Virus record (IMG/VR): IMGVR_UViG_3300032157_000376
Span: 1 to 41,662 of that record
DNA from: a virus
Length of the DNA stretch: 41,662 nt
Direction: 5' to 3' (one strand)
The notes beneath the pieces were generated by a model, which saw only the letters and a program-made list of their open reading frames with translations, was not told the DNA's origin and did not search any database. How positions within the stretch are numbered: the first letter of the stretch is position 1; every line of letters begins with the position of its first letter. Both the position numbers and the translations under genes were made by a program. Positions 1 to 41,662 of the stretch are shown one piece after another.

Positions 1-1020
1 TCATTCGACGGGTCGCGCGAGGGTGAGGTTTCGCTTGTAGACCCGCTTCGTGGTCTCACTACTCGCGTGACCTAACAACGCCTGCGCCTCTTCGATCGTC
101 GCCTTGTCGCTGCCGGCCTTCGCGCGCAGATCGTGGAAGGTGAAGCGCTGCCCGCCAGCCTTCATGTATTCGGCCATGAGCTTCTGCCACATCGCCGAGA
201 AACCATTCGTGGTGTACGGCTGGCCGTCCAGCCGGCGCAGCAGGTAGTCACGCGGGATCTGCGGCGCGAGCGCCCAGAGCTCCTTGATGGTGGCATCGAG
301 CGCCGGCGTGATCTCGATCAACACGCCTTTCCCTGTCTTCCCCTGGTGGATGACGATCCCTTTTTCGGTGATGTGCTCCCGGCGGATCCGTAGCAGGTCG
401 CCCAACCGTTGCCCGATGTTCCTGGCGAGATCGATCGCCAGCCGTAGCCGCGGGCTCGCCAGCGCCTTCACCGCTTCCACCTCGGCGTCGGTGACGTATC
501 GGTCTCGCTTGCCTTTGGGAAGCCTCTCCAGCGTCCGTACGACGTTGTGCGTGCCGGCGCCCCAGCGAATCGCCTTGACGAGCACGTGGCCCAGCAGCGT
601 GATCTCGTGCCTGGCGGCAACCGGTGCCGGCCTCGAGGGAATGACATGGCCATTGGCACGGACGATCTCTTTCGTCACGCGGCGATCGATGTACTCGTAG
701 ATCTCCGGTGCCGTGAGGTCGTCCGGAAGCTTGTGGCCGAACACCCGCGACAGGCGCTGGAGCGCGATGTCCTGGTCGAGGCGCGTTTTCTCTGAGCGCT
801 TGAGAGGGAGGACCTCGAGGCGGTACTTCTCGATGACATCCGCCAGGGTATGCACGCGGCGATGAGGGCCAGCCAGGCGGGCGTATTCCTTGAAGGCCTC
901 GACCATGTCTCGGCCTAGGTTTACGCGTTTGCGTGTGCCACGCGGGCGCAGGTAGTAAGTCCCGCTGACGAGATCCATCCCACGAGGCAGGTGCGTGTTT
1001 TTAAGCCGCTTTCGGCCCAT
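1..1020 (-). CDS. int: Tyrosine recombinase (phage integrase)
   Basis: A 339-residue tyrosine recombinase that would insert and excise the prophage by site-specific recombination. The C-terminal half carries the catalytic set: R205 (GQRLGDLL), K228 (GKTGKG), H296 and R299 (HDLRA), H318 (LLGHASS) and nucleophile Y328 (KRVYKR). Residues 50-160 form the core-binding region and the basic N-terminus probably binds arm sites. It is the last gene of the leftward operon and overlaps the DUF4224 gene upstream by 20 bp, a usual pairing in prophages. Its 3' end lies exactly at the window edge, so attL should be just outside. A second recombinase lies at 21268-22401. This one, at the prophage edge, is the better candidate for the integrase that placed the element. 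Confidence 0.93.
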   Translation of the reverse strand: MGRKRLKNTHLPRGMDLVSGTYYLRPRGTRKRVNLGRDMVEAFKEYARLAGPHRRVHTLADVIEKYRLEVLPLKRSEKTRLDQDIALQRLSRVFGHKLPDDLTAPEIYEYIDRRVTKEIVRANGHVIPSRPAPVAARHEITLLGHVLVKAIRWGAGTHNVVRTLERLPKGKRDRYVTDAEVEAVKALASPRLRLAIDLARNIGQRLGDLLRIRREHITEKGIVIHQGKTGKGVLIEITPALDATIKELWALAPQIPRDYLLRRLDGQPYTTNGFSAMWQKLMAEYMKAGGQRFTFHDLRAKAGSDKATIEEAQALLGHASSETTKRVYKRNLTLARPVE

Positions 1021-1222
1021 GCATGGCGTCCCAGTTTGGCGGCGCGTCTCTCTTCTTCGTGTCGCCGCCCACGAGCTTGCGGCTGGCCTCGGCGATCGCC
1101 ACCACCGGATCGCCGAGGGCGTTGACGGTAAACTTCCACCCGTTGTCCTGCAACCAGCGGATCTGGGCGGATGGCCGCTGCAGGCCGGTGAGCTGCCGAA
1201 GTTCGTTGTCGGTCAGGAACAT
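1001..1222 (-). CDS. DUF4224-type small protein preceding the integrase
   Basis: A 73-residue protein starting MFLTDNELRQLTG, with a tryptophan-centred segment IRWLQDNGWKF. This matches the short DUF4224 pattern of phage proteins encoded directly before an integrase. Such proteins are thought to bind DNA and may act as excisionase or directionality factors, but that role is inference. The stop overlaps the integrase start by 20 bp, so the two are probably translationally coupled. ATG start at 1222; the ribosome binding site is weak. Confidence 0.75.
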   Translation of the reverse strand: MFLTDNELRQLTGLQRPSAQIRWLQDNGWKFTVNALGDPVVAIAEASRKLVGGDTKKRDAPPNWDAMHGPKAA

Positions 1223-1234
1223 GGCGTCACCCGC

Positions 1235-1420
1235 TTAAACTCGATCACCCAGGTGGAGCTCCGGCCGCCTATGTCGTTGCAGGCCGAGCTCAGCGAGCAT
1301 CGTGTCGATCTCGCTCATCGGCTTCCCGCCGGAAGCGACAACACATGCGTCGCAGACTGGCTTCACGAATGAGGTCGGGCTGCCGCAGCCGGCGCACACA
1401 ACACTTGGGAAGTTCGTCAT
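1235..1420 (-). CDS. Small zinc-ribbon-like protein
   Basis: A 61-residue protein with two CxxC pairs (VCAGCGSP and VCDACVV), which suggests a single zinc ribbon. The remainder is short and polar. The start at 1420 is chosen because its ATG overlaps the stop of the upstream cupin-like gene as ATGA; an upstream in-frame ATG would only add four residues. It belongs to the string of small accessory genes before the integrase. Function unknown. Confidence 0.6.
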   Translation of the reverse strand: MTNFPSVVCAGCGSPTSFVKPVCDACVVASGGKPMSEIDTMLAELGLQRHRRPELHLGDRV

Positions 1421-2004
1421 TCGACCACCCACCGCGCGAGCGCGTATTCAATGATCGGTTTGAGATCGCTGCCATAGATCGGCCGCGGCTCCGCTGAGAC
1501 CCATGGCGTCCCTCGTGGCCAGAAGGTCAGCGCTTCCTCGAGCGGTGGGCCTTGCGGGCGCTCGAGCAGCGTGACCGTGCCGTCCTGGGCGATCGTGCGG
1601 TGGATCTCGCCGGGCTTTTGCTGGTAGCTGTCGCCAACCTGGTACGCCTCAGGCTGGCAGACGAAGAGCTCCACCAGGGATATATCGCCTACCAGTCCGC
1701 CACCTTCACCGGTGGCGATTCGCGAGGATTGATAGAACAACCCCTCGCTCCGGAATGGCGTCGTCCGATCATCCTTGTGCACGAACCGGCAATTAATTAG
1801 CTCGCCGGCGATGATGGTGGAATGCAGCGGCCAGGGGTGCGTGTGAACGGTAGACACGCGCGGCGTCGCAACCCGGGAATCCCAGACGTGGATCCGGCCA
1901 ACGTCGGCGATCTTCGTGCGCACGAACCCGAAGCCCTGCTGCGTCCACTCGTAGGCGTGCCACCGTTGGAGGATCGAGCGGACGAGGGCGGATTGGATGC
2001 TCAT
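1417..2004 (-). CDS. Cupin-like phage protein
   Basis: A 195-residue protein with features of the cupin beta-barrel. A histidine cluster (H54, H56, H61 in VHTHPWPLHS) is followed by a glycine-rich stretch, and later by PGEIHRT with H135, resembling the first and second cupin metal-binding motifs. Substrate and activity cannot be read from the sequence; comparable small phage proteins are uncharacterised. The stop overlaps the next gene as ATGA and the start overlaps the previous gene's stop, so it is inside the leftward operon. The cupin call is a fold guess from the histidine spacing. Confidence 0.6.
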   Translation of the reverse strand: MSIQSALVRSILQRWHAYEWTQQGFGFVRTKIADVGRIHVWDSRVATPRVSTVHTHPWPLHSTIIAGELINCRFVHKDDRTTPFRSEGLFYQSSRIATGEGGGLVGDISLVELFVCQPEAYQVGDSYQQKPGEIHRTIAQDGTVTLLERPQGPPLEEALTFWPRGTPWVSAEPRPIYGSDLKPIIEYALARWVVE

Positions 2005-2195
2005 CGTTTCCTCGAGGCCCGCGGCCGTACGCGCGTGACCTCGACCTTCCGAACGGCGCCGAGGCCGACGTCGTCATAGAGGACGCTCGGCGGCTGTTTG
2101 TTGATGCGATCGCAGAGGCGATCGAGGACGTCGTCGCGTGCCTCGATCGACTGGGCCTCGACGTCGACGCGGATGGTGGCGGTGTAGCGCTTCAT
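2001..2195 (-). CDS. Hypothetical 64-residue protein
   Basis: A short protein (MKRYTATIRVDVEAQSIEA) with alternating hydrophobic strand pattern, a helix around residues 18-34 and a basic tail ending RASRKR. The pattern is reminiscent of small ferredoxin-like alpha/beta phage proteins, but no family is recognised. Its ATG overlaps the upstream stop (ATGA at 2192-2195), and its stop overlaps the start of the cupin-like gene. This supports a real, coupled gene. Confidence 0.6.
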   Translation of the reverse strand: MKRYTATIRVDVEAQSIEARDDVLDRLCDRINKQPPSVLYDDVGLGAVRKVEVTRVRPRASRKR

Positions 2196-2563
2196 GACTC
2201 AGCCGCCCACTCGCCGAAGGTCTCGAAGATGGCGCGAGCCTCGCGCCGGGTCAGGCACACGTTGTCCGGAGCGGCGTCCGGATTCTCCTGCGTGAGCTGC
2301 AGATGTCCCTCGTCGGTGATGCTGGCATTGCAGCCGAAGCCGCCGGCCGGCAGGCTCAGCGCGAGCTCGGCCGCATCCTTCTTCGGTCGGCGCGTGGCAG
2401 CCTTGCCGCGCTTTCCCTTCTTGTGGGACGACCCCCCCCCAGCAAGGCTGGCGATGCCGACGCGCTTGTCCTTGCATTCCAGGCACACCTTCGAGGGCTG
2501 CCCGGCGCGGATCGCCATCTGGTCCTCCGGCTTTTCGACTTCGCAGTGTTTGCACTTGATCAC
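2192..2563 (-). CDS. Zinc-finger-like hypothetical protein
   Basis: A 123-residue protein that begins with a GTG codon. The N-terminus has C4-x2-C7 and C27-x2-C30, a treble-clef or ribbon-like zinc site common in small phage proteins. Residues 45-65 are very basic (KKGKRGKAATRRPKK), consistent with nucleic-acid contact. The C-terminus is acidic and helical. The GTG overlaps the stop of a short upstream frame (2560-2736) as GTGA, and the stop overlaps the following gene as ATGA. Function not recognised. Confidence 0.65.
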   Translation of the reverse strand: MIKCKHCEVEKPEDQMAIRAGQPSKVCLECKDKRVGIASLAGGGSSHKKGKRGKAATRRPKKDAAELALSLPAGGFGCNASITDEGHLQLTQENPDAAPDNVCLTRREARAIFETFGEWAAES

Positions 2564-2736
2564 TGAGCAACCCTCCCGGGTGTGGTGGTGAGAAAACGCG
2601 GCGACCGTGTCTGACAGACCGCGGTCGCCGCGCCCTGCGCGTGCTCATCGAGGGGAACACGCTGCAGCTTTGAAGGAGGGAGCGGCGCCGCAGTGGCTGG
2701 CCCAGCCAGCTGCAGCCCTTCGAGGACATGCTCCAT
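2560..2736 (-). CDS. Possible 58-residue protein
   Basis: A short open frame starting ATG at 2736 (MEHVLEGLQLAGPATAAP) that ends as GTGA on the start of the zinc-finger gene. The overlap style matches the rest of the operon, and the frame fills an otherwise empty gap after the ParB-like gene. There is no clear ribosome binding site and no recognisable motif. A competing frame on the same strand (2199-3026) is very arginine-rich and covers two better genes, so it was not chosen. Confidence 0.35.
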   Translation of the reverse strand: MEHVLEGLQLAGPATAAPLPPSKLQRVPLDEHAQGAATAVCQTRSPRFLTTTPGRVAQ

Positions 2737-2841
2737 GCCCTATGCACCATTGCCCGTTTGCGGTCTCTTGCCTCACGCTCCAGAGCGGCCGAGCGTGGCG
2801 AGTTCATAACCGCGGGCACTCTCAGGTAAACGGTCACGCTG

Positions 2842-4569
2842 CTACTTCTTCTTCCCGGCGGCCTTCTTCGTATCGGCCTTCGCCGGCGCGTCCTTCGCGG
2901 CCGCGGCTTCGACCGTTTTGCGGACAGCCTCGACGTTGACACCGGCACGCTTCGCGGCAGCGAAGAATCGATCAGTCTTTGCGTGAGCGTCCTCGATCGC
3001 ATCAGCGAAGGCGAAGAGGCGCGCAAGTTTCAACAACGCGGCCTCGTTAAGCGTCTTGCGATTCTTGTCGATGGTGTTGATGAACTTGTTGAGCTCACCG
3101 TCGTGATCGAAGTAGGCGCTCTCGCCGAGAATATCGACGATGAGCTCGAGCTCGTCGCGGTGCAGCGGCTTCGGAGCCTTCTGCGACATCTGCTTGGCAA
3201 TCTCGCCGCGAACGGCGAGCTCGAGCTTCGTCTTCGCCGCGGCCTTCTCAGTCGCCGCCTTGGAGGCTTTGCTGGGCTGCGAGCCGGCCGAGGAACTGCT
3301 CGAGCTGCCGCCGAACGAGATTCCCTGCTTCTTCATGCCTGCTTTCACGGTGGCGTCGGCGAGGAACTCATAGACCGCGTTGGTGTGCGGGTGAACGACC
3401 AGGACGGTCTCGGCATCCTTGCCGGCGAGCTGGCGGTAGGTGCGGTTCTTCGGATCTCGATAGTCCCGGCCGTCGGGGTCGTGGAGGCCGCTGTTGTACG
3501 AGGGCGAGCGATCGTTGTCGTACGGAAACACCTTCTTCGCGTCCGCACCGGTGATGACCTTCTTCCCGGTCTCCTTCGCCTTTGCGACGAGCCGCTCGCC
3601 ATGAGCTTTGATCTTCGACTTGAAGCAGACCGGATCTGTGCAGACGCCTGCACTGCCGCCCTTGACGTCGCCGAAGAGGCTCGGCGCGGCCAGGGTGTTC
3701 TTCGGGCACGCGCCGCAGGCCTTCGCGCTCGGGAGCAGGGCGGCATCGGCCGTATCGAAGGGCGCGGTCTCGAGCCGCAGCATGAATTCGTCCTGGACGA
3801 ACTCCAGCGCCTCGCGATAGGACATCGGATTGCCACGCCATCCCTGAACGATTCGCTTGAGCGCTTCCTTCTGGAGCTTTTCGACCGGGATCCGCGCGAT
3901 GAGCAACGCCACCGAGGCGTTGATCTTCCCGTCGTAGAAGGCCTCGCGTGATTCCTTGCTGAGCGCCAGCAGCTTCATCCGCGCGTAGACGTATTCCCTG
4001 GAGCGTCCAACCTTCGCGGCGATCTCGTCCGACGTCATGCCGCGCTTGCGCAGCTGCTCGTAGCCCTCCGCCTCGTGGAGCTCGTGCAGGCCTTCGCGCT
4101 GCAGATTCTCGATGAGCTGCAGCTCGAGGACCTGGTCGTCGGTGAGCTCGCGTATCGACACGGGCACCTGGTCGAGCGCGGCGAGCTTGGCCGCCTGGTA
4201 GCGGCGCTCGCCGGCGACGATCTCGAATGTCGTCTGCGGCGCGGCCATCACCAGGGCGCGGCGCGCATCGCGAGCCTCTTGCTCCGTGGAGTAGATCTCG
4301 GAAACGCGTTCGCCCTTGCCTTTCTTGCCATCGTCGCGCCAGACGTACCAACCCTGGCCGCTGCCGGCCGGAATCGAGTGCACGTGATATGGCGAAGTGG
4401 GCCGGACCAGGATCGGATTGACGATGCCGGAATTCTTGATGCTCGCGGCGAGCTGCTCGAGCGCGACCTTGTCGAAGTGCTTCCGGCGCTGCTGCTGCGC
4501 CTCAGTGTTGCTGGGGACCAGCAGCGATAGCGCGACCGAACGCACGTCGGCGGTTTGAACCTGGCTCAT
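2842..4569 (-). CDS. ParB/RepB/Spo0J-like DNA-binding protein with cysteine-rich region
   Basis: A 575-residue ParB-family protein. The ParB N-terminal domain is split: residues 15-57 end in PILVRP, and the GERRYQA box at 120-126 resumes the domain, with ENLQRE at 154-159. An extra block of about 55 residues (58-113) with WYVWRDDG sits between them. A helix-turn-helix follows at about 175-200 (MTSDEIAAKVGRSREYVYAR). A cysteine-rich region near 285-320 contains ACGACPKN and GVCTDPVCF, as in some plasmid and phage ParB-like proteins. The C-terminus has a serine run and a lysine/alanine-rich tail. It could segregate DNA, regulate transcription, or act as a ParB-like nuclease; context does not decide. 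Start overlaps the upstream membrane protein as ATGA. Confidence 0.85.
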   Translation of the reverse strand: MSQVQTADVRSVALSLLVPSNTEAQQQRRKHFDKVALEQLAASIKNSGIVNPILVRPTSPYHVHSIPAGSGQGWYVWRDDGKKGKGERVSEIYSTEQEARDARRALVMAAPQTTFEIVAGERRYQAAKLAALDQVPVSIRELTDDQVLELQLIENLQREGLHELHEAEGYEQLRKRGMTSDEIAAKVGRSREYVYARMKLLALSKESREAFYDGKINASVALLIARIPVEKLQKEALKRIVQGWRGNPMSYREALEFVQDEFMLRLETAPFDTADAALLPSAKACGACPKNTLAAPSLFGDVKGGSAGVCTDPVCFKSKIKAHGERLVAKAKETGKKVITGADAKKVFPYDNDRSPSYNSGLHDPDGRDYRDPKNRTYRQLAGKDAETVLVVHPHTNAVYEFLADATVKAGMKKQGISFGGSSSSSSAGSQPSKASKAATEKAAAKTKLELAVRGEIAKQMSQKAPKPLHRDELELIVDILGESAYFDHDGELNKFINTIDKNRKTLNEAALLKLARLFAFADAIEDAHAKTDRFFAAAKRAGVNVEAVRKTVEAAAAKDAPAKADTKKAAGKKK

Positions 4570-4808
4570 TGAGAGATCCTCGATTGAAGTGGCGCCGGCC
4601 GATGCCAGCGATTGAAGAGACGGCGCAGCCCATACGAACGCAGTAGGCTCGCGCCGGTGTAGATGACGACCAGCACCGCGTTCTGGCCGGCGGTGATCTT
4701 CCAGCCGAGCAGCGGGAAGATCGTGTAGTTCAGGACCGTGTTGAGCAGCATGCCGACGACGATGTTCGCCGCAGCCTCGGTCATTGATTGCCGGCGAGAT
4801 TGCGTCAT
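4566..4808 (-). CDS. Small membrane protein (DUF7220-like)
   Basis: An 80-residue protein with two predicted membrane segments (about residues 13-33 and 42-58), a conserved-looking NYTIFPLLGW turn between them, and a basic C-terminus. It resembles small two-helix phage membrane proteins grouped as DUF7220, of unknown function. It is joined by ATGA overlaps to the HNH gene upstream and the ParB-like gene downstream. Topology is inferred from hydrophobicity only. Confidence 0.65.
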   Translation of the reverse strand: MTQSRRQSMTEAAANIVVGMLLNTVLNYTIFPLLGWKITAGQNAVLVVIYTGASLLRSYGLRRLFNRWHRPAPLQSRISQ

Positions 4809-5251
4809 GCGGCGGTGACCTCGTCGTCGAAGAGGTCAGCCGAGGCCTTGCCTTCGCGCCTGGTCGCGTAGGCCGTCTCGGCGTGGTGCTTTTTGTCGTG
4901 ATGCAGGTGGCACCGCTGGCACAGGAACTTCAAGTTCGACTCGTCGCAGTTCTCTGGCACGTGATCCAGGTGGGCGACCGTGCACACGATTCGAATGATG
5001 CGAAGGAAGTGCTGCGGCCCGCCTTTACCGCACCACCAGCGCTCGCCGGGCTTCGGGAAGACGAGTTTGAGGGACTCCTCGCCGGTCGGATGCGCCGGGT
5101 GGAAGTTTCCATCGCTGTCGCGAGCGCCGAGCGCCCAATTCCTGACCCCGCAGAACTCGCAACAGTTTTTCGCCCGCTGCTGGATTCGCGCGCGGATTTC
5201 CGCCCAGTCGGACGGGTAGCGGTCGAGGTTCTCGGGACGGATCGGGCTCAT
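4805..5251 (-). CDS. HNH endonuclease-like protein coupled to the reverse transcriptase
   Basis: A 148-residue protein with an HNH (beta-beta-alpha metal) nuclease core. C31 and C34 with C111 and C114 make a structural zinc site. The catalytic segment reads VAHLDHVPEN (H94, D96, H97), then N106 and CQRCHLHH (H115, H117, H118). The start at 5251 is chosen because ATGA couples it to the stop of the reverse transcriptase; a longer upstream frame exists without support. Position directly after the RT suggests a role in the retroelement, for example nicking during cDNA integration, but phages also carry HNH proteins for packaging or defence. Unlike packaging HNH genes it is far from the terminase. 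Confidence 0.8.
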   Translation of the reverse strand: MSPIRPENLDRYPSDWAEIRARIQQRAKNCCEFCGVRNWALGARDSDGNFHPAHPTGEESLKLVFPKPGERWWCGKGGPQHFLRIIRIVCTVAHLDHVPENCDESNLKFLCQRCHLHHDKKHHAETAYATRREGKASADLFDDEVTAA

Positions 5252-6528
5252 GCCATCGCCTTCGCGAGCCAGGGAAAACGGCGGTAGATGTCCAGCCGCA
5301 GTTTGAAGCTGCTCGCATGCGCGAAGTGCCCGGAGTAGCTCGACCAGATGGAACGAACCGCCTCGAGCGCCTTGCGGCTGTCCGTGATGCGACCAGCGTG
5401 GCAATGCGTGCGCTCCCAGGCGGCGAGCTTCGCGCGGCAGTGGCCGATGACCCGCCGGCGCGTGACGACGTGCGAGGGGAAGAGCACGTAGCCCAGGAAG
5501 TCGATGCCATCACGCAGCGGCCGCAGCTTAACGTCCGCCTTGAGCTCGAGCTGCAGCTCTCGCCGCAGGAAGTCGGCGATCGCCTCTTGCCAGGCCTCGA
5601 GCTGCCCACGGTCCTGGTGCACCAGCACGAAGTCGTCGACGTAGCGCAGGTACCGCGGCGCTCGCAGCCCATGCTTCACGAACTGGTCGAGCCGATCGAG
5701 GTAGACGTTGGCGAAGAACTGGGACGAGAGATTGCCGATGGCGATGCCGCAGCCCGGCGGAGAGTTCTCTAACCGCTTGTGGGGCGGGACCGCCTGCCGC
5801 GCGCGCGCGGTGCAGGCCCAGTTCACGCCCGTCCGCTGGATCGGCCAGGTCAAAAGCGCATGCACCGCCCGCCTGACAGATAGCGAGATGGCGGCGCGCT
5901 CCATGCGCGGTTTTAGGAGCGACCAGAGCGTTGGCCGATGGATGCTGGCGAAGAAGTTCCGGATGTCGAGCTGCAGGTAGTAGCCGCCGCCCTGGCCGGA
6001 CTCGACCTGGCGGATGAACTGCCGCAGGCGCGCGACGGCCGCGTGCGTGCCCTTGCCTACGCGGTTCGAATAGCTGTCGTGGATGAAGGTCGGCTCGAAG
6101 ACCTGCTCGAGCTCGGGGACGATGAGATGGTGGACCACGCGATCCGCGAAGCGCGGCGCGTGGATCTCGCGGGCCTTCGGTGCCTGGGCTATGAAGCAGG
6201 TGGGCGCCATCGGATACCAGTGAAGGCTGTTCAGGCGGCGCTGGATGTCGAGCAGCTCATCGATCCAGCGGGCCTCGAACATCATTTGATCGAGGCTGGG
6301 CTTCTTCCCGCGACGCGCCTGGCGCCAGGCAGAGTAGAGGCTGCGTAACGAGACCGCACCGTGACACTCACCGGCGCGCACCGCGCGGACGTGATTGTCG
6401 TAGCTCTGGTGATTCCGGTTGGAATTGCCGTTGCCGAGGTTGACGTTCCACGCGTAGTCCGAGGGGGACGGCGCTATCCCGATCACTTCGGACCCTGCCG
6501 CACATCCGAGGTAGCGCGGCATCGTCAT
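5248..6528 (-). CDS. Diversity-generating retroelement reverse transcriptase, with template repeat in its 5' end
   Basis: A 426-residue frame encoding the DGR reverse transcriptase, which copies TR RNA into cDNA with errors at adenines. Palm motifs are clear: D188 in YLQLDIRNFF (motif A), IGNLSSQ at 264-270 (the (I/V/L)GxxxSQ signature that separates DGR enzymes from group II intron and retron RTs), and YVDD at 296-299. Upstream RNRVGKG-like residues (SNRVGKGTHAAV, 154-165) are also typical. The C-terminus has a short thumb. The ATG at 6528 overlaps the avd stop as ATGA, so translation probably starts before the TR and residues about 19-54 are TR-encoded. No ATG lies between the TR and M82-M83, though an in-frame GTG exists within the TR. 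The stop overlaps the HNH start. Confidence 0.95.
   Translation of the reverse strand: MTMPRYLGCAAGSEVIGIAPSPSDYAWNVNLGNGNSNRNHQSYDNHVRAVRAGECHGAVSLRSLYSAWRQARRGKKPSLDQMMFEARWIDELLDIQRRLNSLHWYPMAPTCFIAQAPKAREIHAPRFADRVVHHLIVPELEQVFEPTFIHDSYSNRVGKGTHAAVARLRQFIRQVESGQGGGYYLQLDIRNFFASIHRPTLWSLLKPRMERAAISLSVRRAVHALLTWPIQRTGVNWACTARARQAVPPHKRLENSPPGCGIAIGNLSSQFFANVYLDRLDQFVKHGLRAPRYLRYVDDFVLVHQDRGQLEAWQEAIADFLRRELQLELKADVKLRPLRDGIDFLGYVLFPSHVVTRRRVIGHCRAKLAAWERTHCHAGRITDSRKALEAVRSIWSSYSGHFAHASSFKLRLDIYRRFPWLAKAMA
6370..6474 (-). repeat. DGR template repeat (TR)
   Basis: About 105 bp whose coding strand is the minus strand. It is nearly identical to two downstream-of-gene repeats at 6993-7094 and 7686-7790, with every difference on a TR adenine. 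Seven AAC/AAT codons are spaced through it (translated NVNLGNGNSNRN and so on), the codon type that yields the widest amino-acid range after adenine mutagenesis. Its 3' end holds a 21-bp stretch (6371-6391) with no adenine on the coding strand, shared with both VRs, which should be the initiation-of-mutagenic-homing (IMH*) segment. It lies in frame in the RT gene. Confidence 0.95.
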
Positions 6529-6962
6529 GGTGTTGCCCCAGCGGGCGAGGCGGATCGGGAACTCAGTATCGGGGCACGCTGCACAGGCGGACGATCAGCC
6601 CGGGCATCCTGGCCCTTCGGTTGCAGTCGTTTCAGCCAGCCTCCACTCTGCCGGCCCACTTCATGTACGAGGCGTGCGATCGCCTCGAATTCTCGAAAGC
6701 TACGGAAGGCGTCGACATCCTTGCCGAGCTGCAGATCCACCTTGAGAGCGTCCACCGCTTCACACAGCTGGCGCACGCGCTCGAGTCGACCGGCGGGATC
6801 CCGCCACGCACGAAGCGCAACGAGCACGACCCTCTTCGCCGCGACGCGAAGATCCACGCCGGTCGAGTACTTGTGACGCCTGGCCATGCGCGTGAAGACC
6901 AGCTCGATCGCCGCCCTCACGCGCTGCGCGTCCTTCACGATTTGCGGTAGTTCAGACTTCAC
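6525..6962 (-). CDS. avd: Avd-like DGR accessory protein
   Basis: A 145-residue, mostly helical and strongly basic protein in the position of the accessory variability determinant, between the target genes and the RT. Known Avd proteins are about 120-130-residue four-helix bundles forming a pentamer that binds RT and TR RNA. The predicted helices (about 5-27, 36-52, 56-76 and 83-107) and lysine/arginine-rich faces fit. The last 35 residues (after WLKRLQPKGQ) look disordered. GTG start at 6962, 12 bp after the stop of the VR2 gene; stop overlaps the RT start as ATGA. Identification rests on position, size and helix pattern; the primary sequence is poorly conserved in this family. Confidence 0.8.
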   Translation of the reverse strand: MKSELPQIVKDAQRVRAAIELVFTRMARRHKYSTGVDLRVAAKRVVLVALRAWRDPAGRLERVRQLCEAVDALKVDLQLGKDVDAFRSFREFEAIARLVHEVGRQSGGWLKRLQPKGQDARADRPPVQRAPILSSRSASPAGATP

Positions 6963-6974
6963 GGCTTCGCTCGG

Positions 6975-7643
6975 TCAAATTCCGATGGGCTGACCGGCGC
7001 GCACCGCGCGGACGCGATCGTCGTAGCTCTGGTGACTCCGGTCGGAAAGGCCGCCGCCGAGGCGGACGCTCCACGCGTAGTCCGAGGGGGACGGGGCGGG
7101 CGTCGAAGTCCATTCCCAGGCCGACGTCTCCTTCGGGTCGAAGAACGTGACGTCGAGCGCGGGCTCCACGCGCGTGTAGTCGACGATCGAGAGCCGCTCC
7201 TGGATGGTGGGCGCGCGCGCCGGCGCGCCGCAGAGCGTCGCATCGCCGGCAGCCTTCACCGCGTCTTTCCAGTTACGCGACCCGGCGAGCAGCCGGCGGC
7301 CCCAGATGAGACCGGTGGTGGCGTCATAGACGCCTTCCCAGTCGGTGGCGCTCGCCGGCAGGGCGCGGCCGTCGCTCGACACCTTGCAGAACCGCACAGC
7401 AACCGCCGAGCGGGGCGGCACAACCTTGGCGATCGACGCGGTCCGCAGCCGATCCACGAGCTCGGCGCGCAGCGATTCGTTCGCGGCCTGCAGGATCCCG
7501 GGCAGCTGGTCGATCAGGCCTTCGGCGGCGCCGCGGGCGTCGAACTGCTGGGAAATGGTGATGTTGATCGCCGTCGGCTGGGCAACCGTCTCGAGGACGG
7601 CCGTCGCCACGACCTTCGCGCGCTTCTTTGTGTTCTTACGCAT
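6975..7643 (-). CDS. DGR target protein 2 (DUF1566-like, C-type-lectin-type fold)
   Basis: A 222-residue target of diversification. Residues 1-75 are helical, with AAEGLIDQLPGI and a basic N-terminus but no proper signal peptide. Residues 105-190 have DUF1566 hallmarks: TTGLIWGRR, NWKDAVKAA and EWTSTP. The VR covers about residues 183-217, near the C-terminus as in known variable proteins, where a lectin-like fold displays the varied side chains. Compared with the TR, asparagines are replaced by S, R, G, L, D and S in order. Five residues (QPIGI) follow the VR. ATG at 7643 has CGGAG about 5 bp upstream. Ligand unknown. Confidence 0.88.
   Translation of the reverse strand: MRKNTKKRAKVVATAVLETVAQPTAINITISQQFDARGAAEGLIDQLPGILQAANESLRAELVDRLRTASIAKVVPPRSAVAVRFCKVSSDGRALPASATDWEGVYDATTGLIWGRRLLAGSRNWKDAVKAAGDATLCGAPARAPTIQERLSIVDYTRVEPALDVTFFDPKETSAWEWTSTPAPSPSDYAWSVRLGGGLSDRSHQSYDDRVRAVRAGQPIGI
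6993..7094 (-). repeat. DGR variable repeat 2 (VR2)
   Basis: Aligns to the TR with an offset of 623 bp. From TR positions 6370 to 6471 it differs at 11 positions (6392, 6396, 6413, 6420, 6425, 6426, 6431, 6432, 6440, 6441, 6446 in TR coordinates). Each is a T on the plus strand, that is an adenine on the coding strand. No other substitutions or gaps occur. Homology stops near 7094. Confidence 0.95.
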
Positions 7644-7679
7644 ATCAGCTCCGATGATTGGTGAAGGCCAATGGCCTAT

Positions 7680-8153
7680 CTACTGACCGGCGCGCACCGC
7701 GCGGACGTGATCGTCGGAGCTCTGGTGATACCGGCTGGAATGGCCGTAGCCGAGGGAGACGGACCACGCGTAGCCCGAGGGGGACGGCGCGCCGTCATCG
7801 TCTTCCTCGAGCTCGGCGTCCGGCGTCGCGGTCCACGTCCACTCCCAGCCTTCCGCATCGGGGAAGAAGTTCGTGTCGAGCCGGCATTCCGGATTCGTGC
7901 GATCGGCGACCAGGAACAATTCCTCTACCGCCGGCAACCGCCACTTCCAGCCGTTCGCCTGGTGCGCCTCGGCCGTGGCCGCCGCGTCCTTCCACTGGAT
8001 GCCGGTGCCCGCGCGATACGCAGCGACGATCAGCGGCTCTTTCAGGAGCGGGTGATCGACGCGCACCGCCAGGTGCTTGTCCGGGCCGTCGTTCGGATGA
8101 TCGGCCGGCAGGTCACTGCCGTCGGCCGCGAGCTTGGTGTACGTGGGCTTCAT
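7680..8153 (-). CDS. DGR target protein 1 (DUF1566-like, C-type-lectin-type fold)
   Basis: A 157-residue target protein. DUF1566 features include IQWKDAAATAEAH (52-64), WRLPAVEEL (71-79, the usual WRLPT-x-EL box), NPECRLDTNFFP and WEWTWTATP. An acidic linker (LEEDDDGA) precedes the VR at about residues 122-156, and the protein ends one residue later. No signal peptide or membrane segment is seen. The start at 8153 has GGGAG six bases upstream; the frame extends to 8345 without support. Its VR carries S, S, Y, H, S and Y at TR asparagine positions, different from target 2, so the two genes have diversified independently. Partner or ligand unknown. Confidence 0.9.
   Translation of the reverse strand: MKPTYTKLAADGSDLPADHPNDGPDKHLAVRVDHPLLKEPLIVAAYRAGTGIQWKDAAATAEAHQANGWKWRLPAVEELFLVADRTNPECRLDTNFFPDAEGWEWTWTATPDAELEEDDDGAPSPSGYAWSVSLGYGHSSRYHQSSDDHVRAVRAGQ
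7686..7790 (-). repeat. DGR variable repeat 1 (VR1)
   Basis: Aligns to the TR with an offset of 1316 bp. Eleven substitutions (TR coordinates 6396, 6401, 6414, 6419, 6426, 6432, 6440, 6441, 6446, 6447, 6458), all at coding-strand adenines. The rest of the repeat is identical, including the 21-bp adenine-free 3' block. Immediately 3' of that block the base is C where the TR has G. Confidence 0.95.
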
Positions 8154-8169
8154 CGATATCTCCCAGTGG

Positions 8170-8499
8170 TTAGGTGCGCGCGGCGTTCGTCGGCCGCGAG
8201 CGGGTTTTTCGCTGCTCAGTCTTTTCGTTGCTGAGCTGCAGGATCTGTGTGCCGTTATCGAGCTTCTCGACGGTCTCGAAATACTGGTGGTGCGCCTTGC
8301 GCGAGGCGGACTGGTCGACCGTGCCGGTGGGCGAGATCTCGCCATTCATGCGCAGGCGGTAGATTGGCTGGTCGCGATCGCCGAGGATGATCACGAGCTG
8401 GAACCCGTCCTCGTAGACCAGGCGGCGGATCTCGCGCACGCGGTCCACGTGCCGCGGCCACGGCCGCCCGTCATTCATCCTTGGAGCGCGCGGGTGCAT
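8170..8499 (-). CDS. Hypothetical protein upstream of the DGR targets
   Basis: A 109-residue protein with a central part that looks folded (LVYEDGFQLVIILGDRDQPIYRLRMNGE) and a polar, basic C-terminus ending RSRPTNAART. The start at 8499 overlaps the previous stop as TGATG; an internal ATG eight codons in is possible. It ends 16 bp before the start of target 1 and is therefore cotranscribed with the DGR. No family recognised. Confidence 0.55.
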   Translation of the reverse strand: MHPRAPRMNDGRPWPRHVDRVREIRRLVYEDGFQLVIILGDRDQPIYRLRMNGEISPTGTVDQSASRKAHHQYFETVEKLDNGTQILQLSNEKTEQRKTRSRPTNAART

Positions 8500-8984
8500 C
8501 AGATCGGGCCCGCCTGGCGCACGGTGAGCCTCAGAAGTGGGAGCGACTCTCCGCCTGAATGCGACGGTGCATCGCCAGCGAACACCTCGGATCGTTCCAC
8601 GGACGACCCAGCGCCTGGCGCCGCGGCCTCCGTGTCGTAATCCATGCCAGGAAGCGGGAAAGGATTGCCATCGTGGATCTCCTGCTTTTCGAAGAAGGAT
8701 CGGAGAGGCACCAGGGGCGCGGCCGGCGTCGCATCACCAGCGTGAGGGAGATGCACGGCGGACTTGGTGGCGACCTCGGCCACGCCCCTGTTCAACGATT
8801 CGCAAAAACGGACCGCCCACTCGCGGTCCGAGGCCTCGCCCATGAAACGGCCCGCGCGGTCGTACACGCCGAAGAACTCCGGCGTCGACTGCATGCGCGG
8901 TGATTGATCGAAATCCTCAAGCAGCTGCATCACGTAGCCGGCGATCGGCGAGCCCCAGACGGCGCAGACGTGGTAGGTGCTCAT
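8499..8984 (-). CDS. Hypothetical 161-residue protein
   Basis: Starts MSTYHVCAVWGSPIAGYV at 8984 with AGAAGG upstream and an ATGA overlap with the preceding gene. The first 80 residues look compact and mention typical of small phage alpha/beta proteins; the rest is proline- and glycine-rich and probably disordered. No recognised family. Part of the leftward operon. Confidence 0.55.
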   Translation of the reverse strand: MSTYHVCAVWGSPIAGYVMQLLEDFDQSPRMQSTPEFFGVYDRAGRFMGEASDREWAVRFCESLNRGVAEVATKSAVHLPHAGDATPAAPLVPLRSFFEKQEIHDGNPFPLPGMDYDTEAAAPGAGSSVERSEVFAGDAPSHSGGESLPLLRLTVRQAGPI

Positions 8985-9355
8985 GGCTGCACCTTCTGGC
9001 CGCACTCAACGCAGGTGCCGGCGCCTGGTCGTTCTTCGGGGTGCTCGAGAACGCCCAGCATCCCGTACAGATACGCCGCGACGAGTTCGGCGGACGCACC
9101 TGGATTGATGGTGGTTCCGCTCTCGTCGCGATAGAAATTGATGACCTGGAATTCGCCCCACTGCAGGCCGAAGTACAGGGAAAAGATTCGCGACACCCGA
9201 TCAGCGCGGAACCAGCGGCGTTCGGTGAATGCGCGTACGCCGACGCGCCAGTCGCGGCCCGTGAGCTTGCGGACGCGCGGGAGCAGTTCGTCGATCTCGC
9301 GGTGACCCGTCGGCGCTGTGTGCTCGGTGTCGCCGAGGTAAGTGCACATCGGCAT
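8981..9355 (-). CDS. Hypothetical protein with C-terminal CxxC
   Basis: A 124-residue protein (MPMCTYLGDTEHTAPTGHRE). A mixed alpha/beta body includes RIFSLYFGLQWGEFQVINFYRDE, and the C-terminus has GTCVECGQ, half of a possible zinc site. The start at 9355 overlaps the upstream TAA as TAATG; a second ATG two codons later is also possible. Function unknown. Confidence 0.55.
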   Translation of the reverse strand: MPMCTYLGDTEHTAPTGHREIDELLPRVRKLTGRDWRVGVRAFTERRWFRADRVSRIFSLYFGLQWGEFQVINFYRDESGTTINPGASAELVAAYLYGMLGVLEHPEERPGAGTCVECGQKVQP

Positions 9356-9684
9356 TAGCGGCCCTCCGCGTTTTCGATCACCGCGCGAATGCCGTGACAC
9401 TCCTCGCACGGCTCGCCCTCTAGGCCTTTGCCGGTCGCGCCATTGCCGTAGTCGCAATTGCCGCACTCGCTGGCGTTCTGCTTGGCAAGCTCCAGAAGCG
9501 GCGCGTAGTTGTTGCAGGCGCGGAGAATGAATTCAGCAAACGCCTGGTCGTCGAACCGCGTGTAGATCACGATCATGTGCAGCGCGCCTTCCGCGCCCTG
9601 GTCGACGATCTGCAGCTGATGGTCGCCGGACTCTCTCCGGTCGCGAATACGCAGCGGTAGACGCAGATCAACCGGCGTTTTCAT
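9355..9684 (-). CDS. Hypothetical protein with DnaJ-like zinc-finger cysteines
   Basis: A 109-residue protein starting at the ATGA overlap at 9681-9684. Residues 37-68 look folded (MIVIYTRFDDQAFAEFILRA). The C-terminus carries ECGNCDYGNGATGKG and CEECHG, which resembles the CxxCxGxG repeats of DnaJ-type zinc fingers. It probably binds zinc. Role in the phage unknown. Confidence 0.55.
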   Translation of the reverse strand: MKTPVDLRLPLRIRDRRESGDHQLQIVDQGAEGALHMIVIYTRFDDQAFAEFILRACNNYAPLLELAKQNASECGNCDYGNGATGKGLEGEPCEECHGIRAVIENAEGR

Positions 9685-9914
9685 CGCTGCGACCTCTCGC
9701 GCGCCGCGCGCGGCTCCACCTCGAGGTATTCGAAGTCGCTGCCCGGAGTGACGTTGTTCCGGAAGAACACCGGGACGACCGGATGCTCGGCCCTGTAGGC
9801 AACCCACTTCGAAGGGGACGTGGCCACGGTGTGGCCAATCGCGAACGCAATGCTGCAGACGATCAGCAGCACGAACGCGGCCTTGAGGTACATGTCGCGC
9901 ACGCTGAACATCAC
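9681..9914 (-). CDS. Single-pass membrane protein
   Basis: A 76- or 77-residue protein with one hydrophobic helix (about 10-30, YLKAAFVLLIVCSIAFAIG) and a polar C-terminal region. The start is either GTG at 9914 (GTGA overlap) or ATG at 9911 (TGATG overlap). It is the second of a pair of membrane proteins at the head of the leftward operon. No family recognised. Confidence 0.55.
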   Translation of the reverse strand: MMFSVRDMYLKAAFVLLIVCSIAFAIGHTVATSPSKWVAYRAEHPVVPVFFRNNVTPGSDFEYLEVEPRAARERSQR

Positions 9915-10222
9915 TTCACCAATCGCAGCGAGCGGGCAACCCGACCGCCGCGCCGAAACTGCTGATCGGTACGAGCATCGCGCTCGGCCTCGAGCGTCTT
10001 GCGCGCCATCACCATCTCGGCCAACACCTGCAGGGCGCCCGGCTCACCGCCGCAGGCCTTGCTGAGCTGGTGCCAGCGGTACGAGGCCTTCGCGAACACC
10101 ACCAGGTAGGCAGTCACCGCGGCGAGGATCCACAGCAGGCACCAGAACGCGAACCGCAGGTCCAGGACGTCGATGCGGATCTCGCCGGTGCCGGTGAAGA
10201 GGGCGGTAAGGGTTTCCATCAC
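9911..10222 (-). CDS. Membrane protein with cytoplasmic helical tail
   Basis: A 103-residue protein with one or two hydrophobic segments at about residues 24-45 (FAFWCLLWILAAVTAYLVVF) and a charged helical tail (EMVMARKTLEAERDAR). Start is GTG at 10222 or ATG at 10219, both overlapping the upstream stop. Function unknown. An early membrane protein next to the immunity region could act in superinfection exclusion, but nothing in the sequence proves it. Confidence 0.55.
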   Translation of the reverse strand: MMETLTALFTGTGEIRIDVLDLRFAFWCLLWILAAVTAYLVVFAKASYRWHQLSKACGGEPGALQVLAEMVMARKTLEAERDARTDQQFRRGGRVARSLRLVK

Positions 10223-10446
10223 GCGGCCTCTTGCTGCTGGCGATGGGCTAACAACCTCGCGCAGGCCGCGTCGTAGACAGCCCGGGAGTCGTCATATTTG
10301 CGTTTATCCGCAAGTAATGCGGCGTGCGCGTCGAGCGCTTCCTGGGTTAGCGTCTCGAGCTCGGCCTGGTCCGAGGCGAGATCCGCGATCGCGGCATCCG
10401 GCTCGGCGGCGGATTTATCGGGGGAACCCGGGTTGTCGGTATGCAT
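10219..10446 (-). CDS. First gene of the leftward operon, short coiled-coil protein
   Basis: A 75-residue, alanine- and acid-rich protein with a continuous helix from about residue 18 (AAIADLASDQAELETLTQEA) that is likely a coiled coil. The ATG at 10446 has a strong GGGAGGA ribosome binding site. That site is also the 3' arm of a 9-bp inverted repeat (10448-10478). It is the promoter-proximal gene of the integrase/DGR operon. No family recognised. Confidence 0.6.
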   Translation of the reverse strand: MHTDNPGSPDKSAAEPDAAIADLASDQAELETLTQEALDAHAALLADKRKYDDSRAVYDAACARLLAHRQQQEAA

Positions 10447-10447
10447 A

Positions 10448-10478
10448 ACATCCTCCCGTCGGACGGCGCGGAGGATGT
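10448..10478 (-). promoter_or_regulatory. Inverted repeat that can hide the ribosome binding site of the leftward operon
   Basis: ACATCCTCC (10448-10456) and GGAGGATGT (10470-10478) are perfect 9-bp inverted repeats around a 13-base loop. In leftward RNA the Shine-Dalgarno GGAGG of the gene at 10446 would be fully paired. RNA starting at the leftward promoter may begin inside the 5' arm and so lack the hairpin. Confidence 0.6.
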
Positions 10479-10479
10479 C

Positions 10480-10492
10480 GGATAAATAATCC
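10480..10492. promoter_or_regulatory. Operator site OL1-like
   Basis: GGATAAATAATCC, an imperfect palindrome of the form GGATAAnnnATCC. It is the exact reverse complement of the site at 10957-10969. It lies just downstream of the leftward -35 box, where repressor binding would block the promoter. Confidence 0.7.
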
Positions 10493-10495
10493 TAC

Positions 10496-10501
10496 TGTCA
10501 A
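10496..10501 (-). promoter_or_regulatory. Leftward early promoter (PL-like), -35 box
   Basis: TTGACA on the minus strand, a consensus -35 hexamer sandwiched between two operator sites. The -10 is weak: CATCCT at 10472-10477 with an 18-bp spacer is the best match. It should drive the operon that carries the DGR and integrase. Confidence 0.6.
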
Positions 10502-10514
10502 GGATAATTTATCC
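10502..10514. promoter_or_regulatory. Operator site OL2-like
   Basis: GGATAATTTATCC, a near-perfect palindrome closely related to the sites at 10480-10492 and 10957-10969. It abuts the upstream edge of the leftward -35 box. Confidence 0.7.
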
Positions 10515-10581
10515 GGTCGATTTGTGAATTTTTCGTTATGCGAACGTCAGGAGACGTCGACCGATTGATGTACGTTGAGGA

Positions 10582-10896
10582 TCAGGCAGCCGAGGAACGG
10601 CGGCGGCCGGTCGCGAGGTCCTGCAGCTCTGTGTCGCTGGGCGAAGCCAGGAGCGCATAGGGGTGGGTCTGAGTGATATCGCAGAACGGAAGGATTGCGT
10701 CGTGCGCGATGCTAGACGCAGTGGTCTCCCATTTCCTGTACGTGTCGGGCGTGATCTTGCGCCCGATCTTCACTGTGAGGAGTTTTGCGATGTCGACGTG
10801 ACTTAGGTTCTTGAGCTCACGTGCGTATTTGATTCGCAACGCGAGCGCTTCCTTGTAGTCAGCTGGTGTCGCTAGACGACGGCCCGGTTTTGCCAT
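10582..10896 (-). CDS. cI-like phage repressor (helix-turn-helix)
   Basis: A 104-residue DNA-binding protein. LRIKYARELKNLSHVDIAKLL and TPDTYRKWETTAS form an XRE-type helix-turn-helix. There is no peptidase (LexA-like) domain, so SOS cleavage of this protein is not expected. The ATG at 10896 is chosen for the start; a GTG at 10956 would add 20 residues and neither has a good ribosome binding site. It is divergent from the Cro-like gene and flanked by three related operators, the usual immunity-region layout. It probably represses both early promoters to keep lysogeny. Confidence 0.75.
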   Translation of the reverse strand: MAKPGRRLATPADYKEALALRIKYARELKNLSHVDIAKLLTVKIGRKITPDTYRKWETTASSIAHDAILPFCDITQTHPYALLASPSDTELQDLATGRRRSSAA

Positions 10897-10950
10897 GTAG
10901 AGAATGGTGGCCACGGGCGGGCAAGGCGTCACCGGAACTGTTATCCCTTC

Positions 10951-10979
10951 TTGCACGGATTATTTATCCGGTATATAAG
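10951..10979 (+). promoter_or_regulatory. Rightward early promoter (PR-like)
   Basis: TTGCAC (10951-10956), 17 bp, TATAAG (10974-10979). The spacer contains the operator at 10957-10969. The expected start of transcription, about 7 bp after the -10, coincides with the GTG at 10986, which implies a leaderless message for the Cro-like gene. Confidence 0.6.
10957..10969. promoter_or_regulatory. Operator site OR-like
   Basis: GGATTATTTATCC, the exact reverse complement of the site at 10480-10492. Located inside the spacer of the rightward promoter, so a bound repressor would exclude RNA polymerase. Confidence 0.7.
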
Positions 10980-10985
10980 GCCGGC

Positions 10986-11228
10986 GTGCAAGAGCTTGCT
11001 GACATATTCGCGCTCTGGCCTTCAACAAAGGCCATGGCCGAGGACCTGGACGAGCTTCCTGACACCGTGCAACGGTGGCGCAAGCGGGGCCGGATCCCGG
11101 AGGACGCGCTAACAACTGTGGTAATGCGCGGGCAAGCTCGCTCCTCTCAACTGCTCACGGTTGAGCTACTTCTCAAGCTGAATCGACCCCCGAAACGCCG
11201 CGGCCGGCCTCGAAAGGTGGCCGCATGA
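10986..11228 (+). CDS. Cro-like small helix-turn-helix protein
   Basis: An 80-residue DNA-binding protein. The pattern IFALWPSTKAMAEDLDELP followed by TVQRWRKRGRIP is the compact helix-turn-helix of Cro/YdaS-type phage proteins. The C-terminus is basic (PPKRRGRPRKVAA) with an AT-hook-like RGRPRK. The GTG start at 10986 keeps the whole domain; the next ATG (11032) would cut it. Being the first rightward gene opposite the repressor, it should counter the repressor during lytic growth. Confidence 0.75.
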   Translation: MQELADIFALWPSTKAMAEDLDELPDTVQRWRKRGRIPEDALTTVVMRGQARSSQLLTVELLLKLNRPPKRRGRPRKVAA

Positions 11229-11230
11229 TG

Positions 11231-11446
11231 TTAGGCGTTGGGGGTTTCTGCCTTCGCGGTTGCTTTTGTGACAGCGTTGCGCAGCTTGTCGATGGCATCT
11301 ATCACCGCGCCCCCCGCGATCAGCACGGCACTGATGACTCCGATCACGAGTCCAGCCAGCTGCTGGGGCAGGGCGACCGCCTGCGAGAACGTGAGAACGG
11401 CGCCGGCGCCGGCCAGCAGGCCGAGGATGAACAGGACTGGGGCCAT
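11231..11446 (-). CDS. Small two-helix membrane protein
   Basis: A 71-residue protein with two hydrophobic segments (about 3-22 and 29-48) and a charged tail. It has a strong ribosome binding site (GGGAGGG, about 5 bp before ATG at 11446). It points left, convergent with the Cro-like gene and divergent from the next rightward gene, so it is transcribed separately. Such lone membrane genes in immunity regions can be exclusion or conversion genes. This is only a suggestion. Confidence 0.6.
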   Translation of the reverse strand: MAPVLFILGLLAGAGAVLTFSQAVALPQQLAGLVIGVISAVLIAGGAVIDAIDKLRNAVTKATAKAETPNA

Positions 11447-11496
11447 GGGCCCTCCCTTGTTGTTAGTTCACGAGCCCCGGCGAGGGTACCCCTTGC

Positions 11497-11742
11497 ATGA
11501 AACCCGCGCCACTCACGGCCGAAATGACGAGCGCGATCGCGGTCGCCACGGAGCGGGGTGGGTGCCTGGTACGCAACCGAACCACACTTGATCTGTGGGG
11601 GCCGCCCGACTTCGACGACGAGCGGGACGGTATGACCAAGCTTTTTGGGCACGGGACGATACTCAGTCTAATTCGGCACGGCCGCATGCGCTGGAAGGAC
11701 GGCGACCGCTCCACGGCCGAACTCGTCCAGGTGTCCGGATGA
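11497..11742 (+). CDS. Hypothetical 81-residue early protein
   Basis: Starts MKPAPLTAEMTSAIAVATE with GAGGGT upstream. The body LVRNRTTLDLWGPP and ILSLIRHGRMRWKDGD looks like a small phage winged-helix-type protein with an ExALxRRG-like helix, but no firm family is recognised. Its TGA overlaps the next ATG (ATGA). Confidence 0.6.
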   Translation: MKPAPLTAEMTSAIAVATERGGCLVRNRTTLDLWGPPDFDDERDGMTKLFGHGTILSLIRHGRMRWKDGDRSTAELVQVSG

Positions 11743-11939
11743 GCGAAGACGCCGAGCAGCTCAAGGCGCGTTTCTCCGAAGTCCGCCTGCACACATCCGA
11801 GGACGCTCGACTCGAGCACCTCGTTCGCAACTGCCAATGGACCGAAGCGGCGAAGGTCGCGAGAGACCTCGGCCGACCGCTCACAAGCGGCGTCGTTCAC
11901 GTGGATTTCACGAAGGGTCGCACAACGGAGGGTAGATAG
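11739..11939 (+). CDS. Hypothetical 66-residue early protein
   Basis: A small acidic/helical protein (MSEDAEQLKARFSEVRLHTS) starting at the ATGA overlap with the preceding gene. Contains a helix-rich middle (CQWTEAAKVARDLG). No family recognised. A GGAGG near its 3' end can serve the short frame that follows. Confidence 0.6.
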   Translation: MSEDAEQLKARFSEVRLHTSEDARLEHLVRNCQWTEAAKVARDLGRPLTSGVVHVDFTKGRTTEGR

Positions 11940-11944
11940 ATTCC

Positions 11945-12070
11945 ATGACGGACCCGACACCTAACTACACGCGGCGGCCACGGGCCGTTTTTTTTGGCCC
12001 GCAAGGCTTTCCTGTAGGCACACGCCCGCAGGTCGATGATCACACGGCTGTCGGAGGGCGTCGGTCTTGA
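11945..12070 (+). CDS. Possible 41-residue protein leading into the replication gene
   Basis: A short frame starting ATG at 11945 (MTDPTPNYTRRPRAVFFG) with GGAGGG about 11 bp upstream. It ends in TTGA, overlapping the TTG start of the replication protein, the same coupling style as nearby genes. Its GTT TTT TTT codons coincide with the T run of a terminator-like hairpin (11975-11995), so the stretch may instead be non-coding. No family recognised. Confidence 0.4.
   Translation: MTDPTPNYTRRPRAVFFGPQGFPVGTRPQVDDHTAVGGRRS
11975..11995 (+). terminator. Terminator-like hairpin with T8 tract
   Basis: CGGCC (11975-11979), loop ACG, GGCCG (11983-11987), then eight T residues (11988-11995). It lies between the first early genes and the replication gene, where lambdoid phages have an early terminator overcome by antitermination. 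It overlaps the possible 41-residue frame. Confidence 0.45.
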
Positions 12071-12990
12071 GTCTTTCCGCGATGGGGTGGGCGGCGAGGC
12101 AGAGGAACATCGGATCCGCTGCGCTGAAGCTCGTTTTGCTGTACATGGCGGAGCGCGTCGACGACGAGTCCGGTTTCGCGTGGCCGTCGGTCGCTTGGCT
12201 GTCTGAACGCACCGAGCAGGACGAGCGCACGGTGCGCAAGTGCCTCAAGGCGCTGCAGGAGCAGGGTCAGCTGATGGACACCGGGCAGAAGGTCGGCCGA
12301 CAGAAAAACGTGACGGTCTGGCGCCTGCCGAAGTTCGACGACTATCTAGCCGGCAAAGCCAACCCTGACAAAAATGCGGGGGTTCGCGGTTCAGCACCGA
12401 GCGGCAGCACGCAACTCGCTGAAGTAGATAGCGAAATCAGCGGTCCAATCACAGGAAATCCCCAACCCCCACAAAATTGTCAGGGTTCGGGTTCCACGGG
12501 TGATGTTCCACGTGAACCAACCCCTACAAATTTGTCCTCGAACCCTGACAAAAATGTACCCGGAACCCCTGCAAAAATGTCAGGGGACTCTCTTCCTACT
12601 CACCTTAAGGACTCCAAGAGCACGGCGCCGCCTGCGCCTCCAAGCGGCGGGCGCCGTGCAAAGATCGAGGAGCCACCGCCGTACGACGAGATCGAGCGAC
12701 GCCGGTGGTGGCGTGTGTTTGGGGCGAACTGCGTCGTGGCCGAAGCGGTGCTGTTCGAGATCCGCGGCGCGAAGCGCGGAGATGCGTTCGGCGATCTCGA
12801 CCACCAGCTGCGCGCCGTGATGCTCGGGCACATCAACCGTCTGGTCGAGTGGGCGATGGTGCAGGAGCGGCCGCCGGTCCCGATCAAGTCGCAGCGGCTG
12901 ATCGAGGAGCACATTCAGGCCGAACTCGCGCTCGAGATGCGGGCCTACCGGAACCCCACCTTGGCAGACCGCGCGAGCGCCGCGGCATGA
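12067..12990 (+). CDS. Replication initiation-type helix-turn-helix protein
   Basis: A 307-residue protein. Residues 1-105 form a winged helix typical of phage and plasmid replication proteins: MGWAARQRN, SAALKLVLLYMAERVDD, FAWPSVAWLSERTEQDERTV. A long polar linker (about 115-205) with repeated NPDKN elements follows, then a C-terminal helical domain (YDEIERRRWWRVFGAN to the end). This matches O/DnaT-like initiators that bind origin DNA and recruit helicase. Start is TTG at 12067 with GGAGG 9 bp upstream; an ATG six codons later is possible. No helicase loader is seen next to it, so host DnaC or DnaB would be used directly. The origin may lie in the repeats coding for NPDKN (12360-12600). Confidence 0.75.
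   Translation: MSLSAMGWAARQRNIGSAALKLVLLYMAERVDDESGFAWPSVAWLSERTEQDERTVRKCLKALQEQGQLMDTGQKVGRQKNVTVWRLPKFDDYLAGKANPDKNAGVRGSAPSGSTQLAEVDSEISGPITGNPQPPQNCQGSGSTGDVPREPTPTNLSSNPDKNVPGTPAKMSGDSLPTHLKDSKSTAPPAPPSGGRRAKIEEPPPYDEIERRRWWRVFGANCVVAEAVLFEIRGAKRGDAFGDLDHQLRAVMLGHINRLVEWAMVQERPPVPIKSQRLIEEHIQAELALEMRAYRNPTLADRASAAA
12362..12585 (+). repeat. Direct repeats in the replication gene (possible origin iterons)
   Basis: Copies of AACCCTGACAAAAATG occur at about 12361-12376 and 12541-12556, with shorter related elements (CCCCACAAAATTGTC, CCCCTGCAAAAATGTC) between and after. They encode the NPDKN motif. Lambda and many relatives have replication-protein iterons inside the initiator gene, so this is a reasonable origin candidate. 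Confidence 0.5.
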
Positions 12991-13283
12991 CCACGAAGCG
13001 GCGCGCCAAGCAAAAACGCGAGTGGTGGCTCAGAAACGTAGAGCAGCATCGCGCGGCGTGCCGGCGGTGGCGCGCTAACAACCGCGAACGCCAGCAGGCC
13101 GCCTCGAGTGCCTGGAATGCGCGCAATGCAGACAAGATCAAGGCTGCGCACGCCCGCCTGCTGAAACGACAGCCCGACTACTACCGGCAGAGAAACTTTC
13201 GGCGAAAGCTGCGCAAGGCCTGGCGCGCCTGGTCCGCGGTGTGCGCCGCCAACCGCCGAGCTCGTGAGGCGCGATGCGAGTGA
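12987..13283 (+). CDS. Very basic small protein
   Basis: A 98-residue protein packed with arginine and lysine (MTTKRRAKQKREWWLRN, KLRKAWRAW). It probably binds nucleic acid. It resembles small basic phage proteins with RxxNRERxxAxxxxWxxxNxxK repeats (as in RRANNRERQQAASSAW and NADKIKAA), often seen next to HNH or nuclease genes. ATGA overlap with the replication gene and a 10-bp overlap with the DUF1064 gene support it. Confidence 0.65.
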   Translation: MTTKRRAKQKREWWLRNVEQHRAACRRWRANNRERQQAASSAWNARNADKIKAAHARLLKRQPDYYRQRNFRRKLRKAWRAWSAVCAANRRAREARCE

Positions 13284-13762
13284 CCAGCGTCGCCGATCTC
13301 CCCGTGCACATGCGCAGCCAGGCCGAACAGCAGCTGCGCACCTACGGGAGCAAACCACCGGCGACGGCCGCCGCGCAGCCACCGTCGAACACGACACCGG
13401 CGAAGCGCAGCAAGTACGGCAACGTGAAGGTCCACCTCGAGGGGGAGGTCTTCGACTCGCAGCTCGAGTACGACTGTTACTGCTGGATCCGCCTGCGCAA
13501 ACAGGCCGGCGAGGTCGCATGGTTTCTGCGCCAGGTGCCATTCCGCCTCGAGGGCGGCGTGGTCTACCGGGCGGACTATCTAGTCGCGCTGAATGACTCA
13601 GTCGCGCCCGTCTCGCTCACCGGCGGCTGCTCGGCCGTCGAAGTGTGGGACGCGAAGGGCAGGGACACCCAAGCGAGCATCAACAAACGCAAACAAGTTC
13701 TCGCGCGCTACGGCGTGGAGGTGCGGTTATGGACCAAACAAGACGCGAAAGGCCTCCGGTGA
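13274..13762 (+). CDS. DUF1064 family putative nuclease
   Basis: A 162-residue protein. A proline/alanine-rich N-terminus (1-45) precedes the domain KYGNVKV, then FDSQLEYDCY, FRLEGG and YRADYLV, then VEVWDAKG and the C-terminal strand VEVRLW. The spacing E...D...ExK agrees with a PD-(D/E)xK-type nuclease core of DUF1064, which some relate to T7 endonuclease I or Holliday-junction resolvases. In this position it may replace RusA/NinG and resolve recombination or replication intermediates before packaging. Catalysis is inferred from family. Confidence 0.75.
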   Translation: MRVTSVADLPVHMRSQAEQQLRTYGSKPPATAAAQPPSNTTPAKRSKYGNVKVHLEGEVFDSQLEYDCYCWIRLRKQAGEVAWFLRQVPFRLEGGVVYRADYLVALNDSVAPVSLTGGCSAVEVWDAKGRDTQASINKRKQVLARYGVEVRLWTKQDAKGLR

Positions 13763-14193
13763 CAATACCGAGGGAATTTCGGGGTACGGACTTTTACATC
13801 TGGGCGCAACCTGACCCATGGCGAAATCCGAGGGCCGAGCGGTTCGATGCATCGGCACGCAACGCCACGCAGTGGTTAGACGTGGCCGAGGCGCGCGAGT
13901 GGCAGGAAAGCTCCAATGCCTTCGCGCGCCGGCGTGCGATCGCCAACAACGAAGAAGCCACCGGGATCCTGATCACCGCGCCGGCCTGGCCGACCTCGAC
14001 GTGCGGCGATTTGGTCATCCTTCCCGATGGCTCGTGGCACATCCTCGGCGAGGGCGGGAAGGTGGTCGACGCCGGCGAAGTGGAGACGCTGCCGATGCCG
14101 CTGTGGTGCCAGGTGGTGATATGGATCGCCGTTGCGCTGGGCGTGGTGCTGATCGCCTGCCTCGGCGCGCTGGCTGTGACAGGTGGCCGATGA
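13729..14193 (+). CDS. Hypothetical protein with C-terminal membrane anchor
   Basis: A 154-residue protein starting at ATG 13729 with GGAGG 8 bp upstream, overlapping the DUF1064 gene by 34 bp. The N-terminal 120 residues are soluble, including WPTSTCGDLVILPDGSWHI. The last 30 form one membrane helix (LWCQVVIWIAVALGVVLIAC), so it is a tail-anchored protein facing the cytoplasm. No family recognised. ATGA overlap with the next gene. Confidence 0.6.
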   Translation: MDQTRRERPPVTIPREFRGTDFYIWAQPDPWRNPRAERFDASARNATQWLDVAEAREWQESSNAFARRRAIANNEEATGILITAPAWPTSTCGDLVILPDGSWHILGEGGKVVDAGEVETLPMPLWCQVVIWIAVALGVVLIACLGALAVTGGR

Positions 14194-14639
14194 ACGCCGT
14201 CGTCGACATCGATCGAGACACCGTGGTGGCCCCGCCGGCCGAGCACCGCATCCCGGGGCGGGATCGCTCCTGGATTGACGCGCTCCTGCAGCGCTGGGGC
14301 GCGTGGATCTGGAAGTACCGCGCCTTCGAGGGATATCCAACGACGGACAGCATCGCGGCTTTCCTCTACGGCGCCGGTGGCCGCACGAACCAGCACCGCA
14401 TCTTGTGCAAAGACCCGCCCCCGTGGTTCACGCTCACGCACATCCTGGTGATCATGCTGCCTGAACACGAAGGCGTTGCTGTATTCACGGAATACGTGCC
14501 CGGCGTCGACGATGACGGTCGCATCATGTCAAGGGCGGATCGATGCGCAAAAATCAACGTGAACGAGGAGACGTTTCGCAAGCAATTACAGCGAGCTAAG
14601 GTGCGCATCTGGGAATGGTCGCGTGTCAGAAAGCGTTGA
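14190..14639 (+). CDS. Putative late-gene regulator (Q-like)
   Basis: A 149-residue protein at the end of the early rightward operon. The C-terminal part (ADRCAKINVNEETFRKQLQRA, KVRIWEWSRVRKR) looks like a sigma-type or antiterminator helix-turn-helix, and the length is close to small Q-type proteins. Directly after it come a TTGACA promoter whose -35 box includes this gene's stop, a short leader and a terminator, as lambda Q precedes pR' and tR'. This context is the main argument. The sequence itself is not close enough to a known Q for certainty. Confidence 0.6.
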   Translation: MNAVVDIDRDTVVAPPAEHRIPGRDRSWIDALLQRWGAWIWKYRAFEGYPTTDSIAAFLYGAGGRTNQHRILCKDPPPWFTLTHILVIMLPEHEGVAVFTEYVPGVDDDGRIMSRADRCAKINVNEETFRKQLQRAKVRIWEWSRVRKR

Positions 14640-14642
14640 CAC
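14623..14642. promoter_or_regulatory. Inverted repeat over the late -35 box
   Basis: GTGTCA (14623-14628) and TGACAC (14637-14642) form a 6-bp inverted repeat separated by 8 bp that covers the -35 hexamer and the stop of the Q-like gene. Could be a binding site for the Q-like protein. Confidence 0.35.
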
Positions 14643-14664
14643 GTTGTCCCGCTTTGAGTAGCGT
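14636..14664 (+). promoter_or_regulatory. Putative late promoter (pR'-like)
   Basis: TTGACA (14636-14641), 17-bp spacer, TAGCGT (14659-14664). The -35 is perfect and the -10 matches at T1, A2 and T6. It directs RNA rightward through a short leader into the terminator at 14709-14731, and then to the late genes. Confidence 0.5.
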
Positions 14665-14708
14665 TTCGCGCAGTGTTGATTCCTGCGCCCGCAGGATTCG
14701 CACAAGCA

Positions 14709-14731
14709 ACCCGCCCTCGTGGCGGGTTTTT
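14709..14731 (+). terminator. Rho-independent terminator (tR'-like)
   Basis: ACCCGCC, loop CTCGT, GGCGGGT followed by a run of T to 14731. About 40 bases after the predicted late start site, so it would stop late transcription unless polymerase is modified. Confidence 0.75.
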
Positions 14732-14755
14732 CATGTCTGGTTGATCCTCTGTACG

Positions 14756-14786
14756 CGGCCCGCGAGACCCCCTCAGCGGGCCGTTT
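14756..14786 (+). terminator. Second hairpin in the late leader
   Basis: CGGCCCGC (14756-14763) pairs with GCGGGCCG (14776-14783) across a 12-base loop and is followed by TTT. A weaker terminator or leader structure between the tR'-like terminator and the first late gene. Nothing coding is seen between 14640 and 14891. Confidence 0.45.
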
Positions 14787-14891
14787 CATTTCCGGCCACC
14801 TCAACTTTTGAGTCAGCGGTAACCGCTGGTGCGGCTTTTTGCCTTTCTCGGCAGCCGTGCGTGGCCGGAATTTTCTCTCCAGGAGTCTCCG

Positions 14892-17819
14892 TTGCGTAAA
14901 CCCGCTCCGTGGTGGACAGCGCTCACGCTCTTCGCCACATCGGCCCTGGCCGCGCCCATCGTTCTCATCTGCGTCCCGGGCTCCGAGACGCCCGTGGTGG
15001 TGCCGACGCCGCCTGACGAGCCGAACACCGCGCCCACCTGGTCGATCCCGGACCGCTCGATCCAACGGACGAGCTCGTGCGCGCTCGACCTGACCACGGT
15101 CACGGACGACGCCGAGAACGACACGCTGACCTATACGCTCGTGTCGGGATCGCTCCCTACCGGCTGCTCGCTCGTCGGATCCTCGCTCACCGGCACGGCC
15201 AACACCAACGGCACGTACAACTTCGTGCTGGGCGCGAACGACGGCAACAGCGTCACGCTGCGCGAGGCCTCGGCGACGACGGCGCCGCTGTCCTGGACCT
15301 CTGAAGAGTTCACGCCGGCGCAGACCGGCATGTTCGATTTCGCGTTCACGATCACGCCGTCGGGGAACAACATCGACCACGTCTGCGGCTACGGCACGCA
15401 GGCCATCAGCGCGTATGCACATACGCTGGTCGCGATCCGGCTGAACACCGCGGGCAATTTCGATGCCCGCAACAACGCGAGCTACACCGCGGTCAACACG
15501 ATCGCCTACTCGGCCGGCGTCTCGTACAACATCACCGGCCGGATCAACGTCGAGGCCGGTACCGCGGACATCTCGGTCAACGGCACCGTCTTGGCCGATG
15601 ACTACGTCTTCCGCGGGGGCGCACTGCCTGGCGATCTCGAATTCTTCGGCTGTGCCGATGCGGCAACCCCCGGGGTGGTGGGCACGGCGGTCAGCGCGAT
15701 CTCGCTCACGCAGCCGGTCATGGCGCCGGTCACGTACACGGTGTTCGCGGAGACGGATAGCACGCCGCCGAGCGCGCCGTCCGCGCCGACCGTCTCGGGT
15801 GTCACGCAGACCACGGTCACGCTGTCCCTGCCGGCCTCCGGCGCCGGCGATCACAGCTACTACCGCGTCGAGCGATCGCCGTCGGGCTGCGGCGCCTACG
15901 CGCAGATCGCCGACAACGTCACCGATGCGACGTACACGGACACCGGCCGCACCCAGAACACCGCGTACTGCTACCGCCTGGTCGACGTCGACACGGCCGG
16001 CAATGCGAGCTCGGCTGGATCCGGCGTCACTGCGACCACGTCCTCGGTCGACGTCAATGCGTTGCTTTCGCTCGGGAATACCTCGGTCCTCGAGGGCAAC
16101 TCCGGCACCGCCAGCCTGAGCTTCACGCTGACGAGCTCGGCGTCGCAGGCCTTCAACATCGTCTGCAGCTACCAGACGTTGGGCGGCACGGCTGAATCCT
16201 CGACCGACTTCGTCGCGGCCTCCGGGACGGTGCAGATCGACTCGGGCACCACCACCGAACCGATCGCGATCACCGTGAATGGGGACACCACCCAGGAGCC
16301 GGACGAGACACTCACCCTGCGCGTATACAACTGCGGCCAGAACGGCACCGCGGTTAACGCCACCGAGTTCACGGCCACCGGCACGATCACCAACGACGAC
16401 GGCACGGCCAATATCGCGACCAGCGCGCAGAGCTCGGTCACGCAATACGGGATCACCTGGACGTTCAACACCACCTACCAGGTCGGCCAGTTCGTCAACG
16501 GCGACTACTTCGTGATCAACCCGGGCGCCGGCGTCGTCGTGAATTCGGTCAGTCCGACGCCCATCACGGGCCGCCATGGCTCGATGCGCAACCCCGCAGT
16601 CCCGAGCAGCCAGGGCTTCGATGACCGCTCGTATGCGTACAACGCGAGCCTGCGCGTGGCGTTCCCGGTCACGCTGGCCACGAACGACGTCCTGATCTCC
16701 ACGATCTCGCAGCTCGACGACGGCCCCCAGTGGGACGGCGCCAACGACGACAGCAAGGTCAACCTGGCAACGGCCGCCATCCTCACCGTGCTCTCGAGCT
16801 CGCCGCCGGTGGGCACGTTCCGCCCCTCGTACGCGGATCCCTCGAAGACGCTCTACAACGCGAGCAGCATCAACACCGCGGTGCTTCCGCGCCTGTCGAC
16901 CACCGGCATGCCGAACCCGAACTCGAGCGGGTTCGCCAACGCCCTCGAGCGCAACAAGCGCGCCATCGAGCGGCCGTGGCTCATGTTCGGTTCGAACTTC
17001 AACAGCCGTGGCATTCATCCGGCGTTGAACATGGACGGGTATCACCGCGAGGTGAGCGAGGTCCTGTCCGAGCTCTACACCTACCTCGCCAGCGACAAGA
17101 CGATCGACGAGACGCTGCTCATCCGGGTGGTGCAGCTCGGCATCGACTTCTATCACGTCGGGACTCGCGGCAACGCGGACTCGAGCTTCTGGGTGCCGCC
17201 GATCCTCATCGCCGGCAAGCTCATCAACAATTCGAACATGCTGAACCTGTTCACCACGGGGATCAGCAACCTCAAGTCCGTTCCGCGCGACTTCGCCGAC
17301 TTCTACATCTGGAGCGATCCGTGGCGCGGCGCGAACAACGTCGAGCCGGGCGGTCCGAACCCGAGCCGCTGCCCGAATGTCAGCGTGCCTCTGGGTGAGA
17401 CCTACAACGGTTATACGGTGTTCTTCCGGAACAACCTGGGCAACAACCGCGACTACGAGCACCTGACGCCGTCCGAGCGCCTCGCTTGCGGCATCGATAA
17501 CAATGACGACTCCTATCGCAACGATCAGGACTCGCACCCGCACGTCGGTATGGTGTTCGCTGGCCTTGCTTTCGACCTGGTCGACGAGTGGGACCACTAC
17601 GCGACGTTCGCGTACATCGATCGATGGATGCAGGGCGAGAACCAGTCGTCCTCTGACGACTTCGTGGATGCGATGTACGAGACGCACCGCGACAGCTTCC
17701 AGGCCTTCGACTGGCTGGCTTCAACGGCTGCCAACGACGAAGACTTCGGCCAATGGGCCGCGGCCAACGATGACTGGTTCGACTACTACGTCGACCGGAA
17801 GGCCGCCAATGATCGCTAA
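14892..17819 (+). CDS. Large secreted multidomain protein (cadherin-like, FN3, Calx-beta)
   Basis: A 975-residue exported protein. The TTG start at 14892 has AGGAG six bases upstream and opens directly into a signal peptide (MRKPAPWWTALTLFATSALA). Domains, in approximate residues: 44-117 dystroglycan/cadherin-like (PTGCSLVGSSLTG); 126-245 a lectin-like beta-sandwich segment; 296-383 fibronectin III; 385-503 Calx-beta (EPDETLTLRVY and TGTITNDDG); about 590-975 an unrecognised, partly helical region rich in W, D and N (HPALNMDGYHREVSEVLSELY, DEWDHYATFAYIDRWMQ) that may be enzymatic. Cysteines are frequent, which fits export. Not a typical virion protein; more like an adhesin, polysaccharide-active enzyme or lysogenic-conversion factor. 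The next gene overlaps its 3' end. Confidence 0.8.
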   Translation: MRKPAPWWTALTLFATSALAAPIVLICVPGSETPVVVPTPPDEPNTAPTWSIPDRSIQRTSSCALDLTTVTDDAENDTLTYTLVSGSLPTGCSLVGSSLTGTANTNGTYNFVLGANDGNSVTLREASATTAPLSWTSEEFTPAQTGMFDFAFTITPSGNNIDHVCGYGTQAISAYAHTLVAIRLNTAGNFDARNNASYTAVNTIAYSAGVSYNITGRINVEAGTADISVNGTVLADDYVFRGGALPGDLEFFGCADAATPGVVGTAVSAISLTQPVMAPVTYTVFAETDSTPPSAPSAPTVSGVTQTTVTLSLPASGAGDHSYYRVERSPSGCGAYAQIADNVTDATYTDTGRTQNTAYCYRLVDVDTAGNASSAGSGVTATTSSVDVNALLSLGNTSVLEGNSGTASLSFTLTSSASQAFNIVCSYQTLGGTAESSTDFVAASGTVQIDSGTTTEPIAITVNGDTTQEPDETLTLRVYNCGQNGTAVNATEFTATGTITNDDGTANIATSAQSSVTQYGITWTFNTTYQVGQFVNGDYFVINPGAGVVVNSVSPTPITGRHGSMRNPAVPSSQGFDDRSYAYNASLRVAFPVTLATNDVLISTISQLDDGPQWDGANDDSKVNLATAAILTVLSSSPPVGTFRPSYADPSKTLYNASSINTAVLPRLSTTGMPNPNSSGFANALERNKRAIERPWLMFGSNFNSRGIHPALNMDGYHREVSEVLSELYTYLASDKTIDETLLIRVVQLGIDFYHVGTRGNADSSFWVPPILIAGKLINNSNMLNLFTTGISNLKSVPRDFADFYIWSDPWRGANNVEPGGPNPSRCPNVSVPLGETYNGYTVFFRNNLGNNRDYEHLTPSERLACGIDNNDDSYRNDQDSHPHVGMVFAGLAFDLVDEWDHYATFAYIDRWMQGENQSSSDDFVDAMYETHRDSFQAFDWLASTAANDEDFGQWAAANDDWFDYYVDRKAANDR

Positions 17820-18558
17820 GCTGCTACGCAGCTTTCTCGTATGCGCGCTGCTCGTCGCAGCGCCGGCGCACGCGCTCGAGGTCGTTGCCGGCACGCCGGC
17901 GAGCTCGATCAACGCGTTCTCCTGCAACTGGCCAGCGCACCAGGCCGACGACGTCGGCCTCCTGGCGATCGAAAGCACCGAGTCCAATCACACCCTGGAC
18001 ACAGCGAACGGTTTTTCGGCCGTGGCCAGCGGTTCTGTGGCCGCGGGAGGCGCGACATCGCTCACGCTATACATGGCCCGCGCCACGAGCGGCGCGATGT
18101 CGGCGCCGGTCATCACGGATCCGACGAATCATGGTTACTGCGTCATCATTCGTATCCGCGGCCTCAACGCGGCTACCGCGCTCGCGGATCTCGTTGATGC
18201 GATCGCTTCGTCCAACAAGACGGTCGCCAGCACATCCGCAAGCGCACCCTCGATCACCACATCGTCGAACGGAAGTGTGGTGTTCAACATCATCGCGCGT
18301 GATGACGATCTCGCCGGCGCCGGTTTCTCCGGCTGGGCGAATGCCGACCTTACGGGTGGATCGCCGTTATCTGACGACGGAACGACCTCGAGCAACGGCG
18401 GCGGCATCGGCATCTACTACGGATTGCGCGTGACGGCGGGAAGCGTGGGCGTGACCACGGCCACCGTGAACAACTCGGCGAATGCGTCCATAACCCTTGC
18501 GCTCGAAGTGCCGCCCGCGGGCCCGACAAACCCTCTGCTGCGCAGACGGAGAAGCTAG
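17809..18558 (+). CDS. Secreted beta-sandwich protein
   Basis: A 249-residue protein with signal peptide (MIAKLLRSFLVCALLVAAPAHA). The body has the layout of small phage/prophage proteins with WPAHQADDVGLLAIE, a threonine/serine-rich jelly-roll pattern and GYCVIIRIRGLNAAT. Related-looking proteins without signal peptides occur among tail-associated proteins. The C-terminus ends in LLRRRRS after a proline/glycine stretch, but no hydrophobic segment precedes it, so it is not PEP-CTERM. The start ATG overlaps the end of the large secreted protein by 11 bp, so the two are coupled. Confidence 0.7.
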   Translation: MIAKLLRSFLVCALLVAAPAHALEVVAGTPASSINAFSCNWPAHQADDVGLLAIESTESNHTLDTANGFSAVASGSVAAGGATSLTLYMARATSGAMSAPVITDPTNHGYCVIIRIRGLNAATALADLVDAIASSNKTVASTSASAPSITTSSNGSVVFNIIARDDDLAGAGFSGWANADLTGGSPLSDDGTTSSNGGGIGIYYGLRVTAGSVGVTTATVNNSANASITLALEVPPAGPTNPLLRRRRS

Positions 18559-18560
18559 CC

Positions 18561-20051
18561 ATGTTGAAACGAATCGTTGCTGCGGCACTGCTCGCGGCGC
18601 TCTCCATTCAGGCCGGCGCTGAGGTGTGGACCGCGCGCTACGGTGTGGCGGAGACCTTCAATTTCAAGCTCTACAACACGGACGGGACGCTCGACGTCGA
18701 CGAAGCCGACGGTGGAACCGAAGTCTCGGTGTCCTGCAACGAGGGCGCCCAGACCACGGCGACGAACGACTTCGTCGACGAGGGCGACTTCTACTCGATC
18801 GCGCTGACAGCGGCGGAGCTCCAATGCGAGCGCATCGCGGTGGTGGTGGCGGCCACAACGACCGAAGTCTTCTTCATCCAGACGATCGACAGCACTTCGG
18901 CGATGACGCCGACAATCGTCCAGACCGGTGACAATTTCGCGAGGCTGGGTGCTCCCGCAGGAGCATCGATCGCGGCCGATATCGCAGCCGTCGAAGCGCA
19001 GACCGATGACATCGGCGCTGCCGGTGCTGGGCTCACCAACATCGACCTGCCCAATCAGACGATGGACATCACCGGCACGTTGTCCACGGTCACGGCGGTC
19101 ACCAACACCGTGAGTGCCAACGTCGTCCAGGTATCTGGTGACTCGGCCGTTGCTGATCGTCTCGAAGCGCTCCTGGATCGCACTTGCGGCGCGTACGAAG
19201 AGTTCGGGATTGCGCGCGGTGGGTGCACGGCCCAGGCGGCCACGTCAACCACGATTCAGCTGGATGCGTCCGCGTCGTTCCCCAACGATTCGGTCGTCGG
19301 CATGCAGGTTCTCGCCTGCGGATCCACGCAGGGCACGTGTCAGTCGCGGGCGATAACCGACTACGTGTCGTCTACCGACACGGCGACAGTCTCGGAGTGG
19401 GCGGTGACGCCCTCTGGCACTATCACGTACTGGGTCTTCGGATCAGCCCCGATCGATGCCATCAACGCCAACGTCGTGTCAATAGAAGGCACTGACGCCA
19501 GCGACTATGACGACACGAGATTTCAGCCGCTCACCGATATCGCCACCTACGTGGGCACGCCAGATGACTTCGGGTCCGGCGCGAGCCTGGCCGACAATCT
19601 TGCGGACATCGAGGCGCAAACCGATGACATTGGCGTCGCCGGCGCAGGCTTAACCGCTGCCGATGACGCGGTCGTCGCGCTGCTGGGCGCGCCCGCCGGT
19701 GCATCACTTGCCGCCGACATCGCCGCTGTGGAATCCCAGACCGATGACATCGGGGTCGCTGGTGCTGGTCTAACGGCCGCGGATGACGCCACGCTCGCCG
19801 CGATCACGGCGCTCAATGACATCTCGATCGACGACATCAAGGGAATGGTCATCGAGGACCAGTCCGGCAGTCAGATCAACTTCGAATGCGCCCTTCGGGC
19901 CATCACGGCGTACGTCGGTGGTGACCTATCTACCAGCAGCGGGACCTCGACATACGAAGATGCGACCGGGACCGACCCGCTCATCGTCGCGGTCATCACC
20001 GGCACGGCGGGCAATCGCAACGGCACCATCAGCTGCGCAACGACACCTTGA
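18561..20051 (+). CDS. Secreted repeat protein, phage fibre-like
   Basis: A 496-residue protein starting two bases after the previous stop, with signal peptide (MLKRIVAAALLAALSIQAGA). N-terminal about 100 residues form a beta-rich domain (FNFKLYNTDGTLDVDEADGG). Repeated units follow with GAPAGAS, AADIAAVE and QTDDIGxAGAGLT at about residues 129-160, 351-372 and 376-415; such alanine/aspartate helical repeats are seen in phage fibre and spike shafts. The last 60 residues form another compact domain. The signal peptide argues against simple virion assembly in the cytoplasm. Could be a surface fibre made by the lysogen, or a receptor-masking protein. Confidence 0.7.
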   Translation: MLKRIVAAALLAALSIQAGAEVWTARYGVAETFNFKLYNTDGTLDVDEADGGTEVSVSCNEGAQTTATNDFVDEGDFYSIALTAAELQCERIAVVVAATTTEVFFIQTIDSTSAMTPTIVQTGDNFARLGAPAGASIAADIAAVEAQTDDIGAAGAGLTNIDLPNQTMDITGTLSTVTAVTNTVSANVVQVSGDSAVADRLEALLDRTCGAYEEFGIARGGCTAQAATSTTIQLDASASFPNDSVVGMQVLACGSTQGTCQSRAITDYVSSTDTATVSEWAVTPSGTITYWVFGSAPIDAINANVVSIEGTDASDYDDTRFQPLTDIATYVGTPDDFGSGASLADNLADIEAQTDDIGVAGAGLTAADDAVVALLGAPAGASLAADIAAVESQTDDIGVAGAGLTAADDATLAAITALNDISIDDIKGMVIEDQSGSQINFECALRAITAYVGGDLSTSSGTSTYEDATGTDPLIVAVITGTAGNRNGTISCATTP

Positions 20052-20059
20052 GGTGACCC

Positions 20060-20683
20060 ATGGCAGGCATGCAGCCGCCCGGGATGGATGCTCCCGGCAT
20101 GCAGCCGCCGGGCATGCATGCCGGCGAAGGTTCGGAGAGCGCTGCGCAGACCGTGCCGCAGAGGATGGTCTTCTTCGTCATACAGGGCGAATCGGCTCTC
20201 GCTCACTTCAAGGATGCGTACAAGCATCCGGATGAGCAGCTGGCCATCGAGCTCAACCTGTACGACCTGGTGGCCACGAAGTGGCGTCCGAACGAGTTTT
20301 TCGAGGAAAGCGAAGCCGCCAGGCCACGAATCGCCAACGGCTTCGCTTACATCGCCAGCACCGAGGACGGCGCGGGAGGTGTGAGCGGATCCCGAGAGCC
20401 GTTTTGGCCCAAGGAGCTCAATGCGGAGGTGTCGGACGGCGCATTGACCTGGCGCTGCATCGCGCCGGGCAGCCACGGCATCATCCCGATCTCCTCGCCG
20501 GAAGCGGGAGAAGTCGCTCCCTCAGGGCTGGCGATCGCGGACGTGTCCGTCTCCGAGAATCACAAGATTCTTTTGACGTACACCGGCGGCGAAGCCGACG
20601 TTGACTACATCGTTCCGATTGCGGTGGTGATCGACAGCAAGACGCGCGTACTGCGGCACAAGGTGCGAGTGAGGACGGAGTAG
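20060..20683 (+). CDS. Structural or accessory protein with MQPPGM repeats
   Basis: A 207-residue protein. The first 20 residues repeat MQPPGM / MDAPGM / MQPPGMHAG, a flexible methionine-proline tail. The remainder has the pattern RPRIANGFAYIAS, EPFWPKEL and VSDGALTWRC, common in phage particle proteins with small beta domains that bind or decorate tails. No signal peptide, unlike its three predecessors. GAGGTGACCC before the ATG gives a ribosome binding site. Probably a tail or capsid accessory protein. Confidence 0.6.
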   Translation: MAGMQPPGMDAPGMQPPGMHAGEGSESAAQTVPQRMVFFVIQGESALAHFKDAYKHPDEQLAIELNLYDLVATKWRPNEFFEESEAARPRIANGFAYIASTEDGAGGVSGSREPFWPKELNAEVSDGALTWRCIAPGSHGIIPISSPEAGEVAPSGLAIADVSVSENHKILLTYTGGEADVDYIVPIAVVIDSKTRVLRHKVRVRTE

Positions 20684-20695
20684 CCTCCGAGTTCG

Positions 20696-21268
20696 ATGTT
20701 CACTCCACGCTTCAGCGTCACGTTGGACATTCAGGCCGCGCGCAAGTCGTTTGCCGGCGAGCAAAAGGAAGTCAACAAGGCCGCGGCGCGCGCGCTCACG
20801 CGCACCACGACCAGCGCCCGGAAGGCGGCTGACCAGACCATGCGTCAACGCATCACGCTGAAAAGCGGTGTGGTAAAGGACGCGTTCGAGATCGTGTTCC
20901 CTTTCGGAAGTCGGTCGCTGGTGCGCGATCTGCAGGTGAGCGGCGATCCGATTCCGCTTCGTGACTGGGCCGCAAGGCGCACTCAGCGCAAGGGCGTGAC
21001 GTTCGCGGTGGTCAAGGGGCAACGGAAGGCTTACATGCGCCGCGGCCGCAAGTCGTTCATCGTGGAGCGCATTGGCGGACACGTGTTCGTGCGTACGAAC
21101 GCTGATCCACCGGGCCCGGCAAAGGCGAAGATCGCCAAGGTGTTCGGCCCCAGCCTCACACAGCGCTTCCGGACCAAACAGGTGCAGAACGCAGTGATGG
21201 CCGCGATTCGCGAGCGGTGGCCGATCGAGTTCGAGCGCGAGATGAACTACCGCAGATCCAAGCTCTGA
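20696..21268 (+). CDS. Minor tail protein Z-like (GPZ)
   Basis: A 190-residue basic protein with the pattern of prophage minor tail protein Z: a helix with NKAAARALTRTTTSARKAAD, then RITLKSG, and a C-terminal helix ending VMAAIRERWPIEFEREMNY. In lambda, Z acts late in tail completion at the head-proximal end. Here the gene is displaced to before the terminase, and its stop overlaps the start of a recombinase (TGATG). This suggests mosaic insertion or rearrangement. No other Z-like gene is seen in the tail region. Confidence 0.8.
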   Translation: MFTPRFSVTLDIQAARKSFAGEQKEVNKAAARALTRTTTSARKAADQTMRQRITLKSGVVKDAFEIVFPFGSRSLVRDLQVSGDPIPLRDWAARRTQRKGVTFAVVKGQRKAYMRRGRKSFIVERIGGHVFVRTNADPPGPAKAKIAKVFGPSLTQRFRTKQVQNAVMAAIRERWPIEFEREMNYRRSKL

Positions 21269-22401
21269 TGCGTGCCGGATCTGGTCATCTCGAGCTCGTC
21301 GGCCCGACCTGGTACCTGCGATTGCGGCTGAAGGAAGTCGATCGCGGCACGGGAGAGATCGCGACGAAGCAACGGCGCGTGACCATCGGGGACAAGGCTC
21401 TACTCCGAAGCAAGTCTGCAGCTCGCGCCGCGGCCGATCGGTGGCTCGTGTCTCAGAACCCGGAGACGCTCGAGCCTGGTGTTCAGGTGACGGTGGGCGA
21501 GTACTTGGCGCACTTCAACGCGATGCACGTCGCCCTGATGCGGCCGAGCTCGCAGCGACGGTACAAGTCGGTGATCGGCTTTCACCTGGCGCGTGAGTTC
21601 GAAGGCGAGCTACTCGAGCGGGTCGACGTTCGGCGAATCCAGACCTACATCGCGCGCATCGCGCCTACGAAGGCACGTGAAACGATCCGCAGCATCCTGG
21701 CCATCCTGCTGCAGGCGCTCGCCCAGGCGCGGCGTGATGGGTTTGCCGTGCATCGGATCGACCGGAAAGCGATCAAGCTGCCTAAGGCCTCGGCCATTGG
21801 TCGTGACAAGCGGAACATCGGAGACCAGGAGCTCATCCTGCTGCTCGAGGGCAGCGAGGATCCGTGGCGCACGTTGTGGGCTGTCATGGGGTATGCAGGG
21901 CTGAGGTGCAGCGAGGCGCTCGGCCTCACCTGGGAGCACATCGATCTCGGTGCCCAGGTGATCAAGGTCCGCCAATCGGCAGTACTCGGGAAGCTGCAGC
22001 TGCCGAAGACAGTCACGTCGAGGGCGGATGTACCCATCCTCCCCGAGCTCGCCGAGATCCTGTCCGCATATCGGGGTCGCTGGCAGGCGAACAGTCAGGG
22101 GCTGCTGTTCATCGCCCGCAATGGGAAGCCATTGAGGGCAGACAACGTACGGGTGCGGCACCTGCGACCCACCCTGAAACGACTGGGTCTGAGGCATGCC
22201 GGGATGCACGCGTTCAGGCATGGATTGCCCGCCCGATTGAACGCTATCGGGGTCTCGCCAGGCGTCGTCCAGAAGTGCATGCGACACGCTTCGCTTGAGC
22301 AAACCGAGGCGTACCTGCACGTGGGTACGGCAGATGTGCATGCAGCGCTCGATGCGGCACGCACGAGATCGGTGCGTCCCGCAGAACTCAACGGGCCGTG
22401 A
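21268..22401 (+). CDS. Second tyrosine recombinase inside the structural module
   Basis: A 377-residue tyrosine recombinase with the complete active site: R213 (GLRCSEALGL), K247 (PKTVTSRADVPI), H314 and R317 (HAFRHG), H340 (CMRHAS) and Y349 (TEAYLH). An N-terminal arm domain (ELVGPTWYLRLR) resembles phage integrases that begin with an AP2-like fold, and residues 75-175 form the SAM-like core-binding domain. It points with the late genes and is coupled to tail protein Z by TGATG. Distinct in sequence from the integrase at 1-1020. It could be a relic of a satellite or other element, an Xer-like resolvase, or an alternative integrase. Confidence 0.88.
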   Translation: MRAGSGHLELVGPTWYLRLRLKEVDRGTGEIATKQRRVTIGDKALLRSKSAARAAADRWLVSQNPETLEPGVQVTVGEYLAHFNAMHVALMRPSSQRRYKSVIGFHLAREFEGELLERVDVRRIQTYIARIAPTKARETIRSILAILLQALAQARRDGFAVHRIDRKAIKLPKASAIGRDKRNIGDQELILLLEGSEDPWRTLWAVMGYAGLRCSEALGLTWEHIDLGAQVIKVRQSAVLGKLQLPKTVTSRADVPILPELAEILSAYRGRWQANSQGLLFIARNGKPLRADNVRVRHLRPTLKRLGLRHAGMHAFRHGLPARLNAIGVSPGVVQKCMRHASLEQTEAYLHVGTADVHAALDAARTRSVRPAELNGP

Positions 22402-22595
22402 CAGTTTGTGACAAGGCCCGCTCGCCGAGCCTTTAGGACAAGGCATTCGGAGAGCGAGTGTTACCACGCATTAGTTTCCATTCAAGCGAGGGCCCGGCTG
22501 ATCACGGGTCCTCCTGGCCCTTTACGGGTGGGTGGCCAGCGGCGCGCAAAAAGTCGCTAGATTTGGGGGCGCCTATGCGCCACCAGCCCTGACCC
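22402..22595. other. Intergenic region before the terminase, candidate cos site
   Basis: Non-coding stretch of about 195 bp between the second recombinase and the Nu1-like small terminase. Lambda-type phages with Nu1/A terminases carry cos here. GC-rich elements such as GGGGGCGCC (near 22565-22573) and the small hairpin GGCGC-CTAT-GCGCC just before the terminase gene fit a nicking region, but no known cosN is recognised. A weak hairpin (AAGGC/GCCTT, near 22413) may end the upstream transcript. If the second recombinase is active, its att site could also be here. Confidence 0.35.
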
Positions 22596-23111
22596 ATGGC
22601 CATGCAGGCAAAGCTCTGGACGGTGAGCGAGCTTTCGGTCGAGCTCGACGTCGATCGGCGGACCATGGCCAAGCGCCTGGAAGGCCTCGAGCCGGACGAG
22701 AACGAGACCGACCAGGCGGGTCGACAGCACCGCAAGTACCGCCTGGCCCGGGTGTTCGGTCATCTGGTCGAAGGCGATGACGGTGCGCTCAAGCTCGACG
22801 ATGAGCGGGCGCGCCTCGCGAAAGAGCAGGCGGACCGCGCGGCCATGGACAACGAGGTCCGCCGCGGCGAGCTGCTCGACGCGAACCTGGTCGGCGAGGA
22901 CCTCGAGCGGGCGCTCGTGTCCTTCCGTCAAAAATTGCTGAGCGCGGCCACGAAGCTCGCGCCTCTGGTGAACCCGGCGAATCCGAATGCAGCTCGAGAC
23001 ACCATCCAGATCGAGCTCGAGAGGATCCTTGCCGAGCTCGCTCAGCATTTCGACGAAACAGCATCGGCGCAACTTCGCGCTGATGATGAAGAAAAGGGCG
23101 GCGACACTTAA
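22596..23111 (+). CDS. Terminase small subunit (Nu1-like)
   Basis: A 171-residue protein with N-terminal winged-helix DNA-binding domain (LWTVSELSVELDVDRRTMAKRL) as in lambda Nu1 and DUF1441 proteins, a helical centre (LDDERARLAKEQADRAAMDNE) and a C-terminal segment that would contact the large subunit. It should recognise cos DNA and stimulate the large subunit. The start is ATG 22596 or 22602. Its 3' end overlaps the large-subunit gene by about 29 bp. Confidence 0.85.
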   Translation: MAMQAKLWTVSELSVELDVDRRTMAKRLEGLEPDENETDQAGRQHRKYRLARVFGHLVEGDDGALKLDDERARLAKEQADRAAMDNEVRRGELLDANLVGEDLERALVSFRQKLLSAATKLAPLVNPANPNAARDTIQIELERILAELAQHFDETASAQLRADDEEKGGDT

Positions 23112-24990
23112 ACCGCCCCCGCGGCTCAAGGTTTCGGAATGGGCGGACGCGTATCGGCAACTGAGCCGCGAGACTGCTGCAGAGCCTGGTCAGTTCAGCA
23201 CCAACCGCGTGCCGTGGGCCCGCGAGTGGATGGATGCGTTCAATGATCCGGAGACGTCCGAGATCTGGGTGATGAAGAGCGCGCAGGTCGCCTGGACCAC
23301 GACGCTCGAAAACGTCATCGCCTACTTCGCGGATCAGGATCCGTCGCCGACGATGTTGGCGCAGCCGACGCTGCAGGTCGCGGAGGACTTTTCGAAGACG
23401 CGCCTGGCACCGATGGCGCGCGACACGCCGAAGCTTCGCGGGAAGTTTTCGGACGCGAAGACGCGCGACAGCAGCAACACGCTGCTGCGAAAGAAGTTTC
23501 CGGGCGGGCATTTGATTCTGTCCGGCGCGAACTCGCCGGCGGGCCTCGCGGCTCATCCGATCCGAATCTTTCTCGCCGACGAGATCGACCGGTATCCGCC
23601 GAGCGCCGGCACGGAGGGCGATCCGTTGAGCCTCGGCATCAAGCGAACGCAGGCCTTCTGGAATCGCAAGATCGGAGGTGGGTCAACACCGACGATCAAG
23701 GGCGCGAGCGCGATCGATGCGCGGCACAAGACCGGGGACGAGCGGCAGTGGTGGGTGCCGTGTCCGCATTGCGAAGAGTTTCAGGTCCTCAAATGGGCGC
23801 AGGTGAAGTTCGATCCCGCGGATCCGGACACCGCGCGCTACGGCTGCGAGCATTGCGGCGTGTTGTGGACGGACGTCGAGCGCTGGGCCGCGACAATGCT
23901 CGGCGAGTGGCGCGCGCAGAAGCCCTTCAAGGGGATTCGCAGTTACCACATCAACGCGATCGCCTCGACGTTCGTGCGATTGCCGGAGCTGGTGCGCGAG
24001 TTCCTCGAGGCGAAGAAGGATCCCGAGAAGCTCAAGACCTTCACCAACACGTCGCTCGCCGAGACGTGGGAAGAGACTGGCGGGCAGACGGTCGAGCACG
24101 GCTCACTGCTCGAGCGACGTGAAACGTACAACCTGAAGAGCATCCCGGAAGGGGTGCTGCTGATCACCGCCGGAGTCGACACCCAAGACGATCGCGTCGA
24201 GATCCAGCTCAACGGCTGGGGAGCGGACGAGGAGAACTGGATCCTCGAGCAGATCATTGTGCGTGGTGACCCGGACAGCCTCGCGTTCTGGAAGAACGAC
24301 GTGGATCCACATCTGCTCTCGCGATTCGTAACGGCCGACGGCCGCGAGCTCGCGATCGAAGCTGTGTGCATCGACTCCGGCGGTCACCACACGCAACGCG
24401 TGTACGACTTCGTGGTGTCGCGCAAGCGCCGTCGCGTGTATGCGATCAAGGGCCGCGGCGGGCCTGGCGTGCTCGCCTGGCCGAAGAAGGTTCGGCGCGG
24501 AGGCAAGTCTCGCGCGAGCGTGTACGTGCTCGGCGTCGACACCATCAAGGCGATCCTGTACGGACGCCTGCGCCACGTGAATGAACCAGGCCCTAGCTAC
24601 ATTCACTTGCCGGCGTCGGTCGAAGAGGAATTCTGCAAGCAGCTCACCAGTGAGCGAGCCCGGCCGAAGCTGCACAAGGGCCGGCAGATCCTGGTCTGGG
24701 AGCCGAAGTCGAACGACATTCGGCAGGAAGCCCAAGACTGCTGGATCTACGCGTATGCCGCGATGTTAGGGCGCGGTGGTCCGAAGCACCTTCACAAGCT
24801 CGCGACGGGGCGCGTGCGTCGCACGACGAAGGCGCCGCCCGTAACGATTGAACAAGAGGCTGCGTCTGCCGAGGCGCAGGCCGCGACCGAACAGCCGGCA
24901 GTCGCGGAATCGCCGCGAACGCCGGCGCCGCGGCCGCCGACCCGCATGGGTGGTGGTCGATTCCCACGAAAAGGATGGTTTCGCCGATGA
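23083..24990 (+). CDS. Terminase large subunit (GpA family)
   Basis: A 635-residue packaging motor, close to the 641 of lambda A. The ATPase half has a deviant Walker A (VMKSAQVAWTT; lambda gpA is also deviant), Walker B IRIFLADEID, and LILSGANSPAGLAAHPIRI. A zinc-like CPHCEEF and CEHCG pair lies near residues 225-270. The nuclease half begins near 360 (ITAGVDTQDDRVEIQ) with acidic residues for metal binding, then AVCIDSGGHHT. Cuts DNA and pumps it into the prohead. The ATG at 23083 is chosen for the overlap with the small subunit; a second ATG follows directly. Confidence 0.93.
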   Translation: MMKKRAATLKPPPRLKVSEWADAYRQLSRETAAEPGQFSTNRVPWAREWMDAFNDPETSEIWVMKSAQVAWTTTLENVIAYFADQDPSPTMLAQPTLQVAEDFSKTRLAPMARDTPKLRGKFSDAKTRDSSNTLLRKKFPGGHLILSGANSPAGLAAHPIRIFLADEIDRYPPSAGTEGDPLSLGIKRTQAFWNRKIGGGSTPTIKGASAIDARHKTGDERQWWVPCPHCEEFQVLKWAQVKFDPADPDTARYGCEHCGVLWTDVERWAATMLGEWRAQKPFKGIRSYHINAIASTFVRLPELVREFLEAKKDPEKLKTFTNTSLAETWEETGGQTVEHGSLLERRETYNLKSIPEGVLLITAGVDTQDDRVEIQLNGWGADEENWILEQIIVRGDPDSLAFWKNDVDPHLLSRFVTADGRELAIEAVCIDSGGHHTQRVYDFVVSRKRRRVYAIKGRGGPGVLAWPKKVRRGGKSRASVYVLGVDTIKAILYGRLRHVNEPGPSYIHLPASVEEEFCKQLTSERARPKLHKGRQILVWEPKSNDIRQEAQDCWIYAYAAMLGRGGPKHLHKLATGRVRRTTKAPPVTIEQEAASAEAQAATEQPAVAESPRTPAPRPPTRMGGGRFPRKGWFRR

Positions 24991-25229
24991 GTGGTATCAC
25001 GCTCGCACAAGCTCAGCAGGTGCTCGACGCGCTGATCCAGGCGCAGATCGCCGATCCATCGGGATCGATCGGAAGCGTCACGGTCAATGGACGCACGGTC
25101 ACGTATCGAAACGCCGAAGACGTGATCAAGCTGATCAACTACTGGCGAGGCATCGTGGCGGAGAAGTCCCGCATCGCGGCCGGCGATTCGCGTCTCAGCA
25201 TGAAGCGCGCTTCGTTCAGGGGCTGCTGA
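24987..25229 (+). CDS. Head-tail joining protein gpW-like
   Basis: An 80-residue protein between terminase and portal, the place of lambda gpW. Helix (LAQAQQVLDALIQAQIA), beta hairpin (GSIGSVTVNGRTVTYR) and second helix (NAEDVIKLINYWRGIV) match the gpW fold. It stabilises packaged DNA and prepares the head for tail joining. ATGA overlap with the terminase; TGATG overlap with the portal. Confidence 0.85.
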   Translation: MSGITLAQAQQVLDALIQAQIADPSGSIGSVTVNGRTVTYRNAEDVIKLINYWRGIVAEKSRIAAGDSRLSMKRASFRGC

Positions 25230-26761
25230 TGAGCTGGCTCGACCGGTACGTCATCAGCAAGATTTCGCCTAAGTGGGCCCTGCAGCGCATGCGCTACGAG
25301 CGCGGCGTGAAAGCGTTCTACGAGGCCGCAGACCCGAGCCGCCTGCACAAGTGGCGGAACGACCGGCGCAGCGCCAACGCTCAGAACGAGCGGGCCGCCT
25401 TGCCGATCCGGTCGCAGGCCAGGCACCTCGACGAAAACCACGACATCGCGTCGGGAATCCTCGATGTGCTTGTTGCACGCACGGTGGGCGGTGGCATCCA
25501 GCCCGAGCCGCAAGTGTTGCTCGAGAACGGGAAGCCCGCGGACGAGGTGAATCGGCAGCTGCTGGATCTGTTCGAGGATTGGCGATTCCGCCCCGAGGTG
25601 ACGTGGCAGCACGACTACTACTCGCTGCAGCGCCTCGCAGCGCGTTCGTGGCTGCGTGACGGCGAGGTCTTCGCGCAGCTGATTCTTGGCACGGCGCCTG
25701 GGCTCGATCACGGCACGATCGTTCCGTTCTCGATCGAAGCGCTTGAGTCGGACTTCGTGCCGCTCGATCACTCGGATCCGTCGAAGGGAATCATCCAGGG
25801 CATCGAGGTAACCCAGTGGGGTCGCCCGAAGGCGTACCACGTTTACAAGCAGCATCCGGGCGACAACGGAATTGCGCTAACCACCGAGCGCAAAGTGATC
25901 ACTGCCGACAAGATGCTGCACCTCGCGTTCCGCAAGCGACTGCACCAGCTGCGCGGCGTCTCAGTGTTCGCGAACGTCCTGAACCGGCTCGATGACGTCA
26001 AGGAAATCGATGAAGCCGAGCGAGTAGCTGCGCGGGTGGCCGCATCGATGGCGGCCGCGATCGTGAAGGGAGCGGGGCAGGATTATGAGGCGCCCGAGGA
26101 GACGGACGGCCAGGGCAATCCGATCCCTCGAGAGATGGAGTTTCAAGCGGGCCTCATTTTCGACGACCTGCAGCCTGGCGAGTCAATTCAGACGATCGAT
26201 ACCAAGCGCCCGAACAACGCGCTGATACCGTTTCGCGATTCGCAGCTGCGCGCTGCAGCCTCCGGCACCGGCGCGTCGTTCTCCTCGATCTCGAAGAATT
26301 ACAACGGCACGTACTCGGCGCAGCGCCAGGAGCTCGTCGAGCAGGACGAGATCTACCAGATGCTCGCCGGCCCGATCGTCTATCGCTTCTGCCAGCCCGT
26401 GTGGGACGGCTTCGTCGACGCATCGCTCGCCGCCGGCGTGCTCAAGCTGCCTCCGGGCGTCAACAAGCGGACGCTCTACGACTGCACGCACACTGGCCCC
26501 TCGATGCCGTGGATCGATCCGGTGAAGGAAATCGAGGCGCAGGTCACGGCCATGAAGTGGGCAATAACCTCGCGCAGCAAGGTGATCCGCGCGCGGGGAG
26601 ATAACCCCGACCAGGTAAATCGCGAAATTGTCCGCGACGCCGCCGAGCTCGAGCGTCTCGGCATCGAGCCAATTGGCGACGGTGGCGCGCAGAAGTCGAG
26701 CGGCGCCGCGCGGGAAGACGAAACGACCAATCCCCCGGGCAACCCGCCCGAGCAGGAGTAG
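25229..26761 (+). CDS. Portal protein (lambda gpB family)
   Basis: A 510-residue portal that forms the dodecameric ring through which DNA enters and to which tails attach. Typical features are LDENHDIASGILDVLV, the beta domain with FEDWRF and DGEVFAQLI, KMLHLAFRKRLHQLRGVSVF and GASFSSISKNYNGTYSAQRQE. The last 40 residues are polar. The start at 25229 is set by the TGATG overlap with gpW and by MSWLDRYVISKISPKWAL matching portal N-termini. Confidence 0.92.
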   Translation: MSWLDRYVISKISPKWALQRMRYERGVKAFYEAADPSRLHKWRNDRRSANAQNERAALPIRSQARHLDENHDIASGILDVLVARTVGGGIQPEPQVLLENGKPADEVNRQLLDLFEDWRFRPEVTWQHDYYSLQRLAARSWLRDGEVFAQLILGTAPGLDHGTIVPFSIEALESDFVPLDHSDPSKGIIQGIEVTQWGRPKAYHVYKQHPGDNGIALTTERKVITADKMLHLAFRKRLHQLRGVSVFANVLNRLDDVKEIDEAERVAARVAASMAAAIVKGAGQDYEAPEETDGQGNPIPREMEFQAGLIFDDLQPGESIQTIDTKRPNNALIPFRDSQLRAAASGTGASFSSISKNYNGTYSAQRQELVEQDEIYQMLAGPIVYRFCQPVWDGFVDASLAAGVLKLPPGVNKRTLYDCTHTGPSMPWIDPVKEIEAQVTAMKWAITSRSKVIRARGDNPDQVNREIVRDAAELERLGIEPIGDGGAQKSSGAAREDETTNPPGNPPEQE

Positions 26762-26763
26762 AC

Positions 26764-28827
26764 ATGACGATCAAGATCCAGGCCGCGGGCAGCAAGCGCG
26801 CGGAGATCCTCATTCACGAGCCGATTGGCGAGAACTGGTATGGCGACGGTTTGACGTCGCGCCGGTTCGCAAAGGACTTGGAGGCGCTCGGTCAGGTCGA
26901 CGAGATTCTCGTGCGCATCAACAGCCCAGGTGGCGCGGTCTTCGACTCGATCGCCATCTACAACGCACTCAAGGGACACGGCGCGAAGATCGAAGTGCTC
27001 GTCGAAGGACTCGCGGCCTCAGGTGCGTCGATCATCGCGATGGCCGGGTCGAACATCCAAATCGCGCTCGGTGCGATGTTCATGATCCACAACCCCTGGA
27101 CGATCGCCATGGGTGAGGCCGACGACCTTCGAGAGGTCGCCGACATGCTCGACCAGGTCGCCGAGTCGATGATCGACATCTACCAAGCGCAGACGGGCCT
27201 TGAGCGTAAGGAGCTCAAGTCCATTCTGGACGCGGAGACGTGGTACGGCGCCTCCGCCGCGGTCGAGAAGGGCTTTGCCGACGAAACCGTCGGCGACGCT
27301 GCGGAGGACGACGAGAATAAAGCGTCCTTCCGGGAGCGCGTGGCCGCACTCGGCCAAAAATTTCGTGTCGCGGCGGACAAACAGTCGCTGCGCATCGCTG
27401 CAAGTTTTATCAAGTCGGCATCCGCCGACGCTACCAGGAGAAAAGAGATGGAGCCAAAAGGTGCGTCGGCTTTGACCGCCGACGATTTGAAGAAGGCCGA
27501 AGCGGCCGCGGTCGCCGCGGCCCGCAAGGCGGAAGCGGAGCGACGTTCGGTGATCCGTACCGCGTTCGGAAAGTTCGCGACTCTGCATCGCGATCTGCTG
27601 GACGCGTGCCTCGAGGATCAGGATTGCACGGCCGAAGTCGCGCAGCAGAAGCTGCTCGCGAAGCTCGGTGAAGGTGCAACTCCGGCCGCCGGCGCCGGCG
27701 CCGTGGTCATCACGCAGGACGAGCGCGAGAAGTTCCTCGCGGGTGCGGAGAACGCGATTCTCGTGCGCGCGGGTCTCGCCAAGCCGGAAGCCGGCAACGA
27801 GTTCCGTGGCATGGGTATCGCCGACCTGGCGGTCGCCTCGCTTCGCCGCGCCAACATCACGGTGGCCGGCCTGACGCGCTCGCAGATCGCGTCGCGCGTC
27901 TTCGCCACGCACACCACGAGCGACTTCCCGAACCTGCTGTCGAACACGGCCGGCAAGGTGCTGCGCAAGGCCTACGGCGAGTTCGCGCACAACTGGAAAA
28001 AGTGCTTCGCCAAGGGCAGCGTGTCGGACTTCAAGGTTCACCCGCGCATCCAGGTGGGCTCGTTCGATGCCCTTGCCACGATTCCGGAAGGTGGTGAGTA
28101 CACCTACGGGACGACCAAGGAAGAGTACGAAAACGCCTCGGCCAGCACGAAGGGCAAGGCGATCCAGTTCACCCGCCAGATGCTGATCAACGATGACCTC
28201 GGCGGCTTCCTCAACCGCTCCATGCAGATGGGCCGGGCTGCCGCGCGCACCGTGAACTCCGACGCATTCACCTACCTGATCAGCGGGTCTTCGGGTCACG
28301 GCCCGACGATGGCTGACACGGGTCAGATGTTCAACACGACCGCGGTGACCACGCCCGGCGGACACGCGAACCTGACGAGCTCGGGCACGGCGATCAGCGT
28401 GACGTCGATCGGCGTGGGCCGCACCGCGATGCGCAAGCAAAAGGACAAGGCGCTCAAGCAGACGCTGAACATCGAGCCGAAGGTGTTGCTCTGCTCGGTC
28501 CTCAAGGAGGATCTCGCGAACGAGATCGTGAAGTCCCGGACCAAGGATGGTCAGTCGAACAGCGCAATCATCAACGTGCACGCCGACCGCGTGGAAGTGG
28601 TGAGCGACCCGGTGATCGATGGGCTGAACTCCGGCCTGTCCTGGTACCTGCTGGCGAATCCGCTGGACGTGCCGATCCTCGAGGTGGTGTTCCTCGACGG
28701 CGTCGAGGAACCCTTCATCGACGAGCGCATCGAGTTCTCGACCGATGCCCTCGACCTGAAGGTGCGCCTGGATTACGGCGTGGGCAACGGCGACTGGCGC
28801 GGCGGTTACAAGAACGTCGGAGCCTGA
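26764..28827 (+). CDS. Head maturation protease fused to major capsid protein
   Basis: A 687-residue fusion. Residues 1-185 are a ClpP-type head protease: RINSPGGAVFDSIAIY, catalytic S86 in EGLAASGAS, H109 in MIHNPW. Residues about 229-330 are helical and charged, suitable as scaffold (DDLKKAEAAAVAAARKAEAE). Residues about 335-687 are the capsid subunit (ALATIPEGGEYTYG, MLINDDLGGFLNR, VLLCSVLKEDLANEIV). Separate genes for protease and capsid are more usual. An in-frame ATG at residue 229 has a strong internal ribosome binding site, so a separate scaffold-capsid product is probable, with the protease cutting off the scaffold during maturation. Confidence 0.9.
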   Translation: MTIKIQAAGSKRAEILIHEPIGENWYGDGLTSRRFAKDLEALGQVDEILVRINSPGGAVFDSIAIYNALKGHGAKIEVLVEGLAASGASIIAMAGSNIQIALGAMFMIHNPWTIAMGEADDLREVADMLDQVAESMIDIYQAQTGLERKELKSILDAETWYGASAAVEKGFADETVGDAAEDDENKASFRERVAALGQKFRVAADKQSLRIAASFIKSASADATRRKEMEPKGASALTADDLKKAEAAAVAAARKAEAERRSVIRTAFGKFATLHRDLLDACLEDQDCTAEVAQQKLLAKLGEGATPAAGAGAVVITQDEREKFLAGAENAILVRAGLAKPEAGNEFRGMGIADLAVASLRRANITVAGLTRSQIASRVFATHTTSDFPNLLSNTAGKVLRKAYGEFAHNWKKCFAKGSVSDFKVHPRIQVGSFDALATIPEGGEYTYGTTKEEYENASASTKGKAIQFTRQMLINDDLGGFLNRSMQMGRAAARTVNSDAFTYLISGSSGHGPTMADTGQMFNTTAVTTPGGHANLTSSGTAISVTSIGVGRTAMRKQKDKALKQTLNIEPKVLLCSVLKEDLANEIVKSRTKDGQSNSAIINVHADRVEVVSDPVIDGLNSGLSWYLLANPLDVPILEVVFLDGVEEPFIDERIEFSTDALDLKVRLDYGVGNGDWRGGYKNVGA
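27436..27450 (+). promoter_or_regulatory. Internal ribosome binding site and start in the protease-capsid gene
   Basis: AGGAG (27436-27440), 7 bp, then ATG at 27448-27450, in frame with the fusion. Would yield a 459-residue scaffold-capsid protein, comparable to internal starts such as lambda Nu3 inside C. Confidence 0.65.
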
Positions 28828-28836
28828 TCCTGCGCG

Positions 28837-28854
28837 AGTGCAGACGTCTGCACT
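28837..28854. repeat. 18-bp perfect palindrome
   Basis: AGTGCAGACGTCTGCACT, fully self-complementary, between the capsid stop and the terminator. Could be an operator, or only an RNA element. Confidence 0.6.
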
Positions 28855-28862
28855 GATGACCT

Positions 28863-28894
28863 GACGGCCCGCTTCGGCGGGCCGTCTGCTTTTT
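28863..28894 (+). terminator. Strong rho-independent terminator after the capsid gene
   Basis: GACGGCCCGC (28863-28872), TTCG tetraloop, GCGGGCCGTC (28877-28886), then TGCTTTTT. It divides head morphogenesis into two transcription blocks or tunes capsid against downstream expression. Confidence 0.9.
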
Positions 28895-28940
28895 GATTCT
28901 GATAATCCGCAATTCCGCGGACTCCCTGAAGGAGATTTCA

Positions 28941-29315
28941 ATGTCTATCAATTACGTCGCCCGAGGCGACGTGCTCAATTTCGTAACGGCCGGGGCAGTG
29001 GCGTCCGGCGCCGTGGTGGTCATGGGTCACACCCTCGGCGTGGCGCTGAAGGCGGCCACCGCCAGCGGCGAGACCATCCCGGTCGCGATCGAAGGCGTCT
29101 TCACCGTGCCGAAGGTGGCTGCCGCGGTGTTCGCGCAGGGCGAAAAGCTGATCTTCGACATCTCGGCGGCGTCCGGCGCCGGCGAGTTCGATGATTCATC
29201 GGCGACCCCCGCGACGGGCGACATCACCGGTGGTGCGATCGCGATGGTGGCCGGCGCCAACGCCGAGACCACGTGCGTCGTGAAGCTCACCCCCGGCAAC
29301 GCGACGAAGACCTGA
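28941..29315 (+). CDS. Capsid decoration/stabilisation protein (DUF2190-like)
   Basis: A 124-residue beta-rich protein (MSINYVARGDVLNFVTAGAV, VAIEGVFTVPK, EKLIFDISAA) matching DUF2190, small proteins encoded right after the capsid and thought to decorate the head. An excellent ribosome binding site (GAAGGAG) lies 6 bp before the ATG. The terminator upstream suggests it needs read-through or its own promoter; none was clear. Confidence 0.8.
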   Translation: MSINYVARGDVLNFVTAGAVASGAVVVMGHTLGVALKAATASGETIPVAIEGVFTVPKVAAAVFAQGEKLIFDISAASGAGEFDDSSATPATGDITGGAIAMVAGANAETTCVVKLTPGNATKT

Positions 29316-29330
29316 TCGAGCTGAGAAGAG

Positions 29331-29350
29331 CGGGGCGGGAAACCGCCCCG
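29331..29350 (+). promoter_or_regulatory. GAAA-tetraloop hairpin between decoration and joining genes
   Basis: CGGGGCGG, loop GAAA, CCGCCCCG: a perfect 8-bp stem with no T run after it, 7 bp before the next ATG, which lacks a Shine-Dalgarno site. More likely an RNA stability or translation element than a terminator. Confidence 0.5.
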
Positions 29351-29357
29351 ACTTCCT

Positions 29358-29660
29358 ATGCACCCCAGATCCTCACGCATCTCCGACGCGACGCACCTCA
29401 CCATGCTCAAGGCATGCGGTGCCGTGGAGTTTTCCACCGAACGCGGCTCACTGTGGGCCGTGTTCGATGAAGAATTCCAGCTCAACCTGGTGAGCCCGGA
29501 AGTCGAAGGCACGGCGCCGGCGCTGACCTGCAGGTCCTGCGACGTCGACGAGCTGCAGATCCGGAAGGACACGCTGATCGAGCGGGAAGGGTTCAAGCGC
29601 AAAGTGATGCGCATCGTCACGGACGGCGCCGGCGAGACCGTGCTGCTGCTCAAGCAATGA
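29358..29660 (+). CDS. Head-tail joining protein (gpFII-like position)
   Basis: A 100-residue protein with a beta-rich body (GSLWAVFDEEFQLNLV, RSCDVDELQIRKDTLI, RKVMRIVTDGAGETVLLL). This fits small head-completion proteins at the place of lambda FII. It has no Shine-Dalgarno site before ATG 29358; ATG 29403 would cut 15 residues. ATGA overlap with the next gene. Confidence 0.65.
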   Translation: MHPRSSRISDATHLTMLKACGAVEFSTERGSLWAVFDEEFQLNLVSPEVEGTAPALTCRSCDVDELQIRKDTLIEREGFKRKVMRIVTDGAGETVLLLKQ

Positions 29661-30103
29661 CCCACCGCGCCGAACAGATCATCGACCAGGTGGTCGAGCT
29701 CGTGCCGAGTACCGCGTTCGCGGTGTTCAAACATCGCCGCAACTCGCTTTCCGAGAGCGACCAGGAGCTGCCGGCGATCTCCGTCGACGTGGGAGAAGAC
29801 GCACCGCTTGATGACGACGGTGCCTCGAACATCGCCTTCTACGATTCGCTGCTGACCATCGAGATCACGGCGTTTGCCCGCGAGGCGGATGAGCCGGACC
29901 TCGTCAAGCACCTCATGAAGATTCGCGCGATCGTGCATCGCGCCCTGATGGCCGACCGCGCCCTCGCGCTCGACTTCGTCATTGACACGCGTTACGGCGG
30001 CGCCGGCGCCGCAGAGATTCAGAGCGCCGGCGACATGCTCGCCGGCCGATACACGAGCCGATGGTTCGTCCACTACCGCATGAACATCACCGACCCGGAA
30101 TAG
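29657..30103 (+). CDS. Tail terminator-like protein (gpU position)
   Basis: A 148-residue alpha/beta protein: helix IIDQVVELVPST, strands with ELPAISVDVGEDA, ITAFAREADEP, helix LVKHLMKIRAIVHRALMA, then a C-terminal strand with SRWFVHYRMNI. This is the layout of lambda U-type tail terminators, which cap the tail tube and join it to the head. It sits directly before the tail tube gene. Confidence 0.7.
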   Translation: MTHRAEQIIDQVVELVPSTAFAVFKHRRNSLSESDQELPAISVDVGEDAPLDDDGASNIAFYDSLLTIEITAFAREADEPDLVKHLMKIRAIVHRALMADRALALDFVIDTRYGGAGAAEIQSAGDMLAGRYTSRWFVHYRMNITDPE

Positions 30104-30113
30104 GAGCTCGACA

Positions 30114-31058
30114 ATGGGCGGCCTCAGAAAATCGAACGACGTACTGCTTTTCAGAACCGAGAGTGTCTACGGCACGGATCCAACTCCGGCCGCGGCCACG
30201 CACGCCATCCTGGTGCGCGATGTGCAGCTCCGAAGCGAAGGCCTTCGCATGAACGATCGCGCCGCGGTTCGCGGCAGCACCGGCCAGTTGCAGAAGGTCT
30301 ACGGCGGGCAGCTGAAGCGCATCACCTTCGAATGCGAGGTGAAGGGAAGCGGCACCGCGGGCACGGCGCCGGAGATCGGTCCGCTGCTCAAGGCCTGCGC
30401 CATGGACGAGACTGTCGTTGCTTCGACGTCCGTGACCTACCAGCCGGTTTCGACTGGCCACGAGTCCGGCACCATCTACTGGTTCGAAGGCGGCCGGAAG
30501 CGGCACATCCTGCGTGGCTGCCGCGGCACGTGGGTCTTCGTCGCGGACGCTGGCGGGATCCCGCTCCTCCGGTTCGAGTTCGTCGGTCACTACGATGAGA
30601 CCACCGACCAGTCGCAGCCGTCGCCGACCTACAACTCGCAGGTACCGCGTGCGGTGATCGGCACGGCGATCGCGTTCAACGCGGTTTCGGTGATCGCGAG
30701 GGCCTGGCAATTCAGCCTGAACAACGTGATCGCGATGCCTCCCTCGGTGGCGGCCGCCGACGGATACGGCGACGTGATCATCACAAGCCGCGACGTCACC
30801 GGCGAGATCGTGATCGAGTCCGAGCTCGACTCGGTCATCGATGTCGACGGCCTGTTGTCGGCCGGCACCCGGTTCGCGTTCGACTCCGGCATCGTTGGCG
30901 CCACGGGCGGAAACCGCGTGCGCCTCACGACGCCGTCGGGATCCACGTATTGCACCGACACCGAACCGCAGGAGGCGGATGGCCTGCGCCTGCGCCGCAT
31001 CCCGATCGCCGTCGACGATTCGACGAGCGACCAGGAAGTCAGCCTCATCTTCACGTAA
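30114..31058 (+). CDS. Major tail tube protein
   Basis: A 314-residue beta-rich protein in the tube position, between terminator and chaperones. RKSNDVLLFRTESVYGTDPTP is a typical tube N-terminus, then EVKGSGTAGTAPEIGPLLKAC. The C-terminal half (ATGGNRVRLTTPSGSTYC, LRLRRIPIAVDDST) completes the fold. Polymerises around the tape measure to make the tail tube. GGAGCTCGACA upstream of the ATG gives a ribosome binding site. Confidence 0.85.
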   Translation: MGGLRKSNDVLLFRTESVYGTDPTPAAATHAILVRDVQLRSEGLRMNDRAAVRGSTGQLQKVYGGQLKRITFECEVKGSGTAGTAPEIGPLLKACAMDETVVASTSVTYQPVSTGHESGTIYWFEGGRKRHILRGCRGTWVFVADAGGIPLLRFEFVGHYDETTDQSQPSPTYNSQVPRAVIGTAIAFNAVSVIARAWQFSLNNVIAMPPSVAAADGYGDVIITSRDVTGEIVIESELDSVIDVDGLLSAGTRFAFDSGIVGATGGNRVRLTTPSGSTYCTDTEPQEADGLRLRRIPIAVDDSTSDQEVSLIFT

Positions 31059-31061
31059 CCC

Positions 31062-31406
31062 ATGTCCAAACTATTCAACCCGTTCTGGTTCAAGCCGGCG
31101 CACCAGCCCAACGAAGCGTCGGCAGTCGAGTTCCAGCTGAAGCCGCTCGACCAGCGGACCTTCATGTTCATGCGCGACGACATCTACACCGTGCGACGGA
31201 AGATGCGCATGGGTGTCGACGGTGTGCTCGAGGCCTTCGACTACGCCGTCGTTGGCTGGCGCGGATTGCCGTCCGAGTTCAGCGACGCGGCGAAGCGCGA
31301 GGCGCGCACCGTCGCGGATCCCGACTGGATCGAGTGGCAGCAGCAGATCGCGATGGAATTGTTCCGCCGCGCCCAGCTGGGAGATCCGGAAGTAAAAAAC
31401 TCCTAA
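31062..31406 (+). CDS. Tail assembly chaperone (gpG-like)
   Basis: A 114-residue protein starting 3 bp after the tail tube stop. It has the shape of G-type chaperones (FQLKPLDQRTFMFMRDD, FDYAVVGWRGLPSEFSDAAK). Its 3' end carries a slippery heptamer, so some ribosomes shift to the -1 frame and make a G-T fusion. Chaperones coat the tape measure during tail assembly and are absent from the virion. Confidence 0.85.
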   Translation: MSKLFNPFWFKPAHQPNEASAVEFQLKPLDQRTFMFMRDDIYTVRRKMRMGVDGVLEAFDYAVVGWRGLPSEFSDAAKREARTVADPDWIEWQQQIAMELFRRAQLGDPEVKNS

Positions 31407-31428
31407 TCGCCGTCCACGTCGCCGTGGA
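31394..31428 (+). other. Programmed -1 frameshift site with downstream hairpin
   Basis: A AAA AAC (31394-31400), read in frame as GTA AAA AAC, is a canonical -1 slippery heptamer ten nucleotides before the zero-frame stop region. A hairpin TCCACG-TCGC-CGTGGA lies at 31413-31428, 12 bases downstream. After slipping, reading continues CTC CTA ATC into the 31400-31708 frame. Confidence 0.88.
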
Positions 31429-31708
31429 TCCCGAGTGGGCACCCTGCAAGCAATGCGGGTGTGTGGATGGCGAGATGTCCTTTGAGCGCTGGACGTTGGG
31501 CGACGAGTTTCGCAGCCGCGTCTGCCCGCGACGACTGATCACCCGTGATTCCCTGATGTGGATGCAGCTCTACTCGGCGTGGAGCGATGGCCACCTGCTC
31601 ATCGCCGGTGGCCTGCTAGATCAACCGGCAATTTACCTCGGCGCGATGACGCGCATTTCAGCCCTGTACTCAGAGGCGAGAGAAACGACCAATGGTGGCA
31701 AAGGCTAA
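31400..31708 (+). CDS. Tail chaperone T domain, made by -1 frameshift
   Basis: A 102-residue extension in the -1 frame, with no suitable start of its own (LLIAVHVAVDPEWAPC). A CKQC pair, later VCPRRL, and helices follow (RDSLMWMQLYSAWSDGHLL). The G-T fusion would be about 215 residues. The T part usually contacts the tail tube while G coats the tape measure. It overlaps the tape measure start by 17 bp. Confidence 0.85.
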   Translation, partial: LLIAVHVAVDPEWAPCKQCGCVDGEMSFERWTLGDEFRSRVCPRRLITRDSLMWMQLYSAWSDGHLLIAGGLLDQPAIYLGAMTRISALYSEARETTNGGKG

Positions 31709-33308
31709 AGTCCGGATCGAGGGCGAAGACGCCACCGCGGCCGCCTGGAACTCCGCGCTCCAACGGGGAAAGAAAGCCGCCGATCAAACTGCCGGCGCCT
31801 GGCGCGCGGCATTCGGTGGCATCAGCATCGCCGTCGTCGCCAACTTCGCCCGCCAGCAGGCGGAAATGGCCGACGCTCTCGCCAACGGCGCGAAGTATGC
31901 CGGCATGCAGGGCAGGGAGTTCTCCACCCTGGCATACGCCGCGAAGCTCGCGGACGTCGAGGTCACGGATCTTTCGACCTCGCTCAAGAAGATGCAGGTC
32001 ACCATTTCCCAGGCGGCCTCTGGCAGCAAGGGCCAGATCGAGACCCTCGAGGCGATCGGGTTAAGCGCGGAGAAGCTCAAAGGCCTCGACGCCGACGAGC
32101 AACTCGAGCTCATCGCCGATGGCGTTCGACGCCTCGGCGACGAGGAAGATCGCACGCGTGCCCTGACCGAGATCTTCGGCAAGTCCGGCGCGAACCTGAA
32201 GCCGATGTTCGAAGAAGGGGCCGAGGGCATACGCAAGGCCCGCGAAGAAGCCGAGCGCATCGGCTACGCGTTCAGCGATGAGCAGCTCTCCAAGATGCAA
32301 AAGATGGACGATTCCATCAAGCGCATGACGGCCTCGTGGGATGCCTTCGCAACCACGCTCGTGTCGAAGGTCGCGAGCCCGCTTTCCTGGACCATGGATC
32401 GTCTGTCCGGGCTTCCGAAGGACGTCAACGAGCAGATCGCCGACCAAGAAGACTTGATCGAACGCCTCAAACACATGAGGGGTCCCAACGTGCCCGAGCA
32501 GCGTGCCGCTGCACAGGCGAGGCTCCAGCAGCTTCGCGAGCTGTCGCTCCAGCAGTCGATGCGCGACATGGGTGTCGGTGGTGGGGCCGCGCCGGCGGTG
32601 CCTGGCTTTGGCACCGGCGGATCTGGCACGGCGGCCGCGGAACGTGAGCGCCTGCAGCTGCAGGAAGCGAACAGCGATCGCATCGCGCGCGAAGCGATGG
32701 AGGCCCAGCAAGCCTTCGCCGAGATGAACCAGGCGCTCGACGACAGCGCCGGCCGCCTGGCGGACAGCGTGGAAGACCATTTCGACAATGTGGGTGACGC
32801 GCTCGAGGACCTCGAGATCGACCAGGAGCAGAAGCTCAGCGAGATGGGCCAGCTGTGGAAGGACACGTTCATGAACGGCTGGGACGACTGGGTGAACAAC
32901 GGGAAGCAGGGGGTCGACGAGCTCCTCGAGTATTGGCTCGCGCAAGTCGCGCGCCGCGGCATGTCGAATCTCCTGGATACGGCGCTCGGAGCGATCGGCT
33001 CGTCCGGAAACATGGGCTGGCTCAGCGCCATTTTCGGCGGAACACGCGACAGCGGCGGCCGCGGTAATCCAGGCCAGGTGTATGCGATCGGTAAAGGCGC
33101 GCAGCCCGAGCTCTTCGTGCCCGACTCCGCTGGCACTTTCGTCCCTCGAGGCATGGGCGGGACCTCCGTCCATGTCCAGCAGACCATCATCAACCAGAAT
33201 CCCACGGCCGATTTCATCAAGGAGTTCCCGAAGGTCTTGAAGAAGTCGAACGAGGCGCTCAAGGCCGACATCATCGACGGCTTGCAGCGTGGCAGGTACG
33301 CGATCTAA
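31692..33308 (+). CDS. Tape measure protein
   Basis: A 538-residue, mainly helical protein that sets tail length. It opens like many tape measures (MVAKAKVRIEGEDATAAAW), has a weak hydrophobic part near 40-55 (AFGGISIAVVANFARQQ), long helices with GLSAEKLKGLDADEQLELIADG, and a C-terminal SVHVQQTIINQNPTADFIK region. Using the usual about 1.5 angstrom per residue, it would give a short tail near 80 nm. Its stop overlaps the next start as TAATG. Confidence 0.88.
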   Translation: MVAKAKVRIEGEDATAAAWNSALQRGKKAADQTAGAWRAAFGGISIAVVANFARQQAEMADALANGAKYAGMQGREFSTLAYAAKLADVEVTDLSTSLKKMQVTISQAASGSKGQIETLEAIGLSAEKLKGLDADEQLELIADGVRRLGDEEDRTRALTEIFGKSGANLKPMFEEGAEGIRKAREEAERIGYAFSDEQLSKMQKMDDSIKRMTASWDAFATTLVSKVASPLSWTMDRLSGLPKDVNEQIADQEDLIERLKHMRGPNVPEQRAAAQARLQQLRELSLQQSMRDMGVGGGAAPAVPGFGTGGSGTAAAERERLQLQEANSDRIAREAMEAQQAFAEMNQALDDSAGRLADSVEDHFDNVGDALEDLEIDQEQKLSEMGQLWKDTFMNGWDDWVNNGKQGVDELLEYWLAQVARRGMSNLLDTALGAIGSSGNMGWLSAIFGGTRDSGGRGNPGQVYAIGKGAQPELFVPDSAGTFVPRGMGGTSVHVQQTIINQNPTADFIKEFPKVLKKSNEALKADIIDGLQRGRYAI

Positions 33309-34918
33309 TGGACGTCTATCTACCGCCGACAATCCCGATCCGCAGCATTCGATGGGGCACGATCCCCGCGGCCGCGCAGACGGCGAACGTCTACACCGGC
33401 AAGACCAAGGCTCGGGCTCTCGGCGGCGATCGCCTGTCGTGCACGATCGACTTCTCGATCACCACGGAGCAGCTGCGCGCGCAGCTGCTCGCGTTCCTCG
33501 CTGAACTTCGCGGCCCGATCAACACCGCCCTGATCGCGGATCCCGGCTACTCGCCGCGTGGTTCCTACTCCACGTCGGAGCTGCTGCCGAACACCGAGTT
33601 CTCGAGCACCACGGGACTGTCCGCCGGCAGCGAGGCCTCGCTGAGCGTCTCCGATGGAGTCCTGCGCGTGCTTCGCACGTCCAACCCGGGATCCCTCGGC
33701 GTGAATCACTTCGCGTCGATGACCGTCGGCGCGACAGTGCAATGGCAGGCCTACGCGTTCCGCCTGCACGCGCGCCGCGTGCGCGGGGTGGCGAACATCA
33801 ACCCGAACGTCACCGGCAACGCCATCTCGTTCAAGTCCACCGGTGAGTCGAGCTATCTCACCGCGCCTGGCTATTCGGTCAATGGCGTGATGGCCTCGGA
33901 CACGTCGGGGATCACTGCCTACTTCGACAACATCCAGCCAGGCGAGTCGATGGCGGGCGAATTCTTCGAGATCGACTTCGCGTCGTTCGCGCCCTGCGCC
34001 CTCATCGACGCCGGTACGAACCTGCTGTTGCGCTCTGACGAGCTCGACAACACCGCGGCGTGGGGCACGCTGCCGGCTGATGGAATTGCCTCGGTGTCGG
34101 CGAATGCAGTGGTCGCGCCTGACGGCACGACAACGGCGGACACGCTGGTCGAGGATACGAACAACGGCAACCACGTCCGGGACCAAGCGGTAGCCGTCGG
34201 CACCGCGGCCGGCACGTACTGCTTCGCTGTCGCCGTGAAGGCTGGCACGCGCGGCTTCGTCCAGCTGGTAATGAACCATGCGACGGGAAGTGTGGGCACG
34301 TACTTCAACCTGACCACGGGCGCCGTGGCCACGGGACCGACCGGCTCGGGCTGGCTCAATCAGCGTGCCTACTCGCGAGATCTCGGCAATGGCTGGTGGT
34401 ATCTCTGCGTCATCGCGCGGAAGACCTCGAGCGACACCTCCATCTCGCCGGCCATCTACATCGCGAACTCCATCTCCAACAACAGCTACCTCGGCAATGG
34501 CTCCACGATTCACGCCTGGCGCGCGACGTTCGCCAACTCTCCGGTGCCGGTGAGGCTGATAGAGACCGCGGGGGCCGCCTCTCCGATTGGAAACGCGCAG
34601 CGTGGCACCGAGATCCAGCTCAAAGGCCTGCCGGTGAGCACGCAGAACATTCGCAAGGTCAACGACTGGGTGGAGTTCAACTCCAACGGCCTCGTGATGC
34701 GCCGCCAGCTGGTTTCGCCGCTGCACTCCGATGCGGCGGGCCTCGGCACGCTGTTCCTGTCGCAGCCGGTGAACAACGAGATCGCCGACAACTGGCCGGT
34801 GATCCTGCACAACCCGCTGGCCCGCATGCGGTGCGTGAGCGAGATTCCGTCCTGGCTCACCGAGCCCGGGAAATTCTCGACCGCGTCGATTGACTTCGAG
34901 GAGTCGGCGAACGCATGA
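33308..34918 (+). CDS. Tail tip protein with inserted carbohydrate-binding-like domains
   Basis: A 536-residue protein after the tape measure. N-terminal 1-75 (PPTIPIRSIRWGTIPAAA) and C-terminal 435-536 (EIQLKGLPVSTQNIRK to SWLTEPGKFSTAS) look like two halves of one distal-tail protein. Between them are two beta-sandwich inserts: about 90-225, and about 235-425 with NLLLRSDELDNTAAW, TADTLVED and NGWWYLCVIAR, typical of sugar-binding modules of phage tails. The insert may help bind host polysaccharide. An ATGA overlap leads to the next gene. Confidence 0.7.
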   Translation: MDVYLPPTIPIRSIRWGTIPAAAQTANVYTGKTKARALGGDRLSCTIDFSITTEQLRAQLLAFLAELRGPINTALIADPGYSPRGSYSTSELLPNTEFSSTTGLSAGSEASLSVSDGVLRVLRTSNPGSLGVNHFASMTVGATVQWQAYAFRLHARRVRGVANINPNVTGNAISFKSTGESSYLTAPGYSVNGVMASDTSGITAYFDNIQPGESMAGEFFEIDFASFAPCALIDAGTNLLLRSDELDNTAAWGTLPADGIASVSANAVVAPDGTTTADTLVEDTNNGNHVRDQAVAVGTAAGTYCFAVAVKAGTRGFVQLVMNHATGSVGTYFNLTTGAVATGPTGSGWLNQRAYSRDLGNGWWYLCVIARKTSSDTSISPAIYIANSISNNSYLGNGSTIHAWRATFANSPVPVRLIETAGAASPIGNAQRGTEIQLKGLPVSTQNIRKVNDWVEFNSNGLVMRRQLVSPLHSDAAGLGTLFLSQPVNNEIADNWPVILHNPLARMRCVSEIPSWLTEPGKFSTASIDFEESANA

Positions 34919-35568
34919 CCTGGTGGGAGGATTCCGCGAATCAGTCGGAGGCGGAGAAGACCCGCTATATGGCGTTCTTCGCTGTCGACTTCGATTTCCA
35001 GAGCCAACATACGCGACTGTGGTCTGGCATCGGGACCATCACCTTCAATGGTGCCGAGTACAGCGGTGTCGGTGACCTCGGCGAGATCAACACACCACCT
35101 GAACACGCGCGGCTCGTCTCCGAGACTAAGCACTTCGCGCTGAGCGGCTCCGACCTGATTTCTCCGTCGGAGATCAGCGAAGAGGACATCGACGCATCCT
35201 TCGGTCGATCCGTTGTCGAGTACATCGGCTTCGTCAATCCCGACACGCTGCAGCTCGTCGCGGATCCAGAGGTGAACTGGGAAGGGCGCATGGGCGTCAT
35301 CCGCCGCGTCGACGGCCCCGAGCCGAAGGTGAGCATCTCCGCCGAGCACCGCCTGGCGATCATGAATCTCACGGATGGCTATCGGTGGACGCACGAACAC
35401 GCGCAGGAGTTCTTCAGCGGGGACCTAGGCTTTCGTGAGGTGCCCGGGATCGAGACGAAGGAAGTACTCTGGGGCGGCCAGCGCGTGTCTGCAGGCATCG
35501 GCGCCATCAATGGTGTGACCGGCGACAGCGGCGGTCCGGCCTGGGACCACACGAGGCAAAGGCATTGA
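34915..35568 (+). CDS. Tail hub-like protein (DUF2163-like position)
   Basis: A 217-residue protein with beta-rich pattern (YMAFFAVDFDF, LWSGIGTITFNGAEYSGVGD) and a C-terminal part that would fold on neighbouring tail-tip proteins (EHRLAIMNLTDGYRWTHEH). Gene order, between a distal tail protein and a NlpC-like protein before the large tip protein, suggests a baseplate hub or gpL-type protein. Exact family not certain. Confidence 0.65.
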   Translation: MTWWEDSANQSEAEKTRYMAFFAVDFDFQSQHTRLWSGIGTITFNGAEYSGVGDLGEINTPPEHARLVSETKHFALSGSDLISPSEISEEDIDASFGRSVVEYIGFVNPDTLQLVADPEVNWEGRMGVIRRVDGPEPKVSISAEHRLAIMNLTDGYRWTHEHAQEFFSGDLGFREVPGIETKEVLWGGQRVSAGIGAINGVTGDSGGPAWDHTRQRH

Positions 35569-35960
35569 CCGCTCGCGTGATCGCGCTCAACGCAGTGATC
35601 GATGCGTGGCGCCAGCGGCCGCTCGTCTACGGATCCAGCGACTGCTGCCAATTCCTCGCCGAGGTCATCCTCGCGCTGCGCAACGAGGATCTTCGGCATC
35701 TCTTCCCGGCGTACGCGTCGCAGCAGGAAGCCGAGGCCATCATCGCGACCCACGGGGACATGGTGGGCGTAGTCACGCACGCCCTGGGTGAGCCTCAGGA
35801 GGCCCCCATTCGTGCGATCGCCGGCGACGCCGTGGTGTTCCTCGACGAGGACGATCGCCAAGTGGCGGGCGTCTGCGTCGGTGCCCGCATCGCAGCGCCT
35901 GGCCCCAGAGGCCTTGTGTTCCCGTCGATGTCGCGCGCGATCGCCCGCTGGAGGCTCTGA
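35565..35960 (+). CDS. NlpC/P60-like or DUF6950 tail protein (gpK position)
   Basis: A 131-residue protein with YGSSDCCQFLAEVI, where the cysteine after D matches the NlpC/P60 catalytic cysteine, and GDAVVFLDEDDRQVAGVCVG as the later beta core. The expected histidine is not clear, so it may be the inactive DUF6950 type. In the lambda order this is the K position; such proteins cut peptidoglycan or help tip assembly. TTG start at 35565 (TTGA overlap). Confidence 0.65.
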   Translation: MTARVIALNAVIDAWRQRPLVYGSSDCCQFLAEVILALRNEDLRHLFPAYASQQEAEAIIATHGDMVGVVTHALGEPQEAPIRAIAGDAVVFLDEDDRQVAGVCVGARIAAPGPRGLVFPSMSRAIARWRL

Positions 35961-38410
35961 TGGGTGCAGGATTCGGCGCAGCCATCAAGGCCATCGGCGT
36001 CTACCTGGCCTCCAAGGCCGTCGTCGCGCAGCTCGTGCGCATGATCCTAGTCAACGTCGCAATCGGACTGCTCGCGCGATCGCGCGCGCGCCGCGGCGCC
36101 GGCGGTCCGCCGCCCGTCAACGTCACGGTGCGCAACACCACCGAGAACCGGCGCCTGATCTTCGGGCGGACCCGCTGCGGCGGAGCGATCGTGTTCTTCG
36201 GCGCGTCCGGCACGGACAACGAGTACTTGCACTACGTGGTCGCGTTCGCTGGCCATCAGTGCAACGCGATCCGTGATATCTGGCTCGACAAGTTCCGGAT
36301 CATGGAGAGCCACATTGACGGCAGCGGAGCCGTCACCGTGGGCGATCTCGCCGGCGTTTGCTGGATCTGGAAATACCTCGGGACTTCGGCGCAAACCGCT
36401 GACAGCGATCTCATCACTGCCTTCCCGTTCACGTGGAGCTCGTCGCACCGGCTGCGCGGCGTCACTTACGTGCACATCAAGATGCTGCGCGACCAGGACA
36501 AGTGGCCGAGCGGCGCGCCGCAGAACGTCACCGCGATCATCGAGGGTGCGCTTTGCTACGACCCTCGGAAGGACTCGACCAACGGCGGCAGCGGCTCGCA
36601 CCGGCGCACGAATCCGTCGACGTGGGAGTTCACTCGAAACCCCGCGCTGCACGCACGCCATTACATCTCCGGCGGCTCGGTGGTAAACGACACCGGAAGC
36701 AGGCTCGTCCGGTATGGTTTCCAGGAAGCCGACTCGCGCATCGCGGACAGCTACTTCGCGGCCGCGGCCAACGTATGCGATACGCAGCTCACCGGCGCAT
36801 ACACCACACCGGACGGCGACCAGGCCACGTGGAACAACGACCTCGAGGTGAGCACGGGCGAGACGCGGAGGGAAATCCTCGAGGCGATCTTGCAGTCGAT
36901 GGCCGGCTATGCGGTCTATCCACACGGGCAGTGGCGGGTGTATGCGGGCGGCTACGACACGCCCCTGCACACGATCACGCAGGACGACCTGTACACGCTC
37001 GAGGAAGCGCCGATCGAGATCCAGGACACGAGCGACGACCAAGACCGATACAACGCAGTCGCCGGCATCTTCATCGATGAGGCCAATCAGTACATCCAGC
37101 AGACGACGCCTTTCCGCACCGAATCGACCTACCAGGACCAAGACGGCGGCGAGTTCATTCCGAAGGAGATCATTCTTCGGGGGTGCGTGGACAAGTACCG
37201 CGCGCAGAGGCTCTGCGAGATCGAGCTGCGAAAGTCGCGGCAGATGCGGATCATCAACATTCGCGGCGCGCTCAACCTGCTCAAGATCGCGCCCGGGGAA
37301 ACCTTCCAGCTGAGCCATTCCACCTTCGGGTGGACGAATCGCGTGTTCCGTGTAATCGAGCGACAGCTCGAGTTCACCGAGGAAGCCGGCCGCGTCGTGA
37401 TCACCGCGAAGGCAGACGCTGCAAGCGTGTACGTGCCGATCGAAACGGCCGACTACATCACGCCGAACGCCGTGGCTCTGATTCGCCAGGTAGAACGGCC
37501 GGCGGCGCCGACAGATCCGGTGACGGTGCCCCAAGCGGACGCCGTCCTTTTCCGCTGGACTCGCTCGTCGACGCAAGGCGTGCTTTATGAGGTGCAGGCC
37601 TCGACCAACTCGGATATGTCATCGGCCACCACGGTCTACGACGGCACCGACAACCAGGCCTATATCGATCGCACGTCGACCACGACTTACTACTTTCGGG
37701 TGCGCGCGAAGAAGGCGGGTCAAACCTCGGACTGGGTTCCCTCGAGCGGAGGCGTCGCCGGCGCCGCGCTCGGCGTCTCCGCCACGCTGACGGCCAGTGC
37801 CTCGCCCGGCACTGCCTCGAGCTCGAGCACCAGCGCGAGCCAGACCACGAACAGCGTCACGGTCACGCCGAATGGCGGGACGTCCCCGTACACCTACGCC
37901 TGGACATGGGCGAGCGGTGGATCCGGTATCTCGATTACCAGCGCCACTGCGGCCGCGACAACGTTCAGCGCCACGAGTCTTGGGGATCCGGAGACGCGAT
38001 CGGGCGTGGCCCGTTGCACGGTCACCGACAGCGCCGCCCAGACCTACATCGTCGACGTGCCGGTCTCGATCGCGCGCACGCCGTCGTTTACCGCGACCGC
38101 CGCTGGTACTTCACCCACCGTGAAGACGGCGAACGCCACGACGATCACCAGCAACAACATCACGGCGACGCCGAGCGGTGGCACCGCGCCGTACACCTAC
38201 GCCTGGTCGATCATTTCCGAGGACGACCCGGACGGCACGCCGACGCTGCTCAACAGCACGTCGCAGAGCTGCCAAGTGCGTACCACGCAAGATCCAGCGG
38301 ATCAGATCTACATCTCGGTCTCGGTGCGCTGCGTGGTGACGGACAACATCGGCCGCACCGCGACCACCAACACCGTTGCAGTCAGCCACGGGCACATCGA
38401 TGGCACCTGA
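35960..38410 (+). CDS. Tail tip / host-specificity protein (gpJ-like)
   Basis: An 816-residue tip protein. The N-terminal hydrophobic helix (AIGVYLASKAVVAQLVRMIL) and NTTENRRLIFGRTR resemble gpI/gpJ junction proteins. Residues 60-500 form the central J-like hub (FNAIRD-type region, then TWNNDLEVSTGETRREILE). A fibronectin III domain lies at about 513-600 (YYFRVRAKKAGQTSDW), followed by two Ig-like repeats with PNGGTSPYTYAWTW and PSGGTAPYTYAWSI (about 610-816). Likely binds the host receptor. The final gene of the tail operon, coupled to its neighbours by TGATG and an overlap. Confidence 0.82.
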   Translation: MGAGFGAAIKAIGVYLASKAVVAQLVRMILVNVAIGLLARSRARRGAGGPPPVNVTVRNTTENRRLIFGRTRCGGAIVFFGASGTDNEYLHYVVAFAGHQCNAIRDIWLDKFRIMESHIDGSGAVTVGDLAGVCWIWKYLGTSAQTADSDLITAFPFTWSSSHRLRGVTYVHIKMLRDQDKWPSGAPQNVTAIIEGALCYDPRKDSTNGGSGSHRRTNPSTWEFTRNPALHARHYISGGSVVNDTGSRLVRYGFQEADSRIADSYFAAAANVCDTQLTGAYTTPDGDQATWNNDLEVSTGETRREILEAILQSMAGYAVYPHGQWRVYAGGYDTPLHTITQDDLYTLEEAPIEIQDTSDDQDRYNAVAGIFIDEANQYIQQTTPFRTESTYQDQDGGEFIPKEIILRGCVDKYRAQRLCEIELRKSRQMRIINIRGALNLLKIAPGETFQLSHSTFGWTNRVFRVIERQLEFTEEAGRVVITAKADAASVYVPIETADYITPNAVALIRQVERPAAPTDPVTVPQADAVLFRWTRSSTQGVLYEVQASTNSDMSSATTVYDGTDNQAYIDRTSTTTYYFRVRAKKAGQTSDWVPSSGGVAGAALGVSATLTASASPGTASSSSTSASQTTNSVTVTPNGGTSPYTYAWTWASGGSGISITSATAAATTFSATSLGDPETRSGVARCTVTDSAAQTYIVDVPVSIARTPSFTATAAGTSPTVKTANATTITSNNITATPSGGTAPYTYAWSIISEDDPDGTPTLLNSTSQSCQVRTTQDPADQIYISVSVRCVVTDNIGRTATTNTVAVSHGHIDGT

Positions 38411-38420
38411 GGGAAAGCGT

Positions 38421-38753
38421 ATGCGGAGATTCGATCGGATCCAAACCCTGCAGACCGATCCCATCCTGCTGGCTCGCTTCAAGAGCGCGATCGAGAAGCG
38501 AGCACTGCAGATCGCCACGTCGAAGGAAGGCCAGGACGCGCCAGAGATCGTCTGGGCGAAGCGAGCCTTCCTCAACATCGATGCCGACCTGTCGCAGAAG
38601 TACGCGGCGTTGGCCTTGCGCATCGCCTTGCACGAGAACGAGAAGCTGCGAGCCAGGCTCGAGGACGACGATGGTCCGAAGGAACTCCCCGACTCCGACA
38701 TCGAAGAGATCGTCGCGAGCTGCGTCGAAAGATTCGTCGAGCTCGGCATCTAG
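38421..38753 (+). CDS. Hypothetical helical protein
   Basis: A 110-residue, highly charged helical protein (RFKSAIEKRALQIATSKEG, YAALALRIALHENEKLRARLEDD). ATG 38421 has GAGGGA about 7 bp upstream; ATG 38400, overlapping the tip gene, is also possible. No family recognised; it might be a small tail- or lysis-associated protein by position. Confidence 0.6.
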   Translation: MRRFDRIQTLQTDPILLARFKSAIEKRALQIATSKEGQDAPEIVWAKRAFLNIDADLSQKYAALALRIALHENEKLRARLEDDDGPKELPDSDIEEIVASCVERFVELGI

Positions 38754-38781
38754 CTTCAACGCCCCGGAGGGCAATCATCAC

Positions 38782-39162
38782 ATGAGCGACGTCGTCGGAG
38801 GAATCATGGGCGAGATCAAGCGTCACCCCTATACGAGCGTTGCGGCGCTCGCGTGTCTCGGATTCTGCATGGTGGCAGTTCCGTTGCTCTACACGCAGAA
38901 GGCAGACGCGGGCGACGTCCAGCAGGTCACAGCGACCCTCAGCAAGGATATGGCCGATCTGCGCGGCACGCTGCTGAGAGAGTCTGCCCAAGGCGAGCTC
39001 AACAACGTGCGGCGCGAGCTCTTCAACATCAACATGCGCATCAAGGAGCTCGAGGACAAGGGTCTCGCGGTCGAGCTGCTGCTCTACCAGCGCCGCGACG
39101 ATCTTCTGGCGCAACAGCGAATGCTCGAGGCGAAGCTCGCGCAGCTGGTGCCGAAGCAATGA
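38782..39162 (+). CDS. Membrane-anchored coiled-coil protein
   Basis: A 126-residue protein with one N-terminal membrane helix (about 18-38, SVAALACLGFCMVAVPLLY) and a long coiled coil to the end. Next to the endolysin, this layout recalls i-spanin or Rz-type proteins, although spanins usually have their helix nearer the N-terminus and a lipoprotein partner. The lipoprotein at 39979-40440 could be that partner. GGAGG lies about 11 bp before the ATG. Confidence 0.6.
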   Translation: MSDVVGGIMGEIKRHPYTSVAALACLGFCMVAVPLLYTQKADAGDVQQVTATLSKDMADLRGTLLRESAQGELNNVRRELFNINMRIKELEDKGLAVELLLYQRRDDLLAQQRMLEAKLAQLVPKQ

Positions 39163-39731
39163 GCGTCGACGCCATCATCAATGGCGTGCTCGATCGGGAG
39201 GGCGAGGAGTACACCAACGATCCGCCCGACTCGGGCGGCCCCACCAAGTGGGGCATCACGCTCGACACGCTGACCGAGTACCGGCAGAAGCAGTGCACGC
39301 CGGCGGACGTCGAGAAGCTCACGCGCGCGGAGGCCTTCAACTGCTACGACTGGCTCTTCGTCCAGCGGCCCGGCTTCTCGAGGATCCTGCAGATCTCGCG
39401 TGCGATCGCCGAAGAGCTCATCGACACGGGCGTCAACTGCGGCCCCAACGTCGCGATCGGCATGCTGCAGCGCTGCCTCAACGCGTTCAATCAGAACGGC
39501 AGCAAGTATCCGGACATCGAGGTCGACTATCGCATCGGCCCCGCCACCGAGCGCGCTCTGCAGGCCTTCCTCGCCTGGCGCGGCACGGATGGCGCGATCG
39601 TCCTCTACAAGGCACTGAACTGCCTGCAGGGCGAGCGTTACATCCACCTCGCCGAGACTCGTCCGAAGGATGAGCGATTCGTTTACGGCTGGCTGCGCGA
39701 GCGGGTCGGCCTCACACCGGAGGGAGCATGA
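39159..39731 (+). CDS. Endolysin, GH108-type muramidase
   Basis: A 190-residue lysozyme-like protein. The GH108 signature is visible at the N-terminus: LDREGEEYTNDPPDSGGPT then KWGIT, with E14 as the expected catalytic acid. The C-terminal two thirds match the peptidoglycan-binding domain usual in this family (CGPNVAIGMLQRCLNAF, IGPATERALQAF). Cuts cell wall glycan for lysis. No signal peptide, so it needs the holin. ATGA overlaps on both sides. Confidence 0.9.
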   Translation: MSVDAIINGVLDREGEEYTNDPPDSGGPTKWGITLDTLTEYRQKQCTPADVEKLTRAEAFNCYDWLFVQRPGFSRILQISRAIAEELIDTGVNCGPNVAIGMLQRCLNAFNQNGSKYPDIEVDYRIGPATERALQAFLAWRGTDGAIVLYKALNCLQGERYIHLAETRPKDERFVYGWLRERVGLTPEGA

Positions 39732-39982
39732 CACCCAAGTTCAAGCTGATCTGCCAACTCATCATCTCGGTCATCGTGATTCTCGGCTTCTTCGGATTCG
39801 TGTTCGCGCTCTTCTTCTTCGCGCGTTCGATCGATCCGAGTGTGAAGGAGTCCCTCACGCAGATCTCCGGCGCGCTCATCGCGGCCTTCGGTGGTGTTGT
39901 CGGCTTCTGGCTCGGCACGTCGCTCTCGAGCGCCGGCAAGGATCACACGATTTCCCAACTGACCACAGGAAAGACCCCATGA
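39728..39982 (+). CDS. Holin-like membrane protein
   Basis: An 84-residue protein with two hydrophobic helices (about 9-31, LIISVIVILGFFGFVFALFFF, split by few polar residues; and about 43-65) and a polar C-terminus. Size, topology and position right after the endolysin suggest a holin. ATGA overlaps with endolysin and lipoprotein genes. Function is inferred from context. Confidence 0.7.
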   Translation: MTPKFKLICQLIISVIVILGFFGFVFALFFFARSIDPSVKESLTQISGALIAAFGGVVGFWLGTSLSSAGKDHTISQLTTGKTP

Positions 39983-40440
39983 AAGTAAATCGCATTCTCG
40001 CGGCGCTCATCGCGGCCGCGGCCATCACGCTCGCCGGCGGCGTTTCCGGATGCGCCAGCAATGGCAACCTGCTCGAGGAGAACAGCGCGGCCGCGCAGCT
40101 CATCGTCAAGTACGCGGCCATGAAGTATGTCGAGGAGGCCTCGCTCAGTGATCGCGGTGCGCGCGCCCGCCGCGTGATCGACGTGGCCAAGCTCGTCGCC
40201 GAAACCGCCAAGGGCGAACCGATCACGCTGCAGCGCCTGGCCGCGATCGCCGCCGAGCAGCTGCCCGCGAACCTGCCGCAGTCCGATCGAACGCTGGCGC
40301 TCACGCTGATCTCCGTGGCGCAAACCGAGCTGCAGAAGCGCACCGGCGTGGGTGGCCTCGAGTCCGACACGCTGCTGAAGCTTGCCGAGGTCCTCGGCTG
40401 GATCGCGGACGCGGCCGCGCTCTACGCGTCCCCCGTCTAG
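39979..40440 (+). CDS. Small lipoprotein of the lysis region
   Basis: A 153-residue protein with a lipoprotein signal peptide: ILAALIAAAAITLAGG and a lipobox-like GVSGC. The mature part is helical, acidic and basic mixed (LIVKYAAMKYVEEASLSDRGARARR). It might serve as outer-membrane spanin or as a surface protein of the lysogen. It is longer than a classic Rz1. Confidence 0.65.
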   Translation: MKVNRILAALIAAAAITLAGGVSGCASNGNLLEENSAAAQLIVKYAAMKYVEEASLSDRGARARRVIDVAKLVAETAKGEPITLQRLAAIAAEQLPANLPQSDRTLALTLISVAQTELQKRTGVGGLESDTLLKLAEVLGWIADAAALYASPV

Positions 40441-40452
40441 CGGAGCGCCGCC

Positions 40453-40812
40453 ATGGCGAAGGCGAAGACCGTCGAGGATAGAGACGGCCGCTTCTACGGG
40501 ATCCGCTTCAACTGCCCGGGCTGCATGGACGAGGACTTCACTGGCGCGCACATCTTGCCCGTGAACTGGACGCCGCCGGGCAGGGAGCAATCCCCGCATA
40601 ACGCCGGCCAGGCCCATTGGGAATTCAATGGCGACATGGAGCGGCCCACCTTCAGCCCGTCAATCCTCTCGAGGATGACCCGTCGGGATGTGCCCTTCGT
40701 CTGCCACAGCTTCATTCGCGACGGCCAGGTGGAGTTCCTGAGCGATTGCACGCACGCGCTGGCAGGCAAGACGGTGCCGCTGCCGGATCTGCTCGGCGAC
40801 AGCGAACAGTAG
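40453..40812 (+). CDS. DUF6527-like protein
   Basis: A 119-residue protein with NCPGC (possible zinc ligand), HWEFNGDMERPTFSPSIL, CHSFIRDGQVEFLSDCTHAL and AGKTVPLPD, the pattern of DUF6527, a family of unknown role often in prophages. The conserved C and H residues suggest metal binding. ATG 40453 follows GCGGAGCGCC. Confidence 0.75.
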   Translation: MAKAKTVEDRDGRFYGIRFNCPGCMDEDFTGAHILPVNWTPPGREQSPHNAGQAHWEFNGDMERPTFSPSILSRMTRRDVPFVCHSFIRDGQVEFLSDCTHALAGKTVPLPDLLGDSEQ

Positions 40813-40839
40813 TCCCCGGCCGCGGGCACTGGATGGACG

Positions 40840-41061
40840 TTGACGCCTGTCGGAGATGAAACTGGCCGCGTGCCAGGGTTCATCCGCTTCACCGCCGACG
40901 ACTACCTCACCGCCGCCATGGCGTGTCGCAGGGAGGCCGAGTACTGCCGCAAGGAAGCCGAGCAGCACCAGAGCCCCACCATTGTGAAGCTCTTCAACGA
41001 AGCTCGGCAGCGCAACCTGGAAGTCGCGGAGAAGTGCGAGCTCGCCGCCCGCGTTTTGTAG
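40840..41061 (+). CDS. Last phage gene, small helical protein
   Basis: A 73-residue protein starting TTG 40840 or GTG 40870. The body (YLTAAMACRREAEYCRKEAE, IVKLFNEARQRNLEVAEKCE) is helical and charged, probably cytoplasmic. No family recognised. It is the last rightward gene before the suspected attachment junction. Confidence 0.5.
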   Translation: MTPVGDETGRVPGFIRFTADDYLTAAMACRREAEYCRKEAEQHQSPTIVKLFNEARQRNLEVAEKCELAARVL

Positions 41062-41662
41062 ACGTCTGCAAACGGAAGAGGGCAATCCCGGCGAGGGCGG
41101 CGATCGCCAACCCCAGCGCACTTGGCTCGGGGACGGGGACCTGGCGCCAAGTGCCGGGCGTGCTCGAGCTCACGCATGTGCTCTCCGTCGGCTCGTTGTT
41201 GCCGCAGACGGGGTAGTGCCGCCTGTCGCCTCGGTCGGAAACGATGAGTTCGTGGAAGTCATCCAGGAGCGCGATGCGCCACGATAAGAGATCCCCGTGC
41301 GCATCGGTGGTGAAGGTGAACACTGCACCCACCGACCAGTTCGTCCAAGTCTCCGCATGGACGCCATCGAAGAATTGCCAGTCGATCACTGGTACGTCGC
41401 ACTCGTAGTTGCATTCCGGGTTCTCTTTCCAGAAGTCGAACGACTGGTTGCGGTGGTCACCGCCCGCAATCAGGGTGGTGTCGATCACGAAGGATCCGGA
41501 AATGAAGTTCTGCGTGCGATCCACCCATGGATTTGCACCGACGCTCGGGTCGGATGGATCGGCGACATAGTCGTACTCGGCGCCGGTGTATTCGTATTTG
41601 AAGATCGCGCCGTTGGCCGCGCCGGCGGTCGCCAGCAGCGCGATGAAGGTAAGTGCACGCAT
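40994..41662 (-). CDS. PEP-CTERM exported protein, host gene with likely altered 3' end
   Basis: A 222-residue exported protein: signal peptide MRALTFIALLATAGAANG, beta-rich body, then VPVPEPSALGLAIAALAG and a hydrophobic helix ending in LFRL, the PEP-CTERM sorting signal cut by exosortase. Such proteins normally stop within a few basic residues of the helix. Here a further 25 residues follow, reaching to 40994 and crossing the end of the last phage gene. That suggests the natural stop was lost or moved at the attachment junction. The start is at the window edge with no upstream sequence to check. Orientation is opposite to the lysis genes. Confidence 0.85.
   Translation of the reverse strand: MRALTFIALLATAGAANGAIFKYEYTGAEYDYVADPSDPSVGANPWVDRTQNFISGSFVIDTTLIAGGDHRNQSFDFWKENPECNYECDVPVIDWQFFDGVHAETWTNWSVGAVFTFTTDAHGDLLSWRIALLDDFHELIVSDRGDRRHYPVCGNNEPTESTCVSSSTPGTWRQVPVPEPSALGLAIAALAGIALFRLQTSTKRGRRARTSPRLPGCAAELR
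41060..41160. other. Probable attachment junction (attR)
   Basis: Phage coding ends at 41061 and the PEP-CTERM motif ends near 41070-41080, so host-phage junction should be in or close to this stretch. No repeat partner is visible because the left end of the window stops at the integrase. Confidence 0.35.

Follow-up and report, generated by a model that had tools for sequence, protein, structure and literature searches.

A phage-borne diversity-generating retroelement whose template repeat appears to be translated as part of the reverse transcriptase gene

A viral sequence of 41,662 nt (IMG/VR virus record IMGVR_UViG_3300032157_000376, positions 1 to 41,662; the whole stretch is referred to below as the window) carries on its minus strand two target genes with an Lcl_C domain, an avd gene, a template repeat (TR) and a gene for a reverse transcriptase (RT). 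This is the target-avd-TR-RT order of the diversity-generating retroelement (DGR) of Bordetella phage BPP-1 (mtd-avd-TR-brt; AY029185). The locus raises two questions: whether it is a genuine DGR that has rewritten its targets, and what is to be made of a TR that lies in frame inside the open reading frame (ORF) of the RT, a point that is absent from the first-pass annotation of this DNA. The features on which the analysis draws are listed in Table 1.

Table 1 Features of the retroelement locus, in window coordinates
Feature	Position	Strand	Evidence or remarks
Target gene 2 (Lcl_C / C-type-lectin-like domain)	7680..8153	-	PF07603, E 3.7e-12; VR2 at its end
VR2	7686..7787	-	11 differences from TR, every one at a TR adenine
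Target gene 1 (222 aa, Lcl_C domain)	6975..7643	-	PF07603, E 1.6e-16
VR1	6993..7094	-	11 differences from TR, every one at a TR adenine
avd accessory gene, GTG start	6525..6962	-	phrog_3206 Avd protein of DGR, E 2.6e-11
ACTGAGT-containing conserved element GTGCCCCGATACTGAGTTCCCGATCC, within the avd 3' end	6552..6577	-	Low synonymous change; clade-wide motif
Hairpin GCCTC/GGGGC; 3' arm includes the Shine-Dalgarno-like GGGG of the RT start	6535..6551	-	Excess over shuffles
Leader (RT ORF codons 1-18, start ATGACG)	6475..6528	-	Conserved start context; flat codon-position profile
TR, in frame within the RT ORF	6370..6471	-	Ungapped program alignment
TR/VR 3' boundary mark, IMH*-like	6364..6372	-	GGTGAGTGT in TR, GGTCAG in VRs
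RT ORF, 426 aa	5248..6528	-	PF00078, E 1e-14; phrog_1423, E 9.9e-93; bRT match in PDB

Identity of the element and its homing

The RT carries both motifs, GNLSSQ and YVDD, that had been put forward as its signature, and the Avd-like gene noted beside it is borne out by the PHROG match of avd. The match of avd to the Pfam bAvd profile stays below the cut-off (23 of 40 bits); a gene at the equivalent position is found in 90 of 92 relatives. The best sequence match of the RT in the PDB is the Bordetella DGR RT (8ub7, E 4e-30), the best group II intron RT following at E 6e-10. When the predicted fold was compared with the PDB, the DGR ribonucleoprotein took all of the first five places, with bRT of BPP-1 on top (E 1e-23; TM 0.87 when normalised to the bRT chain). 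Target 1 and Avd gave zero matches to PDB sequences.

Relatives were fetched from viral contigs (80) and bacterial genomes (80). The window RT belongs to a monophyletic clade of 92 distinct RTs (SH-aLRT 100), the loci of which are phylogenetically dependent, and the counts given below are to be read as such. Among the named hosts, the nearest belong to the Xanthomonadales (Rhodanobacter, Stenotrophomonas, Arenimonas, Dyella, Xanthomonas and others).

By profile match, VR1 and VR2 each form the end of an Lcl_C (PF07603) gene. The likely start of target gene 2 is the ATG at 8153; the mechanical ORF extends to 8345. No further copy of the repeat was detected in the whole 41,662-base record, and an Rfam search of 5200-8600 gave zero matches. 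The plus strand holds a siphovirus-like gene set (terminase, portal, protease, tape measure, J-like tail fibre, endolysin). The DGR is set apart from these genes and lies near integrase and ParB, so that its targets are not evidently tail proteins; in this it differs from the BPP-1 element, the target of which is Mtd. Several VRs, each in a separate target gene, are also found in the multi-target DGRs of, for example, Vibrio cholerae and Stenotrophomonas SKA14, with DUF1566 (Lcl_C) domains in the Vibrio targets (PMC6642488); the passages of that source used here do not describe the frame relation of TR and RT in these elements. Elsewhere in the record, there are two tyrosine integrase genes (phrog_1), at 1-1020 (-), reaching the window edge, and at 21217-22401 (+). 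At 14586-17819, long ORFs overlap on opposite strands (1033 aa on the minus and 996 aa on the plus strand), of which the plus ORF matches phrog_34846 (function unknown).

A program alignment on the minus (coding) strand agreed with the first-pass annotation that the TR matches two repeats without gaps, at offsets +623 and +1316, and that 16 of the 22 adenines of the TR have been replaced in VR1, VR2 or both. Its statement that 22 of 22 differences fall on adenines holds for 6370-6471, with 11 in each VR. Over the limits 6370-6474 that had been given, the count is 22 of 23: a twelfth VR1 difference, a G>C at TR 6472, lies at the 5' edge. In the core, substitutions at non-adenine positions of the TR are absent. 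Neither of the two observations named in the first-pass annotation as refuting its reading, such substitutions or an RT that groups with group II intron or retron enzymes, was thus made. The chance that 11 of 11 differences hit the 22 adenines among 102 positions is 4e-9 per VR. In the relatives, 1857 of 1879 TR/VR differences were at adenines (134 pairs from 73 loci), which make up 23 % of the positions.

Just beyond the 3' end of the TR, position 6369 is a G and both VRs have a C. This asymmetry, GTGAGT in the TR and GTCAGT in the VR, is directly visible in the aligned repeats and recurs in 131 of the 134 TR/VR pairs of relatives; it is thus a fixed boundary mark and not a product of mutagenesis. 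It is the counterpart of IMH* and IMH. The BPP-1 DGR likewise combines adenine-directed differences and Avd with fixed differences at the TR/VR 3' boundary. According to flank profiles, the conserved sequences past the boundary differ, the TR continuing as GTGAGTRTCAGGGTGC and the VR as GTCAGTAATTGGNCTTTTGG. The VR 3' flanks at 6979-6992 and 7672-7685 (-) carry the clade consensus GTCAGTAATTGGNCTTTTGG, which is absent from the TR. This flank is a likely target recognition sequence, and no long hairpin is conserved along with it. A conserved hairpin of the BPP-1 type 3' of the VR was considered and rejected: stems of at least 5 bp occurred in 19 of 131 cases against 22.7 in shuffled sequences, which is no excess. 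VR2 does have GGCC-ATT-GGCC 3' of it. Since BPP-1 itself does not strictly depend on the hairpin/cruciform 3' of the VR (PMC12875486), such a structure is no defining trait of the DGR family.

Homing could be traced by comparison with the nearest relative (L004), the RT of which is 91 % identical. The TRs of the two elements differ at three positions, and at these sites all three L004 VRs have the letters of the L004 TR while both window VRs have those of the window TR. Between orthologous VRs, 14 and 15 of the 22 TR adenine sites have different letters, and the 240 nt upstream of the VR in the orthologous targets are 88-89 % identical. Since the VRs match their own TR at private sites, information has passed from TR to VR in each lineage after the split. 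The transfer is documented by the compared sequences themselves: homing has acted since the two elements diverged. Past activity, which had been proposed from the adenine pattern, is therefore supported more strongly than before.

Other readings of the locus were also weighed. An RT of the group II intron or retron type, accompanied by unrelated repeats, would share PF00078 with the window RT, as all these enzymes do, yet the BPP-1 DGR RT is the best PDB match in both sequence and fold, and adenine-only TR/VR differences and avd are found throughout the clade; this reading is barely credible. Nor is it probable that the repeats are remnants of past homing in an element that has since decayed. 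Sequence comparison reaches only past transfer and not present activity, but every gene is intact, core differences are confined to TR adenines and the VRs bear the private changes of their own TR relative to a 91 % identical element. An HNH endonuclease gene (4805-5251, -) could be taken for an accessory that nicks the target: its start codon and the stop of the RT gene share an ATGA, it matches PHROG 1571 (E 4e-24), and the target-cleaving nuclease was left unidentified in PMC3240598. It adjoins the RT in just 2 of 87 clade loci, however, which makes such a role very improbable; it was rejected as a DGR partner and is taken as a bystander. The element is a genuine phage-borne DGR and, as the first-pass annotation held, a complete one with adenine-directed mutagenic homing, in which two lectin-like genes are rewritten where the template has adenines. 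As a DGR, it is ordinary, one of many.

The template inside the reading frame of the reverse transcriptase

The RT ORF begins at 6528, where its ATG and the stop of avd share the letters ATGA. Within this ORF, the TR has the frame that it also has in the target genes. Continuity of the RT frame through the TR is seen directly in every one of the 92 distinct clade members; among 58 more distant DGRs, in which the TR lies mostly at a distance similar to that in the clade, the figure is 18. Outside the clade, 40 of the 58 have a stop in this stretch of the RT frame, and 29 have an ATG right at the TR end, as opposed to 3 of 92 inside; in these distant elements, the frame is often closed by a stop where the TR ends, and an ATG comes after it. 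Across 76 loci, 0 stops were counted in the RT frame versus 77 and 109 in the other two frames. An open frame by itself was rejected as evidence that the TR is translated, as the BPP-1 brt frame is likewise open upstream across its TR. In addition, target genes keep the TR stop-free in the VR frame, and this accounts in part for the open frame at in-phase loci. Openness alone saying little, the case for translation rests on phase, compensation and missing starts.

The start motif RTGAC[GA] was in RT phase in all 71 loci in which it was detected, at 18 different start-to-RT distances, each of them a multiple of three. Its conserved context, GRGGCCAAnnnATGACG, includes a Shine-Dalgarno-like sequence. 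Alternative starts are often missing: from the edge of the TR to the RT core, 59 of 90 loci are free of ATG, GTG and TTG, and in five loci all three are absent over the whole way from the leader start to the core. Differences at the three codon positions in the linker from TR to RT core (.094/.069/.278) match the periodicity of the core itself (.074/.051/.248), so that the sequence is coding from the end of the TR onwards.

Six loci (L008, L014, L018, L040, L041 and L093), which go back to five events on the tree, have a TR that does not share the phase of the RT. The leader ATG of these loci is still in RT phase and the RT frame is stop-free; among 84 in-phase loci, 41 have a stop in the frame concerned. 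Each event required slips before and after the TR that offset each other. The probability that all five would stay in phase without selection is about 0.004 before stops are taken into account (our own estimate, at one in three each). On the sequences compared here, the compensated slips are the best evidence for a passage of ribosomes from leader through TR into RT, and in the whole clade, translation of the RT appears to run through the template that the enzyme copies.

The template-encoded tail of the enzyme is predicted to be disordered. In the AlphaFold model, pLDDT is <50 for RT residues 1-55 and mostly >90 afterwards, and the confidently folded RT domain begins at about residue 57 (6360 downwards), just past the end of the TR. 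The nucleotides of the leader are well conserved, and its codon-position differences (.126/.155/.171) are without periodicity. The leader peptide is therefore not under selection at the protein level, and a conserved leader peptide was rejected on this flat profile. From the disorder, and from the lack of codon periodicity despite conserved nucleotides, the template-encoded tail of about 55 residues looks like a disordered passenger peptide, and the leader resembles a nucleic-acid element that ribosomes merely traverse. In a more distant DGR (L103, RT 48 % identical), the hairpin is present together with a leader of similar kind, but TR and RT are separated by a stop; its sequence suggests that the leader predates the read-through frame.

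The main competing reading is an ordinary DGR in which the RT starts at a GTG near the 3' end of the TR and the open frame merely follows from a high G+C content and from target genes that require a VR frame free of stops. Many in-phase loci do have an in-frame GTG there that could serve as an internal start, the sequence is rich in G+C, the brt frame of BPP-1 is also open by chance, and the leader is without codon periodicity. Such a start does not account for the five loci that are devoid of ATG, GTG and TTG over the entire leader-to-core stretch, for the 18 distances that are all multiples of three, for five independent and each time compensated frame slips of the TR, or for the conserved ATGA overlap with its Shine-Dalgarno-like sequence. 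It is also at odds with the elements outside the clade, where stops and an ATG at the TR end are common. It is unlikely, though less so than a decayed element. A DGR with its template inside the RT gene and an RT that carries a disordered passenger tail is the preferred overall explanation of the sequence data, with a probability of roughly 0.8.

A survey from 2012 gives TRs that overlap annotated RT ORFs, like the one described here, as a cassette arrangement (PMC3521204), and the overlap as such is thus already known. The structure section of that survey holds no test of translation, whereas frame conservation, compensated slips and missing starts argue here that the TR is translated. In the open-access literature that was searched, no published test or report of TR translation was found.

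Signals around the template

The TR of BPP-1 is separated from the annotated brt start by a spacer of 144 nt, for which folding, recruitment of the RT and priming of cDNA synthesis have been reported (PMC12875486). The present clade is unlike BPP-1 in having no such intergenic stretch. Folding of the BPP-1 spacer gave a mean z of -2.6; structured RNA just after the TR was looked for in the clade, and that region showed little excess folding over shuffles (mean z -0.3). Synonymous differences past the TR (0.63 and 0.59) are above the gene mean, in keeping with a region that is not under synonymous constraint. The structured TR-RT spacer is absent here, and is a feature of BPP-1 rather than one that defines DGRs.

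Constraint is found on the other side of the TR. Over avd codons 121-128, synonymous differences fall to 0.11, compared with 0.46 as the avd mean, in a block that surrounds the motif ACTGAGT. The motif is present in 99 of 100 clade loci versus 5 of 58 outside the clade. A functional element has been reported at the avd 3' end of BPP-1 (PMC12875486), where the conserved block is found here, and this block is possibly a 5' end signal for cDNA synthesis. The ACTGA of the avd element is complementary to the TCAGT of the VR boundary, a pairing that would be broken by the G of the TR; it is within what chance allows for two short motifs. Beside the RT start, a hairpin of 5 bp occurs in 78 of 86 clade loci, as against 27 expected from shuffles, and its 3' arm holds the Shine-Dalgarno-like GRGG. 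The hairpin fits a coupling of RT translation to that of avd, or an end signal for the cDNA.

A possible RNA that is both message and template

Put together, RT and Avd would make cDNA on the portion of the avd-RT transcript that holds the TR, with misincorporation opposite adenines, and this cDNA would replace the 3' ends of the two Lcl_C targets as far as the fixed 3' boundary (GTGAGT in the TR, GTCAGT in the VR). If translation starts at the leader ATG, ribosomes that end avd would restart at the overlapping ATGA and read leader and TR before they reach the RT fold right past the TR. The RNA elements used would lie 5' of the TR rather than 3'. A model in which a single RNA serves both as RT message and as mutagenesis template, with the signals for RT recruitment and for stopping shifted 5' into the avd 3' end and the leader and no spacer on the 3' side, is put forward tentatively, the odds being somewhat against it in this full form.

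On this model, the passage of ribosomes through the TR would either compete with reverse transcription of the TR or gate it. With the template inside the RT frame, there is no room for a spacer of the BPP-1 type, and priming would have to work otherwise, or the structured element would have moved. DGRs near this clade have been found in cultured bacteria such as Stenotrophomonas nitritireducens DSM 12575 and Rhodanobacter thiooxydans LCS2, which makes the idea open to experiment. Synthesis of the RT and use of the template would be tied to one and the same stretch of RNA, and this offers a testable idea of how mutagenesis may be restrained.
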